In this document: positions 1 to 64,000 of the stretch, one piece after another | How positions within the stretch are numbered: the stretch's first letter is position 1 | Layout: each line of letters starts with the position of its first letter | From: SAR324 cluster bacterium | GTDB taxonomy: Bacteria > SAR324 > NAC60-12 | Direction of reading: 5' to 3' | NCBI GenBank assembly: GCA_015232315.1 | Contig: JADFZZ010000004.1 | Coordinates: forward strand, 1 to 64,000 | Length of the DNA stretch: 64,000 nucleotides | Notes under the pieces: model-generated | Databases searched by the model: none | What the model was told of the DNA's origin: nothing | The model's input: only the letters and a program-made list of their open reading frames with translations | Position numbers and translations under genes: made by a program

Positions 1-389
1 CTCCTGAAGTTTTTGGTATTCATTCATGAGCGTTTCCATCTGATTCAGTAGTTTACGTAACGATGTTGGGGAAACTCCGAACTGCTCTTCGACATGAATT
101 CGCTTCAGAAAACTCGATATCCGTTCCGCTCCCTGACAACCCTTGATTCAAACTCATACAATACCGCCAGAAGCATTTTAACCTGCCATTCATCGCCGAC
201 CTGACTCGCCCAAAAAGAATACTCCGGATACTGATTTCTCTTGGACAAGGCGGTTTGTCCTCGTTGAACCTGTCCTACAGAAAGTCCGATCTCTGTGGCC
301 ATTTTCCGGATGGATGACGTGCCAAATTCCTTTATTCGTTCCAGGATACGCCAATCCTGTTGACGAACTTGCATGCTTTGTGTGCCCAT
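1..389 (-). pseudogene. Frameshifted transposase fragment (DUF6399-like)
   Basis: The minus strand opens with ATG at 389 behind a GAGAGG ribosome site and reads an N-terminal DNA-binding-like segment (IRKMATEIGLSVGQVQRGQ, then ALSKRNQYPE) resembling the start of DUF6399-type insertion-sequence transposases. The frame stops at 105-107. From about position 150 a second frame continues the same protein (EIKGCQGAERISSFLKRIHV, then EEQFGVSPTSLRKL) to the window edge, so one base appears to be missing near 150-158. The family call rests on remembered sequence resemblance. The break may be a disabling mutation or, less likely, programmed frameshifting. The 3' part lies outside the window. Confidence 0.6.
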
Positions 390-410
390 GGTTACCTCTC
401 TCAATTCCAA

Positions 411-778
411 GTGTTTGAGAGAGGTTCAATATTCATTTTTTTATCCCGAAGGAAGTCCTTTTTTCAAAAAAGTGTATCGGCTTACGTTGATAGCCCATCC
501 ACGAAAGAAAAAAGGCGCAGGATGCCTTCTCAGTGAAATACCGCGATACACTTGATCCTGAAGCCCATCACTGGGAACGCTGCGCGGAGGTCCTTTCCAG
601 AAGGAATATTATCAAGGTATTGAGTGAACTGTGGTAACAGGAGGTTATAATTTCTAAAATACACAGTTGATTGATTAAAATGGTAGTTTGCTTCATTGGA
701 AGGGAAGATGTTGGAAGCATTTTCGCAGGCTCCAAATCTGGTCTGGAGCCTGAATGGTCTATGGTTCAGAAAGCCTGA
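411..778. other. Intergenic region with a possible coding remnant
   Basis: No complete gene is visible here. A plus-strand open stretch of about 47 codons (494-637) has protein-like composition, for example DTLDPEAHHWERCAEVL, and ends in TAA, but has no start codon and no ribosome site. It may be the 3' end of a gene whose front was lost, possibly when the neighbouring transposase inserted. I do not recognise a family. Confidence 0.3.
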
Positions 779-2710
779 TTATTTCCCGGCTTTGGGATGC
801 ATTCCAGACTTGGGATGTGTTTCCGCATGAGTTTCTTCCAGGGCAGAGTCTTCAGCTTTGGAGGAAGCTTTGGCTTTGGTTGTTACAAGGATGACCCTGA
901 TTTCCGCGACGGTCAGGGTGTTGGTTTCCGCATCAAAGGCTCCTCTGGCAATCATGGTTTTTATATTGATGGCGTTTTCAAATTTCTGATTCAGCGCTTC
1001 AACGAAATTAGCGAAATCCGTGAAAGTTTGCAGAGTGCGCGCCTTACCGATCACAAACACACCTGTTCCACTGGCCGTCGGAACGATGGTGAACGTATTT
1101 CCATAGCTTGCCAGATCACTATTTGAGGGAAACAAATGATGATGTTTCCCGAATTCTTCAAGTGTCATATCTATTGCGATAGAACTGGCATCCGCGCTAA
1201 CAAACGGTTGGTTACTGCCTTGTTCTTTCCAGTCAATTTTTGCGGTAATCGCGACATTGCTCACATCAATCAGGGTTTGAGCCGAAAAAATTTCTCCCGC
1301 ATTGAAAAAGCCTTTGACACGAATCAAGCTTCCGTTTTCCAGGGCACTCACATCCAGATTGCTGGTATTGACCGTCAACGCATTGATTGAACTGATGTCA
1401 TACACACTGCTTCGGCGTTGATTGATTTCTTTGGTATCAAGAACCAGACTTCCAGAAGCAACCCCCTGCACCGTTCCTGCTAAATAGGACATCTGAATTC
1501 GGGCGGTTTGAGGAGCGGACATGACAAAGCCGTCTGCCTTTTCTGCCAGCGTTCCACTGATCCACAACAGTGTCCCCGGGAGTATTTCATCTTTGGAAAC
1601 GGTTTCCCTGCTCAACTGCTTGTTGACTTTGGTCAGATTGGTCAGATCAATCGTCACATGATCGTTGAAAACACAGGAACCATTACTGCGAACAATGGCC
1701 GCGCCCAAGACCACAATCTGGTCACCATCACGTTCAATCACACTACCCCGAACCACATCCAGGGTTCCATCTGGCACACTGCTTCCGACATAAACTTCTG
1801 CGGCCTGAATGGTTTTTGTTTCAATATCCATAGTGCCAACCACAATCACCCCTGTTGTTGAATCCTTTTCAGCAAGTGCCTGAAGTCCTGACTCAGCGTT
1901 GAATGCGATGCCATCAATTTCAAAGGTGGTTTCAGTCGAAGTATGAATCGTAATCTCGCCAAAATCACCTGACTTGACCCACAGTGGCCGAACCTGTAAC
2001 TCAAACGTACCAGCGGCAGTATCAGCGGATTTGAACAACCCCCGTATCCGGTTGTCTTTCAGGTTGGTCGGATTGATTTCTGTGACCAGCATGGGTGTTA
2101 CTGTGACCACAGGAGTTCCGGAAGAAAGATCAACCGCATTGGTTGCTTCCAGATCAAAATCGAGTTGCAGATGGGAGGGAACCCCTGGAACAATCACCAG
2201 AGGATGATCTCCGGACAGTTGCATTTCCATACTCAAATCACCATTCAGCGATGTGCCGTCGCTATTGAGCATTGTCGCTACCCGGGCAACGCCATTCAGT
2301 TCAACAAGGATCTCGGAATTAGAATAATCCAGAGTCATTTTTCCGCTGACATACTTTCCCGGAGGAACAGTTGCCGCAGTGAGTAACTCTGTCATATTGG
2401 TGTATTGAGCAAAATCAATCCGGCTGGAGAGTGGCAGAACTTCCACCTGTGCCCCATCGGCTTTGGTGAGTGACAAGGATTTTACATCCACAGTGTACGT
2501 TAAAAAATCACCATCCGCATCCGTCAATCCGACCAGCAACGTTCCAGTTTCATCGCTTGTGGAAATTTCCTTGTCTCCAGTTTTTGACGGTGCGTCTTCA
2601 GCCGTAACATTGAATGTTTCGCTGTTCATTTCACCACACCCCATGAGAAAGGCCAGCACCAGCATGACAACAATAAAAACATGTTTTTTTGTTCCCTTAT
2701 TATTTTTCAT
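779..2710 (-). CDS. Large lipoprotein with DUF4382-like domain
   Basis: A 643-residue protein with a lipoprotein signal: basic start, hydrophobic stretch, then the lipobox LMGCGE, so the mature protein should be lipid-anchored outside the inner membrane. Residues about 55-190 resemble DUF4382 (GTLLVGLTDADGDFLTYTVD, a beta-rich domain of bacterial lipoproteins). The rest is a series of beta-rich segments with the rhythm of DUF5666 repeats (VRGSVIERDGDQIVVLGA). The Lys/Ala/His-rich C-terminus is low complexity. It is divergent from the TIGR02147 regulator at 2964, and the shared intergenic region holds GTGAAC palindromes, so the two may be co-regulated. Substrate or ligand is unknown. Confidence 0.8.
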   Translation of the reverse strand: MKNNKGTKKHVFIVVMLVLAFLMGCGEMNSETFNVTAEDAPSKTGDKEISTSDETGTLLVGLTDADGDFLTYTVDVKSLSLTKADGAQVEVLPLSSRIDFAQYTNMTELLTAATVPPGKYVSGKMTLDYSNSEILVELNGVARVATMLNSDGTSLNGDLSMEMQLSGDHPLVIVPGVPSHLQLDFDLEATNAVDLSSGTPVVTVTPMLVTEINPTNLKDNRIRGLFKSADTAAGTFELQVRPLWVKSGDFGEITIHTSTETTFEIDGIAFNAESGLQALAEKDSTTGVIVVGTMDIETKTIQAAEVYVGSSVPDGTLDVVRGSVIERDGDQIVVLGAAIVRSNGSCVFNDHVTIDLTNLTKVNKQLSRETVSKDEILPGTLLWISGTLAEKADGFVMSAPQTARIQMSYLAGTVQGVASGSLVLDTKEINQRRSSVYDISSINALTVNTSNLDVSALENGSLIRVKGFFNAGEIFSAQTLIDVSNVAITAKIDWKEQGSNQPFVSADASSIAIDMTLEEFGKHHHLFPSNSDLASYGNTFTIVPTASGTGVFVIGKARTLQTFTDFANFVEALNQKFENAINIKTMIARGAFDAETNTLTVAEIRVILVTTKAKASSKAEDSALEETHAETHPKSGMHPKAGK

Positions 2711-2734
2711 AACGCCTCCGAATTAAATGATCAG

Positions 2735-2933
2735 GTGAACATCTGATTTAAACCTTAATTTGTTAAACTCATGCTTAACATGAGTAAAATACTATACATC
2801 TATGCATTAACAATAAATCCAAATCAATATTTGACATGATTTTTATGTTCACTATTGGTGAACACCATGATATACGGTTAGCACATCATTCTCTGAAAGA
2901 TAAGTATGGTTTATGGAATCGTGTTCACTGAAC
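2735..2933. promoter_or_regulatory. Cluster of GTTCAC/GTGAAC operator-like sites
   Basis: The divergent intergenic region contains a GTGAAC half-site at 2735-2740, a perfect inverted pair GTTCAC (2847-2852) and GTGAAC (2858-2863) with a 5-nt spacer, and the perfect 11-bp palindrome GTTCACTGAAC at 2923-2933. A TTGACA hexamer lies at 2831-2836, just upstream of the inverted pair. Repetition of one half-site between the lipoprotein and the regulator gene suggests an operator bound by the adjacent TIGR02147 protein. This is an inference from position and symmetry. Confidence 0.5.
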
Positions 2934-2963
2934 CTGATATGAACATCAACGCGGGAATTCATC

Positions 2964-3836
2964 ATGAACAGCCTGAAATATGAGGATCTCAATCTGGATA
3001 TCTACCAGTACCAGGATTGCAGATCGTTGCTGAAAGATTATTTTGAAAAATGTCAGGAACTGGATAAACGTTATTCATTCCGGTATTTCAGCAAAACCCT
3101 TGGACTCAGCTCTCCCGGATACATTCAGGCAATGCTCCAGGGTAAAAAACCGGTTTCAGACAGGTTGATGGAAAACATGATCCATCTTCTCGGTTTGAAA
3201 AAAGAAACGAGGGCCTATTTTGAAATGCTGGTGCGACTGGACCGGGTGGACTTCAACAGTCCGCTATATCAGGAATATTATCAGGCCATTCAGACCATTC
3301 GTTCCAAACATCTACAGGTGAAATCTCTGGATGAGGCCCAATACAACTGCATTTCATCGTGGTACCATTGGGTGATTCGTGAAATGGCCATGATGCAAGG
3401 TGCCAGCCTCAAAGTTCAATGGCTGAAGCGTTGTCTCAATCGCTTTGTTCCTATCACTGGAAAACAAATCATGCGCATCGTCGAGGATTTGAAAGAGGCC
3501 AGACTGCTGGAAGAAACAGATGGAAGCCTTGTGGTCAAGGACCCTGTTGTGAATCTGGGTGATGAAACCAGTGCGATGATGTTGAAACGCTATCACATGG
3601 GCGCCATGGAGCAGGGTATTTTAAGCCTGAACAATAAAGCAAAAGACAGAGATTATGGTTCTGTTCTGGTTGCGACCAATCCTGAGAAAATTCAACTGGC
3701 CCGTGAAAAACTTAGAAAAACCCGCAGGGAAATCATGGAAATTTTACAGGCATCGCCAGAAGAAGCGTCCCTGGTGGTTTCCTGGTCCTATCAGTTTTTT
3801 CCTGTGGCAGAACTGGTCGAAAACGCTGATGAATAA
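2964..3836 (+). CDS. TIGR02147 family putative regulator
   Basis: A 290-residue soluble protein. The N-terminal 100 residues carry the family pattern: CRSLLKDYFEKCQELDKRYS, then FRYFSKTLGLSSPGYIQAML and KETRAYFEMLVRLDR, which looks like a helix-turn-helix-type module. The C-terminal part (HWVIREMAMM onward) matches the DUF4423-like region of the same family. TIGR02147 proteins occur in Fibrobacter, Bdellovibrio and related bacteria, often beside lipoproteins, and are thought to be regulators. Here the gene lies between two lipoprotein genes, 15 bp before the second, so an operon with 3852 is likely. Biochemical function is not established. Confidence 0.8.
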   Translation: MNSLKYEDLNLDIYQYQDCRSLLKDYFEKCQELDKRYSFRYFSKTLGLSSPGYIQAMLQGKKPVSDRLMENMIHLLGLKKETRAYFEMLVRLDRVDFNSPLYQEYYQAIQTIRSKHLQVKSLDEAQYNCISSWYHWVIREMAMMQGASLKVQWLKRCLNRFVPITGKQIMRIVEDLKEARLLEETDGSLVVKDPVVNLGDETSAMMLKRYHMGAMEQGILSLNNKAKDRDYGSVLVATNPEKIQLAREKLRKTRREIMEILQASPEEASLVVSWSYQFFPVAELVENADE

Positions 3837-3851
3837 TCAAACCGGAGAGTT

Positions 3852-5657
3852 ATGAATAGCTGGATTTTGTTGAAACTCAGGGCACCTCAACTGTTAATTT
3901 TTATGGTTCTGGCCGTATGGTTTTCGGGATGCGGCGTGGAATTTGGAAATCCGTCTGACGATGGTGGCGGAACCACAACAGCCTCTTTGCGTGGTATCGC
4001 GGCCCAGGGATCCGCTGTCGCAAACACCGCACTGAGCATTTGGGATTCCAGCGGAAATCTCTGGCAGAACACAACTTCCAAGGCCAGTGGTGAATACAGA
4101 TTTTCCATTCCTGACAACGCGCAATTCCCGTTGCTGATGTGCATGTTCCCTGAAGAAAAATCACCCTTGTGCGGACTGCTGGAATCCTCACCGAATACAG
4201 GAGAAACAGCCACGCGACACATGAACCCTGTCACGAGTCAGTCCATTGAACAGTGGTTAGGTGTTGATCTTGAGGATTTACCAGACATGACCAGCACGGC
4301 GATTTCAGAAAAGCTTGCGGCAACACCCCCCCAAACCCTGATGGATGCGGGAAACAGTTTGAGTGGCAAAGTGTTGGGAGATGCTGTCGCTTTCAGCCTG
4401 TTTCATGAGGATCCGGAATTCACCGCGAAATCGGCTACAACAGCGCCTTCGGTCGCAGACTTGATGATCGATGGCTTGAATGATCTGGCGAATGAGCAAA
4501 ATCAGAATCTTGACGCCTACCTGGATGATGTCCTGAAACAGGGAATCTCTGTCAAGGCGGCATCTTCAGCAGGATTTCAGGTAAGAATGATGCTCCATGC
4601 TCTTTCGGGAGGCATCTCGAAGGAGACCAGCGAACAAGTTCTTTCCCCCGTGTATAAAGATGCTGACGCACGCGGATTTTTGACAGAGATCCTGACAGCC
4701 CTCAAATCAGCTCAGGATTCCGTTGCGTTGAGTATTTCTGATGAGGAAAGCCGAACGCTGGCAATCGACAGCATGGCTGAAACACTGTCAATTGCGCTTG
4801 AACAGGAGCAAACCTGGAACACCCTCAAAAAAGAAACCGGCAGGAAATTGATCGAAAATGTGCTGAACATCACTCAAGGCAGTCTGATTGAGGCGACCCG
4901 GTCACAACAAACCAAACTGGATGTGTACCTCCGAAAGACCGCTCTCCAGAACGCGGCCCGTTTCGCCGGATATGTGATGGCCTATGTTGACGCAAAAGAC
5001 AGTCTGAGTGAGCGGGCAAAAACGAAACTCACGCTCAAAACGCAGACTATGATCAGCCAGGTCAATCAACGAATTCTGGAAAAACTGGCCAACGATACAG
5101 ACGCCGATGCCATGCTTGGTTCGCTTCAGACCGCTAAAACCGAAATCCATCAGATTTTTGAGACTGCCCTGGCAGAAATACTTTCCGACAACGATGTGAA
5201 AGCGCATTTAAAACCGGAGTCACATCGACCACAAAACCACCCGGGCTTGAAAGCTTCTGTTTCAGACAAACACAGTATGTCCCTGGATCAGGTTTCGGAT
5301 ATACCCTTTGAGGCCTCCAGCAAGGTGTTGACGGTTGACGCCATGAGTCATGAGATTACGATGCAGATCAATTTCACTTATCTGGAAGGACAAGGCGTGT
5401 TGGCATTGCAGGGAATAATGAATCCCCGCCGGTCGAATGCACTGGGAACCTTCACCCTTGAGTGGAGCAACACATCCGCCGCCAAAAACTTCAAGGGGCG
5501 TTGGAGTTCAGAATATTCAGGAAATGAATTGACTAAATTTATGTTGAAAGATCACCGTTTCCAGCCATTGCGGGAAATTGAGATTATAACAAAGATCACT
5601 GCCAAAACAAATGAACCAATTTCAGGTAAGATCATCATTTACAAAAAATTCAAATAA
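3852..5657 (+). CDS. Large lipoprotein downstream of TIGR02147 regulator
   Basis: A 601-residue protein with a lipoprotein signal peptide (hydrophobic LLIFMVLAVWFSGCG, Cys about residue 27) followed by a Gly/Thr-rich linker. Residues about 45-90 (LRGIAAQGSAVANTALSIWD, then SGEYRFSI) look like a carboxypeptidase-regulatory-like beta-sandwich found at the front of many surface proteins. The middle is helical and Gln/Asp/Leu-rich, and the C-terminal 120 residues are again beta-rich. GAGAG precedes the ATG at 3852. It lies 15 bp after the TIGR02147 gene, an arrangement known for this regulator family. No enzymatic motif was seen, so a structural or adhesive surface role is only a guess. Confidence 0.75.
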   Translation: MNSWILLKLRAPQLLIFMVLAVWFSGCGVEFGNPSDDGGGTTTASLRGIAAQGSAVANTALSIWDSSGNLWQNTTSKASGEYRFSIPDNAQFPLLMCMFPEEKSPLCGLLESSPNTGETATRHMNPVTSQSIEQWLGVDLEDLPDMTSTAISEKLAATPPQTLMDAGNSLSGKVLGDAVAFSLFHEDPEFTAKSATTAPSVADLMIDGLNDLANEQNQNLDAYLDDVLKQGISVKAASSAGFQVRMMLHALSGGISKETSEQVLSPVYKDADARGFLTEILTALKSAQDSVALSISDEESRTLAIDSMAETLSIALEQEQTWNTLKKETGRKLIENVLNITQGSLIEATRSQQTKLDVYLRKTALQNAARFAGYVMAYVDAKDSLSERAKTKLTLKTQTMISQVNQRILEKLANDTDADAMLGSLQTAKTEIHQIFETALAEILSDNDVKAHLKPESHRPQNHPGLKASVSDKHSMSLDQVSDIPFEASSKVLTVDAMSHEITMQINFTYLEGQGVLALQGIMNPRRSNALGTFTLEWSNTSAAKNFKGRWSSEYSGNELTKFMLKDHRFQPLREIEIITKITAKTNEPISGKIIIYKKFK

Positions 5658-5784
5658 CAACCCACATTGAGCAGGTGGCTATGATGTTTTAGAAGCCTTT
5701 TGGTAAAAAATAGTATATTTACCTTATGGCCGTTTAAGATACTGATAATTTTTTGGCACCTTTCAAAATCAGTCAATGGCTCCA

Positions 5785-6056
5785 TCAATATATCTGCCAG
5801 CCAGGTTATCTCTATGAGTTTTGATGAAGCACTGCTGCCGGACGGGGTCAATCACAGCAATTTCATCATGAGTGATGGAGTGGGGAAGATCGAGGGAGCT
5901 TTGTTTTATTCCTGAAAAACGGTGACATTCACCCCTTATGAATCGCTTGCATCTGGACAAACCTACACAGTAACCTTAACAATCGGCATTATGGACATCT
6001 GCGGGAATCCTGTCGCCAGTGATTATTCCTGGAGTTTTACCACTTCAGCCAATTGA
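5785..6056 (+). pseudogene. Broken bacterial Ig-like (SbsA/Big_5) domain
   Basis: One plus-strand frame encodes a recognisable Ig-like domain: SASQVISMSFDEAL, then NFIMSDGVGKIEGALFYS, an in-frame TGA at 5913-5915, then KTVTFTPYESLASGQTYTVT and CGNPVASDYSWSFTTSAN before a TGA at 6054-6056. The frame is preserved across the internal stop, so a single nonsense change is enough to explain it. No signal peptide or start is visible, so this is the 3' end of a larger lost surface-protein gene. The rest of 5658-6218 holds nothing else I can support. Confidence 0.65.
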
Positions 6057-6218
6057 TCGCATGAAAGAGTCTGTTTCAACTTCCGGTATCGTCCAGTCCG
6101 GCTTGCACCACTCACAGGCGACACGACGACTACGGCCCCAAAAGCATTACCTGTGCAGCACGACCCCACAGCCTTTAGTGTGTGTTCAGATGTCGTTAAG
6201 TTACTATTTTCTCACATA

Positions 6219-7025
6219 CTATTTCAAATATGTCAAATAGTGGTTTGGCGGCAATATTGGACTCTCCTCATCTTGAATGACACAGGACATCCAATATGGT
6301 CCAGCATATTTCATGAATAGTTCGTATTGCTCTTCCGTGGAAGGTGCCTCAAAGTAATATAATTTGTTTATGACCATATTTTCTATGTGAACCTTAAATT
6401 CTTTGGGCCAACATTTTGGATGACCAAATGAAAAAATTTTCCCTCCAGTTTCAACAAGTCGTGTTAGAAATATTTCACCGCTCTCAAATTCAGGTATTGA
6501 ATTTTCAATTTTTATGATTTTTCCCGTGAACAGTTCACGGAATGTTATTGTTTTTTTGGTGCTGGCTATTTCTTGATAAAGTCCTAACCGGGAAATTCTC
6601 ATCTGATCTATAAAATATTTACAATCGTTGAATAGTTCTTTGTTTGTTAAAAATTCTTCAAAACAGTCCAAAACCGTTTTTTGATCAGCAAAGGGAAAAT
6701 CACAAAAGATCCACGATTGCACAAAGACTTCATCATCAAACATTTCATCATGAATAAACAATCGGTCTAACTCTTCCCAACATTTCGATAATGAAGGAAA
6801 CTCCTTTTCATATATTGTGATCATGGCAAATGATGTTAATAATCTAAAACTTCGAATTAAGTATTCCCACTCTTTTGGACCTCTAATAGGTGCATTTAAA
6901 TAACGATCCACATCTTTGAAGGCTTTCAATTCTTTTAGACTTAATTGATCTATATCAATGTTCATTCCATTTAATGTTTCAATCCATGTAGGCGAAGCCT
7001 GTTTTTTCGTTCTGATTTTTTTCAT
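6219..7025 (-). CDS. Hypothetical 268-residue protein
   Basis: A complete minus-strand gene with lower GC content than its neighbours, suggesting acquisition by transfer. The start at 7025 follows an AGGAAAAAA stretch. The protein is soluble, begins with a basic MKKIRTKKQ segment, and is helical in its first 170 residues with many aromatic residues (EVFVQSWIFCDFPFADQ). The C-terminal part (FRELFTGKIIKIENS, IFSFGHPKCWPKEFKVHIEN) reads like a small beta domain seen in plasmid- or phage-borne hypothetical proteins. No catalytic motif is evident and I do not recognise the family. Confidence 0.6.
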   Translation of the reverse strand: MKKIRTKKQASPTWIETLNGMNIDIDQLSLKELKAFKDVDRYLNAPIRGPKEWEYLIRSFRLLTSFAMITIYEKEFPSLSKCWEELDRLFIHDEMFDDEVFVQSWIFCDFPFADQKTVLDCFEEFLTNKELFNDCKYFIDQMRISRLGLYQEIASTKKTITFRELFTGKIIKIENSIPEFESGEIFLTRLVETGGKIFSFGHPKCWPKEFKVHIENMVINKLYYFEAPSTEEQYELFMKYAGPYWMSCVIQDEESPILPPNHYLTYLK

Positions 7026-7139
7026 TTTTTTCCTGATTCATTGTTTTTAATTTAAATCATGAGTCAGAGGAACCCGAAGACTCCATCCGCTCACAGGTTT
7101 TTGATCCGGAGTGAATGCGAAGGAACATCAATTTTCATG

Positions 7140-8081
7140 TCACACTTGGGGAATCCAAAAAGGGCCATCTTTAAAGTTGATCCTGTTTAATTCACTTTTT
7201 AATGTACTTCTCAACCACTGATGCATAGAATCAAATTTTCTTCGTTCATGCCATACTAAAGAAAAATTCAGTAGTTGGGCCTGAAATGGAAGTTCAAAAT
7301 AGGCGATCTTTCCATGGGCTTTATAGGTTTGGGCTAAAATACTTGGAGCGGTTAAGATCAGGTCACTTTTAGAAGTGATGTCAAACGAAGTGGAAAAATT
7401 AGGTACCTTGATGGCTACCTGTCGCCGCAAACCTTTGTTCTCAATTCCCATATCGATCAATCCCTTGCCCGCACCGATCACCATAGTCAGGATATGCTGA
7501 TAGCCCAGATAATCGTTTAACGCTAAATCAGAACTCAAAATCGGATGATCTTTTCTGACAATGCCGACCAAATGGTCTTGGAACAAATGCGTCTGGTAAA
7601 TCCCGAGCGGCGAATTAAACAGGACGCCAATCGCAATATCAATGCTATTTTGCTCCAACTCTTTCAGTGTATGAACGGTCCAGTTCACAACTTCTATTTG
7701 AATTTGAGGAGCCATTGAATGCAGCTTGATGTAGATATCGGATAATATCGGAAAACTGGCGAAATCCATGGTTGCGATTTTGATTGTGCCCGTTGCGGTT
7801 GCAGGGGAAAAATTCGGTTGCTTAATGATTTTGTCTACAGATTGAAGCGTGTCTAATAATTGAACTCTTATTTCTTCAGCTCTGGGCGTTGGAATTAAGC
7901 CTTTGGACGCACGGATGAATAACGGATCATTCATTAATTCCCGCAGTCTGGCCAATGTCCTGCTCATGGCAGATTGACTGATTCCTAACTGTTTAGCGGC
8001 TTTACTGACATTTTGTTCTTCCAGGAGTACCTGTAAACTTACCAGTAAATTGAGGTCAATATTTCGAAGAGGATATTTCAT
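7140..8081 (-). CDS. LysR-family transcriptional regulator
   Basis: 313 residues. The N-terminal winged helix-turn-helix is typical (DLNLLVSLQVLLEEQNVSKA, then LGISQSAMSRTLARLRELMN), with LFIRASKGLIPTPRA leading to the linker helix. The rest is the periplasmic-binding-protein-like effector domain, including IKIATMDFASFPIL. It belongs to the NodD/LeuO-like subgroup by its opening motif. The gene is divergent from the molybdopterin oxidoreductase at 8213 with a 131-bp gap, the usual arrangement for a LysR protein controlling its neighbour. The effector is unknown. Length is normal for the family. Confidence 0.9.
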   Translation of the reverse strand: MKYPLRNIDLNLLVSLQVLLEEQNVSKAAKQLGISQSAMSRTLARLRELMNDPLFIRASKGLIPTPRAEEIRVQLLDTLQSVDKIIKQPNFSPATATGTIKIATMDFASFPILSDIYIKLHSMAPQIQIEVVNWTVHTLKELEQNSIDIAIGVLFNSPLGIYQTHLFQDHLVGIVRKDHPILSSDLALNDYLGYQHILTMVIGAGKGLIDMGIENKGLRRQVAIKVPNFSTSFDITSKSDLILTAPSILAQTYKAHGKIAYFELPFQAQLLNFSLVWHERRKFDSMHQWLRSTLKSELNRINFKDGPFWIPQV

Positions 8082-8212
8082 AACCTGTGATATGCGTTAG
8101 ATGCATGGTGAGTATGACTATTTTGAATTATGACCGATAACAAAACCATGTTACAGTCGCCTCCAGTGAATTAACTTCTGGAACAACAAACTTCAGCCTG
8201 AAAAGGAGTTTT

Positions 8213-10534
8213 ATGAGCCATTCAGTATCGACAACCCAGACGGTTTCTCACCGAACCGCTTGCATTTTATGTCCGGAAAACTGTGGTTTGGTGATTGATA
8301 CACTAGACGGAAAATTTGTCAAAGTTCTCGGGGATAAAAATCACCCGACATCCCAAGGATACATGTGTCAGAAACCCACCAGATTGAATTATTATCAAAA
8401 CCATGAGGATCGCTTGACTCAGCCGTTAAAACGACAGGAAGATGGTTCTTTCGTGGAAATTTCATGGGATCAGGCTATCAGGGAAATCGCGGATAAACTA
8501 AACCACTTACGAGATACGTATACAGGTCGTTCATTGGCTTATTATGGTGGCGGTGGACAGGGAAATCATTTAGGGGGCGTTTATTCTACAGCCTTGCGAG
8601 CCGCCATGGACACCCGGTATCTCTATGGCTCTTTGGCTCAGGAAAAAACAGGTGGCTTCTGGGTCAATGGAAAACTGTTCGGGAGACAAAACATCCATCC
8701 CACTGAGGATGTGGAACATGCTGAAATTTCAATTTTCATTGGAACCAACCCCTGGCAATCTCATGGTTTCCATCATGCCAGAAAAACATTGAATGAAATT
8801 AAAAAAGATCCCACTCGAAAAATTGTCGTGATTGATCCAAGAAAAACAGAAACGGCTGAAATGGCGGATCTATTCATTCAGGTCAAACCGGGAAAAGACG
8901 CCTATCTCATGACCGCGTTATTAGCCATTTTAGTCCGTGACAATTTAGTAGATCATGATTTTATTAGAGAAAAAACAACTGGCTATGAAACGGTTGCCAA
9001 GTATCTGAGTACCGTTCCCATAGCCCGATTCGCAATTTATTCAGGAACCGATGAGGCAACATTATCTGGTTTGGCCAGGGATATCTCAACAGCATCCAGT
9101 GTGACAGTGAGAACCGATCTGGGCCTGGAACAGAGCCGACACAGCACTTTAAATGGTTATCTTTCCAGGTTGATATTTCTAATAACCGGAAATTTTGGAA
9201 GAAAAGGATGTCACAATCTCCACACTTCTTTTATTCCGGTGATTGGCCATTCAGATGAACCTGAGGTCAATAAAAAAGTATGGAAGACACAAGTCACAGG
9301 GATGAAGGAAATTGCCAAAATTTTTCCACCTAATATCCTACCCGCTGAGATCGACACAGACCATCCCAATCGAATACGGGGTCTGTTTGTGGATAGTTCC
9401 AATCCAGTGACAACAGCGGCAGATACTAACGCGTATCGCAAAGCTTTTAAAAAACTGGAACTGTTGGTGGTCATTGATGTTGCTTTAACAGAAACCGCAG
9501 AACTTGCTCATTATGTGCTTCCAGCGTCTTCCCAATTTGAAAAGTGGGAGGCTGCGTTTTTTAATTTAGGGTTTCCCACCAATCACTTTCATTTAAGAAA
9601 ACCCATTGTTCCCGCAACGCCGGGAACGCTGCCAGAGCCGGAAATCTATAGAAGATTAGTTGTTGCAATGGGAAAAATTCCGGCTTCATTTCCCGAATTA
9701 AAGGCCATTGCCAAGCTGGATCGAAAATTTCCAAAACTTAAATTATTTCCCCTTGCACTGAAGGCCTTTCTAGCGCTAAAGCCCAAATTGCGGCCCTACT
9801 TCACGATCATTCTTGCGGAGACATTAGGGGAGGCTTTGCCGGATCAGGCAAAAGCCGCCGCGGTTTTCTGGGGTGCCGCACAGATCTATGCCAAACAACA
9901 TAAAGAGGCAATTCAACGTGCTGGTATTATTGATCAGGGAAACGGCCTTGGAGACGCGCTGTTTGAAAAAATTCTTCATAGTCCGTCAGGCACAAATATC
10001 AGTGTTCATAACTACGAAGACCAATGGAAATGGATCAAGCATCCTGATGGTAAAATCCATCTATGCATTGAAGAAATGTTTGAAGAAATGGGACGCTTGG
10101 AAAATGAAATCCAATTAGACCTTCATTCCAAGAAAGACTTCCCTTTTCTGCTGAGTGCCGGAGGCCGTCGAACTTATAACGCAAACGCCATTTATCGAGA
10201 TCCGGAATGGAGGAAAAGTGAAAAGGAAGGCGCTCTGTATATCCATAGTGATGACGCAAACATGTTGGGACTTAAAACAGGGGACCCTGTGATCTGTGAG
10301 TCGAAAGTAAACTCCATGACAGTCGTTGTTGAAGTGAATGATTCAACTCAGCCGGGATATGTGATGCTACCTCATGGCTATGGCTTGCGTTTTCCCCTCA
10401 AAGGAACAAAGCAACGCGGCTCTCAAGGTCCAGTGATTAATCATTTAACCTCCAGCGATCACTGTGACGAGTTAGCTAAAACCCCCTTTCATAAAAACGT
10501 TCCGGTTCGACTGAAGGCCGTGAGCAATCTTTAG
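8213..10534 (+). CDS. Molybdopterin-dependent oxidoreductase
   Basis: 773 residues, start at 8213 behind AAAAGGAG. A [4Fe-4S] binding set lies at C17, C20, C24 and C52 (ACILCPENCG and GYMCQK), followed by the molybdopterin-binding domains of the DMSO-reductase/formate dehydrogenase superfamily (FIGTNPWQSHGF, IVVIDPRKTETAEMADLFIQ, GLFVDSSNPVTTAADT) and a C-terminal dinucleotide-binding domain (DPVICESKVNSMTVVVEVND). No Tat signal is present, so it is probably cytoplasmic. The segment where formate dehydrogenases carry Cys or selenocysteine reads SLAQEKTGGFWVNGKLFG, without either. No partner electron-transfer subunit is adjacent. Substrate is unknown; the divergent LysR gene is its likely regulator. 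Confidence 0.85.
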   Translation: MSHSVSTTQTVSHRTACILCPENCGLVIDTLDGKFVKVLGDKNHPTSQGYMCQKPTRLNYYQNHEDRLTQPLKRQEDGSFVEISWDQAIREIADKLNHLRDTYTGRSLAYYGGGGQGNHLGGVYSTALRAAMDTRYLYGSLAQEKTGGFWVNGKLFGRQNIHPTEDVEHAEISIFIGTNPWQSHGFHHARKTLNEIKKDPTRKIVVIDPRKTETAEMADLFIQVKPGKDAYLMTALLAILVRDNLVDHDFIREKTTGYETVAKYLSTVPIARFAIYSGTDEATLSGLARDISTASSVTVRTDLGLEQSRHSTLNGYLSRLIFLITGNFGRKGCHNLHTSFIPVIGHSDEPEVNKKVWKTQVTGMKEIAKIFPPNILPAEIDTDHPNRIRGLFVDSSNPVTTAADTNAYRKAFKKLELLVVIDVALTETAELAHYVLPASSQFEKWEAAFFNLGFPTNHFHLRKPIVPATPGTLPEPEIYRRLVVAMGKIPASFPELKAIAKLDRKFPKLKLFPLALKAFLALKPKLRPYFTIILAETLGEALPDQAKAAAVFWGAAQIYAKQHKEAIQRAGIIDQGNGLGDALFEKILHSPSGTNISVHNYEDQWKWIKHPDGKIHLCIEEMFEEMGRLENEIQLDLHSKKDFPFLLSAGGRRTYNANAIYRDPEWRKSEKEGALYIHSDDANMLGLKTGDPVICESKVNSMTVVVEVNDSTQPGYVMLPHGYGLRFPLKGTKQRGSQGPVINHLTSSDHCDELAKTPFHKNVPVRLKAVSNL

Positions 10535-10740
10535 CAGTTTGCAGATCAAAACATCGCCTTGCTGAATTGGCGCTGTTCTGTAAACGGGGTACTTTCTCCT
10601 CCAGTTTGATTGATTTCAAACCTCTTGTGTTTTCTCATGGTAGCTTCTAATTACAGTGATCCTGTCGAGTGGCTTGTGGATATTTCCCGCATCAATCGAT
10701 ATGGGATGTGACCCCTTATGATTTTCTTTTGGGAGAAACT

Positions 10741-11214
10741 ATGGCAAAAATTGAAGAAATTCTGCAAACAGAAGTGCTGAAAAACCTGGAACTGGACAAA
10801 ATTGTGAAGGTTCCCAAATCCATGTCGATGCGTGACACGATCACCAAGCTCAACGATTCCCGAATTCAGACAGCGCTGGTGACTGAAAATGACAAAACGG
10901 TTGGCATATTGACACAAAGCCATGTCGTTCAAAAAATGGCTTTGGGGAATGAGGCCTCGCTGTCTCAGTCTGTAGAAAGTGTGATGTTTCCCATCACAGG
11001 TAAATTGACGGCGAATTCAACGCTGGCTGAAGCGATGAGCCACTTGAAATCGCACCGGCAGAAATCGTTGCCGGTTATTGACGATCAGGGCAACACCGTT
11101 GGAGTTGTTTCATACAAAACACTGGTGCGTTTCATTGCCGCACGGTTCTCAGACAAGGTTTATAACCTGCCCCCCAATTTACATCAAACCAGTATGGCCA
11201 AAGAAGGGGCCTGA
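10741..11214 (+). CDS. CBS-domain protein upstream of KorA
   Basis: 157 residues made almost entirely of two CBS motifs: SMSMRDTITKLNDSRIQTAL with LVTENDKTVGILTQSHVV, and STLAEAMSHLKSHRQKSLPV with VIDDQGNTVGVVSYKTLVRF. The ATG at 10741 is chosen because GGGAGAAACT precedes it; an upstream in-frame start lacks a ribosome site. CBS pairs bind adenine nucleotides and sense energy state. The gene is 47 bp upstream of the 2-oxoacid oxidoreductase alpha gene, whose beta partner carries its own CBS pair, so this free CBS protein probably modulates that enzyme. Confidence 0.8.
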   Translation: MAKIEEILQTEVLKNLELDKIVKVPKSMSMRDTITKLNDSRIQTALVTENDKTVGILTQSHVVQKMALGNEASLSQSVESVMFPITGKLTANSTLAEAMSHLKSHRQKSLPVIDDQGNTVGVVSYKTLVRFIAARFSDKVYNLPPNLHQTSMAKEGA

Positions 11215-11261
11215 AATTGTTGATACACTTTAATTCCAAAGCACCTTGACCTAGAGGTTTC

Positions 11262-13100
11262 ATGACAACCACCAATGTTAAACGTATCGAACTGGACACA
11301 GTGAATATCCGTTTTGCGGGAGACTCCGGAGATGGAATGCAACTCACTGGAAGTCAGTTCACCCACACTTCCGCACTTGTAGGCAATGACATCAATACCT
11401 TTCCTGATTATCCTGCTGAAATCCGTGCACCAGCCGGAACACTTCCCGGCGTTTCAGGGTATCAACTCAGTTTTTCAAATCGTGACATCAGAACCCCGGG
11501 CGATAAGGTCAATGTTCTGGTCGCCATGAATCCGGCCGCGTTAAAAGTCAACCTGGCAGATCTCGAACCGGGCGGGATTCTGATTGTCAACTCTGACAGT
11601 TTCAGTACCAACGATCTGCGAAAAGCGGCGTATGACACCAGCCCGCTGGAAACAGGAGAACTCAAGGGTTATCGAGTGATTCAGATTCCGATAACAACAC
11701 TGACCATCAAGGCCGTTGAAAGTACGGGTATTTCACGAAAAAACGCGGGCCGCTGCAAAAATCTGTTTGCGTTGGGCGTGAGTTTCTGGCTGTTTGATCG
11801 TCCGCTCGAACATACCATGGAATGGCTCCAGGAAAAATTTGGCAAAAAACCTGACATTCTCAGCGCCAATGAAGCCGCGCTCAATGCCGGTTATAATTAT
11901 GCGCTCACCGCGGAAATTTTTAATGATCATTACAAGGTTCAACCCGCGGTTCTACCTCCTGGACATTATCGTCAGATCACCGGAAATGAAGCGTTGGCTC
12001 TTGGTGCTGTGGCGGCATCGGTTCAGGCAAAACTTCCAATGGTGTATTCGAGTTATCCGATCACGCCGGCTTCAGATGTGCTCCATGAACTTTCGCATTA
12101 CAAAAATTTTGGCATCAAAACGTTTCAGGCTGAAGATGAAATCGCCGCCATGTGTTCCACCATCGGTGTGGCTTTCGGCGGATCACTCGCTCTGACTGGT
12201 ACGAGCGGTCCCGGAATGGATCTGAAAAATGAAGCGATGGGATTGGCTGTCATGACAGAACTTCCAATGGTCATCATCAACGTCCAGCGTGGCGGACCTT
12301 CCACAGGTTTGCCGACAAAAACCGAACAGGCTGATCTGCTGGCCGCCATGTATGGCCGCCATGGTGAATGTCCCATGCCGATTCTGGCCCCCGCGACTCC
12401 CGGTGAATGTTTCAACATCATGCTGGAAGCCTTCCGGATTGCGCTCAAATACATGACCCCTGTGATCGTGCTGAGTGATGGATACATTGCCAATGGTGCG
12501 GAACCATGGTTGTTGCCTGATGTTGATCAACTTCCTGAAATCAAATCTTCGTTCGCGACTGATCCTGAAAAATTCACGCCTTATACCCGTGATCCTGAAA
12601 CATTGGGCCGATTATGGGCAATTCCGGGAACGCCCGGACTGGAGCATCGTCTCGGTGGTATTGAAAAAGACAGTAAAAGCGGGAATGTGAGCTATGACCC
12701 GATGAATCATCAAAAAATGATGGAGACCCGTGATGCCAAAATTCGAGGAATTGCCAAGGATATTCCGGATGTCGAAGTGCTTGGTTCAAAATCAGGAAAA
12801 CTGCTGGTTTTGAGCTGGGGCAGTACCTATGGCGCGGTGGCCTCAGCGGTGGAAGATCTGCTGAAACAGGGACAATCGGTAGCAATGGTTCACTTGCGCC
12901 ACATGTTTCCCTTCCCGGCCAATCTTGGAGAAGTTCTTAAAAATTACGAAACAGTACTGGTGCCTGAACTCAATCTCGGGCAATTGTCACGGCTCATCCG
13001 GTCTGATTATCTGATTGATACGGTTTCGTACAACAAGGTGCAGGGTAAACCGTTTCTGATTTCCGAAATCCGGAATAAAATTCTGGAAATTCTCGCTTAA
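11262..13100 (+). CDS. korA: 2-oxoacid:acceptor oxidoreductase, alpha (gamma-alpha fused) subunit
   Basis: 612 residues. The N-terminal third is the gamma domain (VNIRFAGDSGDGMQLTGSQF, then FPDYPAEIRAPAGT), followed by the alpha/pyrimidine-binding region (VYSSYPITPASDVLHELSHY, FQAEDEIAAM, LTGTSGPGMDLKNEAMGLAV). This is the gamma-alpha fusion of KorA-type 2-oxoglutarate or other 2-oxoacid:ferredoxin oxidoreductases, which convert a 2-oxoacid and CoA to acyl-CoA and CO2 while reducing ferredoxin. The beta subunit follows 10 bp downstream. The exact substrate cannot be read from sequence. AGAGG lies before the ATG. Confidence 0.9.
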   Translation: MTTTNVKRIELDTVNIRFAGDSGDGMQLTGSQFTHTSALVGNDINTFPDYPAEIRAPAGTLPGVSGYQLSFSNRDIRTPGDKVNVLVAMNPAALKVNLADLEPGGILIVNSDSFSTNDLRKAAYDTSPLETGELKGYRVIQIPITTLTIKAVESTGISRKNAGRCKNLFALGVSFWLFDRPLEHTMEWLQEKFGKKPDILSANEAALNAGYNYALTAEIFNDHYKVQPAVLPPGHYRQITGNEALALGAVAASVQAKLPMVYSSYPITPASDVLHELSHYKNFGIKTFQAEDEIAAMCSTIGVAFGGSLALTGTSGPGMDLKNEAMGLAVMTELPMVIINVQRGGPSTGLPTKTEQADLLAAMYGRHGECPMPILAPATPGECFNIMLEAFRIALKYMTPVIVLSDGYIANGAEPWLLPDVDQLPEIKSSFATDPEKFTPYTRDPETLGRLWAIPGTPGLEHRLGGIEKDSKSGNVSYDPMNHQKMMETRDAKIRGIAKDIPDVEVLGSKSGKLLVLSWGSTYGAVASAVEDLLKQGQSVAMVHLRHMFPFPANLGEVLKNYETVLVPELNLGQLSRLIRSDYLIDTVSYNKVQGKPFLISEIRNKILEILA

Positions 13101-13110
13101 AGGAGTGTTT

Positions 13111-14604
13111 ATGAATATCCCAGTTGTTCCTGTCAGCTCAAAACCTCTCACCAAAGCTGATTTTGTCTCCAGCCAGACGGTACGTTGGTGTCCGGGTTGT
13201 GGTGATTATGCCATTTTGGCCAATGTCCAGAAATTGATGCCTGAACTCGGTATCCCCCGTGAAAACATTGTTTTTGTTTCCGGAATTGGTTGTTCCAGTC
13301 GATTTCCGTATTACATGAATACTTACGGATTCCACACGATCCATGGGCGAGCGCCGGCGTTGGCCAGTGGCTTGAAAATCGCACGGCCTGATCTCTCAGT
13401 ATGGCTCGTGAGCGGAGACGGCGATAGCCTCAGTATTGGTGGCAACCATTTGCTGCATATTCTCCGGAGAAATCTCGATGTGAATATTTTGCTGTTCAAT
13501 AATCAGATTTATGGTTTGACGAAAGGCCAGTATTCTCCCACTTCAGAAGTCGGCAAAAAAACCAAAAGCTCCCCCTTTGGCGCGATTGATCATCCGATCA
13601 ATCCGCTGATGTTTGCGTTAACCTCTGAAGGAACGTTCATTGCCCGAACCCTGGATATTGATCCGAAAGGCTCAAGCGCTGTTCTGAAAGAAGCCGCGGC
13701 GCATAAAGGAACCTCCTTTGTAGAAATTCTGCAAAACTGTATTATTTTCAATGATGGAGCCTTTCAGCATGTCAGTGATACCTCCCAGCGTGAAGAGCGA
13801 ACCATTCAGCTCAAACATGGTGAACCCCTGATTTTCGGTAAAAATAAAGACAAGGGGATCCGGTTGAAGGGCTTGAAACCTGAAGTGGTTGAGTTGGGAA
13901 ATGGTGTGAGTGAAGCCGATCTGCTGGTTCATGACCAGACCGATCCGACACTGGCATACATTCTGTGTCAGATGAACACTCCGGAATTCCCCATGCCGAT
14001 GGGTGTAATGCTCAACCGTCCCCGCAACACCTATGAAGACGCGGTTGAAGAACAAATCAGGCATGCCATTGAAAAGGAAGGACCTGGAACGTTGCACGAT
14101 CTGCTTTATTCCGGCGAAGTATGGGAAATCAAACGGATGGTGACCAGCAAAGGTTTTGGTCAGATTCCTGAAGATGATTTCTATGACAATGAGCCTCAAT
14201 CATACAAAAAGCAGGATCTGATGACCAGTCAGGTGGGTGAAGTCCCATTGCGGGAATCAGTGATCGTCAACGCCGATTCCAGTGTTGCGTCAACCATTCG
14301 TCTGATGCAGGAAAAACATGTCAGTTGTGTCATGATTGCCAAGGGTGAAAAACTTGAGGGAATTTTTACTGAAGGAGATGTGATTTTCAAAATCATGCCA
14401 GAATCTCGTGATTGGGAAAAGACCCCAATCTCAGAAGTCATGACAGCCAATCCTGTCACTGTTAATCATGATGACAAGGTTGTGCTGGCCTTCAATGTGA
14501 TGACCGTTGGAGGGATCAATCACATTCCAGTCCTGAAAAATGGCAAACCCTTCAGCTATGTTTCATCAGAAACACTGATGGATTATATCAGCCAACATTC
14601 ATGA
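13111..14604 (+). CDS. korB: 2-oxoacid:acceptor oxidoreductase, beta subunit with C-terminal CBS pair
   Basis: 497 residues from the ATG at 13111, which has AGGAG at 13101-13105. Residues about 20-330 form the thiamine-diphosphate-binding beta subunit: WCPGCGDYAILANVQKL, FVSGIGCSSRFPYYMNTYGF, SVWLVSGDGDSLSIGGNHLL, LFNNQIYGLTKGQYSPTS. Ordinary KorB ends at about 290-350 residues; here an extra roughly 130 residues encode two CBS motifs (SVASTIRLMQEKHVSCVMIA and PISEVMTANPVTVNHDDKVV). The fusion suggests allosteric control by adenine nucleotides, in line with the separate CBS protein encoded upstream of korA. Confidence 0.9.
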   Translation: MNIPVVPVSSKPLTKADFVSSQTVRWCPGCGDYAILANVQKLMPELGIPRENIVFVSGIGCSSRFPYYMNTYGFHTIHGRAPALASGLKIARPDLSVWLVSGDGDSLSIGGNHLLHILRRNLDVNILLFNNQIYGLTKGQYSPTSEVGKKTKSSPFGAIDHPINPLMFALTSEGTFIARTLDIDPKGSSAVLKEAAAHKGTSFVEILQNCIIFNDGAFQHVSDTSQREERTIQLKHGEPLIFGKNKDKGIRLKGLKPEVVELGNGVSEADLLVHDQTDPTLAYILCQMNTPEFPMPMGVMLNRPRNTYEDAVEEQIRHAIEKEGPGTLHDLLYSGEVWEIKRMVTSKGFGQIPEDDFYDNEPQSYKKQDLMTSQVGEVPLRESVIVNADSSVASTIRLMQEKHVSCVMIAKGEKLEGIFTEGDVIFKIMPESRDWEKTPISEVMTANPVTVNHDDKVVLAFNVMTVGGINHIPVLKNGKPFSYVSSETLMDYISQHS

Positions 14605-14637
14605 GCGAGGTGCTTAACACAACTACAGGAGAATGAC

Positions 14638-15048
14638 ATGGGGCTGGATCAACGTTATCATCGGGACTGGGTTGCCATTTCCCGCTATATCCGCGAATTA
14701 TTCCAGCACCATTGCGCTCGTTGCGGCAGGGATTGTTCCCTGCCCGTCTCTTCCAGTGAAGCACTTCAGGTGCATCACATCGATGAAAATCCCCAGAACA
14801 ACGATCTTGAAAACCTGATTCCTGTCTGTGCCCGCTGTCATCTTCAAATTGAAAAAGAAGCACGAATTCATGCCCCGTGGCATCAGCATCAACAGGAAAT
14901 GTTTGATGAAACCTACCTCAAGAGGATGAAGGCCATGAGACAGTCAGCCCTGACTCATTCCATCCATAATCAGGAATCGAAATTCCCTGCAACGGATGAT
15001 TTTGAACTCAGGGAAATGGACTTCCAACCGGATGATTTTGATTATTAA
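14638..15048 (+). CDS. HNH endonuclease-like protein
   Basis: 136 residues, ATG at 14638 behind AGGAGAATGAC. Zinc-binding CARC and CARCH pairs flank an HNH core: CARCGRDCSL, LQVHHIDENPQNNDLENLIP, VCARCHLQIEKEA. This ββα-metal fold is a nuclease in most characterised members. The C-terminal 40 residues are acidic (DDFELREMDFQPDDFDY) and could serve for protein contacts. No methyltransferase, phage or toxin partner is adjacent; it follows korB by 33 bp. Its role could be repair or restriction of incoming DNA, neither proven. Confidence 0.8.
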   Translation: MGLDQRYHRDWVAISRYIRELFQHHCARCGRDCSLPVSSSEALQVHHIDENPQNNDLENLIPVCARCHLQIEKEARIHAPWHQHQQEMFDETYLKRMKAMRQSALTHSIHNQESKFPATDDFELREMDFQPDDFDY

Positions 15049-15070
15049 GCCTATGCTTCACAAAAGTTCG

Positions 15071-15775
15071 CTATAGTTTGTTCAGCAGTGTTTTCATTCG
15101 TTGACAATAGTTCACCAGGTTTTTTTTGGTTTTCAGGTGTTTTTGCAGTGGTGTTTCCAAAGGCACATACAGAATGCCTGCCAGAAACGCATAGGTTGTC
15201 GCATCCAGCGTTCCCGGTTGAGTGCCATTAAAAAATTTCTTTGACGAAAGCAGGTCGGACAAGGCTGTCAGATCGGCTTTGCCAATATCATAAATCTCCT
15301 CCTCAGTATGTCTGCCGATTCCATGCCCATGAAGAGCTTGTGTGACCTTTCGTTTGAGATATTCCGGTAGTAAATCCCTGAGCACAGGTGGCAGCTCGCC
15401 AAAAGCCATTTTTTTAAAATCATTCCAGTATCGTGCATCAATCCAGCGGGAATAGACCACGCTCCAATAAAGGTTTTCTTCCACCATTCTCCGGATGGCA
15501 ATACCCAGTGCGATTTCTGAGGCTGAAAGCTCTGAGTCCAACGGATTTCCAAACGTTTTCCAAAGATATTCAATAATAAAACCGGAATCTCCCATCCGAA
15601 CACCATTGTGTTCAATAAACGGCATTTTCCCTTTTGGAGCCAATCTTAAATATTTGGGATGCTCCAGACGTTCATACGGAATGTGGGCCAGTTTGAGATA
15701 GGTTTCGAGCTTCATGCAAAATGGACTGCCACTGCTGACGCCCTCAATCGCAGGCAGTTGATAAAATTTAATCAT
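15071..15775 (-). CDS. Glutathione S-transferase family protein
   Basis: 234 residues. The N-terminal thioredoxin-like domain begins MIKFYQLPAIEGVSSGSPFC and contains MPFIEHNGVRMGDSGFIIEY; Pro then an acidic/DSG turn is the glutathione-binding element. The C-terminal half is all-helical with TALSDLLSSKKFFNGTQPGT and LDATTYAFLAGILYVPLETP, as in the metaxin/failed-axon-connection branch of the superfamily. It is alone and convergent with the HNH gene. Members may conjugate or reduce electrophiles, but this branch is poorly characterised in bacteria. Confidence 0.8.
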   Translation of the reverse strand: MIKFYQLPAIEGVSSGSPFCMKLETYLKLAHIPYERLEHPKYLRLAPKGKMPFIEHNGVRMGDSGFIIEYLWKTFGNPLDSELSASEIALGIAIRRMVEENLYWSVVYSRWIDARYWNDFKKMAFGELPPVLRDLLPEYLKRKVTQALHGHGIGRHTEEEIYDIGKADLTALSDLLSSKKFFNGTQPGTLDATTYAFLAGILYVPLETPLQKHLKTKKNLVNYCQRMKTLLNKL

Positions 15776-15983
15776 AGCGTCTCCAGCTTTAGAGAATAAT
15801 ATTCATACCCCTTACGGAATACTTGAGCATGTGGCATTTTTAATATAAATAAACGAGGCAAAATCTATTCCCGTTATATTCTTATCCGGTTTTCGCCTAA
15901 CATGAATTAATCTTGGCATTTATGAAGTTAAGATAGAGCATAATCCACATTTTTTTTAACCTTTTTCCATTCAATGAGCGACT

Positions 15984-17990
15984 ATGAAAATATCCACCAA
16001 ACTTTTATTATTAATCATCATCAATATCGTTGTGGTTCTGGGCATTGTGATCGAGGATTACTGGACTGTGAAAACGCTGGGTCAATATGGCCATCAAACT
16101 TTGAGTGAAGAGGTCGATCCCTTACTGAAAATCAATGAAGTGCAGGAAAAAACCACACGAATCATGCTGTTCACCATTCAGCATATTTCCAGCAGTTCCA
16201 GTCAGTTGCAGGATAAGTATGAAAACATGATCGCTGAAGAAAAATCTTCCATGCTCAAGGTCCTGCGTGACTATGAAGATATTCAGAAACGCTCAGTCCA
16301 CAGTGAAGAACTTCAGATGATGACGCAGTTCAATACGGAATGGGATCGTTTTGAAAAAATGGTAATCAAGGCCCTTTCCATGAATCGGGAATATGATCAG
16401 GAGGGTGCCCTGAAAATGATGATGAACAGCGGTCAGGAACAGTTTCAGGCAATGAATGGGGTTCTTCAGAAAATGATCAAATCTCATCGGGATGAAATGA
16501 CGGAATTGAGAGAAATCTCAACGGATCTGATTGACCGTGAAATGGCGATGCTCAGTGTGGTGTTTCTCGTTATTTTATTTGCTTATGGAATCCTGATGTT
16601 ATTGCTGAGGCGAACCATCCTGAAACCCATGAGAATTGTAGTCAACGCGATTTCCGCACTGGGCCGGAACCAGCTTGATTTCAAAGTACAGGCTCAATAC
16701 GCTTCTCAAAATGATGAGGTTGGTGATATTTTAAGGCATTATCAGGATTCTCAGAAAGCGTTGGCATCCGTTGTGTCTGAAATCCGACAAAGTTCAGAAA
16801 GTCTGAATGATTCCGCTCAATCCCTGAATGATTCCGCCAATGAAATGGTTGAACAATCGCGTCACATTGAAACAGAAACAGATGCCATGGCGAATCTGTC
16901 CTTGCAGATGTCGTCCAATGTGGACACGATGGCAGCCGCCAATGAAGAATCTTCTGCCAATCTGTCTTCCGTCACCACTGCGGTTTCTCAACTCAGTTCA
17001 AACATCAACAATGTGGCGGCCAGTGCGGAGCAGTCTTCATCCAGCATGCTGTCAATCAATCGAAACATTGACAAGGTGTCAACCGACATCAAAACCATGG
17101 CCAATTCCATTGAACAATTGTCAAACACACTGTCTGATTCTGCCACCCAGACACGTCAGGTCATGATGCTTTCCAACGATGCCAATGAAAACGCCCAGGC
17201 AAATCTGACCTCCATCCAGGAACTGGCAACGATTGCCCAGAATATTGGCAAAGTGGTCAATTTGATTGATTCCATTGCCAGCCAGACCAATATGTTGGCC
17301 TTGAACGCCACCATTGAGGCCGCCAGCGCAGGCGAAGCTGGCAAAGGCTTTGCTGTCGTTGCCGCGGAGGTCAAGGAACTTGCGCATCAGACATCAGACG
17401 CCAACAGCGAAATCGGTCAGCAGATTTCGATCATTCAGAAATACGCGGCCGACACTAAAATCAACACACAGAATGTTACAAATCTGATTGAAAAAGTCAG
17501 CACGCTCAATGAAACCATCAATCAAACCATTCAAAAGCAGAATCAGGAAGCCGAAAAACTGAGCACCGCCTCAGAAACCATTGTGGAATCCAATGCGGAA
17601 TCTGTTGCCAGCCTTAAAGAAGCGACCGTGGGCATGCAGGAAATCAGTCGTAGCGTGAAAATAGCATCCGATGCCGCAAGAGAAGCGTCCACCTCTCTGC
17701 TGGAAGCGGTTTCGGGTGTGAGGGAAATTGCCAAATCAAGCAATCAAACAGCCCATAGTCTCAAAGAAGTCAACCAGAGAATCAGTGTGATTCAAAACAA
17801 TATGAAAGAAATGACAGGACTCGTGGAAAACACACGGCGAACATCCAATAAACTGGCTGAAACCTCTCAGGGATTGCGGCAAATATCACTCAGTTTTAAA
17901 ATTGAAGAAACACCCGTCAAAAAAACGATGTCACCCGTCAAAAATGTTGTGGTATCTCAAAAGCCTTTGTTGCCTCAACGAACCCGATAA
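15984..17990 (+). CDS. Methyl-accepting chemotaxis protein
   Basis: 668 residues. TM1 spans about residues 5-24 and TM2 about 187-208; between them is a roughly 160-residue helical periplasmic sensor of four-helix-bundle type. A HAMP domain follows ([20 protein letters not shown]), then a long signalling coiled coil with the conserved hairpin tip [20 protein letters not shown] and [20 protein letters not shown]. The C-terminus is basic (PLLPQRTR) and has no CheR-binding pentapeptide. The next gene is a STAS protein 29 bp downstream, and a CheZ-tailed response regulator converges on the pair. Ligand is unknown. Confidence 0.9.
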
Positions 17991-18019
17991 AGCTGTTAAC
18001 CCTTTTCTGAACCCTTGCC

Positions 18020-18325
18020 ATGACCATTATCTACACGATCAAAGAAAGCATTTGCGAAATCAAGCTGGAGGATGCGCTGAATCATACTGAAGGGGAGGAA
18101 CTCATTCAATTGTGTCAGGAACTCATTGACAAGGAAACATTTTCAAAGATTCGTTTCAATATGCAGAATTGTGAATCATTAAGTTCCAGTGGAATCGGGA
18201 GTCTGGTTTCGATTTCCAAGATGGGGCTTGAGAAGAACATCAATCTCGAATTGTACCAGTGTCAGGATAAAGTTAAAAAGCTCTTGAAAATAACAGGAGT
18301 GGATGGCGTGATTTCTGTCAGTTAG
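18020..18325 (+). CDS. STAS-domain protein (anti-anti-sigma-like)
   Basis: 101 residues forming one STAS fold: MTIIYTIKESICEIKLEDAL, then FNMQNCESLSSSGIGSLVSI with the Ser-containing phosphorylation loop, and CQDKVKKLLKITGVDGVISV at the end. SpoIIAA-like proteins bind a kinase/anti-sigma partner and are switched off by phosphorylation of the Ser in this loop. The gene lies 29 bp after the chemoreceptor and may be cotranscribed with it. No anti-sigma kinase or sigma factor lies nearby, so its partner must be encoded elsewhere or the protein may act within the receptor cluster. Confidence 0.8.
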   Translation: MTIIYTIKESICEIKLEDALNHTEGEELIQLCQELIDKETFSKIRFNMQNCESLSSSGIGSLVSISKMGLEKNINLELYQCQDKVKKLLKITGVDGVISVS

Positions 18326-18341
18326 CCACAAACAATGACCA

Positions 18342-19745
18342 TTACAATCCCAATGAGGCCAGCAGATCATCGACAAGTTCCTGTTGATGGTCTCCAACCT
18401 CACTCATCTGTCCGGGTTTGAGGTTTTCATTGGCTTCTTCCTGTTGATAAATATTTTTTAATTTGGTCAGGTTGATTAAAAATGTTTGTTGTCCAGGTTG
18501 CAATTCAGCAAACCATTCCATGGCTTTTGTGAAGGAGTTGCCCACCAGACTGATGGAATTTTTCCAGATCCCCATTCGTGTTTCACGATCTTCTTCTGAA
18601 TCTCCATTAACTTGCAGCGCAATGGAATATGAGTCTTGCACCAATTCCGAAGCATTTTCCCAAAGCTCCATCTGTTTTTCCTGATTTTCATTATTCTGGT
18701 CAAAGATTTTTTGAAACTCCTGCACACTGAAAGTTACAATTTTTTTAATGGTTTCAATCTTCTGTCCCAGGTCATGTTTCTGACGTTCAAGCACAGCATT
18801 TGTTTCTTGCAGTTTTTTTTGAGTACTGAGTTTTTCCATGACTTCGGACACACGTTCCAGCATTTTGGCCACAGTATTTTCAATTTCTTCCCTGATATTC
18901 TTGTGTTTGTGTTGAAGGGCTTCATTGGGACAATCCAGTGAGGGATAATTTCGAACAAGGATGGCCAAACCATTGGGATCAGAACCGCTCTTTTCCAGAT
19001 CCCAGAAAATTGCCCATGCCGCATTGACAGATAGACTGTCGGCCTCATGCCCCTCAGTGGTTTCAAGTCCATATTCTTCCAACGCCTGATTTAATAGTTT
19101 AAGCTCCAGACTTCCAAGGGTTTGTGCGGATTTCAGGATGGATTGCTCTATGTTTTCAGCATCCATAACTGTGATTTGATCAGTCATGCCAATCGCCTTC
19201 CCGTCATTCCTCGCCAAGATTGAAATCTTTAGAGGCCCCCATTTTTCAAAAGTCAGGCGTTTGATGGATTCAAAGAAAAATTGAGTCAATAATTCAGCGG
19301 TCTGGCAGTTTGAGCTGTTGACAATAAAATCAACGTAAGCATCCTTGTTTTGATCATTCAATCGGCCTTGTTTGATGACGTTGATAGCCCGTTTGATGAT
19401 TTCACGAAATTCGATAGGATTGAAGGGTTTATGGATCAATCCCTGGGCACCTTTCTGGTAGCAGGCTTGTGCCACTGTGTTGCTGACCAGACTGGTAAGG
19501 ATGAAGACCGAATAGGAATCTGCCGGACTCGGTTGCAGTGTTTCCAGAATGTTCAATCCGCCCATCCCCGGCATGTTTAAATCAAGGACAAGGATCGTCG
19601 GGGATTTTTCATAAAAAAGTTTCAACGCTTCCTCACCATCCTTCGCAAAAGCCAATTCATAAGGTTCCGCTTTGAGGATGTCTTTGATCGTGATCAGCAA
19701 AGAGGGATCATCGTCGGCAATCAGAATAACAGGTTTTTGACTCAT
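18342..19745 (-). CDS. Response regulator with CheZ-like C-terminal tail
   Basis: 467 residues. A receiver domain occupies residues 1-120, with DDD at 11-13, phosphoacceptor D55 (ILVLDLNMPGMGG) and the HKPFNP lysine. Residues about 130-270 form an unrecognised globular domain (YVDFIVNSSNCQTAELLTQF). About 275-460 is helical, with two similar segments (MELWENASELVQDSYS and MGIWKNSISLVGNSFT). The last residues, QELVDDLLASLGL, closely match the CheY-binding tail of CheZ (VDDLLDSLGF in E. coli), but the catalytic DFQDLTGQ helix of CheZ is not seen. It is convergent with the chemoreceptor-STAS pair. A role in binding phospho-CheY is inferred. Confidence 0.75.
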   Translation of the reverse strand: MSQKPVILIADDDPSLLITIKDILKAEPYELAFAKDGEEALKLFYEKSPTILVLDLNMPGMGGLNILETLQPSPADSYSVFILTSLVSNTVAQACYQKGAQGLIHKPFNPIEFREIIKRAINVIKQGRLNDQNKDAYVDFIVNSSNCQTAELLTQFFFESIKRLTFEKWGPLKISILARNDGKAIGMTDQITVMDAENIEQSILKSAQTLGSLELKLLNQALEEYGLETTEGHEADSLSVNAAWAIFWDLEKSGSDPNGLAILVRNYPSLDCPNEALQHKHKNIREEIENTVAKMLERVSEVMEKLSTQKKLQETNAVLERQKHDLGQKIETIKKIVTFSVQEFQKIFDQNNENQEKQMELWENASELVQDSYSIALQVNGDSEEDRETRMGIWKNSISLVGNSFTKAMEWFAELQPGQQTFLINLTKLKNIYQQEEANENLKPGQMSEVGDHQQELVDDLLASLGL

Positions 19746-20067
19746 GACATTTCGCTCTGGAATAAGTTCGGTTCTAGTTTGTTACCCTCTATTTTTGCCA
19801 CAGAGACACAGAGGATTTTTCCACGCTTTAATAGTCCCTCGTACCGCACTCTGTCGGCTTAACACAGTCCAACTGTTAAGCCGTAGCACTTTAGCACTGC
19901 ACTCAAGGTAAAAGTCACTTTCTGGATACGTTCGTCTGCGGGTTAATGCAAGGAGCGGAATTGCTCTGGAAAAAAAATAGTGGAAAATGAATGGAAAGTA
20001 CAGATCAAAGACAGAATAACTCACTGCTGTGCTGAACATCAGGGCCTGTTTCTTTGGTCAATTCAGC
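19746..20067. other. Gene-free region with a 10-bp-stem hairpin
   Basis: No convincing gene. The notable structure is a perfect inverted repeat CGGCTTAACA (19855-19864) and TGTTAAGCCG (19874-19883) with a 9-nt loop. It lies between the starts of one minus-strand gene and the end of another, and has no following T tract, so it is probably not a simple intrinsic terminator. A minus-strand open frame through this region has a composition unlike protein and was not accepted. Confidence 0.5.
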
Positions 20068-20982
20068 TTACTCAGCAATTAACGGAACACTCCCAATTTT
20101 GGAAAGATCCTGAAACATGTTCCATAAATCGGAAGTGACAGGGCCCATGGGATGATCGTGTTTGCGCAAAACCTTGATTTCCAGTCGGGCTGGACTCGGG
20201 TAGTTCTCTATCTCAAGCTGCACAAGGCAGCCCTCACGTAATTCGGCTTGGATCAAATGTTCAGGAAGCCTGCCCCAGCCCATGCCAGAGAGGATGATTT
20301 GCTTTTTGGTATGGTGATCATTCACATACCAGCGGCGGATTTCCGGGATGACCCCGAATTGTTTGTCAGACGGCACAGGACTGCTGTCGCGAACAATGAT
20401 CTGAACCTGCTCCTGTAAATCTTCAAAATGGAGTTTCCGCTCAATATGTGCCAGCGGATTGCTGGCAGATGACACCGCGATCAGGGTGGTGTGTGTAAAA
20501 TCAATGGCATCCAGTTGCAGTTCTTCTGTAGGCCAGGGGCTAATGGCAATATCCACCTTATCCTGGACCAGCAACTCCACCGCACCAGACAGATTTTCAA
20601 CCGAAAGATGAAACTGGGTGTAGGGATGCCGCTCTTCACATTGTTTCAGAATTCGCAGAAACAGTGGAATCGGACAGGCTCCTTCTATGGCTATCCGGAT
20701 CTCGGGTTCCTGACCGGTGGATAACTGATGAGCCAGTTGTTCAAACGAATCAGATTGCCGCAACACCATTTTCGCTCTTTCATACAAGGCCAGGCCTGCT
20801 GGTGTCAAATTAGCCCGATACTGATCTCTGGAGAAAATCTTCAAAGCAAATTCCTCTTCGAGTTTTTTCATGGCGACACTCACAGTCGGCTGGGTTCGAT
20901 ACAGGGCCTCAGCCGCGGATATCACACTTCCCGTTTCAACAATCTTTACCAGCATTTTAAGTTGATCCAGCGTCATACTCAC
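20068..20982 (-). CDS. LysR-family transcriptional regulator
   Basis: 304 residues: the N-terminal winged helix (MTLDQLKMLVKIVETGSVIS, then AAEALYRTQPTVSVAMKKLE) and a type-2 periplasmic-binding-like effector domain (LSVENLSGAVELLVQDKVDI, AISPWPTEELQ). Length and order are normal for LysR. It is divergent from the yceI gene at 21143 across 160 bp containing an AGAACA/TGTTCT inverted repeat, so yceI and the following reductase are candidate targets. The inducer is unknown. Confidence 0.9.
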   Translation of the reverse strand: MSMTLDQLKMLVKIVETGSVISAAEALYRTQPTVSVAMKKLEEEFALKIFSRDQYRANLTPAGLALYERAKMVLRQSDSFEQLAHQLSTGQEPEIRIAIEGACPIPLFLRILKQCEERHPYTQFHLSVENLSGAVELLVQDKVDIAISPWPTEELQLDAIDFTHTTLIAVSSASNPLAHIERKLHFEDLQEQVQIIVRDSSPVPSDKQFGVIPEIRRWYVNDHHTKKQIILSGMGWGRLPEHLIQAELREGCLVQLEIENYPSPARLEIKVLRKHDHPMGPVTSDLWNMFQDLSKIGSVPLIAE

Positions 20983-21071
20983 TCTTGATATAAATTTCCT
21001 ATCAACATTATTGAAATAAAATATTTTTAATCTATCAAAAACGCAGGTAACCTTCGATCAGTTATTGAAAA

Positions 21072-21093
21072 AGAACAAACTTAAAGGTGTTCT
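21072..21093. promoter_or_regulatory. Inverted repeat between LysR and yceI genes
   Basis: AGAACA at 21072-21077 and TGTTCT at 21088-21093 form a perfect inverted repeat with a 10-nt AT-rich spacer, 50 bp before the yceI start. Its position between divergent genes and its symmetry fit a LysR-type regulatory site, although the classic T-N11-A centre was not identified with confidence. Confidence 0.35.
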
Positions 21094-21142
21094 CATTTTT
21101 CAAAAATGTTCGTGTTCATTTCCTTTTTAGTGGAGAAAAAAT

Positions 21143-21727
21143 ATGTTGAATAAAATTTTTGCAACCGGTTTGAGTTTCCTTGTCCTGTCAACCTCTGCCT
21201 TAGCCGCTCGTTATGATGTGGATCCGGTGCATTCACAGGTACATTTTACCATTCCTCACCTGGTCATGTTCAAGGTCAGGGGAACCTTCACGGATATGAG
21301 TGGTCAGGTTGAGGTGGACACCACCAAACAAACCATTACAGCCGTACAGGGAACCGTTAAATCCGCATCGATTGATACAAGGGAGTCCAAACGTGACGAA
21401 CATTTAAGAAGTCCTGATTTTTTTGACACCGCCCAATATCCTGAAATTACTTTTGTCAGCAAGAAAATTACAGGCAAGGGAAGCAAAATCACAGTCGTTG
21501 GCGATTTAACCATCCATGGTGTTACAAAATCTGTTGAACTGAAAGGTTCTTATCTGGGTGCCAATAAAGACCCCTGGGGCAATGAACGAACCGGCTTTGA
21601 AGCTACGGGGAAAATCAACCGCAAAGATTTCGGACTCACCTGGAACAAAGCACTGGAAACAGGTGGATTTGTTGTCGGTGATGAAGTACAGATCGGTCTG
21701 GAAATTGAGGCCGTAAAACAAAAGTAA
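21143..21727 (+). CDS. yceI: YceI family periplasmic protein
   Basis: 194 residues. A Sec signal peptide (MLNKIFATGLSFLVLSTSAL, cleavage after ALA) precedes a lipocalin-like YceI barrel: RYDVDPVHSQVHFTIPHLVM, VKSASIDTRESKRDEHLRSP, DFFDTAQYPEITFVSKK, VGDLTIHGVTKSVELK, GFEATGKINRKDFGLTWN. Family members bind isoprenoid-type lipids in the periplasm and are induced by stress or high pH in E. coli. GGAG precedes the ATG. The gene is monocistronic or followed by the Old Yellow Enzyme gene; an 80-bp palindrome and a mobile element now separate the two. Confidence 0.9.
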   Translation: MLNKIFATGLSFLVLSTSALAARYDVDPVHSQVHFTIPHLVMFKVRGTFTDMSGQVEVDTTKQTITAVQGTVKSASIDTRESKRDEHLRSPDFFDTAQYPEITFVSKKITGKGSKITVVGDLTIHGVTKSVELKGSYLGANKDPWGNERTGFEATGKINRKDFGLTWNKALETGGFVVGDEVQIGLEIEAVKQK

Positions 21728-21739
21728 TAAATCCGCTTT

Positions 21740-21819
21740 GAACCGCTGCTGGGGACCCGCCTCCGGAGGCTTGCCAATGAGCATTGGAAGGGCACCGGAG
21801 GTGTGTTATGGAACGGTTC
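21740..21819. repeat. 80-bp nested imperfect palindrome
   Basis: Three nested inverted pairs share nearly one centre (21780): GAACCG (21740-21745) with CGGTTC (21814-21819), CCTCCGG (21760-21766) with CCGGAGG (21795-21801), and CCAATG (21774-21779) with CATTGG (21782-21787). Transcribed, this gives a long interrupted hairpin directly after the yceI stop codon. It has no T tract. It could stabilise the mRNA end, act as a weak terminator, or be a folded repeat element. Confidence 0.7.
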
Positions 21820-21858
21820 AGACGAGACGTCCGCAACCAGATTAATCTTAAAAAACTT

Positions 21859-22019
21859 CCTACTGTAAATAATTTGGTGATGAAATCCTGTGGCCCGCCA
21901 CGATGTCATCCCCGTGAAAACGGGGATCCAGGAGTGCGCCGATGGATTCCGTGTCAAGCACGGAATGACACCTTGCGATGGCTTGATTCGGTTGCCGTCA
22001 CCAGAAAATTTACAGCAGG
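21859..22019 (+). mobile_element. 161-bp miniature element, copy 1, with 8-bp target duplication
   Basis: First of three nearly identical 161-bp copies. The ends are inverted: CCTACTGTAAAT at the left and ATTTACAGCAGG at the right. AAAAACTT at 21851-21858 is repeated at 22020-22027, an 8-bp target site duplication. Inside are two hairpins, CCCCGT-GAAA-ACGGGG and ATTCCGTG-TCAAG-CACGGAAT. There is no transposase, so it would be moved in trans. It sits 53 bp upstream of the Old Yellow Enzyme start and leaves a misleading in-frame extension of that gene. Confidence 0.9.
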
Positions 22020-22072
22020 AAAAACTTCGGGTACTTGTCAATAAAAACATTCATCAACCTCAAGAGGATATC

Positions 22073-23146
22073 ATGATTCTATTCAGTAAATTCAATTTAG
22101 GCCCTATAGAACTAAAAAATCGTTTGGTAATGGCACCCATGACACGCTCCAGAGCCATTGGCAATGTTCCCAATGAAATCATGGTGAAATACTATGAACT
22201 TCGAGCAGACGCAGGATTAATAATCACTGAAGGAACGGCTCCGTCCATCAATGGCCTTGGATATCCTCGTATTCCGGGAATTTATTCTGACGCACAGATT
22301 GAAGGGTGGGCACAAGTGACTAAAGCTGTGCATAAAAAGGGTGGTAAAATTTTTTTACAGATAATGCACACCGGACGTATTTCACACCCTGATAATATGG
22401 CTGAAGGTGCCAAAGTACTTGCTCCGTCGGCAATTAAAGCGGCTGGAGAGATGTATACTGATGCGAAGGGATTGCAGACACATCCGGTACCTAAAGAAAT
22501 GACAACCGCCGATATTGAACAGACACAGCAGGAATTTGTCCAGGCGGCCAGGAATGCCATCAAGGCAGGTTTTGACGGTGTTGAACTTCATGGCGCTAAC
22601 GGCTATCTGATAGACCAATTTATCAATTCAGGATCCAACATCCGGACAGATCGCTATGGAGGATCGATTGAAAACCGTTCTCGATTTGCGATTGAAACAG
22701 CCGCCAAAGTTGCCAGTGCTATTGGCGCCGAGCGAACAAGCATTCGTCTTTCCCCCTATGGTGTCTACAATGACATGGTCATCTTTGAGGACGTAGAACA
22801 GACCTATGAATATCTTGCTCTTGAATTGGGTAAGCTGAAATTGGCCTACATTCACATTGTTGATCATTCTTCACAGGGAGCACCTGCTGTTCCTGATTCC
22901 ATCAAAAGCAAAATCAGGAACGTTTTTGGCAGAACCATCATTGCCAGTGGAGGATTGAATAAAGAAAAAGCGGAGCAAATCCTGGAACTCAATAAAGCGG
23001 AACTTACGGCATTCGGTCAATTATTCCTGTCTAACCCTGATTTGGTTCATCGGCTTAAAAACAATCTCGAATTGAACACAACGGATTACTCAACGCTGTT
23101 CACTCCCGGAGAAAAGGGATATCTGGATTACCCGTTATCGAAATAG
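22073..23146 (+). CDS. Old Yellow Enzyme family NADH:flavin oxidoreductase
   Basis: 357 residues from ATG 22073, which follows AAGAGGATATC; the longer frame upstream reads through the inserted miniature element and is rejected. The FMN-binding TIM barrel of the N-ethylmaleimide/alkene reductase group is clear: LKNRLVMAPMTRSRA, LIITEGTAPSINGLGYPRIP, VELHGANGYLIDQFINSGSN, RTDRYGGSIENRSRFAIE, IASGGLNKEKAEQIL. These enzymes reduce activated C=C bonds or nitro groups using NAD(P)H. The protein is cytosolic and of normal length. Confidence 0.92.
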   Translation: MILFSKFNLGPIELKNRLVMAPMTRSRAIGNVPNEIMVKYYELRADAGLIITEGTAPSINGLGYPRIPGIYSDAQIEGWAQVTKAVHKKGGKIFLQIMHTGRISHPDNMAEGAKVLAPSAIKAAGEMYTDAKGLQTHPVPKEMTTADIEQTQQEFVQAARNAIKAGFDGVELHGANGYLIDQFINSGSNIRTDRYGGSIENRSRFAIETAAKVASAIGAERTSIRLSPYGVYNDMVIFEDVEQTYEYLALELGKLKLAYIHIVDHSSQGAPAVPDSIKSKIRNVFGRTIIASGGLNKEKAEQILELNKAELTAFGQLFLSNPDLVHRLKNNLELNTTDYSTLFTPGEKGYLDYPLSK

Positions 23147-23248
23147 GGGCAATTCCCTTTCTTTGCCGGTGTGCATCTTTTCGCGTCAGATGGTTTTCCA
23201 GGTGCGATTAGATGCTACGTGAGCAGCGATTCGAGAGAGACTAAGATA

Positions 23249-23620
23249 TTACGTTTCCAGAGCGGCGTAAGTGGATTTCAACAAGTGCTGAAACGCCTCC
23301 AGAGCGGTTTGGGTGCGTTGAGAATCAGGATCATAACGCAAGGCAGTTTTCCAGGCGGGAATTATTTCCTGATAACGGTGTAATTGTGCCAGCAGTTTTC
23401 CCCGTAAAAGATGAAATTCTGCCTGAGCACTGAACCATTCAAGGGCCTGATCAACCAGACGCAGAGCTTCATGCCAGTGTTCCTGACGAGCCGCTATCAC
23501 CGCCTGGTTATAAAAAAATACCGCGTTATTACGAATTTGAAGCAATGGTGTCAGATCACACTGGCAACGGGTGCAAACCGGTTTTCCCCGATAAGGCGCA
23601 TGACACACGGGACACTTCAT
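23249..23620 (-). CDS. Zinc-ribbon protein with TPR-like helices, last gene of the Hsp70 operon
   Basis: 123 residues. The N-terminus has two CxxC knuckles (KCPVCHAPYRGKPVCTRCQC), a zinc ribbon. The remainder is helical with TPR periodicity: AVIAARQEHWHEALRLVDQA, LLRGKLLAQLHRYQEIIPAW, KTALRYDPDS. Its ATG overlaps the stop codon of the upstream Hsp70 gene by 4 bases (ATGA), which implies translational coupling and a shared function, for example as a client adaptor or co-chaperone. I do not know a named family for this combination. Confidence 0.75.
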   Translation of the reverse strand: MKCPVCHAPYRGKPVCTRCQCDLTPLLQIRNNAVFFYNQAVIAARQEHWHEALRLVDQALEWFSAQAEFHLLRGKLLAQLHRYQEIIPAWKTALRYDPDSQRTQTALEAFQHLLKSTYAALET

Positions 23621-25392
23621 GTGTTGCCTTCCAGATAATATAACACGTCCGCGATCTCCTCACCCAAACGGTTTATTTCAGACTCATTTTGATCTTGAAT
23701 CGCCTCAATCCATTCGTCCAACAGATCATCCAGATCGTTAGCCTCGGCATCATCCTGTATGCGTTCCAGTTGTAACCGGGCCCGATCATACAGTGTTTGT
23801 TGTGCTTCTGAAAATGGCATATCCGCTTCTTCATCCAGGCCCTCATCTTTGAGTTCTTCATCGCCATCGTAATGGTTTTCCCACAGTTCTTCGAGTTTTT
23901 CCTGCACGTTTTTCAGTTGTGGTGCTGAGATCTCACTGTTGTTTTTTGAAATGGAAAGCTTCTGTTGCTTGCCGGATGTCCGATCTTGAGCTGTTACAGT
24001 CAAAATCCCATTCACATCAAAATCAAAATGGACTTCAATCTGCAAAGTATGGGCTGGCGCGGGAGGCAAATCTTCAATCCACATTTCGCCCAGACAGATA
24101 TTGTAATCCACAAGGAATTGCTCCCCCTGATAGATCGCAACCTCTATTCTGGACATATCATCATTCGGATTGGAATAAATCTGGGAACGAGAGACCGGCA
24201 CCACCGTGTTGCGTGGAATAATCACGCTGAATAAATTGGGAATCATGAATCCCTCAGGTCCGAGTCCAATCGTTGCGACACCAAGGGAATAAGGGGTCAC
24301 ATCCACCAGAATGGAATCAATCTGATCCCCGGACAGAATACCCGCTTGATAGGCGGCGCCCATGGCCACACACAAATCCGGGTCAATTTCATCATAGAGC
24401 GTTTTGCCCAAATGCGCGGTCAACATGTCACGCAGTAACGGAATCCGTGTGGAACCGCCCGCCAGAATCACCCGATCCAGATCAGCCGCTTCCAGATTGG
24501 CGTCGGACATCGCCTGATCAACACATTCCAGCGTTGATTTGAGCAACGACTCAATCTGAGCGTCAAAATCCTTCCGGCTGATGGTTGTGGAAAGATGCAG
24601 GGCTTCATTCCCTTTTTTGGAAAGAAATTCCTCTTTCACATCGACAAACCCATAACTGGAAAGCTGGATTTTTGTTTTTTCTGCGGCACGCAGGAGCCGG
24701 GCCATGGCACGGGTGTCATTGCGCAAATCCACTTTATGTTTTTTCTCAAATTCCTGAACCAGCAAATTCTGAAGTTTACGGTCAAAATCATCGCCACCCA
24801 ACATGTTATTGCCATGACTTGAGAGCACTTCGGTGATACCGCCTGAAATTTCTACAATGGAGACATCGAGCGTTCCTCCACCCAAATCGTAAACCAGAAC
24901 TTTTTCCGGCACAGAGGATTGGAGGTTATAAACCAGGGCCGCGGCGGTGGGTTCATTGATGATGCGCAACACCTCAAACCCTGCCATCTCACCGGCCTGC
25001 TTGGTTGCCTGCCTCTGAGCATCACTGAAATAGGCCGGAACCGTAATGACGGCTTTATCCACAGGTTCCTTGAGCACTGTTTCGGCCCGTTCCTTGAGTT
25101 TTTTCAGAATGATCGCTGAAATTTCTGATGGTGAAAATGTTTTGTCATTCAAATGAAACTGATGATCGGTGCCCATTTTCCGTTTGACAGACATCACCGT
25201 CGCATCAGGGTTGATCACATATTGATTGTAAGCTTCTTTCCCAACCAGCAGATTTCCTTCCGCGGAAAGTCCCACCACCGAGGGTAACAATTTTTCTCCC
25301 GAGGCATCCGCCAGAACCTTGGCTTTTCCATCTTCCAAAACAGCGACAACCGAGTTAGTGGTTCCCAAATCAATTCCAATAATTTTTGCCAT
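23617..25392 (-). CDS. dnaK: Hsp70 chaperone (DnaK paralogue type)
   Basis: 591 residues, start behind AAGGATAG. The ATPase domain is complete: IGIDLGTTNSVVAVLEDGKA, VITVPAYFSDAQRQATKQAG, INEPTAAALVYNL, VYDLGGGTLDVSIVEISGG, VILAGGSTRIPLLRDML. The substrate-binding beta domain follows (LVDVTPYSLGVATIGLGPEG, FDFDVNGILTVTAQDRTSGK). The lid is shorter and more acidic than in E. coli DnaK (638 residues), and the EEVD-like tail is replaced by YYLEGNT. Encoded with GrpE, a degenerate J protein and a large repeat protein, it looks like a specialised second Hsp70 machine. Whether another dnaK exists elsewhere cannot be seen. Confidence 0.92.
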   Translation of the reverse strand: MAKIIGIDLGTTNSVVAVLEDGKAKVLADASGEKLLPSVVGLSAEGNLLVGKEAYNQYVINPDATVMSVKRKMGTDHQFHLNDKTFSPSEISAIILKKLKERAETVLKEPVDKAVITVPAYFSDAQRQATKQAGEMAGFEVLRIINEPTAAALVYNLQSSVPEKVLVYDLGGGTLDVSIVEISGGITEVLSSHGNNMLGGDDFDRKLQNLLVQEFEKKHKVDLRNDTRAMARLLRAAEKTKIQLSSYGFVDVKEEFLSKKGNEALHLSTTISRKDFDAQIESLLKSTLECVDQAMSDANLEAADLDRVILAGGSTRIPLLRDMLTAHLGKTLYDEIDPDLCVAMGAAYQAGILSGDQIDSILVDVTPYSLGVATIGLGPEGFMIPNLFSVIIPRNTVVPVSRSQIYSNPNDDMSRIEVAIYQGEQFLVDYNICLGEMWIEDLPPAPAHTLQIEVHFDFDVNGILTVTAQDRTSGKQQKLSISKNNSEISAPQLKNVQEKLEELWENHYDGDEELKDEGLDEEADMPFSEAQQTLYDRARLQLERIQDDAEANDLDDLLDEWIEAIQDQNESEINRLGEEIADVLYYLEGNT

Positions 25393-25402
25393 AAATCTAT
25401 CC

Positions 25403-26419
25403 TTAATTCATTGTTTTTTGTTTAACAGTAACGACCACCTCACTCAGTCGAAAAATCTGACCTTTCCAGCGATATCCCCGCAAAACCCGGGAATAAACCT
25501 TGTTGGCCTCATCGTCATCCTGCACACTGTGCTGATCAACCGCAGTCATGGTTGAAGGATCAAATTTTTCTCCTACGGTTTCATAGGGTTCCACTTCATG
25601 GTTGGCCATCAGGTTCCACAGTCGTTCCCTGATCAGTTCCAGTCCATGTACTCCACTCTCAAGGATTTTCCCAATATTTTCATTTCCTCCGAAATGCCAC
25701 CACTTGTGGTCCTCGTGACTGGACGTTTTCCAGTGATCAATCGCATAATCCAGACTATCCACAGCGGCTATGAGTTCCTTGAACAGTGTTTTGAATTCCT
25801 GCTCCTTCCTGGACTCCAGTTGCCCCGATAGTGTCTTTTCTAGTTCAACAAATTTTTGCTGGTGAGTGATTTCCTCCGCCTCCAGGCGTTGGCGCAGGGT
25901 ATCCACCAGTTCAATTGATTTGTTAAGGGTTGACAGCGTAGTATTCTGAGCTTTAGTCTGTTGCTTGACTTCTTGTTTGAGCGCCAGCCATTCTCCGGTG
26001 ATTTTGAAAAAATCAAATTTTTCCACTTCAATTTCAGGAATAGCGGCGTTGCTGTCAAATTCCATGAGCGCATCATTGATCTGAATCGCATCCTGAAAAT
26101 TCTGAAAGGCCTCCAGATTCCCAACTGAAACCGTGTATGATTTTGGGGGCGTAGCTTCTTCCTGATGGAAAGGAAGAGCCTGTGGCGATTCCTCAACTGT
26201 AACGGTAGGGGGCGTTGAAGTTTCGGCCTCTTCAGGTTGCGATGGTGCTTGAGCGTGCGTGTCTTCCTGAATGAAAGGGAGTGCTTCGGGCGATGTCTCA
26301 CCTTTAGAGAAAAATGACTTAAACAAAGATGTCACGGCTACTCGTTTAACACGAGTTTCTGTCGCTGACTTGATCCTCGCATCCGATTTCATCCGCGGAA
26401 AAGTTAAATGTTTATCCAT
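25403..26419 (-). CDS. grpE: GrpE-like nucleotide exchange factor with long N-terminal extension
   Basis: 338 residues from ATG 26419 (an in-frame TTG at 26428 is possible). Only the last ~130 residues are GrpE-like: a helix with LFKELIAAVDSLDYAIDHWK, then the wing domain EVEPYETVGEKFDPSTMTAV, with YSRVLRGYRWKGQIFRLSEV. E. coli GrpE has about 197 residues; here an additional region rich in Pro, Glu and Gln (about 35-100) and a predicted coiled coil (about 140-210) precede it. It ends 10 bp before the Hsp70 start, so it should serve that Hsp70. Confidence 0.85.
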   Translation of the reverse strand: MDKHLTFPRMKSDARIKSATETRVKRVAVTSLFKSFFSKGETSPEALPFIQEDTHAQAPSQPEEAETSTPPTVTVEESPQALPFHQEEATPPKSYTVSVGNLEAFQNFQDAIQINDALMEFDSNAAIPEIEVEKFDFFKITGEWLALKQEVKQQTKAQNTTLSTLNKSIELVDTLRQRLEAEEITHQQKFVELEKTLSGQLESRKEQEFKTLFKELIAAVDSLDYAIDHWKTSSHEDHKWWHFGGNENIGKILESGVHGLELIRERLWNLMANHEVEPYETVGEKFDPSTMTAVDQHSVQDDDEANKVYSRVLRGYRWKGQIFRLSEVVVTVKQKTMN

Positions 26420-26483
26420 AAAGCACAACCAAGGACCATTAAAAAAATAACTTTGAAAGGTACAACTTATTCTATTGCCGTTT

Positions 26484-26789
26484 CTAAAAGGTGAGTTGAA
26501 TGAGTTTTTCCAGACTTAATTTTATCTGTTTTTGCTGTGCCTCACGTAAGGTGTCAAACGGAGATAGCAATGTAGGACCTTCAACTTTAAGTTGACGGAA
26601 TTGTTTCTTTTGTCCGCCGCCCTGTTTGCTCATTTTGAGGGCTTCTTCGTAAGCTTTGCGGATTTCCTTAAATTTTTCAGGATGCTTATCCGGTGTGTAA
26701 ATTTTGATTTTGTCAAAATAAGCCTGTTTAATTTTAGCGGCATCCGCATCGGTGCTGATTTCCAACAAGTCAAATGGATCTTGTTCCAT
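26484..26789 (-). CDS. Degenerate J-domain protein
   Basis: 101 residues, ATG at 26789 behind AAGGAAATTTT. The N-terminal 60 residues are a J domain by helix pattern (DPFDLLEISTDADAAKIKQA, YFDKIKIYTPDKHPEKFKEI, RKAYEEALKMS). The diagnostic HPD between helices II and III reads TPD, so the essential His is replaced by Thr. HPD is required to stimulate Hsp70 ATPase, so this protein either uses a different contact or only tethers Hsp70. It has no Gly/Phe or zinc-finger part. It lies between the repeat protein and GrpE genes of the operon. Confidence 0.8.
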   Translation of the reverse strand: MEQDPFDLLEISTDADAAKIKQAYFDKIKIYTPDKHPEKFKEIRKAYEEALKMSKQGGGQKKQFRQLKVEGPTLLSPFDTLREAQQKQIKLSLEKLIQLTF

Positions 26790-26961
26790 AAAATTTCCTT
26801 AATCAAAAATTATTTTATTTTTTCTGGACTTTGAAAATTTCGAGGTATCATCTCGAAAGAATGTGAGAGATCTGTCGTAATATCAAAGAGTTAATATTTT
26901 TCCCATCGGCCGGAATGACACATCGTGAGATTAATAATCTCAGTGGCTTACGATAAAATGT

Positions 26962-29490
26962 TCAAAGTCCGGCTTTTTTATCCGCAATTAATCTTTCTAT
27001 CATCCGGATCAATTGGCGAGGGGCTTTCAATTTGCGCACGGTCTTCAACGCTTCCTCAGGGTTTATCAGGATGCAGGCCATAAACGCTGTCATAAATTGA
27101 TCATCATGAGTGACCTCATGATTTTCTGTGGCTTCCAAAAGCAGATTTTCCAAAGAAGGTAACTCGCCACCATACAGATTGCTGAGCAATTTACTGAAAT
27201 TTTTTGCGGATAATTCATCCTCATAGGACATTTCATAATCGTCCTCATCGAAATCATCGTCGTCATCGTCGTCCTCATCGTCATCATAATCATCTTCATC
27301 GAAGTATTCCTCGAAATCGCGATAATCATCCTCAAGTTTCGACAAATCCTCCTCGCGGTGAATGAGTTCAATCGTTTTCTGATCCTGAAGCCTGCGTGCC
27401 AATTCCAAAGCACGTTCACGATATGGTGTTGTACTCTGAAATTGTTCAAAAGCGGTCGAACAAGCCCAGAGGAGTCCAGGATTTTCCGGATCTTTTTTTA
27501 ATGCGTCACGCAAAAATTCATCCAACACAAAACCCCTCTCAAAAATCAGCCAGAAACTTTGCAGATCAATCAGTGTCTGGGTTTGATCATCACTTTGTGA
27601 CAATAATTCCTGGACTTGTTCCAGCAATTTCTTTTCCTTATGAACGCCATGGATTTGTACTATCGCCAGTTTTGCCTGAAATTGTTGTTTGGCCTGCACC
27701 TTGAGTTGATCCCAAACAAATTTAACCAGTTTTTTATTTTGCGGTGTCTGTTTCAACAGTTTCAATCCGATTGTAAAATATTTCAGACATTCAATTTGCT
27801 GTTTTTCATCAGAAAGACCGGAAATAAACTTCCGAAGTGTGTCCACCGTTAACGAAGTTTGATTCTCATCATTCTCATCATAATCCATCGAGTCGTTGAG
27901 CAGTCTTGCCGCCTCAAGCAGAAAGTTCTGTTCTTCTGTCAGATCATCCAGTTGCAATTCGATATAATCCCAATTGCTGGTTGAAAGTCCAAAATAGAGT
28001 TTGGTCTGAATCTGAAATGGAGTCTGCAGGATATCCCCCATTACAGCACCAAATTTTTGCCGTAGTTTCAGAAGCTTATCCAATTGATTTGTCTTCTCAT
28101 AGACCTCTTTCAGATCCTCATAAAACATATGCCCCGCTTCTTTATTCTCAACATTCGGCGCCATAAGCCTTTCTGCTTCCGGATAATCTTTATCATACAA
28201 CGCAAATTTGGCTTTCAATGCGATCACATGCAAAGCGTCTCCGGCATGTGCCTCGGCTTTTTTTAACTCTTTCCTGGCTTTTGAAACAGAGTCAGTCAAT
28301 AAATAATACAACCCCAGATATCCCGCAATTTCACTCCGGGTAAACTCCAACTGATCCTGTGGCCATGCTTCAGGTTGTTGTTTTGCGTCCTGTGCCAGCA
28401 CCTGTAATGTCTGATTGACCCATTTGGGATAGGATTTATATCGAAGCGGTGTCGTTAAACTGATGACATTCCTGTGAAGGTTCCAGTCCTCCGGAGCCAA
28501 TTCCAGAGCGGTATTCCATAATTCTTCAGCACACTCGAAATCCTTTTGATGGGTGGCCTCTGTCGCGGCCATTCGATATAATACTTTTTTAAATTCATTA
28601 AATCCTGAAACGTTCGCATAACGGGATGTTGGTTGATCCTCTATCAAATGAGCCGTCTGGTGCGGACCATGCTTCTGGTAATATTTTTCGAGTTCCTTTA
28701 TTTCCGGTCCGGAATATACCACATCACGCAAAAGATCTTTGGTCTCTACAGGATCAGCAGGTTCATTCCGTTGATGCGACAGATGCAAAAACAACCAGCT
28801 TCTGACCGTGCCTTTTTTTAACAAAGCCAGTTGCTGAGGCTCTTCCAGGGGCGCCTGTTCCAGACTGCTGTAAACAATCCAGGCCAAGGCTTTCTGTTTT
28901 TGTGCTTCAGAGGTTGCCAAACTTTCCATACGCTGAAAACAGGAAACGGCTTCCGCATAGCGTTGATCCTTCAACGCGATCACGCCCTGAGTCCATGCCA
29001 GGTCATCCTCAGTCAATAATTCCGGTTCCTCAAGAATCAATTTCCGGACGGCTTCATGCCGTTCCTGCAACAGCATGATTTTCAAAACGTTGAAATTCTG
29101 TTGAGGCGGCAATTTTCTATCGGCAAAAACCGGTTCCAGAATCAATAAGGCTTCTTTCAGATTATTTTTCAGGACATAACAGTCAGCCAACCAGTAAGAT
29201 ACTTCCTGAAATTCGGGGTATTCCTGCTTTAATTTTTTGAAGATGTCGATGGCATCCCCATACAGGTGATGCTCCATTTTTTGTGTTCCGTCCAGAATCA
29301 GAACTTCCCGCTTTTCCTTCCTTAAATCAGCCTTGGGATTACACAACCGGATAAATTCCAGGTTCTGATATGCCTGTTTTACATTTCCGGCTTCCAAGTC
29401 CTTTTGAAACAACTGACGAAAATGAGGTTCCTGGTCTGGTCTGCACTTTTTCTGGACAAATTCCTTACGTTGTTTTTTAGTCTTTTTCAT
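26962..29490 (-). CDS. Large TPR-like helical repeat protein of the Hsp70 operon
   Basis: 842 residues of helical repeats with TPR spacing (DAIDIFKKLKQEYPEFQEVS, YWLADCYVLKNNLKEALLIL, AEELWNTALELAPEDWNLHR). A strongly acidic run, nearly all Asp and Glu, lies at about residues 722-760, flanked by normal coding sequence. The basic N-terminus (MKKTKKQRKEFVQKK) and the absence of a signal peptide place it in the cytosol. The gene is first in the minus-strand series ahead of the J protein, grpE and Hsp70, so it is probably a scaffold or client-recognition part of that machine. No named family recognised. Confidence 0.75.
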   Translation of the reverse strand: MKKTKKQRKEFVQKKCRPDQEPHFRQLFQKDLEAGNVKQAYQNLEFIRLCNPKADLRKEKREVLILDGTQKMEHHLYGDAIDIFKKLKQEYPEFQEVSYWLADCYVLKNNLKEALLILEPVFADRKLPPQQNFNVLKIMLLQERHEAVRKLILEEPELLTEDDLAWTQGVIALKDQRYAEAVSCFQRMESLATSEAQKQKALAWIVYSSLEQAPLEEPQQLALLKKGTVRSWLFLHLSHQRNEPADPVETKDLLRDVVYSGPEIKELEKYYQKHGPHQTAHLIEDQPTSRYANVSGFNEFKKVLYRMAATEATHQKDFECAEELWNTALELAPEDWNLHRNVISLTTPLRYKSYPKWVNQTLQVLAQDAKQQPEAWPQDQLEFTRSEIAGYLGLYYLLTDSVSKARKELKKAEAHAGDALHVIALKAKFALYDKDYPEAERLMAPNVENKEAGHMFYEDLKEVYEKTNQLDKLLKLRQKFGAVMGDILQTPFQIQTKLYFGLSTSNWDYIELQLDDLTEEQNFLLEAARLLNDSMDYDENDENQTSLTVDTLRKFISGLSDEKQQIECLKYFTIGLKLLKQTPQNKKLVKFVWDQLKVQAKQQFQAKLAIVQIHGVHKEKKLLEQVQELLSQSDDQTQTLIDLQSFWLIFERGFVLDEFLRDALKKDPENPGLLWACSTAFEQFQSTTPYRERALELARRLQDQKTIELIHREEDLSKLEDDYRDFEEYFDEDDYDDDEDDDDDDDFDEDDYEMSYEDELSAKNFSKLLSNLYGGELPSLENLLLEATENHEVTHDDQFMTAFMACILINPEEALKTVRKLKAPRQLIRMIERLIADKKAGL

Positions 29491-29610
29491 GAGAATCAGG
29501 GGGAAAATTATTGAAAGATGTGCTTAAGCGGAAAAAATTTTGAGGAAAATAGCATCGGAGATAAGAGTAGTCAAAAGTTTATTTAAGAATCTGAAACCCG
29601 TAAACAATGT

Positions 29611-29632
29611 AGGGGCGACCGGCTGGTCGCCC
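29611..29632. repeat. GGGCGACC hairpin repeat (dispersed)
   Basis: Perfect 8-bp stem GGGCGACC/GGTCGCCC with a 4-nt loop (GGCT) preceded by GTAG. The same palindrome occurs at 33710-33731 and four times in the tandem array at 38837-39128. It is a REP-like dispersed element located in the gap after the aminopeptidase stop codon. Confidence 0.75.
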
Positions 29633-29656
29633 ACGGTATTCCTGTTTTTTCCTGAT

Positions 29657-32302
29657 TTATCCCAACGATTTTGAGACGGTTTCATACACATCCGGTGACA
29701 GCGGTTGCTTTTTCAGAATGCGCTCCAGTTGCTCCTTCATCAATTGCTGACGAACCGGTTCATGACGACGCCATTGGGTCAGCGGAGTCACCATGCGTGA
29801 CGCGATTTGCGGATTGAATTCCTCGATTTTCAGGATCGCGTCCCCCAGAAATTCATATGATTTTCCGGTTTCCACATGAAAATGAAAGGGGTTGAGGTTG
29901 CAGAACGTTCCGATCAACGCCCGGACTTTGTTGGGATTGGTCCATTCAAAAGAGGGATGTTCCAAAAGTTTTCTCACGTCCATCGGCGTTGACGACAGAT
30001 CCGACAGGGCTTGAACGGCCAGCCATTTGTCAATCACCAGACTGTCATGCCGGTAGGTCTCATAAAAATGTTTCAAGGCCGTGTCTCGCTCTACACAATC
30101 AATGTGGTTGAGCGTTTTCAGCGCGGCAAGTCGATCGGTCATCCCCCGGCTGTTCCTGTATTGAATCAATGCCAGATCGCGGATTTTTTGTGTTTCGATC
30201 CGACCGAGCCAGGACAGACACAGGTTTCTGAATTCACGACGGCTCATGGCCTGCTGATCGAGTGAATAAGCTCCGGTGTCCGCATGGGATTCATACGCTC
30301 GCAACCAATCCTGTTCCAGGGCTTCCGCAACAGTTTTCCCCAGAAACAGTCGTACTTGATGGACGGCTGGAATATCAGGAACCAGCATCTGATCGCCAAG
30401 ATAGGTTTCAGACGGCAGGGTAAGCATTTGTGACAACAACGACCTTTCTGTAGCGGAATTCAACAGTTTCCGGATGTTTTCAGCAAATGACGGGTCCAGG
30501 TTCAACGCGATACCATGCTGAACCTTGTCCACCAGTTTCAGAATGTGCCTGATCATCCATTGCTGGCAGGCTTCCCAACGGTTGAAGCCGTCCTGTTCGT
30601 GCTGAATCAGAAATTCAAGATCCTGATCAGAATAATCATCAAGCAGTCTGACTGGAGCGGAAAAGCCTCGAAACAATGAGGGAACAGGCTGTGACGGAAC
30701 CTGCCTGAAACAAAAAGTTTCCTTGGCCTGAGTCAGATGCAGGGTCCGGGTGGTTGCGCCATCCCCGGCGGATTCATGTTCCAGTATCAGCGGAATTTCC
30801 TTGCCGGTGGAATCAAGCAGGGCTGTGGTCATGGGAATATGCATGGGCGGTTTGTTGCTTTGTCCCGGTGTCGGTGGACAATACTGAGTGACGTTCAAAA
30901 CATAGGTCTGCCGTTTCGCGTTGTATTGCCCTTTTGCGGTGATTCGGGGGGTTCCCGCCCGACTGTACCATAAGCGGAACTGATCCAGCCGGAGCTGATT
31001 GGCGTCTTCCATCGCTTTTACAAAATCATCGGTTGTCACAGCCTGGCCGTCATGCCGTTGGAAGTATAGATCCATGCCCTTGCGGAAGCCCTCCCTGCCG
31101 AGCATGTTGGACATCATGCGGATCACTTCCGCACCTTTGTTATACACGGTGACAGTGTAGAAATTGTTGATTTCCATGTATGATTCCGGACGAACTGGAT
31201 GCGCCATCGGACCGGAATCTTCCCTGAACTGATGATTTCGCAGAAGATTGACATCCTGAATCCGTTTGACCGCGGAACCTGTCATCGCCAGTGTGAATTC
31301 CTGATCACGGAACACGGTGAGGCCTTCCTTCAGACTGAGCTGAAACCAGTCCCGGCAGGTCACACGGTTGCCGGTCCAGTTATGAAAATATTCATGGCCG
31401 ATGACAGACTGGATGGCGATATAATCCTCATCGGTGGCAGTTTCGGGTTTTGCCAGCACATATTTGCAGTTGAACACGTTCAGTCCCTTGTTTTCCATGG
31501 CGCCCATATTGAAATGGCTCACGGCGACAATCATGTAACTATCCAGATCATATTCCAGACCAAAGGTGTCTTCATCCCATTTCATGGCTTGTTTCAAGGA
31601 TCGCATCGCATGGTCACACTGATCCAGATTTTCCTGTTCCACATAAATTTCCAGGGCGACTTCCCGGCCTGAACGGGTGACAAACCGGTCCTTGACACAT
31701 CCCAGATCTCCGGCGACCAGCGCGAACAGATAGCAAGGTTTGCGGAACGGATCGTTCCAGGTCACACGATGCCGGTTATCAGGCAGATTCTCATGGTTCA
31801 CACAATTTCCGTTTGACAGCAGAACAGGATATTTTTGCGCGTCAGCCTCGATGGTTGTGGAAAACAACGCCATCACATCCGGACGATCAGGGAACCAGGT
31901 AATTCGCCGGAAACCTTCGGCTTCGCATTGGGTACAGAACATGGAATTGGATTGATACAAGCCTTCCAGCGAATGATTGATTTCCGGATGGATCCGGCTC
32001 TGGATGGTCAGTACAAAGGAATCTGGAACGGTGGCAATGGTCATGGTTTCCTCATCCACCACATAGGCCTCAGGGGGAAGTTCCAGTTCATTCAGCCTGA
32101 GCGAGACCAGTTCCATCTGTCGGCCATCGAGAACCAGGGCTCGTGAAGTTGAGCGGGTTTCAGGATTACGGTTCATCTTCATGGTTGAGGTAACAAGGGT
32201 GGCGTCTTCCCGTAAATCAAACACCAGATCAATGGTATCCACGAGCCAGGCGGGCGGGGCGTAATCCTTGAGAAGAAAAGTTTTGGGAGATGCTGAAGTC
32301 AT
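29657..32302 (-). CDS. pepN: Aminopeptidase N (M1 family)
   Basis: 881 residues from ATG 32302 (MTSASPKTFLLKDYAPPAWL); a longer upstream frame is rejected because homology starts here and E. coli PepN has 870 residues. The M1 motifs are intact: the exopeptidase motif MGAMENKGLNVFN, zinc site VIGHEYFHNWTGNRVTCRDW and the glutamate-containing LKEGLTVFRDQEF. The C-terminal domain (SRAGTPRITAKGQYNAKRQT, then long helical repeats) follows the gamma-proteobacterial-type PepN layout. It removes N-terminal residues from peptides in the cytosol. It is a single-gene unit divergent from 32468. Confidence 0.93.
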   Translation of the reverse strand: MTSASPKTFLLKDYAPPAWLVDTIDLVFDLREDATLVTSTMKMNRNPETRSTSRALVLDGRQMELVSLRLNELELPPEAYVVDEETMTIATVPDSFVLTIQSRIHPEINHSLEGLYQSNSMFCTQCEAEGFRRITWFPDRPDVMALFSTTIEADAQKYPVLLSNGNCVNHENLPDNRHRVTWNDPFRKPCYLFALVAGDLGCVKDRFVTRSGREVALEIYVEQENLDQCDHAMRSLKQAMKWDEDTFGLEYDLDSYMIVAVSHFNMGAMENKGLNVFNCKYVLAKPETATDEDYIAIQSVIGHEYFHNWTGNRVTCRDWFQLSLKEGLTVFRDQEFTLAMTGSAVKRIQDVNLLRNHQFREDSGPMAHPVRPESYMEINNFYTVTVYNKGAEVIRMMSNMLGREGFRKGMDLYFQRHDGQAVTTDDFVKAMEDANQLRLDQFRLWYSRAGTPRITAKGQYNAKRQTYVLNVTQYCPPTPGQSNKPPMHIPMTTALLDSTGKEIPLILEHESAGDGATTRTLHLTQAKETFCFRQVPSQPVPSLFRGFSAPVRLLDDYSDQDLEFLIQHEQDGFNRWEACQQWMIRHILKLVDKVQHGIALNLDPSFAENIRKLLNSATERSLLSQMLTLPSETYLGDQMLVPDIPAVHQVRLFLGKTVAEALEQDWLRAYESHADTGAYSLDQQAMSRREFRNLCLSWLGRIETQKIRDLALIQYRNSRGMTDRLAALKTLNHIDCVERDTALKHFYETYRHDSLVIDKWLAVQALSDLSSTPMDVRKLLEHPSFEWTNPNKVRALIGTFCNLNPFHFHVETGKSYEFLGDAILKIEEFNPQIASRMVTPLTQWRRHEPVRQQLMKEQLERILKKQPLSPDVYETVSKSLG

Positions 32303-32467
32303 AAAAACCCGTGAAATGAGAATGAATAAAACAGGAGCGATGATCCTGAGCTTTGACAAAAGAATTGTTCTTTTGCAAGGGATGACGCTACGCTTCTGAC
32401 AGGGGATAGACGGAATAAATTTCCAGATGACAGAATGAGAAAAAAAATAAAGAAAGGAAAGGCATTT

Positions 32468-32896
32468 ATGGGAAAAGTGGTGGTGAAAAATGTTCTTTTG
32501 AGGAATCAACGGGATGAAATTCTTCTGACAGAAGGCTTCGGCTCCAAAGTTCGTGAGTTAAGACTGGAGATGATCGCCGATACTGGTGCTGTCGCGGTGA
32601 GTTTGCCTCAATCGTTGGTGGATCAACTGGGATTACCTTTTGAGAGAGATGTCAATATCACCACGTCTCGAGGAGAGAAACACCCCACCAAACTTTACGG
32701 GGGCTTGATGGTGTATATCGGTGACCGCAAAGCCTATACCCAATGTCTTGCCAAACCGGAAGATGCTCCGTTAATTCTGGGGCAACTGGTGTTTGAACAA
32801 ATTGATTACGTGGTAGATTGTAAAAATCAGATGATTTATCCCAACCCCAAAGAGACGGATGGCATCATGCTGTTTGAAGATTTTTCCTGCCAATAA
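32468..32896 (+). CDS. Retropepsin-like aspartyl protease family protein
   Basis: 142 residues from ATG 32468, preceded by GAAAGGCATTT. The motif MIADTGAVAVSLPQSLVDQL is the catalytic-loop pattern of clan AA (D-T-G) proteases, followed by FERDVNITTSRGEKHPTKLY and the hydrophobic-Gly region LILGQLVFEQIDYVVDCKNQ. Single-domain bacterial members would need to dimerise to form an active site. It is cytosolic by sequence (no signal peptide), divergent from pepN and followed by a hairpin. Substrate unknown; protease activity in this subgroup is not proven. Confidence 0.75.
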   Translation: MGKVVVKNVLLRNQRDEILLTEGFGSKVRELRLEMIADTGAVAVSLPQSLVDQLGLPFERDVNITTSRGEKHPTKLYGGLMVYIGDRKAYTQCLAKPEDAPLILGQLVFEQIDYVVDCKNQMIYPNPKETDGIMLFEDFSCQ

Positions 32897-32899
32897 TCC

Positions 32900-32928
32900 G
32901 TAGAGACGTGTTTGAAACCCGTCTCTAC
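32900..32928. terminator. Hairpin after aspartyl protease-like gene
   Basis: Inverted repeat GTAGAGACG (32900-32908) and CGTCTCTAC (32920-32928) with an 11-nt loop, beginning 4 bp after the stop codon at 32894-32896 and 17 bp before the end of the convergent acyltransferase gene. It can fold on either strand, so it could terminate both convergent transcripts. No T tract follows, so it may instead be a dispersed palindromic repeat. Confidence 0.5.
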
Positions 32929-32944
32929 ATGATTTGCCAGGACA

Positions 32945-33679
32945 TCATTCGGCCTCCAGATCGGCCAGTTCCCTGATTTGTTTGAATACTACATCCACCA
33001 GATCATTTCGCTGTTCAATTGTGTATTGCGAGGCATCCACCGGCGTTCCGATGTGGACTTCAACATGACGATCAGTTTCCACATTGATGGATTTTGCCGG
33101 CCACACCTCCCGACAACCACGTATTCCGACCGGAATGATGGTGGCTCCAGTCTGCAAGGCCAGAATAAACCCACCTTTTTTGAATTTCTGGAGTTTGCCT
33201 GAACGGGTACGGGTGCCTTCAGGCGCAACCCAGACGATGATCCCAGCCTTCATTTTTCCGCTGGCATATTCTAAATCTTTCCTGGCTTGCTCTCTGTTTT
33301 TTCGGTCAATCGGAATGATTTCACCGGCATACATCCCGCGTCCCCAAATAGGAATGCTGAACAATTCTTTTTTGGCCATCATCCTGATGCTTCCAGGCAA
33401 GGCCACAAACAACAACGGAATGTCAAAATGAGAGGCGTGGTTGCTCATGATGATATAAGACTTTCCCGGTTCATAGTTCACAGAGCCATACACGGTATAA
33501 GTCAACCGTACAAAATCAAGAATGCTTTGCGCCCATTGCCGGACCCTCCGGTCATTGGTCTCACGGTCAATGGGAACTTTCCAGGAGTTGATGATGGTGA
33601 GGATGGACACCCTGATTGTCACAAAAATCGTTTTGATCCAGACCAGCCACCATTGGAGTGTTTTATAATTTATTGTCAT
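32945..33679 (-). CDS. plsC: 1-acyl-sn-glycerol-3-phosphate acyltransferase
   Basis: 244 residues. A short N-terminal hydrophobic segment (IKTIFVTIRVSILTIINSW) anchors it to the inner membrane. The acyltransferase signature is complete: the HX4D motif MSNHASHFDIPLL, then IPIDRKNREQARKDLEYASG and VAPEGTRTRSGKLQKFKKGG, the second and third PlsC blocks. It transfers an acyl group to lysophosphatidic acid in phospholipid synthesis; some homologues act on other lysophospholipids. It is alone, convergent with the aspartyl protease-like gene. Confidence 0.88.
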   Translation of the reverse strand: MTINYKTLQWWLVWIKTIFVTIRVSILTIINSWKVPIDRETNDRRVRQWAQSILDFVRLTYTVYGSVNYEPGKSYIIMSNHASHFDIPLLFVALPGSIRMMAKKELFSIPIWGRGMYAGEIIPIDRKNREQARKDLEYASGKMKAGIIVWVAPEGTRTRSGKLQKFKKGGFILALQTGATIIPVGIRGCREVWPAKSINVETDRHVEVHIGTPVDASQYTIEQRNDLVDVVFKQIRELADLEAE

Positions 33680-33709
33680 GCGGTTCCTTTTTGATGGTGT
33701 GAATCATGT

Positions 33710-33731
33710 AGGGGCGACCGGCGGGTCGCCC
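33710..33731. repeat. GGGCGACC hairpin repeat (dispersed)
   Basis: Second isolated copy of the palindrome also seen at 29611: GGGCGACC-GGCG-GGTCGCCC, in the gap between the acyltransferase and chemoreceptor genes. The stem is perfect and only the loop differs between copies, which is typical of selection for folding. Confidence 0.75.
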
Positions 33732-33911
33732 TTACGTTTGAAGGTGTGAGATTTTTAACATAAAAAAATAATTGATTCAATGCCGGTAACGCAAAGATTG
33801 AATTATTTAATTTTTTCAAAAAAAAATAGAAATGATCCCTTGACAATCCCGCATAAGGTTTGTCATACCACATATTGTGTACTCAACCTCACTTAATTGA
33901 ATGGAGAAATT

Positions 33912-35993
33912 ATGCTGAAAAACATGAAATTGGGACTCAAGATAGGCTTGGGATTTGGAATGGTGATCATGCTTTCCGTAGCACTCGGAGGCGTGGCGGT
34001 GTGGAACATGAACTCGGTAGTGGATCGCGCGCAGGTGCTGGCGGATGGTTATGCGCCCGAAGTTGCGGTGGCCAATCAGGTGGAACGAAACGCCTGGCAG
34101 ACACGTATCACCATGCGGGAATACCTGCTGGGTTTTAACCCGGAATATCTGAAAAAAGCCAGAGACAACATCAGTCTGGTGTTCAAGAATCTGGATGAGG
34201 CCCAGGAACTTGCGAGGAAAGAAACCTACCTGGTCAAACTCAGGGAACAGGCAACGACCGCCTACAATGAAACCAAAAATTATGAAAACGGCATGAACGA
34301 CGCTGAAAAAGCCATCAATACCATCCTCGAAGTCAGAACCCGGCAGGATGCCGCCGCCGCGGATTTCATGAAAAACTGCAACGACTATCTGGAAACCCAG
34401 AACACGGCGGCCTTTGCCTCCGCTAACAAAAACGACATGAACGATGTGACGGAACGTATCCGGAAAAACATTCATATCAACAATGTCATTGATCTGGGGA
34501 ACGCTGTCCGGCTGGCGAACGCCAATGGGCAACTGATGGACAATGAAACGCTGATCACCAATGTCATGGGGAATTTCGACAAGATCGAAGACGAACTGCG
34601 CAAACTGGACCCCATCACCAGAAATACGGAAAACATCCGGCAAATCGCCAATATCCGCAAATCAGGCGCTGAATACAAAAAAGCTATGCAGGAATTGCTG
34701 GTGGCCATGGTCAAAGTGGATGAACTGCGAGACAGCATGATGCAGGAAGGAATCAAGGTGATCGGTGCCGCTTCCTCGACCTCCGATGCCGGGATTCATG
34801 AAACCAATAACATTGCTGATGAAGCCTATGCCAACCTGAAATCCGCCGCCAGCACAGTCATCATCGGTCTGGTGGTTGCGGTCATCATTGGCCTGCTGAT
34901 CGCGATCTTCCTGACCCGTCTGGTCACTGTGCCCATCTTTGCCGGTGTCAAATTTGCCACCGATTTGTCCAAAGGGGATCTGACCACACAACTGGATGTG
35001 CATCAGGGCGATGAAATCGGACAACTGGCTGACGCGATGCGTGAAATGGCAACCCAGTTGAAAGATATTGTGGGGACAGTCAAATCCGCTTCCGATAATG
35101 TGTCTTCAGGCAGTCAGGAACTCAGTAGTTCAGCACAGGGACTGTCTCAGGGAGCCACGGAGCAGGCCGCGTCTGTGGAAGAAGTCTCTTCCTCCATGGA
35201 GCAGATGAGTGCCAACATTCAGCAAAACGCTGACAATGCCCAACAAACTGATAAAATTGCCACCAAAGCTTCGACTGATGCTCTGGAAAGTGGAAATGCC
35301 GTGACCAAAGCGGTGGGCGCCATGAAAGAAATCGCCAGCAAAATTTCCATCATTGAAGAAATCGCACGCCAAACCAACCTGCTGGCCTTGAACGCGGCCA
35401 TTGAAGCGGCGCGGGCCGGTGAGCACGGAAAAGGTTTCGCGGTGGTCGCTTCGGAAGTCAGAAAACTGGCGGAACGCAGTCAGTCCGCGGCAGGAGAAAT
35501 CACCAAACTGTCACAATCCAGCACAGCGATTTCAGAACAGGCTGGTGAAATGCTGACTCAATTGGTGCCAGACATTCAGAAAACAGCGGAACTGGTCCAG
35601 GAAATCAACGCTTCCAGCAATGAACAACGCTCTGGGGCGGAACAAATCAATCAGGCGATTCAGCAGTTGGACCGTGTGGTTCAGCAAAACGCTTCGGCGT
35701 CGGAACAAATGGCCTCCACCGCTGAAGAATTGTCTTCTCAGGCAGTTCAACTTCAGGAAGCCATGTCCTTTTTCAGACTGGATGAACGCGGGTCCAGAAA
35801 GCCCGCGGCCAAAACCGTCGCTAAAAAACCTCAAACGCAGATTGCGCATATTCCTCCCAAATCAAAACCGCTTGCCATTCCGGCTAAAACACACAAGGCG
35901 GCGCCACCCGCGGAGACTGGCGGTAGCAAGGGTAGTGGAATTCAACTGAATCTGCATGATGACACGGATGATCACGAATTTGAGCGCTTCTAA
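33912..35993 (+). CDS. Methyl-accepting chemotaxis protein with CheR-docking tail
   Basis: 693 residues from ATG 33912, behind GGAGAAAT. TM1 lies at about residues 8-30, TM2 at about 305-330 ([20 protein letters not shown]), then HAMP and the cytoplasmic signalling domain ([40 protein letters not shown]). The sensor region between the TMs is long (about 270 residues) and helical. The C-terminal 70 residues are a Pro/Lys-rich flexible linker ending in EFERF, which fits the aromatic-xx-aromatic pentapeptide that tethers CheR. It is immediately followed by CheW. Ligand unknown. Confidence 0.93.
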
Positions 35994-36003
35994 GGAGAGG
36001 ATT

Positions 36004-36504
36004 ATGACTGAAGATATAACACAAACACAATACCTGACGTTTGTTCTGGACAGTGAGGAATTCGCTCTGGAGATTGGCAAGGTCAGGGAAGTGCTGGAAG
36101 TGACCAGTATCACCAAAGTTCCGCAAATGCCGGGATTTATGTGCGGAGTGATCAATTTGCGCGGCAGTGTTGTGCCGGTGATCGACATGCGGATGAAATT
36201 TGGTCTGCATCAGACCGAAATGACGGTCAACACCTGCATCATCATTGTGGAAATCCTGATCGGAAAAGAACGAACCATCATTGGGGCCATGGTGGATTCG
36301 GTCAAGGAAGTGATGGAAATCGAACCGTCACAAATCCAGCCACCGCCGAAGATTGGCACAAAACTGGATACGGAGTTCATCAAGGGCATGGGCAAACACA
36401 ACGAGGGCTTCCTGATTCTTCTGGATATCGACCGCGTCTTCTCAGTGGATGAACTCAGCATGGTTTCCGGACTCTCCGGCGCTGATGCTGAAATGGTGAT
36501 GTAG
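36004..36504 (+). CDS. cheW: CheW chemotaxis adaptor
   Basis: 166 residues from ATG 36004, preceded by AAGGAGAGG and 10 bp after the receptor stop. The two-barrel SH3-like CheW fold is clear: TQYLTFVLDSEEFALEIGKV, ITKVPQMPGFMCGVINLRGS, VVPVIDMRMKFG and EGFLILLDIDRVFS. CheW links receptors to the kinase CheA. Here it is paired in one operon with the EFERF-tailed receptor; no CheA, CheR or CheB gene is present in the window, so the pair must plug into a pathway encoded elsewhere. Confidence 0.93.
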   Translation: MTEDITQTQYLTFVLDSEEFALEIGKVREVLEVTSITKVPQMPGFMCGVINLRGSVVPVIDMRMKFGLHQTEMTVNTCIIIVEILIGKERTIIGAMVDSVKEVMEIEPSQIQPPPKIGTKLDTEFIKGMGKHNEGFLILLDIDRVFSVDELSMVSGLSGADAEMVM

Positions 36505-36530
36505 TCCGATTCATGCTCATGATTTATTGT

Positions 36531-36702
36531 CACATCCCCCACCCCCCTTCAAAGGGGGATTTATTCTGAAAGCGACAATAAAATGTTCCTTTGAAAATTA
36601 AATTATTCTGGAAGTGACAACTTATTCCCCCTTTGAAGGGGGTTGGGGGATGTAAGGCTCAGAACCACATCCCCCTAACCCCCTTGAACCAAGGGGGAAT
36701 CG
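36531..36702. repeat. Clustered C-rich/G-rich palindromes
   Basis: CACATCCCCCACCCCCCTTC with AAAGGGGGA (36531-36559), an inverted copy at 36626-36653 (TTCCCCCTTTGAAGGGGGTT then GGGGGATGT), and a third related block at 36667-36698 (ACATCCCCCTAACCCCCTTG, then AACCAAGGGGGAA). Each block is itself palindromic (CCCCCTT-AAGGGGG) and the first two are inverted relative to each other. The cluster lies between cheW and the DUF559 gene. Confidence 0.75.
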
Positions 36703-36734
36703 ATACTCTGTCCATTATTTCAGGCAATCGCCTC

Positions 36735-37112
36735 ATGGGAAAAAACATTATTCCTTATAACCCCAAACTCAAAGAGTTCGCAAAGGAACTAAGAAAAAAC
36801 AGTACTCTTTCCGAAGTGTTGTTGTGGAGTCGCCTGAAATCCAGACAAATGCGAGGTTATACCTTTAATCGTCAAAAACCATTGGATCAATACATTGTTG
36901 ATTTTTATTGTAAACCATTGAATCTCGTCATTGAAATTGATGGATGGAGTCATGACGAAAAATACAACTCCGATATGAGACGACAGAAACACCTGGAATC
37001 TTTCGGGTTACATATTCTTCGATTTCATGATCATACTGTTAAAGAAAATATTGAGAATGTGTTAATGGCGATTGATGGATGGATTCAACAAACGGAAAAA
37101 ACATCACACTAA
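36735..37112 (+). CDS. DUF559 domain protein (endonuclease-like)
   Basis: 125 residues from ATG 36735. The DUF559 core is complete: KEFAKELRKNSTLSEVLLWS, RLKSRQMRGYTFNRQKPLDQ, YIVDFYCKPLNLVIEIDGWS and RRQKHLESFGLHILRFHDHT. The D-(x)n-ExD spacing (DFYC then EIDG) is the catalytic pattern of the very-short-patch-repair/restriction-nuclease fold. A longer upstream frame would translate the adjacent C-rich palindromes and is rejected, though no strong ribosome site precedes this ATG. Its biological role is unproven in the family. It is flanked by the palindrome cluster. Confidence 0.8.
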   Translation: MGKNIIPYNPKLKEFAKELRKNSTLSEVLLWSRLKSRQMRGYTFNRQKPLDQYIVDFYCKPLNLVIEIDGWSHDEKYNSDMRRQKHLESFGLHILRFHDHTVKENIENVLMAIDGWIQQTEKTSH

Positions 37113-37192
37113 CGCCTAAAGGCAATTGATACTGTCTTTCAGTCTAATCCCCTTCAAGACAATGTTCATATCAAAAAAATCCAAGGAGCGAA

Positions 37193-37630
37193 ATGCACAG
37201 ATTTATCAGCCTGACTGTCGAGTCTGCCATGACGACAGATGTTCGAGGAATCACCCTTGAAACTTCATTGAAAGAAATTGGACAAATTTTTGAGGAAACA
37301 GGTTTTCATATGCTACCTGTCCTTGAAGGAAAGCATCTTTTAGGGGTGGTGAGTGAATATGACTTTTTAAGAGCGTTTATCTTTTCCAATCTCAGCCCTG
37401 TTCCGCATTATGAGCGTTTGCTGGATAAAACAACCGCCCATATTTATAACGCTGATCCCTTGACAGTGTCGCCCTCCCAACCGTTGAGCAGAGTGCTTCA
37501 GATGATTGTTGAATCTCAAGCACGGAGTTTTCCGGTGGTGAATGCGGACCAGGAAATTCTGGGCATCATTTCACGGCATGATGTGGTGGTGCGCCTGATG
37601 CCTGAATATCAGAATTTATCCCTGCTGTAA
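37193..37630 (+). CDS. CBS-domain protein ended by a mobile element
   Basis: 145 residues, ATG at 37193 behind AAGGAGCGAA. Two CBS motifs fill the protein: VESAMTTDVRGITLETSLKE with HMLPVLEGKHLLGVVSEYDF, and LTVSPSQPLSRVLQMIVESQ with SFPVVNADQEILGIISRHDV. The final codons CTG CTG TAA belong to the left end of the miniature element inserted at 37621, so the natural C-terminus has been replaced; the loss is probably small because the second CBS motif is complete. It probably senses an adenine nucleotide; its partner is unknown. Confidence 0.82.
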   Translation: MHRFISLTVESAMTTDVRGITLETSLKEIGQIFEETGFHMLPVLEGKHLLGVVSEYDFLRAFIFSNLSPVPHYERLLDKTTAHIYNADPLTVSPSQPLSRVLQMIVESQARSFPVVNADQEILGIISRHDVVVRLMPEYQNLSLL

Positions 37631-37781
37631 ATAATTTGGTGATGAAATCCTGTGGCCCGCCACGATGTCATCCCCGTGAAAACGGGGATCCAGGAGTGCG
37701 CCGATGGATTCCGTGTCAAGCACGGAATGACACCGTGCGAGGACTTGAAGCGGTTGCCGTCACCAGAAAATTTACAGCAAC
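37621..37781 (+). mobile_element. 161-bp miniature element, copy 2, with 8-bp target duplication
   Basis: Same 161-bp unit as at 21859 and 40017 with only scattered differences. Left end CCTGCTGTAAAT, right end ATTTACAGCAAC. The target AATTTATC at 37613-37620 is repeated at 37782-37789. The insertion overlaps the 3' end of the CBS gene, supplying its stop codon, and leaves 24 bp before the GTG start of the deacetylase-family gene. Confidence 0.9.
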
Positions 37782-37805
37782 AATTTATCCTGATCGGAGA
37801 TTTTT

Positions 37806-38843
37806 GTGAAAACAGGCTTGTATCTGGATTCTGTGTTTTTGCGACATGAAACAGGATTATACCATCCGGAACGAGCCATGCGTCTTACCAGTGTGGAAGA
37901 ACGACTGAAACAGGATCCGGGACTCAAAGGCTTTGAACTCAGAAAAGCGAGAAAAGCTGAACGCTGGGAAATCGCCCTGCTGCATGCGCCCCACTATATT
38001 GAACAATTCGCCTCCGCAACCTGGTGGGGACAGAAATGGTTTGGCAGTGAGGACTGTACTATTTCAGAAAACACCTATGAAGCGGCCTGCCATGCGGTAG
38101 GGTGTGTGATTGACGCTGTGACCGAAGTTGCGGCCAATCATCTCGATAACGCTTTTTGCGCGGTACGTCCACCCGGTCATCATGCGGAACGGAACAAGGC
38201 AATGGGTTTCTGTTTTTTTAACAATGTGGCCCTGGGAGCAGAATTTCTGGTCAGCCAACTGGGCTTCAAACGGGTGTTGATTTTTGATTTTGATGTGCAT
38301 CATGGCAATGGCACCCAGCACTTGTTTGAAGAACGATCCGATGTGTTTTATGCCAGCATCCATCAGGACCCCAAAACATGCTATCCGGGAACAGGCTATG
38401 AAATTGAGCAGGGCAAGGGACCGGGGTTGGGATATACACTCAATTGTCCCATGCCACCGCATTCAGAGGATGTGGCGTATCTCGAAAAATTTGAAACGCG
38501 CCTGTTGCCGGCTTTTCATGAGTATAAACCCGATTTTGTCATGATTTCAGCGGGGTTTGATGCCCACAAGGATGATCCACTGGCCAACATAAACCTCAGT
38601 CGGCATTGTTTTGACACGTTTACGGTTGCCATGAAAAAAATCGCGGATCAATATGCAGGAGGAAAACTGGTGAGTGTGCTGGAAGGCGGATATTCGTTGA
38701 ACGCACTGGCAGAATGTGTCAGTTCACATGTCACCATTCTCAAAGACGGTCCTTCCAGAATTCCCCATCCCAGTCTGAAAGAAATCATTCAGGAAGTCTG
38801 GAAACGCTGGCACACGCCTTCCAAAAAGAAAGCATGGATTTGA
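37806..38843 (+). CDS. Histone deacetylase family protein
   Basis: 345 residues starting with GTG at 37806. The zinc-dependent deacetylase fold (arginase-like) is clear: LRHETGLYHPERAMRLTSVE, FCAVRPPGHHAERNKAMGFC, FFNNVALGAEFLVSQLGFKR, LIFDFDVHHGNGTQHLFEER and FVMISAGFDAHKDDPLANIN. The HH pair and D-x-H / D ligands are present, so it should be active. Bacterial members remove acetyl or related groups from polyamines or small molecules. The stop codon lies inside the first unit of the following tandem repeat. Confidence 0.9.
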   Translation: MKTGLYLDSVFLRHETGLYHPERAMRLTSVEERLKQDPGLKGFELRKARKAERWEIALLHAPHYIEQFASATWWGQKWFGSEDCTISENTYEAACHAVGCVIDAVTEVAANHLDNAFCAVRPPGHHAERNKAMGFCFFNNVALGAEFLVSQLGFKRVLIFDFDVHHGNGTQHLFEERSDVFYASIHQDPKTCYPGTGYEIEQGKGPGLGYTLNCPMPPHSEDVAYLEKFETRLLPAFHEYKPDFVMISAGFDAHKDDPLANINLSRHCFDTFTVAMKKIADQYAGGKLVSVLEGGYSLNALAECVSSHVTILKDGPSRIPHPSLKEIIQEVWKRWHTPSKKKAWI

Positions 38844-39128
38844 ATCCCGTAGGGGCGACCCGCCGGTCGCCCGTACAACAATTCCGCCGATCACGCGAAC
38901 AAATTTTGCAATAAAAATATAGATTTGAATTCCGTAGGGGCGACCCGCCGGTCGCCCGTACAACAATTCCGCCGATCGCCCGAACAAATTCTGCAATAAA
39001 AATATAGATTTGAATTCCGTAGGGGCGACCCGCCGGTCGCCCGTACAACAATTCCGCCGATCGCGCGAACAAATTTTGCAATAAAAATATAGATTTGAAT
39101 TCCGTAGGGGCGACCCGCCGGTCGCCCG
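38837..39128 (+). repeat. 85-bp tandem repeat, about 3.5 units, each with a GGGCGACC hairpin
   Basis: Units start at 38837, 38922, 39007 and 39092, exactly 85 bp apart. Each has GATTTGAATTCCGTAG, the palindrome GGGCGACC-CGCC-GGTCGCCC, and a second GC-rich part (CCGCCGATCGCGCGAAC) followed by TTTTGCAATAAAAATATA. Units differ by a few substitutions. The first carries the stop codon of the deacetylase gene; the last is partial. The palindrome equals the dispersed element at 29611 and 33710, so the array looks like an amplified copy of that element. Confidence 0.9.
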
Positions 39129-39147
39129 AACATCTAAGGTCAATATA

Positions 39148-39771
39148 TCAACCGACCTGAGGATTGAGCGTGTAAGTTCCATGCCACTCCGCAATTTCCA
39201 GAACATGGCCCTTGGTCGCTTTTTCTGCGGTTTGTCCATTGAAGGCCCCAGACAATCCGAGGGAAGTGACATCCAGCGCATACACACGAAAAGTGTAATG
39301 ATGAAGGCGTTCATCGTTCCATGGCGGGCATGGGCCGTCATAACCGCCATACACACCTTCCATATCATTGTCTCCGGTAAACCAGCCCGTGTAATCGTTA
39401 AATCCACAGACCCCATAGGGCGTTTTGCCAGTGTTTTTTCCACGGGCCGTGATGCCATTTGACACAGCACCTTCCGAGATTTCAGTGATATTGAGCGGGA
39501 TATCGGCCAGAACCCAGTGATAAAAATCAACACGGGGAAGGTCTGCTGGAACGGTCATTCCTTCCTTGTTCACTTTGTCTCCCTGAGATGGAACATCCTT
39601 GTCCACCAGAATGAGCAGAAATGATTTAGTTCCCGCAGGAATTTCGGACCAATGGACTCCGGGATTCAGATTGTCTGACATTGCGACATGATTTTTCGGA
39701 TCCTTGACACAAAACGCGAATTTACCGGGAATTGGTGAGCCATTGGCAAATCCTGAAACTTCAATTTTCAT
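39148..39771 (-). CDS. YbhB/YbcL family Raf-kinase-inhibitor-like protein
   Basis: 207 residues from ATG 39771, behind AGGAGCATTT. The PEBP fold shows IPGKFAFCVKDPKNHVAMSD, NPGVHWSEIPAGTKSFLLIL, VDFYHWVLADIPLNI and YDGPCPPWNDERLHHYTFRV with the conserved GGYDGPCPPW and DxRLHHY patterns. Family members bind small phosphate-containing or lipid ligands; the bacterial function is poorly known. No signal peptide, so cytosolic. It converges on the tandem repeat after the deacetylase gene. Confidence 0.88.
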   Translation of the reverse strand: MKIEVSGFANGSPIPGKFAFCVKDPKNHVAMSDNLNPGVHWSEIPAGTKSFLLILVDKDVPSQGDKVNKEGMTVPADLPRVDFYHWVLADIPLNITEISEGAVSNGITARGKNTGKTPYGVCGFNDYTGWFTGDNDMEGVYGGYDGPCPPWNDERLHHYTFRVYALDVTSLGLSGAFNGQTAEKATKGHVLEIAEWHGTYTLNPQVG

Positions 39772-40016
39772 AAATGCTCCTGTTGGTGTGTGACGATTTT
39801 CATGAGATTCAAAACTATATGGAGGTGTTTTATTTGCCCCGGAGTCTGTGCTCTGAAAACAAATATGCGATCTTCTTTTATGAGGGAATTCAGGGATAAA
39901 TGTCAATTGTTCAGCACATTTTTAAGCAGAATCCGTGGTCAGGCTTATAAAATGGAAAACAACTTGGAATATACTAAAATATTTTCTAGGATGCCATCCC
40001 TCATAACAAAGTTTTT
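39772..40016. other. Intergenic region, nothing recognised
   Basis: Between the YbhB start and the third miniature element I see no gene, no strong palindrome and no clear promoter. It is moderately AT-rich and should contain the promoter of the minus-strand YbhB gene. Confidence 0.5.
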
Positions 40017-40177
40017 CCTGCTGTAAATAATTTGGTGATGAAATCCTGTGGCCCTCCACGATGTCATCCCCGTGAAAACGGGGATCCAGGAGTGCGCCGA
40101 TGGATTCCGTGTCAAGCACGGAATGACACCGTGCGATGGCTTGAATCGGTTGCCGTCACCAGAAAATTTACAGCAAC
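40017..40177 (+). mobile_element. 161-bp miniature element, copy 3, with 8-bp target duplication
   Basis: Third copy of the 161-bp unit. Ends CCTGCTGTAAAT and ATTTACAGCAAC; target AAGTTTTT at 40009-40016 repeated at 40178-40185. Like copies 1 and 2 it lies in the plus orientation directly upstream of a plus-strand gene, 74 bp from the cyclase ATG. Its two internal hairpins are intact. Confidence 0.9.
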
Positions 40178-40251
40178 AAGTTTTTAGAACCCGGAGGGGA
40201 TTGTTCTTCCATTCATTGTTTGGCGTGTTCCTGATCACTGGCAATCCATTT

Positions 40252-41898
40252 ATGAAATTTCTGCTCACTTGGCCCAGAGAGTTTTTATTCAGCAAAATCA
40301 GAATATCTATCCGGTTTCAATTACTGATCATGGTCACTCTGGTTGTCGTGATCACAGGATTCATTCTGGGGTGGGTGCTATTGCATCGAATTTATGGAGA
40401 ATATTATGATCAGACCCTGCGCAACGGAAAACTCCTGCTGAATCATTATACGGAAAATGCCAAAGAACCGCTCTTGAATGATGATGTCCTCACCTTGAAC
40501 ACCTTGCTAAAAAACGCTGTGAACATTGAAGGCCTGCGGTATGCTGTCATTATTGACCGAAACAGGATCATTCGGGCCAAAGCCGGTATGATCGCTGAAG
40601 AGTTGGGGGCAAAACTTCCGGATGAAGAGATATTCAATGACTTCAAACAGGAAGGGGATCTGGAATATTATATCAAATCGTTGAAAGAGTTGCCTGTTCT
40701 GGCAATGTCCCAACCGGTCAAACTGAATAAAGTCAAGATCGGAGAAATTGCCCTGGGGCTGGATTTGCTGTGGATTCACCAGCAAATTGGTCAGTACACC
40801 ATGGAATTGACAGGCATCGGTGTGTTGGGCCTGTGTCTGGGAGCACTCATGGCGTTCTGGGTTGCTGAACAGTTCTCAAGTCCGATCATCAAGCTTAAAA
40901 AAGTTGCCAACCGCATTGCTCATGGCAATTATGAAGTTGAGATCAACATCAGTGGAAGAGATGAGATTGGAAGTCTGGCACGCAGTTTTGATCAGATGCG
41001 ACAGGCTGTCCAGTATAAAATCGAGGAACTTCAGACTCTGAATGAAGCTTACCAACGGTTTGTGCCTGAAGAATTTCTCAGGCTTCTGGGCCGCGAGAGC
41101 ATTGTGAATGTATGGCTTGGCGATTGTATTGAAATGGATGTCACCATTGTTTTTACCGATATCCGATCTTTCACCAGCATGTCGGAGGGAATGACACCCC
41201 GGGAAAATTTCATGTTTCTTAATTCCTATCTGGCCATGATGGCACCGGAAATTCATAGACATCATGGGTTTATTGACAAATACATCGGCGACGCTATCAT
41301 GGCCTTGTTTCCAGGCGGGGCGGATGATGCGGTTCAGGCGGTTCTGGCCATGAGAGCCGCCTTGAAAAATTGGAATCAGCATCGTCACAACCGGGGTTTG
41401 GTTCCCGTAGAAATCAGCACCGGGATTAATTCTGGAAAACTCATGCTGGGAACCATCGGCGAACCTCAAAGAATTGAAGGAACGGTTATTGGCGACGCGG
41501 TGAATCTGGCTTCTCGCATTGAAGGGATGAATCGAACGTTTCATACAAAAGTTTTATTGAGCGAATATACCTATGCTTCACTCACAGATTCTGCGTTCTG
41601 GTTGGTCCGCAGTGTGGACAAGGTGATCGTCCGTGGAAAAGAAAAACCTGTAAAATTGTTTGAGTTGTTTGAAGATGATCCTGTTGACATAAAAAAAATT
41701 AAAATTTTCACACTCAATACGTATGAGAAAGCAATTCAATTGTATGGCGAACAGGAATTTGAGTCAGCGTTGCAAATGTTTGAGGATTGCAACCGGAACT
41801 GCCCGGAAGATTCACTGTTCCCGATGTATATTGAACGTTGCCGATGGTTGATGGATCATCCTCCGGGACCAAACTGGAATGGCGTGTTTCTACATTAA
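40252..41898 (+). CDS. Membrane-bound class III adenylate/guanylate cyclase
   Basis: 548 residues from ATG 40252 (a TTG at 40201 following GGAGGGGA is an alternative). TM1 is at about residues 22-42 (LLIMVTLVVVITGFILGWVL), an extracytoplasmic sensor of ~140 residues follows, TM2 at about 185-205, then HAMP (SSPIIKLKKVANRIAHGNYE). The class III catalytic domain has both metal Asp motifs (VTIVFTDIRSFTSMSEGM, HGFIDKYIGDAIMALFPG) and VIGDAVNLASRIEGMN. A C-terminal TPR-like segment (YEKAIQLYGEQEFESALQMF) closes it. It makes a cyclic nucleotide in response to an unknown signal. A miniature element sits upstream. Confidence 0.9.
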   Translation: MKFLLTWPREFLFSKIRISIRFQLLIMVTLVVVITGFILGWVLLHRIYGEYYDQTLRNGKLLLNHYTENAKEPLLNDDVLTLNTLLKNAVNIEGLRYAVIIDRNRIIRAKAGMIAEELGAKLPDEEIFNDFKQEGDLEYYIKSLKELPVLAMSQPVKLNKVKIGEIALGLDLLWIHQQIGQYTMELTGIGVLGLCLGALMAFWVAEQFSSPIIKLKKVANRIAHGNYEVEINISGRDEIGSLARSFDQMRQAVQYKIEELQTLNEAYQRFVPEEFLRLLGRESIVNVWLGDCIEMDVTIVFTDIRSFTSMSEGMTPRENFMFLNSYLAMMAPEIHRHHGFIDKYIGDAIMALFPGGADDAVQAVLAMRAALKNWNQHRHNRGLVPVEISTGINSGKLMLGTIGEPQRIEGTVIGDAVNLASRIEGMNRTFHTKVLLSEYTYASLTDSAFWLVRSVDKVIVRGKEKPVKLFELFEDDPVDIKKIKIFTLNTYEKAIQLYGEQEFESALQMFEDCNRNCPEDSLFPMYIERCRWLMDHPPGPNWNGVFLH

Positions 41899-42018
41899 AT
41901 GACTTCATTCCAACTGAACTCTATAAAAAATATATAGGGTAGACATCAAAACAATTATTTGATACCCAATACCAGTGACCAATTGAATCATCTGGGGCAA
42001 TATTTTAAAAAGGAGATT

Positions 42019-43239
42019 ATGGCAGTTGATAATCTGGCAAAGAAAATTGGCGTTAACCTTGAAAATCTGATCACTGTGGACATCTTTGACAAGATCGCGG
42101 TTGAAGTCAAAAGTCGTCTGGACGCAGCACATAATACAAATTCCGGATTTTTAGGAAATCTGCTTAAAAAGAAAAACGTAAACAAAGCGGTGACAGGTGA
42201 ATCTGTTGGAAATAACAGCGCCATGGGCAAAAGCCGGGTCGCGATCCTGACCAAAGACCCGCTGAACATGCAGGCCAGACTGGATCTGATTTCACCTTAT
42301 GTACGGCAAGAGACAACTGTCACACGAGATACGCTGAAGGAAGTGTATATCAATGCCTTATTTTGCCTTTCACTGGGTAAAATCACGTCTGATTGTATCA
42401 ATTTCGCCTTGATTGCCCAGAAAAACTATCTCACCAAACTCAAGATTGATATCACTGAAGAGGGCAAAAAGTTGATGGCCCGCATGGATGATTTCGGCCC
42501 TGGAAAACCTGAAGGTCAGATCTTGAGAAAACAATACAAGGAACGGGTAGAATGCATCAACTTTATCAATGACTGCCTGAGAATTCTTCCTAACAGACGG
42601 GTGGCCAACGATCTGAATTTTGATCTTACCCAGTTGATGACGGCCACAGAAGAGGAGCTTAAAAAACAAGCGGCCGCAACCAAAAAAGATCCGGCTCATG
42701 AAATCAATGAAGTGTTGAAAGGAACCGCTGTTCTGCCACCATTGGAAGACAAGATCCTGGAACTGACCAATATTGCCAGAGGCAAATTTCCCACTCGCCC
42801 GATTGGCTTTATTTATCAGGCTAAAATCTACCGGATCAATGCCTTGATCGCTGAGGCCGGTTTCATGAAAGAAAAAAAATCACCCAGCGGAGAAGTGAAT
42901 CCGGATAAACTGCACCAGTCGGCAAAGTCAGAAATTAAAAAAGCCATGACCAGCATCACCAATGCTGTTGGAAAACTTCCGGATAACCCCAAAGACTTTA
43001 TTGATCAGGCGTGTGTTGAAGAATACGCCATCCTGATTTTTGAGTTCAACCGAATGATTCCCAGTGCCAATATTCTGGAGCATTTGAAAAGAGCTGTGGT
43101 GTTGCTCAGTAAAATTATTTCCGCGGAAAACCGTTCCTCAGTTGAGGAACTGCAATCCAGAATGAATAAAATGATTGAAGACAGGAGTTCTTCTGGTTTG
43201 AAATTAAGTTCTGAGGGAGAAGAGGATAGCTCTGAGTAA
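42019..43239 (+). CDS. Hypothetical 406-residue helical protein
   Basis: ATG at 42019 with a strong AAAAAGGAGATT ribosome site. The protein is soluble, mostly helical, Lys/Glu/Asn-rich, with no signal peptide or membrane segment. Segments such as IGVNLENLITVDIFDKIAVE and NFINDCLRILPNRRVANDLN are predicted helices; the last 25 residues are Ser/Glu-rich and probably disordered. I do not recognise a family. It ends 11 bp before the convergent mqnA gene and begins 120 bp after the cyclase. Confidence 0.7.
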   Translation: MAVDNLAKKIGVNLENLITVDIFDKIAVEVKSRLDAAHNTNSGFLGNLLKKKNVNKAVTGESVGNNSAMGKSRVAILTKDPLNMQARLDLISPYVRQETTVTRDTLKEVYINALFCLSLGKITSDCINFALIAQKNYLTKLKIDITEEGKKLMARMDDFGPGKPEGQILRKQYKERVECINFINDCLRILPNRRVANDLNFDLTQLMTATEEELKKQAAATKKDPAHEINEVLKGTAVLPPLEDKILELTNIARGKFPTRPIGFIYQAKIYRINALIAEAGFMKEKKSPSGEVNPDKLHQSAKSEIKKAMTSITNAVGKLPDNPKDFIDQACVEEYAILIFEFNRMIPSANILEHLKRAVVLLSKIISAENRSSVEELQSRMNKMIEDRSSSGLKLSSEGEEDSSE

Positions 43240-43250
43240 CTCAATGTTGC

Positions 43251-44078
43251 TCAGTTATTTCGGGACTCAATAAAGAATAAGGGCGAGACATTATTGAGGC
43301 GACCCATATCAACACAGCATTGCTGGAAGTGATGAAATCCCTTTTGGAAGCGATCGGACAATTCATAGCGGAGATTTTCCAGATAGAACAGGCAATCGTT
43401 CACAGTGGGGAAAATTCCAGAGAAATATGTCTCGGCAATCTCCTGATAATGCTGTCGGGAAAGTTCTCTGGATACAAGCAAAGTCTTCGCGATGTGATCC
43501 ACGATTTCCGGGAACTCCTGATAAACCGTTCGCCGAACCACCCACAACGCAAACACAAAGGGCAAACCTGTCTTTTGTTTCCATAAATCAGAAAGATCAT
43601 AGGCATAGCGGAATTCGGGATAGTAATATTTCCTGATGGCCGAATCTCCTATGAGAAGTTCTCCATCCAGCTCACTCGAAGGGGGCCGATTGCCTTCAAT
43701 AAAAGTCAATGACTCCTCATGTTCTTTCAGCAGATACCGTGCCAGTTGAACCGATGTGTATGATTCTGAAGTCAGGTAGATCTTTCCCTGAATCTGATCC
43801 AGTGGATAATTGCTGAACAGGTAAATCGAATTCACAGGTCCGTCCGCACTGATACTTAAATCAGGAAAAACATAATACCGTGAAGGATTCAGAGCGTATT
43901 CAAAGGAGGAGATCACTGATATATCCAGTTCATCCTGATGGATTTTTTGATTCAGCGAGACAGGATTTCCATGAATCAACTGGCATGGCAGTGTGATTTT
44001 TCCCGATTTGATTCCATAATACACGGGTAGTGTGTTGAGATATTCGATGAATCCCATTCTTAGTTGCGTTGTTGTCAT
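43251..44078 (-). CDS. mqnA: Chorismate dehydratase MqnA
   Basis: 275 residues with the type-2 periplasmic-binding-like fold of MqnA: LRMGFIEYLNTLPVYYGIKS, LDISVISSFEYALNPSRYYV, FPDLSISADGPVNSIYLFSN, DGELLIGDSAIRKYYYPEFR and DLSDLWKQKTGLPFVFALWV. MqnA converts chorismate to 3-enolpyruvoylbenzoate, the first committed step of the futalosine route to menaquinone. Its ATG overlaps the stop of the MinD-like gene by 4 bases, implying co-translation. No other mqn gene is in the window. Members with this fold are also annotated as MqnD, but the LDISVISSFEYA and DLW patterns favour MqnA. Confidence 0.88.
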   Translation of the reverse strand: MTTTQLRMGFIEYLNTLPVYYGIKSGKITLPCQLIHGNPVSLNQKIHQDELDISVISSFEYALNPSRYYVFPDLSISADGPVNSIYLFSNYPLDQIQGKIYLTSESYTSVQLARYLLKEHEESLTFIEGNRPPSSELDGELLIGDSAIRKYYYPEFRYAYDLSDLWKQKTGLPFVFALWVVRRTVYQEFPEIVDHIAKTLLVSRELSRQHYQEIAETYFSGIFPTVNDCLFYLENLRYELSDRFQKGFHHFQQCCVDMGRLNNVSPLFFIESRNN

Positions 44079-45364
44079 AACCCTTCTCTGATAAAAGTGG
44101 GCAGAACACCGATAATATCCACAGGCTTGAATCCTTCAGGTTCCTTCCAGCGACTTAAATCAAGATCCGGCAGTTCAGCTTCTGTGGGTATGGTCATCTT
44201 TTTCCTGATTTTTTCCAGGGGTGGAACGAGCGTTGCCGCATTGTCCATTTTTGGAGTTTCACGCAAAGCAGATACAGATGGCGTGATGATTGTCTCAGCA
44301 GTTTGAATGACTGGATTCGCTTGGCGTGATTCAGTGGATTGTGTCTCAAACGGATTGGTGGCCAATTCCAGAAAATCATCCAGTGATTCAGACTTCGTTT
44401 CCGAATCAGGTGTTAGCACGTTTTGATACTGATATAGTTTGAAATCCTCTGCGGAGGGTGTTTTTGTTTTACTGATTTTAATCAATGCCTGAAGTTTTCC
44501 GGCTATGGTTACCAGGGCCTGCGTCACAGGATGGCCCGCGTAAATCATATGCATGGGTTTAGCTCGCCGGATTGCATCCTGAACGGTGTTATCCTGGGGA
44601 ATCATCCCCAGAATGTCCTCTTTCCCATTGATCTGCCGGATAAAGTTTTTTAAGGCTTCAGTCAGTTTTATGTTTTGAGATGAGCTTTGATTGATGATCA
44701 GGTATGGCCGGTGTGCCTTCATCACCTGGAGTGCGAGTTTTCTGGTTTCAGGATCAAGTTTTCCAGTATATTCCAGCAGATTCTTGACTGTTTCAAACTC
44801 CATGTTCTGCAAATCATGATGAATCAGATCATTTTGGATAAAAAATCTGGAAACATAATGCACAGTTGCCATTTTCACAAAGCGGGAAAGGTCAAAAATG
44901 GAGGTCGGCTCAGGGGTCCCGATGATGATCTGGATCTGTCCTTCCAAATAAAAATCAAGAATATCGCTGTGTGCTCCAGCACCAATATCCACCAGCACCA
45001 CATCGGACTTGAGAGTGGTCAGGGCCTGGCAAATGCGAACCCTGTCAACAAATGACAATTGAGTGGTTGCCAGCGTTTTGCTGATGCCGGGAATCAGATT
45101 GAGTCTGGGGATATCCAGTAACTGGATCTCAAGAGCTTGAAGAGAACTGACCTGACCGGATAAAAAATCAGAGAGGGATTGGCGGGTTTTGTACAGTCCA
45201 AACATGATTTGCAGGTCTGATCCGCCGAGATCAAGATCAACCAGAGTGACCCTCAACCCGCCCTTGGCCAGCAGATAGGCCAGATTAGACAGGATGAAGG
45301 TTTTACCGACACCGCCTTTTCCTGAACCTACTGAAATGATGACTGGACCACGTTGTATCGACAT
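44075..45364 (-). CDS. MinD/FlhG-like P-loop ATPase
   Basis: 429 residues. A deviant Walker A motif (SVGSGKGGVGKTFILSNLAY) opens the protein, with LRVTLVDLDLGGSDLQIMFG and VVLVDIGAGAHSDILDFYLE as A' and Walker B regions. This is the ParA/MinD/FlhG family, which uses ATP to place cell structures such as flagella or the division site. After residue ~280 an extension rich in Ser, Thr and Glu (ELATNPFETQSTESRQANPV) is unlike MinD and looks disordered. It lies between cysO and mqnA. Which structure it positions is not evident; FlhG (FleN) would fit a motile cell. Confidence 0.85.
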   Translation of the reverse strand: MSIQRGPVIISVGSGKGGVGKTFILSNLAYLLAKGGLRVTLVDLDLGGSDLQIMFGLYKTRQSLSDFLSGQVSSLQALEIQLLDIPRLNLIPGISKTLATTQLSFVDRVRICQALTTLKSDVVLVDIGAGAHSDILDFYLEGQIQIIIGTPEPTSIFDLSRFVKMATVHYVSRFFIQNDLIHHDLQNMEFETVKNLLEYTGKLDPETRKLALQVMKAHRPYLIINQSSSQNIKLTEALKNFIRQINGKEDILGMIPQDNTVQDAIRRAKPMHMIYAGHPVTQALVTIAGKLQALIKISKTKTPSAEDFKLYQYQNVLTPDSETKSESLDDFLELATNPFETQSTESRQANPVIQTAETIITPSVSALRETPKMDNAATLVPPLEKIRKKMTIPTEAELPDLDLSRWKEPEGFKPVDIIGVLPTFIREGL

Positions 45365-45435
45365 ATTTCAGCATAAGGCTGATGGTTGATGCTGGAATTG
45401 AGGCTCAACAAAATCCGCACAAGGCGGATTTTGAA

Positions 45436-45711
45436 TCAGTTTCCTCCGGCAATGGAAGGAACAATCTGGATGCTATCGCCTTCAGTAACTTTAGTTTGGA
45501 GATTAGAAGCATAGCGAATGTCCTCATCATTGACATAAACATTGATAAAGCTTCGGATTTTACCATTCTCATCATACAGATGCTGTTTCAACGCACTATG
45601 TTTTTGACACAGTAGGTTGAAGGCTTCTTCAACGGTGGACGCACTCACTTCAATTTCATCGTGACTGTCCGTGTATTTCTGTAAAGCGGAAGGGATTTCA
45701 ATAACTGCCAT
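45436..45711 (-). CDS. cysO: CysO-like ubiquitin-fold sulfur carrier
   Basis: 91 residues of the MoaD/ThiS fold: IEIPSALQKYTDSHDEIEVS, CQKHSALKQHLYDENGKIRS, FINVYVNDEDIRYASNLQTK and GDSIQIVPSIAGGN. The C-terminal Gly-Gly is followed by one extra residue, Asn, so a peptidase must expose the diglycine before it can be made a thiocarboxylate. It is encoded next to cysM, which in Mycobacterium uses CysO-thiocarboxylate as sulfide donor. Start preceded by AGGAGTC. MoaD or ThiS identity is less likely because of the cysM neighbour. Confidence 0.85.
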   Translation of the reverse strand: MAVIEIPSALQKYTDSHDEIEVSASTVEEAFNLLCQKHSALKQHLYDENGKIRSFINVYVNDEDIRYASNLQTKVTEGDSIQIVPSIAGGN

Positions 45712-45809
45712 AATGACTCCTGTTAATAATGAAAAAAAGGGTGGGGGCGTACCAGTCTTTGCTCCTTGGAGAAAGACCCTTCATCCATGCGGACGAAACT
45801 TGAATATAT

Positions 45810-46712
45810 TTAATAATCTTCCCAGAAACGTTCTTCCAGATATTTATCGCCATTGTCCGGAAAAATAGTCACAACCACATGCTCCGGATTTTCCATGGCC
45901 ACACGATAGGCCGCATCCAGCGCCGCTCCGCAAGAAATACCAACCAGAATACCTTCCTCCCGGGCCAGTCGTTTGACACTGCGGTATGCGTCTTCGGTGC
46001 GGACAGTCATTTTTCTGTCAGCAAAGTTCTCATCATAAAACGCCGGGACAATGGAGCTTTCCATGTGTTTCATGCCTTCCAGTCCGTGAAACGGTGAATC
46101 TGGCTGAACTTCAATAACCTGAATGGCTGAATTTTGTGTCTTCAAATATCGGCTTGTTCCCATGAAAGTTCCTGAGGTGCCCAATCCCGCAAGAAAATGG
46201 GTGACTTGCCCCTTGGTTTGCTGGTAAATTTCAGGGCCTGTGCTTTTGAAATGCGCCTTCCAGTTGTTATCATTACAATATTGATTGGGAAAATAATAAA
46301 TTTCAGGATTTTTTTCGTAAAGTTTCAGCGATTTTTCAATCGCACCATCGGAAGATTTTTGAGGGTCGGTCAAGATCAGTTCCGCACCATAAAATTTGAT
46401 TATCTTTTGTCGGGACGGAGTTACATTCGAGGGCATGCAAAGCTTGACCCGATAATCGAGAGCCGCTCCAATCATGGCGTAGGCAATGCCAGTGTTGCCC
46501 GAAGTCGCGTCCATTATAATTTTTCCGGGAACCAGTTCTCCGGATTTGAGCGCTTCACTGATCATGTTATAGGCCGCCCTGTCTTTAACGGAGCGCCCGG
46601 GATTGTACCATTCAGCCTTGGCAAACAGGTTGCCGGCAGGACAATATTTTTTTAGTCGAAGTAACGGGGTATTGCCCACAAGTTCTAACAAATCGGAACC
46701 GAAATGCTGCAC
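45810..46712 (-). CDS. cysM: Cysteine synthase (CysM type)
   Basis: 300 residues of the PLP-dependent cysteine synthase fold: LVGNTPLLRLKKYCPAGNLF, FAKAEWYNPGRSVKDRAAYN (with the Schiff-base Lys in SVKDR), MDATSGNTGIAYAMIGAALD, THFLAGLGTSGTFMGTSRYL and ILVGISCGAALDAA. The downstream cysO gene, on the same strand, suggests it uses CysO-thiocarboxylate with O-phosphoserine rather than free sulfide with O-acetylserine. The C-terminus (IFPDNGDKYLEERFWEDY) extends as in CysO-dependent enzymes. Confidence 0.9.
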   Translation of the reverse strand: MQHFGSDLLELVGNTPLLRLKKYCPAGNLFAKAEWYNPGRSVKDRAAYNMISEALKSGELVPGKIIMDATSGNTGIAYAMIGAALDYRVKLCMPSNVTPSRQKIIKFYGAELILTDPQKSSDGAIEKSLKLYEKNPEIYYFPNQYCNDNNWKAHFKSTGPEIYQQTKGQVTHFLAGLGTSGTFMGTSRYLKTQNSAIQVIEVQPDSPFHGLEGMKHMESSIVPAFYDENFADRKMTVRTEDAYRSVKRLAREEGILVGISCGAALDAAYRVAMENPEHVVVTIFPDNGDKYLEERFWEDY

Positions 46713-46826
46713 AGATTTCTCGCTATAAAAGGAAATGTGATATTAAAAAACAAACAGTTGTCAATTAATTCAGAGTTTGTTACCACTATTTCTAAAAGGT
46801 TAAAGCCAAATTCTTAGTAAATTCCT

Positions 46827-47675
46827 GTGGATGATATGGATATGATACGAAAAATTTTCGAAATGCGCTCGGAGGATGGTGCAGAATTCCCCCTTCCCAC
46901 AAAACAGTGGATTGCTAAAATAATCGGCGGAAGTATCATTGCCGATGGTGTGGTTCACCGGAATGAACATGTCTATCTGGAAAACCTCTTCAGCATGATG
47001 AAAGATGAACCCCAGGCCCTGCTGATCATCAGAGACATTATCCGCAATGGTGAGATTCCTGAAATTGAGGCCATCAATATTGATCCCAGAATGGCAGAAC
47101 GAGTTTTCAAGGGGGTGTTGGAAATTTGTGCCTGTGACCATGAAATCAGTCCGAGTGAAATCAAATATATCAATCAGGCAGGATCGGCGCTGAACATTGA
47201 TATGCTGAGAGTTCACAAACTGATCAATTCCACTCTGAGAAAAGTTAAAATTGAATTTTTCAATCAACTGCTTGAAGAGTTGCAACCGGATGAAAAACGA
47301 TGGTTGGCCATTATTATTTTAAAATGTGTCTATGCGGATGGCAAAGTGCATTACAGGGAAATTCCCTATTTGAACGATGTCTTTGAACTGGTGGATTCTG
47401 ACCAGCAGGCATTGAGTCGAATCAAGCAGGATGCTGTTGACATACCACTGAATCAATTGCCCAAAGTGTATTTTGACGAGGAAATCAAACGGGATATCAT
47501 GCGTTACATCCTTGAAATTGTCATGGGCGATGAAGATCTGGACGAAAGTGAAGAACTTCTTATTCACGGTATTGCGGATGCGATTGAGTTTGATCGGGAA
47601 CAACTCTATTCGCTCATGGATACTGTCGAACAGGTCAAATTTTTTATTAGAGCCAGTGCGGAACTCATGGAATAA
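46827..47675 (+). CDS. TerB-like helical protein
   Basis: Up to 282 residues from GTG 46827; ATG codons at 46836 and 46842 are equally possible because no strong ribosome site is visible. Two similar helical repeats (IIGGSIIADGVVHRNEHVYL, with ENLFSMM, and IILKCVYADGKVHYREIPYL, with NDVFELV) carry the ADG-x-x-H/E pattern of TerB-type domains, with a third segment (VMGDEDLDESEELLIHGIAD). TerB proteins are often linked to stress or membrane-associated processes, and may bind metal. It is 3 bp from the start of the RadC-like gene, so the two are probably an operon. Confidence 0.75.
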   Translation: MDDMDMIRKIFEMRSEDGAEFPLPTKQWIAKIIGGSIIADGVVHRNEHVYLENLFSMMKDEPQALLIIRDIIRNGEIPEIEAINIDPRMAERVFKGVLEICACDHEISPSEIKYINQAGSALNIDMLRVHKLINSTLRKVKIEFFNQLLEELQPDEKRWLAIIILKCVYADGKVHYREIPYLNDVFELVDSDQQALSRIKQDAVDIPLNQLPKVYFDEEIKRDIMRYILEIVMGDEDLDESEELLIHGIADAIEFDREQLYSLMDTVEQVKFFIRASAELME

Positions 47676-47678
47676 CGC

Positions 47679-49055
47679 ATGAGTTCCAAATTTTTTTCCA
47701 TAATCAGGGATTACTATCAAAACAGTCCCGCTTATGAAGAGATTCGCCAGTTTATTGTCAATGAACCAGCCTTGTATCAAATTCCACGGCAGGAATTTTC
47801 CCATGATTTTCTGAACACACTGCTTCCCTTACTGGGCATCCCCTGGCGTCCTTCCTCTTCCCGAAGAGAATTGCAACCCGTTTATGGGGTGCTGGACACC
47901 ATCAACCCGCATTATTTCAGGTCGGAACAGATCTTGTCAAAAACTAGGATTCTGACGCATCTGAAGGCATCTCAGCAGGAACTGATCGGAACATCCCTGA
48001 TAAAATTTATTCAGATCATTCGTGCGACAGAACTACAGTCGCACAAGTTAGGAACAGCCGAAATGCAATCCCTGTGGATACAAATCTGGACACCGTCACA
48101 GGCCTGGGCTGGTTTCAGTTTTCTCCAGTCATGGAATATCCCGATCGTCGCCAGTTTGAAGGGAAATCGGTGTTGGCAACGGTTCAAACATGGCAAAAAT
48201 CAGCATGATGGAACTCCTGATTTGTGGATGAAAACATGTACGGAGGAAGCAACGATGGATATTGTCAGCGCAGACCTCCTGTCAGGTGCGTTTTCCGGTG
48301 AATTGAAGCCTCTTGGTGTTCCTTCAATTTGTGAGGATATTCCCAACTGTGAATGCTGTCCGCTTAATCAGGAGTGCCTGTTTTTTGTGCAGAAAATATC
48401 TAATTCAACGGAAACCGCATCAAGAACGAAGACAGATCTACACAATAAATCAACAGCAGAATTGCTGATAGAAATAATACCGGAAGCGTCTATTGTTATT
48501 GACAGCCTGGGTGTCGAACCGGACACAGATTCTCTGCTACGACATCTTGACCAGAAAACACCCCGAGAATTATTTTTATTGGCACGGGATTCCTTGAAAC
48601 TGACCGGAAAACTGACAATTCTGCTGGAATTGTGTAAACGCTACAATGAGCACAAACTTGTTCCCGGCAAGGCTTTTCAATCCAGTGTTGATGTGTTCCG
48701 GCATTTTCAGCACAGGTTGAGAGAATTAAAACAGGAAGTGTTTCTGGTGATTCTTCTGGACAACAAACATCAATATTTGACGGATTGCCAAATCACGCAA
48801 GGATTGCTCAACAAAAGCCTGGTGCATCCACGGGAGGTTTTTGCGTCAGCCATTGAACACAGGGCGGCGGCAATCATTGCGATTCATAATCATCCCTCGG
48901 GTGATCCACGCCCGTCACCTGAAGACATTCAAATCACACGACGATTGCAGGATACCGGCAAAATCGTTGGAATTCCCCTGCTTGATCATGTGATTATCGG
49001 CCGTGATCAATATTGCAGTCTCGCCGATGAAGGTTTAATGCAGGAGATCTCTTGA
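47679..49055 (+). CDS. RadC-like JAB-domain protein with a four-Cys iron-sulfur-type loop
   Basis: 458 residues. The C-terminal ~130 residues are the RadC/JAB domain (VFLVILLDNKHQYLTDCQIT, REVFASAIEHRAAAIIAIHN, HPSGDPRPSPEDI; the HxH-P-SGD metal motif is intact). The N-terminal ~240 residues resemble a second helical module ending in CEDIPNCECCPLNQEC, i.e. C-x5-C-x2-C-x5-C, close to the [4Fe-4S] loop of endonuclease III/MutY (C-x6-C-x2-C-x5-C). Standard RadC is about 220 residues with no such cluster. It is 3 bp after the TerB-like gene and its stop overlaps the rlmE start. Cellular role of RadC is unclear even in E. coli. Confidence 0.8.
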   Translation: MSSKFFSIIRDYYQNSPAYEEIRQFIVNEPALYQIPRQEFSHDFLNTLLPLLGIPWRPSSSRRELQPVYGVLDTINPHYFRSEQILSKTRILTHLKASQQELIGTSLIKFIQIIRATELQSHKLGTAEMQSLWIQIWTPSQAWAGFSFLQSWNIPIVASLKGNRCWQRFKHGKNQHDGTPDLWMKTCTEEATMDIVSADLLSGAFSGELKPLGVPSICEDIPNCECCPLNQECLFFVQKISNSTETASRTKTDLHNKSTAELLIEIIPEASIVIDSLGVEPDTDSLLRHLDQKTPRELFLLARDSLKLTGKLTILLELCKRYNEHKLVPGKAFQSSVDVFRHFQHRLRELKQEVFLVILLDNKHQYLTDCQITQGLLNKSLVHPREVFASAIEHRAAAIIAIHNHPSGDPRPSPEDIQITRRLQDTGKIVGIPLLDHVIIGRDQYCSLADEGLMQEIS

Positions 49056-49657
49056 AAAAAGTAAAAGATCACTATTTTCATAAAGCGAAACAGGATGGCT
49101 ATGTGGCACGTTCCGCATATAAACTGGAAGAAATTGAAAAAAAACACAGGTTGCTCAAAGGCGGCCAACGCATTCTTGATCTGGGCTGTTGTCCGGGTTC
49201 CTGGCTACAATATGTTTCCGGACGGTTGAAAGGCAATGGAAATATTGTGGGACTTGATCTTCAGCCTGTGACCGTAAAATTGCCTGACAATGTTCAGGTA
49301 CTTCAACAGGATATTTTTGAGATTCCACTGGATGGAACATTTTTTAAGGAACCCTTCGATTTGATTTTAAGCGATATGGCGCCCAAAACGACAGGAATTA
49401 AAAATGTAGACAACCAACGATCGTATGATTTGTGTGTTCATGCGCTACGGGTGGCGGATATTTATCTGAAAAACGGGGGGAATTTACTCGTTAAATATTT
49501 TCAGGGACAGCATTTTCAGCAGTTAAAAATTGATTTTCAGAAACAGTATCAACAGGTTCATATTATTAAACCTCAAAGTTCAAGGAGTGAAAGCGTCGAA
49601 ATATTTGTTCTGGGTATGAATAAAAAAATACAGGATCGTACAATACCCCAGGCTTGA
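49052..49657 (+). CDS. rlmE: 23S rRNA 2'-O-ribose methyltransferase RlmE (FtsJ)
   Basis: 201 residues starting with TTG at 49052, overlapping the RadC-like stop codon by 4 bases. The Rossmann-like SAM domain has the RlmE order: GYVARSAYKLEEIEKKHRLL with the first catalytic Lys, ILDLGCCPGSWLQYVSGRLK (SAM loop), LSDMAPKTTGIKNVDNQRSY (Asp), NLLVKYFQGQHFQQLK (Lys) and SESVEIFVLGMN (Glu), giving the K-D-K-E tetrad. It methylates U2552 of 23S rRNA in E. coli. Length is near the usual 209. Confidence 0.92.
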   Translation: MKKVKDHYFHKAKQDGYVARSAYKLEEIEKKHRLLKGGQRILDLGCCPGSWLQYVSGRLKGNGNIVGLDLQPVTVKLPDNVQVLQQDIFEIPLDGTFFKEPFDLILSDMAPKTTGIKNVDNQRSYDLCVHALRVADIYLKNGGNLLVKYFQGQHFQQLKIDFQKQYQQVHIIKPQSSRSESVEIFVLGMNKKIQDRTIPQA

Positions 49658-49681
49658 TCAGAATTCCTGCCACAACATAAT

Positions 49682-49699
49682 GGCCCCTGCTCAAGGGCC
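49682..49699. other. Hairpin in possible structured leader of 61-residue ORF
   Basis: GGCCC-CTGCTCAA-GGGCC (49682-49699) is a perfect 5-bp stem about 100 bp upstream of the small ORF. Around it TCCTGCC (about 49667) pairs with GGCAGGA (about 49737). Together they allow a multi-helix leader RNA. Sequence resembling parts of cyclic-di-GMP riboswitches is not convincing, so no ligand is assigned. Confidence 0.35.
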
Positions 49700-49797
49700 A
49701 ACACACAAGTCCGCACAGCGACGCAAGAGTATTCAGGCAGGATCATTGCATGTCCGGTTCCCAGGAGGCATGAATCTTTATTAAGCAAGGAGGGAAC

Positions 49798-49983
49798 ATG
49801 CAGGAAAGTCAACGATCCTATTATTGTTATCTCAATCATGGACAGGCAATGGTTCAGGAAATTCCACCTGAAAATTTTGAGGATCTTCCAGGACATTATA
49901 TGACACGGTGTCCCACGACTCAAATTGCCAGGATGGTGTATGATGCGGAATTAAGAATCAGAAAATGGAGATTTCAGGGATAG
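49798..49983 (+). CDS. Small ORF of 61 residues
   Basis: ATG at 49798 follows an excellent ribosome site (GCAAGGAGGGAACATG), the main support for its being real. The product (MQESQRSYYCYLNHGQAMVQ, DLPGHYMTRCPTTQIARMVY, DAELRIRKWRFQG) has two Cys and many aromatics, no signal peptide or membrane segment. It may be a small regulatory or phage-type protein. A 10-bp-stem hairpin follows the stop codon directly. Family not recognised. Confidence 0.6.
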   Translation: MQESQRSYYCYLNHGQAMVQEIPPENFEDLPGHYMTRCPTTQIARMVYDAELRIRKWRFQG

Positions 49984-50010
49984 CAGACTCCTGACTTACG
50001 CAGGAGTCTG
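49984..50010. terminator. Bidirectional terminator-like hairpin
   Basis: CAGACTCCTG (49984-49993), loop ACTTACG, CAGGAGTCTG (50001-50010): a perfect 10-bp stem lying between the stop of the plus-strand 61-residue ORF and the stop of the minus-strand RiPP precursor. It can fold in both transcripts. No T tract follows on either strand, so strength as an intrinsic terminator is uncertain. Confidence 0.6.
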
Positions 50011-50019
50011 AGGGGCGCA

Positions 50020-50583
50020 TCAGAAAAGTTTTGATGCCATATCAATGAGGCTTGTTCCACCTGTGAGTAGGGGGCCAAGACTGGGGAGAGCCTTTCCTAC
50101 AACAGAAACCAGAGAAGAAATTCCTTTGCACATTTCTGTATATTGTCCTTTTCCACCTGCGACTACCGCCAGATCAGAATCGCTCAATTCTCCATAAAAA
50201 TCAGGATTTACCGGCATTACCAGATGCAATTGATTTGGAGTGTTGGCATAAATCCTCAATTCTCCGGGAAATCCCAATCCTAATGATTCCTGAACCGCCT
50301 CATGAGGGTTTGACAGCAAGCGTTCACGAAATGCCGCATCGTCAAGAGCCTTACGAGAGACTCTGCCAACCGGATCATCCCCCCACACCGCATCTTTGGC
50401 CTGTGCTTCATCAAGCAGTACAAAATTCATGGTATCCAGCGTATCCTGATGAATCTGGACTTCCATATTCTCAGGCAACGATTGCCCCATTTGTGCCAAC
50501 GCCTCTTTCGGATTGCTGAACAACAGTTCTCTGAATGAAGTATCCGCCCAAGTTTTCTCAATAATTTGTTGATATAGTTCCAT
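50020..50583 (-). CDS. RiPP precursor with tandem NHLP-type leaders
   Basis: 187 residues from ATG 50583, behind AGCAGGTG. It contains two nitrile-hydratase-like leader modules in tandem: residues ~5-59 (WADTSFRELLFSNPKEALAQ ... VQIHQDTLDTMNFVLLDE) and ~72-125 (LDDAAFRERLLSNPHEAVQE ... LRIYANTPNQLHLVMP). A leader-peptidase site ELSDSDLAVVAGG (132-144) follows, ending in Gly-Gly. The predicted 43-residue core (KGQYTEMCKGISSLVSVVGK, then Gly/Ser/Leu-rich to LIDMASKLF) is hydrophobic with a single Cys at 152. NHLP leaders are known from precursors of ribosomally made peptides, which are normally modified and exported by C39-peptidase transporters; none is in the window. Confidence 0.85.
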   Translation of the reverse strand: MELYQQIIEKTWADTSFRELLFSNPKEALAQMGQSLPENMEVQIHQDTLDTMNFVLLDEAQAKDAVWGDDPVGRVSRKALDDAAFRERLLSNPHEAVQESLGLGFPGELRIYANTPNQLHLVMPVNPDFYGELSDSDLAVVAGGKGQYTEMCKGISSLVSVVGKALPSLGPLLTGGTSLIDMASKLF

Positions 50584-50995
50584 AATGCACCTGCTCAAGA
50601 AATGGTTAATGAAGAATACTCAAATATTATTAACCAGAATAATTGCGATTGTCCATGCTCCAATATTAATAATTCATGTCAGCGTCGTGAACTGTCACGA
50701 AGGCTCCATAAAAGACAGTCTGTATTTCAAGAGAAAAGCTGTTTTTATGTTGTTTTTAAGTAACTGAACAGGACTGTGCACTAAAAAACATCAATGTGGT
50801 AAAGTTGCGGATGGCTCATCGTGATGGCGTATAAAGGTATTTTGTGAAGTGACTCCAGATCCATTTGTCTGGCACATCATGATTCAACATTAACTTGAAT
50901 CTATTATTTTGATTGTGCATGTGTATGAACATGAAACTGTTAAAACTTCTCAATCAGCGATGATCACGTTTAGACAAATCAATCCCATGATCCTC
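50584..50995. other. Gene-free region between RiPP precursor and caspase operon
   Basis: 412 bp shared by the divergent RiPP precursor and caspase-like genes; it should contain both promoters. A TATAAA (about 50842) is preceded at a long spacing by TTGCGG, which is weak. Small inverted repeat CGTGA-ACTG-TCACG is present near 50687. No other gene is supported. Confidence 0.4.
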
Positions 50996-52735
50996 ATGAA
51001 TAGATTCAAACAGACCGTTTTTCAAATCGTTTTTCTGATGGGAATGGCACTGGCGTTTGGAAGGACAACATCACATGCCGCAGAAACACGAGGTTTTAAA
51101 ACCGTCATAAAAAACGACAAAGGGCAGGATATTGGATTTTATTCAGGAAGTTATGCGCTTCTGATCGGTGTGAGCGATTATACTGCCGGTTGGCCTGATC
51201 TTGAAAGCATTTCATCAGAACTTGAAGAAGTAGCCGTCTCGCTGAAAGAAAAAGGGTTCAAGGTTGAATTGGTGTTGAATCCAGACAGTCGGCAACTTCC
51301 AAAGGCCTATGAGGACTTTATCAAGAAATATGGCTATGATGTGAATAACCAGTTATTGTTTTATTTTTCTGGTCATGGGTTTACCAGAAATAATGGTTCA
51401 AAAGGCTATCTGGTACCTGCTGACGCACCCAATCCCACTGAAAATGAAAAAGAGTTTTTGCAGAAGGCTCTCAACATGAGCCGGATTTTGAACTGGTCTC
51501 GAGAAATGGAAGCCAAACATGCTTTATTTCTGTTTGACAGTTGTTTTTCTGGAACCATCTTTAAAACAAGAGCGTTGCCCAAGGTTCCTCCCCACATTAC
51601 TGAAGTCACTTCAAAACCCGTAAGACAGTTTATCACGGCAGGAAGCGCTGGCGAAGAAGTTCCGGCCCGCAGTGTTTTTACTCCGGCTTTTGTTCGCTCC
51701 TTGCGTGGAGAAGCTGATGTGAATCGTGATGGATATGTCACGGGAACAGAACTTGGTGTTTATTTGCGGGAAAAAGTCATGAGTTATCAAACCGGACAAA
51801 CCCCGCAATATGGAAAAATACGTGATCCGGAACTGGATGAAGGGGATTTCGTGTTCATAGTGCAGAATGGGGAAATACCAACGACGGTGTCTGCCTCAAC
51901 AGAATTTTCACTGGATGATCTGACTTCGCAGGAAAAGGCTAAATGGGAAAAATATCTCCATGAAATGAAACAGGCACTGGAACAGGTTCAGTTGTATGAA
52001 CAGGAATCTGGGTCGCCAGAACTCAAGGTGATGGCCTGGCAACGGTTTATTGATGCTTATGACAGCAATCATCCATGGTCTGACGAAGATGAAAAGTGGC
52101 GAGAGCACGGAAACCAGCAAAAAATCTGGTGGCAACAACAAATCAGCAATGCTGAAATCACCCTCGCAAATGAAATCTGGACAGAGCCACAAACCGGCAT
52201 GCGTTTCGTGAGGGTGGAAGGTGGACCTTTTTCAGAAAAAACATGGGTTGGGCAACATGAGGTTTCAGAATCACAATGGGAAGAAATTATGGGAAAACTG
52301 CCCGGTGATTCGCACGGAGCCATGCATCCCGTCCAGGTGAAAGACCTTGAATTGATCCATGAGTTTATCCATAAATTAAACCAGTCGCATCAACTGGAAG
52401 GTCCGTTTGAATTAATAAAACAGAAACAGTGGGAATACGTCTGCCGGGAAGGTGGAACCCAAACAGGAATGAGCAATTTCGCAAATCCAAAGAAAGTGAA
52501 TTTCGGGAAAAACAAAGGAATGGTGATGCCCGTGGATTCATTTGAACCGAATGTTCTCAACTTATACAACATGCAGGGTAATGTCGCGGAATGGGTGGAA
52601 GAAGGACTCCTCATGGGTGGAGACTGGATGTCGGCACCCAACGAAGTCCGTTGCGATTCCATAAAAAAAATGAGCGGATTTTTTGAAATGCTGGCTTATG
52701 ATGGTGGCGGATTCAGACTCATCCGAACGCCATAA
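50996..52735 (+). CDS. Exported caspase-like (C14) protein with FGE-sulfatase domain
   Basis: 579 residues from ATG 50996, chosen because it gives a signal peptide (MNRFKQTVFQIVFLMGMALA, then FGRTTSHA); in-frame ATGs at 50960 and 50987 are possible. Residues ~45-270 are a caspase fold: YALLIGVSDYTAGWPDLES, catalytic His in FYFSGHGF (H127) and Cys in LFDSCFSG (C183). The C-terminal ~190 residues are a formylglycine-generating-enzyme/sulfatase-modifying-factor-like domain (MRFVRVEGGPFSEKTWVGQH, MQGNVAEWVEEGLLMGGDW, GGGFRLIRTP), usually a binding or hydroxylase fold. The whole protein would act outside the cytoplasm. It is first in an apparent three-gene operon. Confidence 0.88.
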   Translation: MNRFKQTVFQIVFLMGMALAFGRTTSHAAETRGFKTVIKNDKGQDIGFYSGSYALLIGVSDYTAGWPDLESISSELEEVAVSLKEKGFKVELVLNPDSRQLPKAYEDFIKKYGYDVNNQLLFYFSGHGFTRNNGSKGYLVPADAPNPTENEKEFLQKALNMSRILNWSREMEAKHALFLFDSCFSGTIFKTRALPKVPPHITEVTSKPVRQFITAGSAGEEVPARSVFTPAFVRSLRGEADVNRDGYVTGTELGVYLREKVMSYQTGQTPQYGKIRDPELDEGDFVFIVQNGEIPTTVSASTEFSLDDLTSQEKAKWEKYLHEMKQALEQVQLYEQESGSPELKVMAWQRFIDAYDSNHPWSDEDEKWREHGNQQKIWWQQQISNAEITLANEIWTEPQTGMRFVRVEGGPFSEKTWVGQHEVSESQWEEIMGKLPGDSHGAMHPVQVKDLELIHEFIHKLNQSHQLEGPFELIKQKQWEYVCREGGTQTGMSNFANPKKVNFGKNKGMVMPVDSFEPNVLNLYNMQGNVAEWVEEGLLMGGDWMSAPNEVRCDSIKKMSGFFEMLAYDGGGFRLIRTP

Positions 52736-52773
52736 CATTAATCTACAGGCTAACCCCCTTTTGTCAGGCTCGT

Positions 52774-53535
52774 ATGACATTCATGAAAAAATGTGTTTCA
52801 CTGGTGTTTTTCGTGTTGCTTTCTGTTCAATCAGCAACAGCGCAGGACTCCTTGTATGACTTTCTGAAAAATATGGATTCATTTCTGGAAGATGTTCATT
52901 CAAATAGTTCAGGTTCTTCTTCGAGTGATTTTCAAACAAATGAGATGGATCAGTTTGAGAATGATTCCTCTGCTCCTGACAGCGTGTATGATTCTTATGC
53001 GCCAGCGACTCAACATAATCATGGGCAGTTCAAATTCATTAGCAATGTGAGTGGCCCCTTGACATTATCACAGGGACGGACTGAGCTGGAATTAACGCCC
53101 CAAATTATTGGGATTGGCGGCAATTATGTGTTTCCATCCAATCTGGGACTTGGGTTAACGTTACAAAATCTTAAAGCAAAAGAATCAGAGCTTGAAATGG
53201 AAACCAATACCCTGTCAATGGATCTTGGTTATTCCTGGTATTCACGGTCCATTCCCCTCACTGTTTTTGGAGGAGCAGGCCTGCTTTTGATGAACACGCT
53301 GGAGGTCACGTTGTCTGGTGCCAACAGTGAGACGGTCAGTAACGAATCCTCTGGTGAACTGGATGACATGCTGTTTTTTATCGGGGTGGGCTATGTTTTA
53401 CAGAAATGGGAATTTCTACTGGAATATCGCCAGACATCTTTTAATTATGCCTATGACATCTCATTTATCGGAAATGATGTGGATTTTGGCGCGGAACTCA
53501 CCAGTTTTGTTTTTGGTGCAGGAACTAAATATTAA
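52774..53535 (+). CDS. Outer-membrane-type beta-barrel protein
   Basis: 253 residues. A signal peptide (KKCVSLVFFVLLSVQSATAQ) precedes a Ser/Asp/Asn-rich segment (~25-75) and then alternating hydrophobic beta strands typical of small outer-membrane barrels (LELTPQIIGIGGNYVFPSNL, SMDLGYSWYSRSIPLTVFGG, WEFLLEYRQTSFNYAYDISF), ending in the aromatic-terminated VFGAGTKY common in barrels. The first ATG at 52774 has a weak site; ATG 52783 is an alternative. It is 38 bp after the caspase-like gene and 18 bp before the lipoprotein gene. Function unknown. Confidence 0.75.
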   Translation: MTFMKKCVSLVFFVLLSVQSATAQDSLYDFLKNMDSFLEDVHSNSSGSSSSDFQTNEMDQFENDSSAPDSVYDSYAPATQHNHGQFKFISNVSGPLTLSQGRTELELTPQIIGIGGNYVFPSNLGLGLTLQNLKAKESELEMETNTLSMDLGYSWYSRSIPLTVFGGAGLLLMNTLEVTLSGANSETVSNESSGELDDMLFFIGVGYVLQKWEFLLEYRQTSFNYAYDISFIGNDVDFGAELTSFVFGAGTKY

Positions 53536-53553
53536 TATTTTGAGAGGAGGACT

Positions 53554-54852
53554 ATGAGCAGGCAAACAGCAATGAAGACCAAAGACTGGATTAGCCAATT
53601 TCCATTATGGATGGTTTCGATCATTTTAATTACCGGATCCGTTGGGTGTACGACAGTTTTTCCGACTTTTGAAAACAGCAATCAGTTTTTTATGGAACGA
53701 ACTGTTGACCAGATTGAGGTTGGCAACAAACTCAAACAAAAATTACCCGCAGGGAGCACTGTCGCGGTTCGATCCATTGAAAAAGACTTTACTTCAGACC
53801 GTCCCATTGTCGCGTTGATTGAAGACCAGATGATCAAATCCTTGTCTGAAAATGGTTACAAGGTGATGGAACGTGATGAGAACTCTGTGTTTCATCTGAG
53901 TCGGGAACGTATGACCAATGGCAATTTTTCAGTCATTTTACGCAAGGAGGATAAACTCCCTGTTCCTGCGGAAACCAGGGTGGGCGTGTTGAGTATCGGC
54001 GTTGTGAATGAGAAAGACGATAAAAAAGACAAATCAGAGGATGAATATTTCAAGGTCATTCCCACCAAATTAAAACCCGCTGATTATCTGCTGAGCTATC
54101 GGATTCAGGAACTGGGAATTGTGTATCAGCGAATTCCCAATAATGATGAAGAAAAGAAACGGCTTGGAATGATTCGTGTTCATATCAGGGTGCAGGATAC
54201 CAACACCGGCGCGATTGTTTATGCGGATAACCTGCAGGGAGAATTGCAGGATATCATTCCGTCCGCGCTGGTTCGTCAGTTGAGAAATTTTCGCTACAGT
54301 CCATTTCCTCATACCTATCCTGAACAACCGGGAGGGCAGGACCGTGATATCAGGGAATACTCAGGTGAAGAAGACCGCGGATATTTTGTGGCAGTGGGAT
54401 TTCCACAATTGGGCGGCGGTGCAACCATGCCACCGGCAATGCTTGAATTCGGTTATGATTTCCGTGGAAATGGACGGGTTGGCATCGAAATGTTCAACGG
54501 TTCAGAAAAATCAACCGACGCACGAATCGGCAAACCTGATTTGAACCGCAGCACCACCTTGATCACTTATGCCTATCCCATGATGAATCTGGGGTACAAT
54601 TTTGTTAAATTTGTACCCTCCTTCGGACTGGGAAATATGACAGTGGATGTGGTGGAACACAAAAAAGTGGGTGGTGTCAGCACCATTGAAGTGAAGGAAA
54701 AAACAGGTATTGGCTTTAAAGGCTCAGCCGGCGTGGAAGGGTATCTCTTCTGGAATTTGGCTATTCGTGGTTTCTGGGATCTGAATATTGGTCCCGGGGC
54801 ACTCGATGGCATGTTCCAGCAATTGGGTGTGAAAGTTATTTACCGCTGGTAA
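53554..54852 (+). CDS. CsgG-like lipoprotein with C-terminal barrel-like part
   Basis: 432 residues, ATG 53554 behind GAGAGGAGG. A hydrophobic signal ends at the lipobox GSVGC. Residues ~50-250 resemble CsgG-type lipoproteins (AGSTVAVRSIEKDFTSDRPI, ALIEDQMIKSLSENGYKVME, IRVHIRVQDTNTGAIVYADN). The C-terminal ~150 residues have beta-barrel-like strands ending KVIYRW. CsgG forms an outer-membrane export channel, so this protein may export or anchor material; the extra C-terminal part differs from CsgG. It is the last gene of the caspase operon. Confidence 0.75.
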   Translation: MSRQTAMKTKDWISQFPLWMVSIILITGSVGCTTVFPTFENSNQFFMERTVDQIEVGNKLKQKLPAGSTVAVRSIEKDFTSDRPIVALIEDQMIKSLSENGYKVMERDENSVFHLSRERMTNGNFSVILRKEDKLPVPAETRVGVLSIGVVNEKDDKKDKSEDEYFKVIPTKLKPADYLLSYRIQELGIVYQRIPNNDEEKKRLGMIRVHIRVQDTNTGAIVYADNLQGELQDIIPSALVRQLRNFRYSPFPHTYPEQPGGQDRDIREYSGEEDRGYFVAVGFPQLGGGATMPPAMLEFGYDFRGNGRVGIEMFNGSEKSTDARIGKPDLNRSTTLITYAYPMMNLGYNFVKFVPSFGLGNMTVDVVEHKKVGGVSTIEVKEKTGIGFKGSAGVEGYLFWNLAIRGFWDLNIGPGALDGMFQQLGVKVIYRW

Positions 54853-54893
54853 CCATTTGATCGGGTACTTATTGATCCTTGGGGGGATAATGC

Positions 54894-54922
54894 TTGACTA
54901 TCCATGCGGTATTCCCTAGATT
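54894..54922 (+). promoter_or_regulatory. Candidate sigma-70 promoter for fbp
   Basis: TTGACT (54894-54899) and TAGATT (54917-54922) with a 17-bp spacer, about 136 bp upstream of the fbp start. The -35 box matches the consensus in five of six positions and the -10 in four. It is the best promoter-like pair in this 205-bp gap. Confidence 0.4.
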
Positions 54923-55057
54923 TTTTCGAGTTTATTAACGATCTTGCCCTGTAAGTCAAATGATTGCAATGCTATCTTTGCCTGCTTTATCCTCACCCTG
55001 CGGCCACAAAATTTTGTGTGAGCTGTCATCCTCTAATCTCCTAATCACGAGGCCTTT

Positions 55058-56059
55058 ATGAAACCATCAGGTGTAATGACCATTGAGCGCTACATTCTGG
55101 AAGCGGAACATAAATTTCCAGGTGCCACCGGTAAACTTTCAGCCGTGTTGCAAGACCTGACTCTTGCATTCAAGATTATTCACAGAGAAGTCAGCAAGGC
55201 TGGTCTGGTGAATATCCTTGGCGTGGCAGGTAAAGAAAATGTGCATGGAGAGGAGGTCAAAAAACTGGATGTGTTTGCTGATGAAGTCATTGCGATCACC
55301 ATGGAAAACACAGGTCATTTGTGTGTGATGGCGTCTGAGGAAAACGAGGATGTAATCCACATTTCAGAAAAGTATCCCAAAGGTAAATATGTGCTGCTGT
55401 ATGATCCACTGGATGGGTCGTCCAACATTGATGCCAACGCCAGTATCGGTACGATTTTTTCAATCTATAAACGTGTGACCCAGACAGAGGGCAAAGGCAC
55501 TCTGGAAGACTGCCTGCAACCGGGATTTCAGCAGGTTGGCGCAGGATATTGTGTCTATGGTTCAAGCACGATGCTGGTTTATACGGCTGGCGATGGCGTG
55601 CATGGATTCACTTTGGATCCAAGCATTGGTGAGTTTCTCCTGTCTCACGAAAACATTCGAATCCCACAACGAGGAACCTATTACAGTGTGAATGAAGGGA
55701 ACCGCCGCTATTGGGATGATTCCATCAAAAATTATGTGGATTTTCTCCAGGAAGAAGACAAGGCGTCCAAACGGCCCTACAAAAGCCGGTATATCGGCTC
55801 ACTGGTTGCCGACTTTCACCGAACCCTGCTGTATGGTGGAATTTTCATGTATCCTGCGGACAGCCGTGCGCCTCATGGAAAACTTCGTCTGCTGTATGAA
55901 GCCAATCCGATGGCCATGCTGGTGGAACAAGCAGGTGGCGTTGCGACAGATGGTCAAAAAAGGATCCTCGATATTCAGCCAACAACACTGCATCAGCGCA
56001 TCCCGTTGTATATCGGAAGCTATGATGATGTGCAACAATGCATGAGTTTCAAGTCCTGA
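55058..56059 (+). CDS. fbp: Fructose-1,6-bisphosphatase class I
   Basis: 333 residues, matching the ~332 of E. coli Fbp. Characteristic segments are [40 protein letters not shown] with the metal-binding Asp and Asp-Gly-Ser-Ser, [12 protein letters not shown] and the substrate-binding [27 protein letters not shown]. It hydrolyses fructose 1,6-bisphosphate in gluconeogenesis. It is a single-gene unit with a candidate promoter upstream, convergent with the sigma-54 activator gene; start at the first in-frame ATG by homology. Confidence 0.95.
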
Positions 56060-56119
56060 CCAACCTTCAGAGGGGAGCTGGTTTCTCCCCTTTTTCCAGC
56101 GGTCGCAAGGCCAAGCGCA

Positions 56120-57631
56120 TCAATTTTCCTCTTCAAAGTCTGTTTCATCCTGATTCTCCAGCCAGCGAAGCACATATTTTTTGGCAGTCCGCCGGTCCAG
56201 TTGGGTTTTGCGGGCGACTTCCTCATAATTATTGAATTTTGTATACAACAAGGCGCAATACGCACTCAACACATCCCGTGCGGGTAAATCACCCGACTCA
56301 AACTCAAACAATAATCGCTGTCTCAAATCGCTGGCAACTCGCCGGGTATCCCCACGGTAAGTTTGAGTCATCAAAATCCTGCGAATCGCCTGTTCCACTT
56401 CACGGACATTGCCCGGCCAGTTGTAATCGGGGGGGAGTTGTTTTTTCAGAGTTCCCTTGACAAGATCAAACAGTTCCGGACTTTCCTCATGGGTCAGTTC
56501 CATCAGAAAATGCTGAATCAGGCTGTCCAGTTCATCAGGATGCTCTTTAATCCTGTCATACAGCGATGGCACAATGATCACATCCGAACTGAGCCGATAA
56601 TAAAAATCATCGCGGAACAAGCCTTTTTCACGCAACTGATCCAGCGATTTGTTGGTTGCCACAATCACCCGGCCTGAGAAACGCTGTTTTTCGTGACTGC
56701 CCACTGGATAAAAAAACCGATCTTGCAACACATGCAACAATTTGATCTGGATCGGAATGCTCACCTCACCGATTTCATCCAGAAAAATAGCCCCAAACCG
56801 GTTGCAACGCTTGAACACGCCTTCGTGGGCTTCGATCGCACCAGTGAATGCGCCTTTTTTGTGACCGAACAATTCTGATTCAATCAACTGCTCATGAAAC
56901 TGCGACAGATTGATGGCGGTGAAGACCTTGGAGAAACTTTCGACAAACGCGTTTTTTTTATCATCAAAGGGTATGAATCCCGAACGCCCGATCGCTACAG
57001 CCGCTGTTCCTTTACCGGTTCCGGTATCTCCAAGAATAATGGTCGAAAAATCTTCCATGCGATGATAGAGGTATTTTTCATACAAATGAATATCGTAGGT
57101 GAAGACGTTATTCCACAACTGGCGCCGTAATTGTTTCATCGAAGAACTTTTTCCCAGCAACGCACGATCAATGAAATAATACGCGCGCCGGATCTGGTAA
57201 AACAGTCCAAACAGACGTACTGCGCGTTCATGATCAATCCCGCGTCGTTCCAGTAACGTAAGGATATCCTCACCAAAATTAACCCGGCATGAGACATCAC
57301 CCGCATGGATCTGTTCCTGAATCAAATGGTCAAATTTTTCAATGTTCCGGTAGTACGCTTCAAACAGATACACGCCTTCCATGACATCACGATCTTCTCC
57401 GGAAAAGGACTCCAATGTTCTGAATTGAGGTTGATCCATGACATACAGTCGATGCGTAACGGCATCATTCAGACCTTTGCGAACTTCCGGAGGTGGCGCA
57501 CCACGGGAACAGCCTGAAATTTCAAGCACCAAAGCCCCCCACTCCTCGCTGAATGGGTTTCCGAAGGCGGCTGAGGACACCAGTCTGTAAAATCTGATCT
57601 CTTCTTCACTCAATTTATATTTTCTGATCAT
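56120..57631 (-). CDS. Sigma-54-dependent activator with atypical N-terminus
   Basis: 503 residues from ATG 57631 (a GTG at 57634 is possible). The N-terminal ~195 residues form an unrecognised helical domain without receiver or GAF motifs. The AAA+ domain follows: Walker A ILGDTGTGKGTAAVAIGRSG, the sigma-54 contact loop GAFTGA in FGHKKGAFTGAIEAHEGVFK, FLDEIGEVSIPIQIKLLHVL and NWPGNVREVEQAIRRI. A C-terminal helix-turn-helix (YEEVARKTQLDRRTAKKYVL) should bind DNA. Its start overlaps the stop codon of the PTPS-fold protein, so the activator is co-expressed with the queuosine-type genes. Confidence 0.88.
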   Translation of the reverse strand: MIRKYKLSEEEIRFYRLVSSAAFGNPFSEEWGALVLEISGCSRGAPPPEVRKGLNDAVTHRLYVMDQPQFRTLESFSGEDRDVMEGVYLFEAYYRNIEKFDHLIQEQIHAGDVSCRVNFGEDILTLLERRGIDHERAVRLFGLFYQIRRAYYFIDRALLGKSSSMKQLRRQLWNNVFTYDIHLYEKYLYHRMEDFSTIILGDTGTGKGTAAVAIGRSGFIPFDDKKNAFVESFSKVFTAINLSQFHEQLIESELFGHKKGAFTGAIEAHEGVFKRCNRFGAIFLDEIGEVSIPIQIKLLHVLQDRFFYPVGSHEKQRFSGRVIVATNKSLDQLREKGLFRDDFYYRLSSDVIIVPSLYDRIKEHPDELDSLIQHFLMELTHEESPELFDLVKGTLKKQLPPDYNWPGNVREVEQAIRRILMTQTYRGDTRRVASDLRQRLLFEFESGDLPARDVLSAYCALLYTKFNNYEEVARKTQLDRRTAKKYVLRWLENQDETDFEEEN

Positions 57632-58641
57632 CACGCACCTTTCTGTTTGTTCATCACTCGCAATGACATTCCGGTGGATTCCGTATTCCAGAGATCCACG
57701 CCACTGATTTCCGGTAAATCATGTCTCAGTTTTTCAACCAGCCAGGTCCCGATATCCGCAAGATCTGACGACACCAGTCCATCAACACCATCAAGGGCAC
57801 GATGGTCCAACAGAAAAAACACAGGGGCGAACACATCCTTGATTTCACCAAAGTCGCGAATCCACCCCAAGGCAGGGTTCAGTGTGCCACTAACCCTCAG
57901 TGTGATTTCATAGGTAAATCCCTGATAACTACTATTCCAGGGAACCGCACTGTCCATGCTGAAGGACTTGAAACATTCCCAGACACCATTCCCTGAATAA
58001 GTACTGCCGGCAGTCTGTGTCTCAAACACTGTCACTTCTTCCAGACACGGGATAAGCGGATGCAAGGTGTTCCAAAGCCAGAAGGACAGATTTTCGGAGG
58101 TTGGATTTTCCAGCCCGGGAATCTGATTCAGCAGGGTTTGATTCAATTTTTCCAAGACGGGTTCTGACACGATCTGGATTTCAGCCACGGAAGTGTTTCC
58201 ATGCCATTGAAGTTTCACACCAAAATTATGTCCATGCAGTCTTCCGCATTTATGTCCCGGCGGTACATTCGGTAAAAAATGGGATGAATGCAGGATGGTT
58301 TCAACACATCCATGCATGCCCTGCGCATCCAGAATATATTCAGTTTTGGGAGTGCCAATCAACCTGACCTGGGTGCAGGGAGTCGCCAGATTGTCACGGA
58401 TCCAGTGGACCAACGATGAATCGGTGGGATTGTCCAATCCGGTGGATTCATTCAGCAGAGAGTAGTCCAGAATCGATTGCAACGGATGTAATGTTTCACC
58501 GAGTGCTTTCCAGTGTAACGTTTCAGAGGCTTCTGTTTTCTGTTGAGCCAGTGTCATCCGGAACGAATGACCATGGGTGTGTGAAAACTGTTTCAACTTA
58601 CGAGCCGCTTCAAATCCCAGACGGTAATAATACTGAATCAT
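57631..58641 (-). CDS. Three-module PTPS/QueD-fold protein
   Basis: 336 residues from ATG 58641, behind AAAAGGTC. Three consecutive modules each resemble 6-pyruvoyl-tetrahydropterin synthase/QueD, normally ~120 residues: module 1 (~5-105, HTHGHSF, NPTDSSLVHWI), module 2 (~115-215, SSHFLPN, the Cys in KCGRLHGHNFGVKLQW, PTSENLSFWLWNTL, FETQ) and module 3 (~235-330, GWIRDFGEIKDVF, LLDHRALD, NTES). Module 2 keeps the zinc His and catalytic Cys but lacks LDH; module 3 has D-x-LDH but lacks the zinc His. An active site may thus form between modules. Neighbouring queC supports a 7-deazaguanine (queuosine) role. Confidence 0.82.
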   Translation of the reverse strand: MIQYYYRLGFEAARKLKQFSHTHGHSFRMTLAQQKTEASETLHWKALGETLHPLQSILDYSLLNESTGLDNPTDSSLVHWIRDNLATPCTQVRLIGTPKTEYILDAQGMHGCVETILHSSHFLPNVPPGHKCGRLHGHNFGVKLQWHGNTSVAEIQIVSEPVLEKLNQTLLNQIPGLENPTSENLSFWLWNTLHPLIPCLEEVTVFETQTAGSTYSGNGVWECFKSFSMDSAVPWNSSYQGFTYEITLRVSGTLNPALGWIRDFGEIKDVFAPVFFLLDHRALDGVDGLVSSDLADIGTWLVEKLRHDLPEISGVDLWNTESTGMSLRVMNKQKGA

Positions 58642-58880
58642 ACAGACCTTTTGTTTCGAAAATATCCCCAAATGCTGGCAAGCATCCACAACAATTCCAT
58701 AGGCACCAGAGCCCATTCCTCTTTAATAATCACATACAACAGTAAACAACCGGCTCCAAACGCATTGAACACACAATACATCAGACTGGCTGTACTCCAA
58801 CGATTGAGCTGATTCATCACAAACGCGAGCACCAGCACCACCATTCCACCATAAGATAGCAGATTGAGCGTCCAGTTCAT
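58638..58880 (-). CDS. Small CBU_0592-like membrane protein
   Basis: 80 residues, with two or three membrane segments (LSYGGMVVLVLAFVMNQLNR, ASLMYCVFNAFGAGCLLLYV, EWALVPMELLWMLASIWGYF). The length and pattern match the CBU_0592-like family of small inner-membrane proteins. The stop overlaps the start of the PTPS-fold gene by 4 bases and it begins directly after the queC stop, so it is translationally tied to the operon. The family's function is not known; it might be a transporter subunit for a precursor. Confidence 0.8.
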   Translation of the reverse strand: MNWTLNLLSYGGMVVLVLAFVMNQLNRWSTASLMYCVFNAFGAGCLLLYVIIKEEWALVPMELLWMLASIWGYFRNKRSV

Positions 58881-59537
58881 TCAGGTTCTCGACAATAACG
58901 GATCCGGTATTCCGGCAGTCTCAAAGCCTTTTGCCCGGAGTTGACAGGCAGGACACTCGCCGCATGGGGGAAACTGTCCGTTATAACAGGTATGACTCCA
59001 TGCCAGTGCGGGTAACGCGCCCAGATCACGCGCCAGATAGACCGTTTCAGCCTTGGTGAGCCACATCAGGGGAGTATGGATCGTCATTTGGGTGTCCATG
59101 CCCAGATTGATTGCCAGTTGCATCGCGGTGATAGTGTTTTGTCGACAATCCGGATAACCGCTGTAATCCGTCTGACAGACACCTGTCACCAGATCCGCAA
59201 TGCCATTCTGCCAGGCATAGGCGGCGGCGAAGGTGAGGAAAATCAGATTTCTGCCTGGAACAAAGGTATTGGGAAGGCTATTGGCCGGCACATTTTTTTC
59301 TACAGGTTCAGCCGATGTCAGAGCGTTACCGCCAAGACGCTGAAACGTATTGATTGGTAAAACCTCATTGGGTACATCCGCGAGTTTTGCTATCTTGCGT
59401 GCGCAATCAATTTCAATTCGATGCCGCTGACCATAATCGAAGGTAACCGTTTTTATGGAATCAAACCTGGATTTTGCCCAATACAAACAAACGGTTGAAT
59501 CCTGACCACCTGACAGCACTACCAAAGCTTCACGCAT
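58881..59537 (-). CDS. queC: 7-cyano-7-deazaguanine synthase QueC
   Basis: 218 residues from ATG 59537. The PP-loop [20 protein letters not shown] binds [62 protein letters not shown] follow; zinc Cys lie in [20 protein letters not shown]. QueC converts 7-carboxy-7-deazaguanine to preQ0 in the pathway to queuosine. It is first in a tight operon with a small membrane protein, the PTPS-fold protein and the sigma-54 activator; QueE and QueF are not in the window. Length is normal (~220-230). Confidence 0.93.
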
Positions 59538-59771
59538 AAGTATTCCTGATTTTTTGTTCCTCATGAATCCATTATTCCACCACAAATTTAACAGACCTAA
59601 TATAGAACTGATTCGTGAAAGGCAAGGGTTATTGATGACTGAATTTTATCAGGAAAGGACTTCCTTGTCCTGGAATTCCGTGGTATTAGCACTAAGAAAT
59701 AGTGAACCCATTTAATGGAAATGAGTTCTGTGAAACTGGAGCATAATTTAAACAATTAACAGGAGAGCACT

Positions 59772-60122
59772 ATGATGAAACAGGTTGCACTGATCATTGC
59801 CATCGGTTTCTTATTAAATGGCTGTGCGGTAGAAAGCGATGCCAAAGCCATTATTGATGTTTCACCAGGAACAGTTGTTGTTGTTGGAACAATAGTGACG
59901 TTTGATGCGGAACAATCAGATTATGAAAAAATAGAATGGTTCAGGGATGGTGTGACTTTGGGCGAATGCAAAAACAAAAGCAAATGCCCTGTTCTGGCAA
60001 GAGAAGTTGGGCAATTTATTATCAAGGCTTCCGTTAAGGTTGAAGCTCATCAGATGATGGGGACGAGTGTGGAAAAATCTGAAGATGAAGCGGAAATCAC
60101 CATCACCGTGCTCAGTGAATAA
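59772..60122 (+). CDS. Small lipoprotein with Ig-like fold
   Basis: 116 residues, ATG 59772 behind AGGAGAGCACT. A lipoprotein signal (VALIIAIGFLLNGCAV, lipobox LNGC) is followed by one short beta-sandwich-like domain: IIDVSPGTVVVVGTIVTFDA, EKIEWFRDGVTLGECKNKSK, VGQFIIKASVKVEA. The pattern is that of a PKD/Ig-like domain in surface lipoproteins. Two Cys (in GECKNKSKCP) may form a disulfide. No partner is evident. Confidence 0.75.
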   Translation: MMKQVALIIAIGFLLNGCAVESDAKAIIDVSPGTVVVVGTIVTFDAEQSDYEKIEWFRDGVTLGECKNKSKCPVLAREVGQFIIKASVKVEAHQMMGTSVEKSEDEAEITITVLSE

Positions 60123-60140
60123 GGAATGTTAAAAAACAAG

Positions 60141-60179
60141 AGGCCTCTCACATTTGCCCGCAAAAAATGAAAGGGGCCT
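60141..60179 (-). terminator. Minus-strand intrinsic terminator
   Basis: AGGCC (60141-60145) with GGCCT (60175-60179) and CATTT (60151-60155) with AAATG (60165-60169) make an imperfect hairpin that, read on the minus strand, is followed by CTTGTTTTTT. It overlaps the stop codon region of the coiled-coil gene and should end its transcript; it may also affect the convergent lipoprotein transcript. Confidence 0.55.
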
Positions 60180-61713
60180 AAAAAACATCTTCAAATCCTG
60201 AATTCATATCGTCGGTCTGTTGCGATTGTGAACGGGCCGTTTTCTTTTTTTCAACCTTGATCCATCCCTTTTCCTGCCGAAGCCAATCTTCCTGCTTTTC
60301 CAGAGTTGTTTGTTCGAGTTCGCGCAGATGATCCTGCGCTTCCCTGATTTTGTCCTGTTGGCTCAATAAATTATTCAACAGGCTTTTTGTCCATTCTTTT
60401 TCCTGAAGCAGTTGAGTCCGTTCTTTTTCAAGAGAATCCAGAATTGATTTCTGGGATGCGATCAATTCTTTCTGCTCGGCCATCCACTCATTGGTTGAGG
60501 TTTGCTGTTCCTGCAACCGGGTTTGCCGGGAAACGTCATTACAGACATTGAGCTGATTCAGCGTGCTGTCCACAAAATGCTGGAGCGTTGTTTCCAGTTT
60601 CATGCATTGCTGAACCTTGTCCTCCAGTTCCTGCTGAATCCGGGATATCTGATGGAAATGTTGTTCTTTTTGATCCAGTTGTTCCTCCTTGAGTTTCAGG
60701 AGAGAGGCCGTTTCTTCCAGATGAAGTTTTTCCAAATCCAGGGAGTTCTTCAACAGAGTCAATTCTTGTTCCTGATGTTTAAGCTCAGATTCACGGCGTT
60801 CAATCAAAGATCCCCTGGACTCGAGTTCCTGCTGGCGTGTGTTCAGTGTTTGAGTCTGTAAATCCTGTGCTGATTGCAGGGCCTTCAGTTCCTGTTCACG
60901 GAGGTGCAGTCGTTGCTCGTTGTTTTGGAGTGACGTTTCCTGTTCAAGAATTGCCTGACTTCTGAATTCAAGTTCGAGTTGTCGGCGAACCATGATTTTC
61001 TGATCCCTGTAGGCTTCCTGAAATTGTCGCTCCAATTCTGTTTCACGATGGTTCTGATGCCGTTGCTGTTCCTGCAACCGAGCTTCCAGAGCTGTCAATT
61101 CCAACAATTTGCGTGACCATTGCTCTTGCTGAGGCATTGGTTCCAGTCGATTATTCTGTTCTTGAATTTGCCTTGGAATTTCAGCCTCAGTCATAAATTG
61201 AGGAAGCGTCGACCTATTTGAGGGCTTCAAATTTTCAGAGGCTGGATGTTCCTCAGCACTATACGGAGTGGGGCCTGATGAATCGAAACCTGGCGGAGAT
61301 CCAATTCCTTGAACATAGCTTTGAAGTTCATACAATCTGGAGCATATCTGTGTCAGTCCTTCATACTCATCTTCATCCAGACTTCCCAAAACATATTCTC
61401 CTTCCCGGATGGGGCGAATCCATTTTTGGTCCAGGGCTTCAAAAACCGAATTGTAATACAGAACCGGGGGTGATTCATAATCTGAATAATCTCTCAAAAA
61501 TTTAGGAATGTTCCGTTTGATGTTTTCCAGCGTTTTTTCATGTTTTTCAACGGTTTCAAGCCATGACGTTGAATCGTCTCGCAGTTGAACCGATGAATAA
61601 AATCGTTCTCTAACTCTGGCAAACTGAATTTCCATTTCCCGAAGTCTGTTTTCCAGAAATGATTTTGCCCGAACAGCATCCACCACCAAGTCATTTTGCA
61701 CACTGAATTCCAT
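60178..61713 (-). CDS. Coiled-coil protein
   Basis: 511 residues. Residues 1-150 are mixed helical (FLENRLREMEIQFARVRERF, YYNSVFEALDQKWIRPIREG); ~150-200 is a Pro/Ser linker; from ~200 to the end is a nearly continuous Gln/Glu/Leu heptad coiled coil (QWSRKLLELTALEARLQEQQ, RREQELKALQSAQ-like repeats). The last 20 residues are basic then acidic. No signal peptide or enzymatic motif. It may be a cytoskeletal, scaffold or signalling spacer. A 138-bp miniature element is inserted just upstream. Confidence 0.7.
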   Translation of the reverse strand: MEFSVQNDLVVDAVRAKSFLENRLREMEIQFARVRERFYSSVQLRDDSTSWLETVEKHEKTLENIKRNIPKFLRDYSDYESPPVLYYNSVFEALDQKWIRPIREGEYVLGSLDEDEYEGLTQICSRLYELQSYVQGIGSPPGFDSSGPTPYSAEEHPASENLKPSNRSTLPQFMTEAEIPRQIQEQNNRLEPMPQQEQWSRKLLELTALEARLQEQQRHQNHRETELERQFQEAYRDQKIMVRRQLELEFRSQAILEQETSLQNNEQRLHLREQELKALQSAQDLQTQTLNTRQQELESRGSLIERRESELKHQEQELTLLKNSLDLEKLHLEETASLLKLKEEQLDQKEQHFHQISRIQQELEDKVQQCMKLETTLQHFVDSTLNQLNVCNDVSRQTRLQEQQTSTNEWMAEQKELIASQKSILDSLEKERTQLLQEKEWTKSLLNNLLSQQDKIREAQDHLRELEQTTLEKQEDWLRQEKGWIKVEKKKTARSQSQQTDDMNSGFEDVF

Positions 61714-61730
61714 GAAACCCCTCTTGTTTT

Positions 61731-61868
61731 GTAAGCGTTCAGCTTTCAGTATTCAGCTTTCAGTGTTTATGCGCCTCAGAAGCCTTATGACTCAATAGCA
61801 GAAAATATCGTTTGGCTTCCAGGCCTTGAAAATTCCTGAAAACTGATAGCTGACGGCTGAACGCTTAC
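61731..61868. mobile_element. 138-bp miniature element with 8-bp target duplication
   Basis: Ends are inverted: GTAAGCGTTCAGC (61731-61743) and GCTGAACGCTTAC (61856-61868), with similarity extending imperfectly to about 33 bp through repeats of TTTCAG/ATCAG. CTTGTTTT at 61723-61730 is repeated at 61869-61876, an 8-bp target duplication. The 138-bp body has no coding capacity. Its ends differ from those of the 161-bp family, so this is a separate element, moved in trans if at all. Confidence 0.85.
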
Positions 61869-62051
61869 CTTGTTTTTTAGTTATCGGTCAATCTGACACC
61901 GTTTTACCTGATACTGGTTATTCATGGCTTATACCAATCAGGTTGCATTGAGCTATTTTTAGAAAATTGCGGGGGATAAATATGACTATTGTTAAAAGCC
62001 TCCGTATGTTTTAAGAATGTTTAAACAGATACCTTATCCAGGGGAGGGGAA

Positions 62052-64000
62052 ATGAAATATTTTTATGGCATAGTGTTGGTTGGTTGTCTCCTGTTCTCAG
62101 AAATTGTCTGGGGACATTCGACTGAACCGATGCAACCATTCGCTCAAAAAGGCATCCTTGATTTAACCGGGATCGACCTTGAAACGCATGAGGTGCTTCA
62201 CCTGGGTGGAGAGTGGGGATTTTATTGGAACCAACTGTGGTCTCCTGAAGATTTCAAGCAGGGACTTGTTTCGTCAGCCCCGGATTTTTTTGTAATGCAT
62301 GATGTCTGGAATCATTACGCCATCCATCAACAAACTTTGGGTGCTGAAGGTTATGCGACCTTTCGACTCAAAGTAAAACTCCGAAAAGGCGGACAGATGC
62401 TGGGTTTCAAGTTTTTGTCCATGGGTACCGCTTACCGTTTCTGGATCAATGGCCAAATGGTTTCCAGCATGGGACAAGTGGGAACTTCCGCTGAAATGTC
62501 TATCCCTGAATATACACCCCAGGTTCGCTTCATCCAGGTGAACGATCCCGTGTTTGATATTACCCTTCAGGTTTCCAACTTTCATCATCGTCTGGGTGGC
62601 CCCTGGTATCCTGTGGAAATGGGCTTGGCGTCTACAATCCATGCTCATCAGGCAAGGCATCAGACCCATGAAATGATGCTTTTTGGTAGCATCATGATCA
62701 TGGCACTGTATCATTTTGGTCTATTTTATTTACGGCGTAATGATAAATCACCGCTATTTTTCGGGTTGTTGGCGCTTACAATCTCGATAAGAATCATGGT
62801 TTCAGGCGAACGATATCTTCATTCCATGTTTTCATTCCCGTGGGAAGTATTCATGAGAATTGAGTATATCGCTTTTTTCTGGATTGCGCCCATATCGATG
62901 TTGTTTATCCACACGCTGTTTCCTGAGGAAATGTCACTTAAAATCACAAAAAGTGTGGTTGGAATTTCTGTGCTGTCAACGATGTGTCTGGTTTTACCAC
63001 CGAGATGGTTCAGTCATATAACGCCCATCTATCAGTATTACCTGATGTTCATCATCGTCTATGTAATATATATCCTTGTTCAAACCGTAAGGCATCACAG
63101 AGAATCATCACGATGGATGCTTGGCGGCTTCTCTGTTCTTTGCCTGGCTTCCTTAAATGATATTTTGTATCAGGGGATGATCCTTCAGACAGGAAATTGG
63201 CTTCCTGCCGGGTTGCTGGTGTTCATTTTTATTCAGTCTTTTATTCTTTCTATCCGTTTTTCCAGAGCCTTTTTTACTTCTGAAACCTTGCTGGTAGAAA
63301 ATCGTAGACTTGTGTCAGACCTGAAAAAAATCAATGAAAACCTTGAAACAATTGTTTCAAGCCGAACAGAGCAACTACGGCAAAAAAACAGCGACATGCA
63401 AAGTATGCTTCAAAATCTGCCTGAAGGCATTCTGATGATCACCAACAACAATCGGATTCATCATGAATATTCAGCCTGGCTTGAAACAATTCTGGAAACA
63501 GCGGATCTGGCTGACAGACACTGGATTCCCCTTATTTTCGAAGACAGCAATCTCACACCAGATGTGGTTTACAGCATTGAAACCGCAGTCATTGCCTGTC
63601 TTGAAGAAGATGCCAGTAACTTCATGCTCAATCATCATATTCTGGTCAATGAACTTGAAAAGAATTTCCCCGGCAACAGGAAGAAAAATCTGGAACTCAC
63701 CTGGGCTCCGATTTGTAATGAAAATGAAGAAATCGAAAAAATCATGCTGAGCATTCGAGATGTCACCAAACTCAAACTGTTGCAGAAAGAAGCCTCTGAA
63801 CGTAAACGGGATTTGATCATTATCGGGGAAATTCTATCGGTCGTGCCTCATGAGTTTCAAATATTTATGAAGAATAGTCTGAAAACACTGACTAATCTTG
63901 AGAAAATTCTGACTCAGAAAACACAGATGGACAAGGAACTGTTGGAATCCCTGTTTCGTGAAATGCATACCCTTAAGGGCAATGCCAGAACGATGGGCTT
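62052..64000 (+). CDS. 7TM-DISM sensor with HPt-type domain (partial, runs off window)
   Basis: Open from ATG 62052 (behind GGAGGGGA) to the window edge, 649 codons seen. A signal peptide precedes an extracytoplasmic jelly-roll domain (~30-200, LDLTGIDLETHEVLHLGGEW, GYATFRLKVKL, YRFWINGQMVSSMGQVGTSA), the 7TMR-DISM extracellular type. Seven membrane segments follow (~215-410, MMLFGSIMIMALYHFGLFYL), then a coiled coil (RRLVSDLKKINENLETIVSS), a PAS-like segment (MQSMLQNLPEGILMI) and, at the end, REMHTLKGNARTMGF, the phosphorylatable-His motif of an HPt domain as in CheA. The downstream kinase or receiver part lies beyond the window. Confidence 0.85.
   Translation, partial: MKYFYGIVLVGCLLFSEIVWGHSTEPMQPFAQKGILDLTGIDLETHEVLHLGGEWGFYWNQLWSPEDFKQGLVSSAPDFFVMHDVWNHYAIHQQTLGAEGYATFRLKVKLRKGGQMLGFKFLSMGTAYRFWINGQMVSSMGQVGTSAEMSIPEYTPQVRFIQVNDPVFDITLQVSNFHHRLGGPWYPVEMGLASTIHAHQARHQTHEMMLFGSIMIMALYHFGLFYLRRNDKSPLFFGLLALTISIRIMVSGERYLHSMFSFPWEVFMRIEYIAFFWIAPISMLFIHTLFPEEMSLKITKSVVGISVLSTMCLVLPPRWFSHITPIYQYYLMFIIVYVIYILVQTVRHHRESSRWMLGGFSVLCLASLNDILYQGMILQTGNWLPAGLLVFIFIQSFILSIRFSRAFFTSETLLVENRRLVSDLKKINENLETIVSSRTEQLRQKNSDMQSMLQNLPEGILMITNNNRIHHEYSAWLETILETADLADRHWIPLIFEDSNLTPDVVYSIETAVIACLEEDASNFMLNHHILVNELEKNFPGNRKKNLELTWAPICNENEEIEKIMLSIRDVTKLKLLQKEASERKRDLIIIGEILSVVPHEFQIFMKNSLKTLTNLEKILTQKTQMDKELLESLFREMHTLKGNARTMG

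Follow-up and report, generated by a model that had tools for sequence, protein, structure and literature searches.

A two-module NHLP precursor gene in a SAR324 bacterium and its candidate role in a dispersed, selidamide-like RiPP system

Results

The precursor gene and its surroundings

The window, which is the whole 64-kb stretch of DNA analysed, contains an intact open reading frame encoding a protein with two NHLP-type leader modules, followed by one Gly-Gly (GG) site and a short core. The features of this locus are the following.

50020–50583 (−): two-module NHLP precursor gene; ATG at 50583, stop codon at 50020–50022, 187 aa
50413–50580 (−): leader module 1; TIGR03793 match, E 1.4e-13, in the same frame as module 2
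50152–50364 (−): leader module 2; TIGR03793 match, E 1.1e-14
50152–50190 (−): cleavage motif ELSDSDLAVVAGG, aa 132–144
50023–50151 (−): core peptide KGQYTEMCKGISSLVSVVGKALPSLGPLLTGGTSLIDMASKLF; 43 aa, calculated mass 4399 Da, one Cys
50149–50151 (−): Lys1 of the core, proposed acylation site; Lys1 in 7/7 paralogues, with NpuN as precedent (PMC13060382)
50128–50130 (−): sole Cys of the core (position 8), read from the sequence
50056–50079 (−): LGPLLTGG core motif, from the alignment; loosely [GN]P-x-x-[TL]GG in 7/7 paralogues
50584–50908 (no strand): intergenic region of 325 bp, shared with the divergent caspase/FGE gene
50909–52735 (divergent from the precursor): fusion of a caspase (Peptidase_C14) and an FGE-sulfatase domain

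The listed frame opens with TTG and would give 192 aa, whereas the ATG start gives 187 aa and coincides with the Met of the six aligned paralogues. The whole precursor scores 106.3 bits against TIGR03793, for which the curated cut-off is 50.9. The doubled leader is 144 residues long. Module 1 ends without a GG motif, and the GG together with the preceding (E/D)LSD motif is retained in the alignment of all seven paralogues.

An AlphaFold2 model built from eight related sequences (mean pLDDT 69, leader mostly 75–94) contains a unit of three helices and two strands twice over, followed by one final helix and a disordered core. Module 1 folds as helix-helix-helix-strand-strand (helices 2–13, 15–23 and 25–31, strands 41–46 and 51–56). 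Module 2 contains helices 71–81, 83–91 and 93–101 and strands 108–113 and 118–123, and its last helix (135–141) bears the cleavage motif. Residues 131–187 have pLDDT below 50, and the core is predicted to be disordered. The earlier note had read the product as a RiPP precursor in which two NHLP leader modules precede one GG site and a core of 43 residues containing a single Cys. The two TIGR03793 matches in one frame and the calculated core agree with this reading.

The caspase-like gene that had been noted across the common intergenic region indeed encodes a Peptidase_C14 plus FGE-sulfatase protein. It was rejected as a functional partner; its adjacency looks incidental, because the six other precursor copies have different neighbours. 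The same gene row continues with a probable outer-membrane β-barrel protein (52774–53535) and a protein without Pfam match (53554–54852). At the opposite side, a perfect 9-bp inverted repeat (AGACTCCTG / CAGGAGTCT, window positions 49983–50012) is located between a 61-aa open reading frame (49798–49983, +) and the 3′ end of the convergent precursor gene, and is a possible shared terminator of both. Consistent with the earlier description, the open reading frame lists of the 64-kb window contain neither a modifying enzyme nor a C39 transporter.

Seven paralogues with shared core features

A profile search of the whole genome yields 14 TIGR03793 matches in seven proteins, each of which has two modules. 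Contig C2 carries four of the genes, including one adjacent pair, and contigs C35, C48 and C4 carry one each, so that the seven occupy six sites. Their neighbourhoods are unrelated to one another and consist mostly of housekeeping genes. The earlier note had called the precursor an orphan and proposed searching for others with the same core. Run genome-wide, this check goes against an orphan, since it returns six siblings that have Lys1, one Cys and the [GN]Pxx[TL]GG motif.

In all seven cores, Lys is the first residue after GG, the single Cys occupies position 7–11, and a Ser or Thr follows this Cys by 2–4 residues. The cores are 43–65 residues long, with masses of 4.40 kDa for the window core and 5.6–6.4 kDa for the siblings, GRAVY values up to 0.55, several GxxxG steps and no Cys-rich stretch. 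Those of siblings A–D are near-identical 62-mers, whereas the cores of the window gene (W), E and F are divergent apart from kept features such as Lys1. Among A–D, dN is 0.10–0.19 in the core and 0.14–0.45 in the leader, with a core dS above 1 that is close to saturated. The product of A–D is therefore better conserved than the leader, and by this sequence-based measure their cores are under strong purifying selection. The window precursor shares 43–46% identity with each of its six siblings, and its leader shows dN of 0.43–0.57 and dS from 1.6 to saturated against every one of them. Since the architecture is common to seven paralogues, and dN lies far below dS in the four that can be compared, it reflects more than chance.

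These values also bear on whether the window gene is a decayed or silent duplicate. Its unlinked machinery, its modest identity to the siblings and the lack of an upstream dyad (see below) would agree with decay, but the frame, the cleavage motif and the core signature are intact and leader dN is well below dS against every sibling, which makes decay very unlikely.

The dyad is AGATC-N4/5-GATCT-N-GCACC (20–21 bp), found about 40–60 bp ahead of the start codons of siblings A, B and C (L009 9039, L011 10334 and L012 2409). No other sites occur in the 5.25-Mb assembly, where the reversed control pattern has zero matches. The dyad was rejected as a regulon mark, being absent before the window gene, the GNAT gene and the LanM gene.

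Exporter, GNAT and LanM on other contigs

The assembly is 95% complete and comprises 88 contigs with a total of 5.25 Mb. It contains exactly one C39 domain, which is part of an NHLP-type exporter (TIGR03796, 1094 bits) encoded on contig C16, away from the window precursor, and retains the C39 region ECGAAAL/HFV. This exporter gene is the last of a row transcribed in one direction, preceded by genes for a tandem GNAT, a TolC-like protein and an NHLP-type HlyD protein (TIGR03794, 392 bits). The tandem GNAT has two P-loop-like motifs. A single LanM (746 bits to TIGR03897), harboring a CCG motif, is encoded on a third contig, C29. The search for a C39 transporter and LanM suggested in the earlier note thus finds one of each, both on other contigs, and the word orphan applies to the precursor locally, not genome-wide, in view of the six siblings, the C39/HlyD/TolC exporter with its tandem GNAT and the LanM.

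No precursor was found at the LanM locus, and no Nif11 precursor in the genome. The genome search also found no YcaO, and the TOMM/azole feature is thus absent. None of the seven precursors is linked to any machinery gene, and the precursors and the GNAT are on different contigs. Because nothing is linked, precursors and machinery are paired here on the ground that no other candidates were found in this 95%-complete assembly.

Two further genes adjoin this machinery. A SPASM radical SAM gene (L040 12165–13271, −) is convergent with and downstream of the C39 exporter gene; it matches the tungsten-cofactor maturase family best, with a score under the cut-off of that family. It was rejected as part of the system, as it lies on the opposite strand with polysaccharide-type neighbours and scores under every curated cut-off. 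Immediately downstream of the LanM gene, a 705-residue protein without Pfam or NCBIfam match (L067 12509–14626) is a possible LanM partner.

The LanM raises the alternative that the product is a lanthipeptide made in trans by this enzyme in the manner of ProcM, with the GNAT irrelevant or later. The LanM is the only LanC-like gene found in the genome, where no Nif11 substrate family was found either, and it has the CCG motif, which marks the substrate-tolerant ProcM-like clade. Moreover, the Ser/Thr shortly after the single Cys is present in 7/7 cores, and the LanM of a related genome (G005, described below) is encoded beside a two-module precursor. On the other hand, cores A, C and E have no Ser/Thr ahead of the Cys and would permit only the less common ring direction, and the LanM itself adjoins no precursor. 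We regard this alternative as doubtful, although it is the strongest of those considered here.

Relatives of the GNAT and the first core residue

Selidamides are RiPPs bearing fatty acyl groups on the side chains of Lys or (hydroxy)ornithine (PMC9505594). They include phaeornamide, kamptornamide and nostolysamide, with the GNATs PhaN, KamN and NpuN (PMC9505594, PMC13060382). Among these, the tandem GNAT NpuN acylates Lys1 of its core and is inactive on the K1A variant (PMC13060382). The GNAT of the source genome is likened to PhaN/KamN/NpuN by description, and the nearest relative compared is 31% identical. This nearest RiPP-associated relative belongs to an NHLP-GNAT-LanM-arginase cluster, and the placement of the source GNAT in the tree is weakly supported.

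G005, a genome of the same family as the source genome, has a single cluster that combines a two-module NHLP precursor with a GNAT homologue, a LanM and a complete exporter. The G005 cluster (L041 8372–17514) additionally encodes an M48 peptidase, a cyclic-nucleotide-binding protein and an S41-family peptidase. Other relatives occur in an Acidobacteriaceae MAG (gene row NHLP-GNAT-peptide arginase-TolC-HlyD-ABC1-ABC2) and in G183 (NHLP-GNAT-LanM-arginase). They also adjoin NHLP precursors in G070, G075 (at 9 kb) and G098, and a Nif11 precursor on a Mesorhizobium plasmid. The gene sets around these relatives match those described for selidamides (PMC9505594).

K or R occurs within residues 1–3 of 6 of the 7 cores encoded beside a GNAT, versus 1 of 23 cores without a GNAT (Fisher p 8e-5). 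The three-residue window was picked after the data had been seen, and the comparison omits a few NHLP frames that are atypical or fragmentary. Counted by contig, the proportions are 6/7 and 1/6 (p 0.03). The G005 core has no K/R among its first three residues, though its precursor has two modules and a neighbouring GNAT. Lys1 in all seven cores of the source genome fits the rule as read from these sequences.

Related GNATs that are fused to TIGR03032 proteins have no precursor in view, so the GNAT family is not confined to RiPPs. Such fusions of TIGR03032 with a tandem GNAT of the RiPP-associated kind are present in cyanobacteria (L054 7729–9840, L055 7828–9822, L059 8732–10840 and L062 8717–10846), and the gene that follows each of them encodes a large protein of repeat or cadherin-like type. 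In the scan for GNATs, a five-sequence alignment was too diverged, and a three-row alignment gave 7 loci, mostly TIGR03032 fusions.

Class II microcins have a Gly-rich, hydrophobic core and are exported through C39-HlyD-TolC systems. The window peptide could accordingly be an unmodified, Gly-rich bacteriocin of this kind with a borrowed NHLP leader and C39-HlyD-TolC export, the GNAT and LanM serving otherwise. The core composition (its GRAVY values and GxxxG steps), the exporter set and a LanM without an adjoining precursor all fit. However, the GNAT gene lies inside the exporter row and its relatives adjoin NHLP or Nif11 precursors, and Lys1 is kept in 7/7 cores despite the divergence of W, E and F. 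We therefore consider an unmodified microcin unlikely.

Rarity and origin of the doubled leader

About 36 NHLP matches (E ≤ 1e-9) were obtained in 244 cyanobacterial genomes, and none shares its frame with a second match, which supports the earlier statement that most NHLP precursors have one leader module. By contrast, the true precursors in the sample of the source phylum are two-module in 8 of 8 cases. Further candidate two-module precursors in relatives were rejected, as almost all of them proved to be genuine alpha subunits of nitrile hydratase carrying CTLCSC.

The alpha subunits of true nitrile hydratases yield two TIGR03793 matches each, one per half. In profile comparison, one half is homologous to the other (hhalign P 1.6e-6, 45 columns), and the halves are also homologous to both NHLP modules. 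The loci behind the half-half homology are L026 1114–1731, L016–L025 and L046–L048. These sequence comparisons suggest that nitrile hydratase alpha itself derives from an internal duplication, and that NHLP did not arise by a simple 63-residue deletion.

The best structural match of the AlphaFold2 model is nitrile hydratase alpha (1ire), covering both modules over 140 columns with a TM-score of about 0.49. In addition, Pfam NHase_alpha scores 39 bits and is collinear over positions 43–173 of 184. Both matches would agree with a catalytically dead relative of nitrile hydratase alpha that has a cellular job and stays uncleaved, the outcome that the earlier note had set against its own reading. 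Yet the protein lacks the CxxCSC metal site, and its NHLP score of 106 bits compares with 34.7 for nitrile hydratase (cut-off 249.85). Furthermore, the C-terminus consists of a GG site and a distinct core tail whose signature is common to the seven paralogues, and the genome has an NHLP-type C39 exporter. A dead enzyme is thus highly improbable, the least probable of the alternatives.

From its sequence, the chain could derive either from duplication of an NHLP or from a complete nitrile hydratase alpha subunit whose metal site was lost. Each module is nearer to single NHLPs than to the nitrile hydratase halves, which favours duplication of an NHLP. However, in a tree of the modules, single NHLPs and nitrile hydratase halves, no constrained clade is rejected (AU p 0.39–0.66), so that both origins are compatible with the tree. 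Module 1 of a Nostoc chain and of the G005 chain groups with module 1 of the source genome (support 93, with a long-branch warning). Because of this grouping, the two-module form is probably old.

Discussion

NHLP/proteusin precursors (TIGR03793) were described by Haft et al. 2010 (PMC2887384). The window protein resembles them in its nitrile hydratase-derived leader without the metal site, its ELSD...GG motif, the NHLM exporter (TIGR03794/TIGR03796) in the genome, and the existence of paralogous precursors, some of them distant from enzymes. It differs in its two-module leader of 144 residues, whereas the typical leader has one module of about 80–90 residues. Moreover, the usual core is hypervariable and rich in Cys/Ser/Thr, while the cores here have one Cys and those of four siblings are more conserved than the leader, and here no precursor is linked to any enzyme.

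Two-module chains are rare, with precedents. WP_179076313.1, encoded on plasmid p057_G of Nostoc sp. C057, likewise has two NHLP modules before one GG site, but it lies beside a TOMM cyclodehydratase and a SagB-type dehydrogenase, and its 14-residue core has neither Lys nor Cys. The NHLP-Burk family (TIGR03795) forms fused pairs in Delftia and Acidovorax (PMC2887384), which also place two NHLP-type units in one polypeptide, although they are described as two fused precursors in a TOMM context with no GG motif. The prochlorosin (ProcM) system shares precursors scattered away from the modifying enzyme, and differs in its Nif11 leaders and very many hypervariable cores, compared with seven precursors with common core signatures here. 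Nitrile hydratase alpha (TIGR01323, PF02979) is collinear across both halves of the leader, but the window protein has no metal site and no enzymatic C-terminus.

The likeness to selidamides lies in the tandem GNAT beside an NHLP-type exporter, in Lys1 as in NpuA, and in the LanM of the genome. The separate contigs of GNAT, LanM and precursors, the doubled leader and the long, Gly-rich, one-Cys cores (43–65 aa) are different. As the genes do not form a cluster and acylation is a prediction only, we do not claim full selidamide membership.

With moderate confidence, we propose that the window gene and its six dispersed siblings function together, encoding the precursors of a selidamide-like RiPP system that acts in trans. 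The leader would dock the precursor onto shared, distant enzymes, and its second module probably contributes structurally to the surface used for docking. The GNAT would attach an acyl chain to the side chain of Lys1; by analogy with NpuN, we rate this step slightly above even. The LanM may join the Cys to a dehydrated Ser/Thr close by, giving a small thioether ring. As each core has one Cys, at most one ring per core could form; from the core sequences a lanthionine is possible, not obvious, and such a ring is somewhat less probable than its absence. Finally, the C39 domain would cut after the GG and the ABC-HlyD-TolC channel would export the Gly-rich, hydrophobic peptide of 43–65 residues; we consider this step very probable. 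Such a product would suit a membrane-active bacteriocin.

As for the doubled leader, its two modules could each bind a different enzyme, LanM and the acyltransferase, at the same time and so let seven unlinked genes share scattered enzymes, a scheme that we consider improbable. The earlier note had suggested that duplication could allow docking of two enzymes; the chain corresponds just as well to nitrile hydratase alpha with its pair of homologous halves.

NHLP/proteusin precursors and lipidating GNATs are already known, and their combination here is what differs. In the literature searched, we did not find a doubled leader combined with seven dispersed, conserved-core precursors and unlinked machinery. 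If the proposal is true, lipidated NHLP peptides are made in a lineage where the precursors, the acyltransferase/exporter row and the LanM lie apart, and genome mining based on clusters would miss them. The clustered relative in G005 would be easier to express, and the doubled leader would be a natural system for telling which leader surface each enzyme reads. In addition, the kinship with nitrile hydratase alpha, whose halves are homologous to both modules, bears on the origin of NHLP leaders.

Follow-up and report, generated by a model that had tools for sequence, protein, structure and literature searches.

The three close co-directional genes at positions 50996 to 54852 of the window (the whole 64,000-nucleotide stretch of SAR324 cluster bacterium DNA analyzed here, from a genome of 5.25 Mb) are interpreted, with slightly better than even confidence, as encoding a periplasmic, probably Ca2+-dependent paracaspase-type protease with a degenerate FGE-type tail, co-transcribed with two lineage-specific outer-membrane proteins. 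The protease is an ordinary member of a large, multi-phylum family of exported caspase-like proteins, and the two outer-membrane genes located 3′ of it are lineage specific, having been seen beside no other sampled relative's caspase. A known family is present in a genome-specific neighborhood.

The open reading frames and their translations place all three genes on the + strand. The first (50996..52735) encodes, from an ATG at 50996, an exported caspase (C14) protein of 579 aa with a C-terminal FGE-type domain, as assigned by matches to PF00656 and PF03781 and by a structural model. Gene 2 (52774..53535) encodes a small outer-membrane beta-barrel protein of 253 aa with a signal peptide, and gene 3 (53554..54852) encodes an orphan lipoprotein of 432 aa with a lipobox cysteine at residue 32 and a barrel-like C-terminal half. 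The intergenic gaps are 38 bp between the caspase gene and gene 2 and 18 bp between genes 2 and 3, so that the closely spaced run of caspase, barrel and lipoprotein genes described in an earlier note was borne out to the coordinate. The next + strand gene, which on inspection by eye resembles a fructose-1,6-bisphosphatase gene, begins at 55058 and lies 205 bp past gene 3. As pattern scans of the three-gene stretch for promoters and terminators gave counts no higher than in shuffles, the operon call is drawn from spacing and strand, which suggest that the three genes are co-transcribed.

The caspase protein starts with a signal peptide (residues 1 to 28, ...TTSHA/AE; 50996..51079, +), detected in the sequence, by a heuristic predictor and as a helix at residues 2 to 22 of the model. 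The caspase domain (about residues 53 to 290; 51152..51865, +) matched Peptidase_C14 (PF00656) at 3.6e-15 and 56.7 bits, against a cut-off of 21.4 bits; the nearest NCBIfam model was that of the EACC1-associated caspase, with a score under its cut-off. The catalytic residues His127 (in SGHG; codon 51374..51376, +) and Cys183 (in DSCFSG; codon 51542..51544, +) were invariant, together with Asp181, in 44 aligned family members. The model built with this alignment had a mean pLDDT of 81, with values in the high 90s across most of the caspase core. MALT1 paracaspases were the closest solved relatives both by sequence (1.6e-7, phmmer) and in a fold search with the modeled caspase part (Z of 23.6 and, across 195 residues, an rmsd of 2.2); animal caspases scored lower (Z of about 20 to 21). 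With a domain above cut-off, a His-Cys dyad and a predicted caspase fold, the protein is a caspase-like C14 protein, and the signal peptide and intact dyad noted earlier are both confirmed. The protein would be exported by Sec to the periplasm and would there cleave its substrates with the His127-Cys183 dyad. Orthocaspases cleave after positively charged residues (PMC6426788), and as Asp181 occupies the position of the acidic S1 residue of MALT1, cleavage probably occurs after Arg or Lys, by analogy with metacaspases and paracaspases.

An EF-hand-type loop, DVNRDGYVTGTE, is present within the caspase domain (residues 241 to 252; 51716..51751, +) and is a candidate Ca2+ site. Asp241 and Glu252 were invariant, and Asp245 and Gly246 at least 90% conserved, in the 44 sequences; the Pfam match to EF-hand_1 was weak (E of 0.074). 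A loop of this type with invariant Asp and Glu recurs across phyla. Almost all members from archaea and bacteria are reported to retain a calcium-linked Asp in their p10 part (PMC6426788). The loop suggests Ca2+ control of the caspase, and from what is known of metacaspases and paracaspases the activity is probably Ca2+ dependent through this loop.

The C-terminal FGE-type domain reported in the earlier note is present but not complete. The match to FGE-sulfatase (PF03781; about residues 402 to 579, 52199..52732, +) was significant at 6.7e-10 but covered only profile positions 61 to 193 of 255. The domain is also diverged, scoring 108 bits against a family profile compared to 174 to 299 bits for the other members, a range that leaves out one copy clipped by a contig end (50 bits), and in the alignment it was without two segments present in other family copies. 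No conserved Cys pair was found near the C-terminal end in 40 family domains, in an alignment that held no bona fide FGE enzyme; formylglycine-forming activity is therefore unlikely in these domains. The default reading is a binding role, in which a degenerate C-type-lectin-like fold would serve for binding or spacing rather than for formylglycine formation. A diversity-generating retroelement acting on this tail was also considered and was dropped because the 3′ end was not found a second time in the source genome.

Relatives of the caspase were collected as the best 80 related loci from many phyla plus about a dozen relatives within the phylum. Genes in these loci were called by simple scoring of open reading frames rather than by a trained gene finder, and many loci were on short contigs, so that some neighbors lay beyond contig ends. 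A C-terminal FGE-type domain was found in 40 of 92 sampled members, with further members clipped by contig ends, and a signal peptide was predicted in 70 of 89 by a crude, home-made predictor. Caspase-FGE fusions were published in 2012, accounting for 33 of 671 prokaryotic metacaspases, with N-terminal helices considered likely signal peptides; OmpA domains were present in 14 metacaspase operons (PMC3501461). The earlier note had proposed an unusual proteolytic system dedicated to the cell envelope. Export is supported by the signal peptide of the caspase and by the neighbors' own signals, but such fusions are widespread and already published (PMC3501461), and the view of the system as unusual and dedicated is not supported.

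No homologue of gene 2 or gene 3 was detected beside the caspases of about 90 sampled relatives. The gene order is hence not conserved among the sampled caspase loci, the very outcome that the earlier note had named as counting against its proposal. In a Pfam scan of 79 proteins, of which two came from the window and 77 from the related loci, the families that recurred were DUF4384 (8), C14 (6) and FGE (5), and no barrel or CsgG family was present among the 25 families listed. DUF4384 was noted, among other places, at positions 383 to 3587 of locus L042. Two or more exported caspases were found head to tail at each of three loci (L142, 6110 to 12048; L153, 5681 to 12179; L117, 7812 to 12526), two of those in L142 and in L153 being caspase-FGE paralogues.

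These neighborhoods bear on whether the three genes are close by chance, that is, whether a standalone exported caspase is merely followed by unrelated outer-membrane genes. Most family members have other neighbors or none, consistent with chance, as is the lack of any recurrent barrel or CsgG family. On the other hand, the single strand, the short gaps and three consecutive envelope-targeted products fit an operon, and the neighbors of such caspases were modestly enriched in exported proteins: export signals were predicted for 34 of 71 co-directional neighbors within 150 bp and for 143 of 513 other genes in the same loci (Fisher p of 9e-4, with the crude home-made predictor and uncorrected for phylogeny). 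Gene 2 provides a further point for chance. It matched OMP_b-brl (PF13505) at 2.3e-6 and 28.4 bits, 0.3 bits short of the cut-off of 28.7, which agrees with the outer-membrane barrel assignment made earlier. Weak matches to it (E of 4e-7 to 2e-4) were found in seven SAR324 genomes of the phylum; six of these relatives sit at one recurring locus, different from the one described here, and no caspase was seen near any in the seven stretches examined by eye from open reading frame starts. Overall, chance closeness is considered possible but on the doubtful side. In the favored reading, genes 2 and 3 would be co-transcribed with the caspase gene as local partners, anchors or substrates of its product and not as parts of a conserved machine. 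As partners are not conserved among the sampled relatives, the case for a partner role is one of adjacency, and the partnership is possible.

Gene 3 has a good ribosome-binding site (GAGGAGG) and a lipobox, SIILITGSVGC, that fits a PROSITE-type pattern. Its C-terminal half is called barrel-like from strand alternation (z of 1.9, compared to −0.05 for the caspase domain) and a terminal Trp. No family match was obtained in Pfam or NCBIfam and no meaningful match in the PDB, and homologues were absent from 52 genomes of the phylum, a scan of genome contigs and plasmids. Two marginal matches in another phylum (E of 3e-4 and 6e-4), short and located within open reading frames of 2,670 and 732 aa, were judged to be chance. 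A single-sequence AlphaFold model had a pLDDT of 30. The description of gene 3 as a CsgG-like lipoprotein with an extra barrel-like part is thus upheld for the lipobox and, by alternation and the terminal Trp, for the barrel-like part, but not for the CsgG likeness: neither CsgG (PF03783) nor FlgO (PF17680) was matched by gene 3 or anywhere in the source genome. A profile-profile comparison with a set of FlgO-type proteins scored 19.5 against a maximum of 16.0 in 15 shuffles (hhalign, Prob 0.9%), giving at most a hint of resemblance in a sensible register.

The earlier proposal was that genes 2 and 3 export or anchor the caspase by CsgG-like transport, as a dedicated proteolytic module of the envelope. 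Export signals on all three proteins are in line with it, as is the way gene 3 aligns, weakly but in a plausible register, with proteins of the FlgO/CsgG type, but gene 3 has neither a CsgG, FlgO or LpoB family match nor a homologue, the order is not conserved and a Sec signal requires no dedicated exporter. This proposal is regarded as improbable. A lineage-specific envelope module, in which an undescribed lipoprotein-plus-barrel fusion and the partner barrel would hold the periplasmic paracaspase-type protease, sense the outside and trigger proteolysis inside, is likewise given only a small chance.

The gene adjoining the caspase on the other side (50020..50583, −) encodes an NHLP-type RiPP precursor (TIGR03793; 5.4e-31, 106.3 bits against a cut-off of 50.9) with an internally duplicated leader region; it was judged to lie outside the unit. 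Seven NHLP genes on four contigs were found in the source genome, the other six at 6919 to 7569 and 7577 to 8218 of L065, 7099 to 7719 of L066, 7667 to 8299 of L067, 2466 to 3080 of L068 and 8812 to 9435 of L069. All seven precursors have two tandem leader-like halves and a GGK cleavage site (V-A-GGK in six, V-S-GGK in one), followed by a core with one conserved Cys and, in most, a Gly-rich C-terminal end resembling LGPxxTGG. No obvious modification enzyme was seen beside any of the seven. A complete NHLP exporter is present on contig C16 (L220, 5388 to 10693), comprising a TolC-like protein, an NHLM HlyD protein (3.7e-117) and a peptidase-carrying NHLM ABC transporter (1,094 bits); no precursor adjoins it, and a radical SAM/SPASM gene lies beside it (10765 to 11871, −).

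The idea that the caspase is a leader peptidase or maturation factor of this peptide draws on the divergent gene adjoining it. Of the seven scattered NHLP genes, though, this one alone is next to a caspase, none being found beside the other six when neighbors were inspected by eye from open reading frame starts, and the GGK leader end fits the C39 peptidase/ABC exporter on C16. NHLP genes are, moreover, often far from their own modification and export genes (PMC2887384), and hence the adjacency is best read as chance. A maturation role is very unlikely, and the RiPP gene is almost certainly a chance neighbor unrelated to the caspase. The divergent NHLP-type precursor claimed earlier was recovered, but its link to the caspase was not.

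Exported caspase-FGE proteins occur in many phyla, keep the dyad and the EF-hand-type loop and tend to adjoin exported proteins. Should the outer-membrane proteins prove to be true partners, they would provide a first handle on the targets of periplasmic bacterial caspases.

Comparison with known systems places each element of the locus. The NHLP/NHLM system (TIGR03793, TIGR03794, TIGR03796; PMC2887384) has its leader family, GG cleavage site and exporter in common with the source genome, whose precursors differ in having two leader-like halves each and in being scattered away from the exporter. Gene 3 shares with CsgG/FlgO/LpoB-type lipoproteins a lipobox and a short stretch resembling 'ADYLLSYRI...VRVHIRVQDTNTGAIVYA' but differs in the lack of a significant family match and in its barrel-like C-terminal half. 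Gene 2 shares a barrel-type sequence and signal peptide with OMP_b-brl (PF13505) barrels but has, behind its signal peptide, an additional linker of about 55 residues that is rich in Ser and Asp. The caspase-domain fold and D-x-C dyad context are common to the caspase and MALT1 paracaspase (PDB 4i1r, 3v4o), whereas the window protein is bacterial and exported, is without death or Ig domains and has the additional EF-hand-type loop. A parallel in architecture is seen with the metacaspase/orthocaspase-FGE fusions (PMC3501461; also PMC4933709 and PMC6426788), which have the same C14 domain with an intact HC dyad, a C-terminal FGE-type domain and an N-terminal export signal and are sometimes in operons with outer-membrane proteins; the window protein differs from these in its shortened and diverged FGE-type part and in the two lineage-specific genes that lie 3′ of it.

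Follow-up and report, generated by a model that had tools for sequence, protein, structure and literature searches.

Can a single polypeptide of three fused QueD modules, with the catalytic motifs divided among them, stand in for an enzyme that assembles its active sites from separate subunits? The active site of PTPS enzymes takes its Cys from one subunit and its Asp-His pair from another. That the catalytic triad is intersubunit is stated in the title of Burgisser 1995, as cited in PMC7546909. The question is raised by a gene in the window analysed here, the whole stretch of 64,000 nucleotides from a SAR324 cluster bacterium. For this gene, the original prediction had proposed three fused PTPS/QueD modules that mimic a trimer with one or two working sites, in an arrangement differing from the usual single-domain QueD. 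The gene and its neighbours were the following:

56120..57634, minus strand: sigma-54-activator-like regulator, downstream of queD; 4-nt overlap between its start and the queD stop
57631..58641, minus strand: trimodular QueD/PTPS gene encoding 336 aa, stop codon included in the coordinates; PTPS profile matched in three stretches; top NCBIfam hit TIGR03367
58638..58880, minus strand: CBU_0592-family small membrane protein, encoded between queC and queD with a 4-nt overlap at the queD start
58881..59585, minus strand: queC (7-cyano-7-deazaguanine synthase); TIGR00364, 242 bits against a cut-off of 150

The reading frame of the trimodular queD started with ATG at 58641, ended with a stop codon at 57631–57633 and was co-oriented with queC, which lay two genes upstream. 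The presence of three modules was confirmed with profile searches. The Pfam PTPS profile (PF01242) matched three separate stretches of the 336-aa protein (E=8.5e-37 overall), and in the genome search the modules scored 67.6, 35.9 and 29.1 bits, each exceeding the 22.4-bit cut-off alone. TIGR03367, the QueD equivalog, scored 97 bits as the sum over the three stretches (cut-off 89.25). Apart from the three modules, the PTPS profile matched nothing in the 5.25 Mb genome (G000, estimated 95% complete), and no second QueD was found elsewhere in it. The N-terminal part of the sigma-54-activator-like protein had no confident Pfam match. Rfam gave zero matches in the window and in the trimodular loci; hence, no preQ1 riboswitch is present there. 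The window also encoded an NHLP-leader RiPP precursor-like protein, two stretches of which resembled leaders (50020–50598, minus strand; TIGR03793, 106 bits). A further protein (50909–52735, plus strand) had a caspase-like N-terminal domain (NF047832, below cut-off) and a C-terminal part weakly matching GldK/PvdO-type families.

Catalytic positions were assigned in E. coli QueD numbering (zinc His 16, 31 and 33; Cys27; Asp54; Asp70-His71; Thr84; Glu86; Glu110). They were distributed over the modules as follows:

58321..58641, minus strand: module 1 (residues 1–107), a degenerate T-fold
58462..58467, minus strand: Asp59-Tyr60 of module 1, aligned with the Asp-His dyad; Asp-Tyr in 5/5 trimodular proteins
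57985..58320, minus strand: module 2 (residues 108–219), the zinc/Cys/pterin-pocket half; 43–46% identity to E. coli QueD
58228..58281, minus strand: module 2 His121, Cys132, His136 and His138 (QueD H16, C27, H31 and H33)
58090..58107, minus strand: module 2 NPTSEN (T181 and E183; QueD T84 and E86), from alignments
58018..58023, minus strand: module 2 anchor Glu207-Thr208 (QueD E110 and T111), from alignments
57634..57984, minus strand: module 3 (residues 220–336), the Asp-His half; zinc and Cys loop lost
57838..57855, minus strand: module 3 DFGEIK (residues 263–268; QueD D54-F55)
57802..57807, minus strand: module 3 Asp279-His280 dyad (QueD D70-H71), invariant in module 3 of 5/5 trimodular proteins

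As a whole, the protein contained the three zinc His, the Cys, the Asp-His dyad and the anchor Glu, divided between modules 2 and 3. Module 2 had been predicted to carry zinc His and the catalytic Cys in CGRLHGHNF (residues 132–140) and to lack the LDH dyad. This was borne out: all three zinc His were located there, not the HGH pair alone, and Asn-Gln stood where the dyad would be. The segment CGRLHGH (residues 132–138) corresponds to CxxxHGH, the signature of PTPS-I/QueD (PMC5041015). The ExxHGH motif of the folate-type PTPS-III was absent from module 2, as CGRLHGH has Gly at the Glu position. Also as predicted, module 3 carried DFGEIK and LLDH (residues 277–280) without the zinc His. It was the only module with an intact Asp-His dyad and GWxxDF, and it had neither the Cys loop nor the NPTSE motif nor the anchor Glu. 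Module 1 had Arg14 at the first zinc-His position, no Cys and Asp59-Tyr60, and its HGH was kept.

Full-length orthologues (43–45% identical) were encoded by three further genomes of the window's family, G004, G005 and G010; these correspond to loci L047, L048 and L046, respectively, with the same protein sequences. The trimodular gene was the sole PTPS found in each of these genomes and in G000. In all four SAR324 proteins, the equivalents of H16, C27, E86 and E110 were restricted to module 2, and those of D54 and H71 to module 3. When a distant fifth member (described below) was included, His121, Cys132, His136 and His138 still had invariant counterparts in module 2 throughout the five trimodular proteins. 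Module 1 was degenerate in every trimodular copy (n = 5), with HGH and Asp-Tyr invariant there. Gaps at the first-His position of module 3, seen for two proteins in the larger alignment, were due to alignment placement; the smaller alignment had Val and Leu. None of the five trimodular proteins contained a single complete module, and no relative with complete motifs in each module was seen among the trimodular homologues found. In contrast, 81 of the 83 single-module QueDs compared, mostly from viral contigs, had all ten residues in one chain, in agreement with the predicted difference from the usual enzyme. Since the partition was conserved in five trimodular proteins whilst 81/83 single QueDs were complete, it is neither a family-wide property nor noise.

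Other genomes of the window's family had single PTPS genes. A second family of the same order had single QueDs that were 44–50% identical to module 2, and the viral contigs, as far as examined, had single QueDs only. A scan of genome contigs yielded no match with the window protein as the query and SAR324 matches only with module 3 as the query; the L049 match to module 3 was short and chance-like. No match to the trimodular form was obtained in samples of three other phyla, in scans without positive controls. All three modules are under purifying selection, with rough dN/dS values of ~0.15, 0.14 and 0.07 for modules 1, 2 and 3 (one orthologue pair; dS near saturation). By eye, a stretch of integrase-like, ParA-like and unknown genes was conserved in L046, L047 and L048 (about 2.5–6.5 kb) and had the trimodular queD as its last gene; a glutamate-cysteine-ligase-like gene was located close by.

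When another phylum, that of G056, was scanned for PTPS, a single genome (G310) proved to have three matches within the same frame. The encoded protein (L082:2183–3277, 364 aa) was 33% identical to the window protein (E=1e-52) and collinear with it over most of its length. Its three zinc His and Cys occurred only in module 2 and its intact Asp-His only in module 3, and module 1 had Arg at the first zinc His and Asp-Tyr at the dyad. The protein was less eroded, with Asp54 still present in module 2 and Glu110 in module 3. Its TIGR03367 score was 147 bits, as was that of the L047 orthologue. The gene formed part of an intact queC-queD3-queE operon (QueC: 210 bits, cut-off 150; QueE: TIGR04508, 337 bits, cut-off 240) and so occupies the usual place of queD between queC and queE. 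The host of this contig is uncertain, because G310 has an estimated contamination of 5% and carries single PTPS genes on other contigs; this uncertainty counts against the explanation that we favour below. In the tree, the five first modules clustered, with support of 93 for the reported node and 99 for the branch that divides them from all other sequences, and the five third modules clustered with support of 99. The second modules formed no resolved clade, and the deep module relationships had low support. The simplest reading would be a common trimodular ancestor of all five proteins, and the split between modules 2 and 3 appears to be old and conserved.

An artefact or misassembly was ruled out by the architecture being common to four SAR324 genomes and a fifth genome. 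A pseudogene was ruled out by the open frames and by dN/dS values well below 1 in each module.

QueF was present in all four SAR324 genomes with the trimodular gene. QueC exceeded its cut-off with a long match in G000, G005 and G010, and not clearly in G004. G005 had a queE-queC cluster away from the trimodular queD. Contig 35 of G000 encoded a QueE-like radical SAM protein that best matched QueE families, yet it was below every curated cut-off, and the profile search detected no QueE above cut-off in G004 or G010; both observations count against the explanation that we favour below. An ORF (L052:697–1311) adjoining the QueE-like gene was similar to the RiPP precursor-like protein of the window. 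The assignment to QueD/PTPS-I is based on the profile score above cut-off, the CxxxHGH signature and the queuosine gene context; the predicted activity would be the formation of CPH4 from dihydroneopterin triphosphate.

Structure prediction of the chain with AlphaFold2 yielded a mean pLDDT of 85.7 and a pTM of 0.84 for the window protein, and 85.6 and 0.84 for the L047 orthologue. Both models showed three beta-beta-alpha-alpha-beta-beta repeats with twelve strands, and the modules of the window model were joined by short connections. The Cys loop of module 2 (130–133) had low model confidence. With Foldseek, single modules were superposed on QueD structures (rmsd about 2–3 Å), and with VIA-align, modules 2–3 were superposed on the tandem T-folds of uricase (Z about 10–11). 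Three T-folds are thus predicted with high confidence, whose closure into a barrel is putative.

The protein is probably (roughly 75%) a 6-carboxy-5,6,7,8-tetrahydropterin synthase of the preQ0/queuosine pathway, built as a trimodular covalent pseudo-trimer with one composite module 2/module 3 site. Three QueD T-folds in tandem would form one pseudo-trimeric 12-strand unit. Module 2 would bind zinc on H121, H136 and H138, supply Cys132 and anchor the pterin with T181, E183 and E207, and module 3 would supply Asp279-His280 and Asp263-Phe264. Module 1, its catalytic residues lost, would probably be maintained as a scaffold that closes the barrel. We hypothesize that, in the fused barrel, the pocket of each module is paired with the dyad of the module that follows. 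Site 2-3 would then be intact in both halves, in site 1-2 both pocket and dyad would be broken, and in site 3-1 a partial dyad would meet a broken pocket. Such pairing explains the residue pattern well, since it leaves one whole site and two broken ones; if the pairing order were reversed, each intact half would be set against a broken one. Judged from conservation and from analogy with other tandem T-fold enzymes, the residues of modules 2 and 3 would lie opposite each other in the folded protein. Its oligomeric state, its binding of zinc and its enzyme activity are likewise putative. The proposed single-chain mimic of a trimer is supported, and the partition in all trimodular homologues found fits one site. 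Purifying selection on module 1 (dN/dS about 0.15) is consistent with a scaffold role. The HGH and Asp-Tyr kept in every module 1 are more than a pure scaffold needs and count against this explanation.

The residue partition would fit equally well if the site lay between two chains stacked head-to-head, the module 3 dyad of one chain completing the module 2 pocket of the other. In the PTPS hexamer, trimers meet head-to-head and three adjacent monomers together form each site (PMC7546909). However, a composite site needs no more than two adjacent modules of the same chain and the dimer is an assumption, so we regard this arrangement as unlikely. A reverse order, in which the module 2 pocket is paired with Asp59-Tyr60 of module 1 and the module 3 dyad faces the HGH of module 1, would imply altered chemistry or one weak site, and is less probable again. 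It could account for the invariance of the module 1 Asp-Tyr and HGH in 5/5 proteins, and bimodular QueF also pairs a C-terminal pocket with a motif of the other module. Nevertheless, the sole complete dyad would face a pocket that lacks Cys and the first His, and the sole complete pocket would face a dyad that lacks His. The conservation of both intact halves would be left unexplained, because each would face a broken partner. It is very improbable that the protein is not a QueD but a repurposed T-fold protein, e.g. another pterin enzyme or a regulator: two of its three modules are degenerate and, in the SAR324 relatives, the gene adjoins ParA-like genes and not queC, which counts against the QueD reading, but module 2 has the PTPS-I signature without the PTPS-III motif, the operon of L082 combines the gene with queC and queE, and it is the sole PTPS in genomes that have QueF.

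The composite module 2/module 3 site can be compared with known systems. Single-module QueD (PTPS-I; E. coli 4ntk/3qn0, P. aeruginosa 2oba) resembles the window protein in having a T-fold per module and CxxxHGH, zinc His, Asp-His and anchor Glu in the chain, and it neighbours queC/queE, as the trimodular form does. The window protein differs in its three fused modules, for which one composite site per chain is expected instead of one per module. Uricase has tandem T-folds in one chain, like modules 2–3, but it is an oxidase with two modules, no zinc and about 8% identity. A bimodular PTPS-like protein from another phylum (G055, L018:1078–1893) consists of fused PTPS modules as well, the first without Cys and Asp-His by eye; unlike in the trimodular QueD, there are two modules, the second looks complete, and Cys and dyad are not split. 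Bimodular QueF (V. cholerae, E. coli) shares pathway, fold and split motifs with the trimodular QueD, but it is a nitrile reductase with two modules, no zinc, no canonical tunnel and its pocket in the C-terminal module. In V. cholerae QueF, the partner motif lies in the N-terminal module. This opposite module order, though in an enzyme without a canonical tunnel, counts by analogy against the composite site that we favour. The catalytic motifs of bimodular QueF are split between fused T-folds, with an interdomain site (PMC5372742). Given this published precedent, split motifs are unusual for QueD and not for the T-fold superfamily. The literature searched, of partial coverage, yielded no account of a trimodular QueD.

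The usual QueD, a tRNA-modification enzyme, consists of identical separate subunits with six complete sites, whereas the SAR324 form appears to be one protein of three fused copies. It seems reasonably probable that these proteins form a new lineage of trimodular QueD: a homo-oligomeric enzyme of six sites would have turned into a single-chain pseudo-trimer with exactly one composite site, its other two interfaces would have decayed, and module 1 would perhaps keep a non-catalytic (regulatory or metal-related) role. If this is true, nature would have run the experiment of fusing a symmetric homo-oligomer and cutting its interface active sites to one. The surviving residues would show which module gives which half, making the subunit pairing of PTPS testable through mutations in a single chain. 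The trimodular QueD would then have repeated the route of bimodular QueF, in a neighbouring enzyme of the same pathway.
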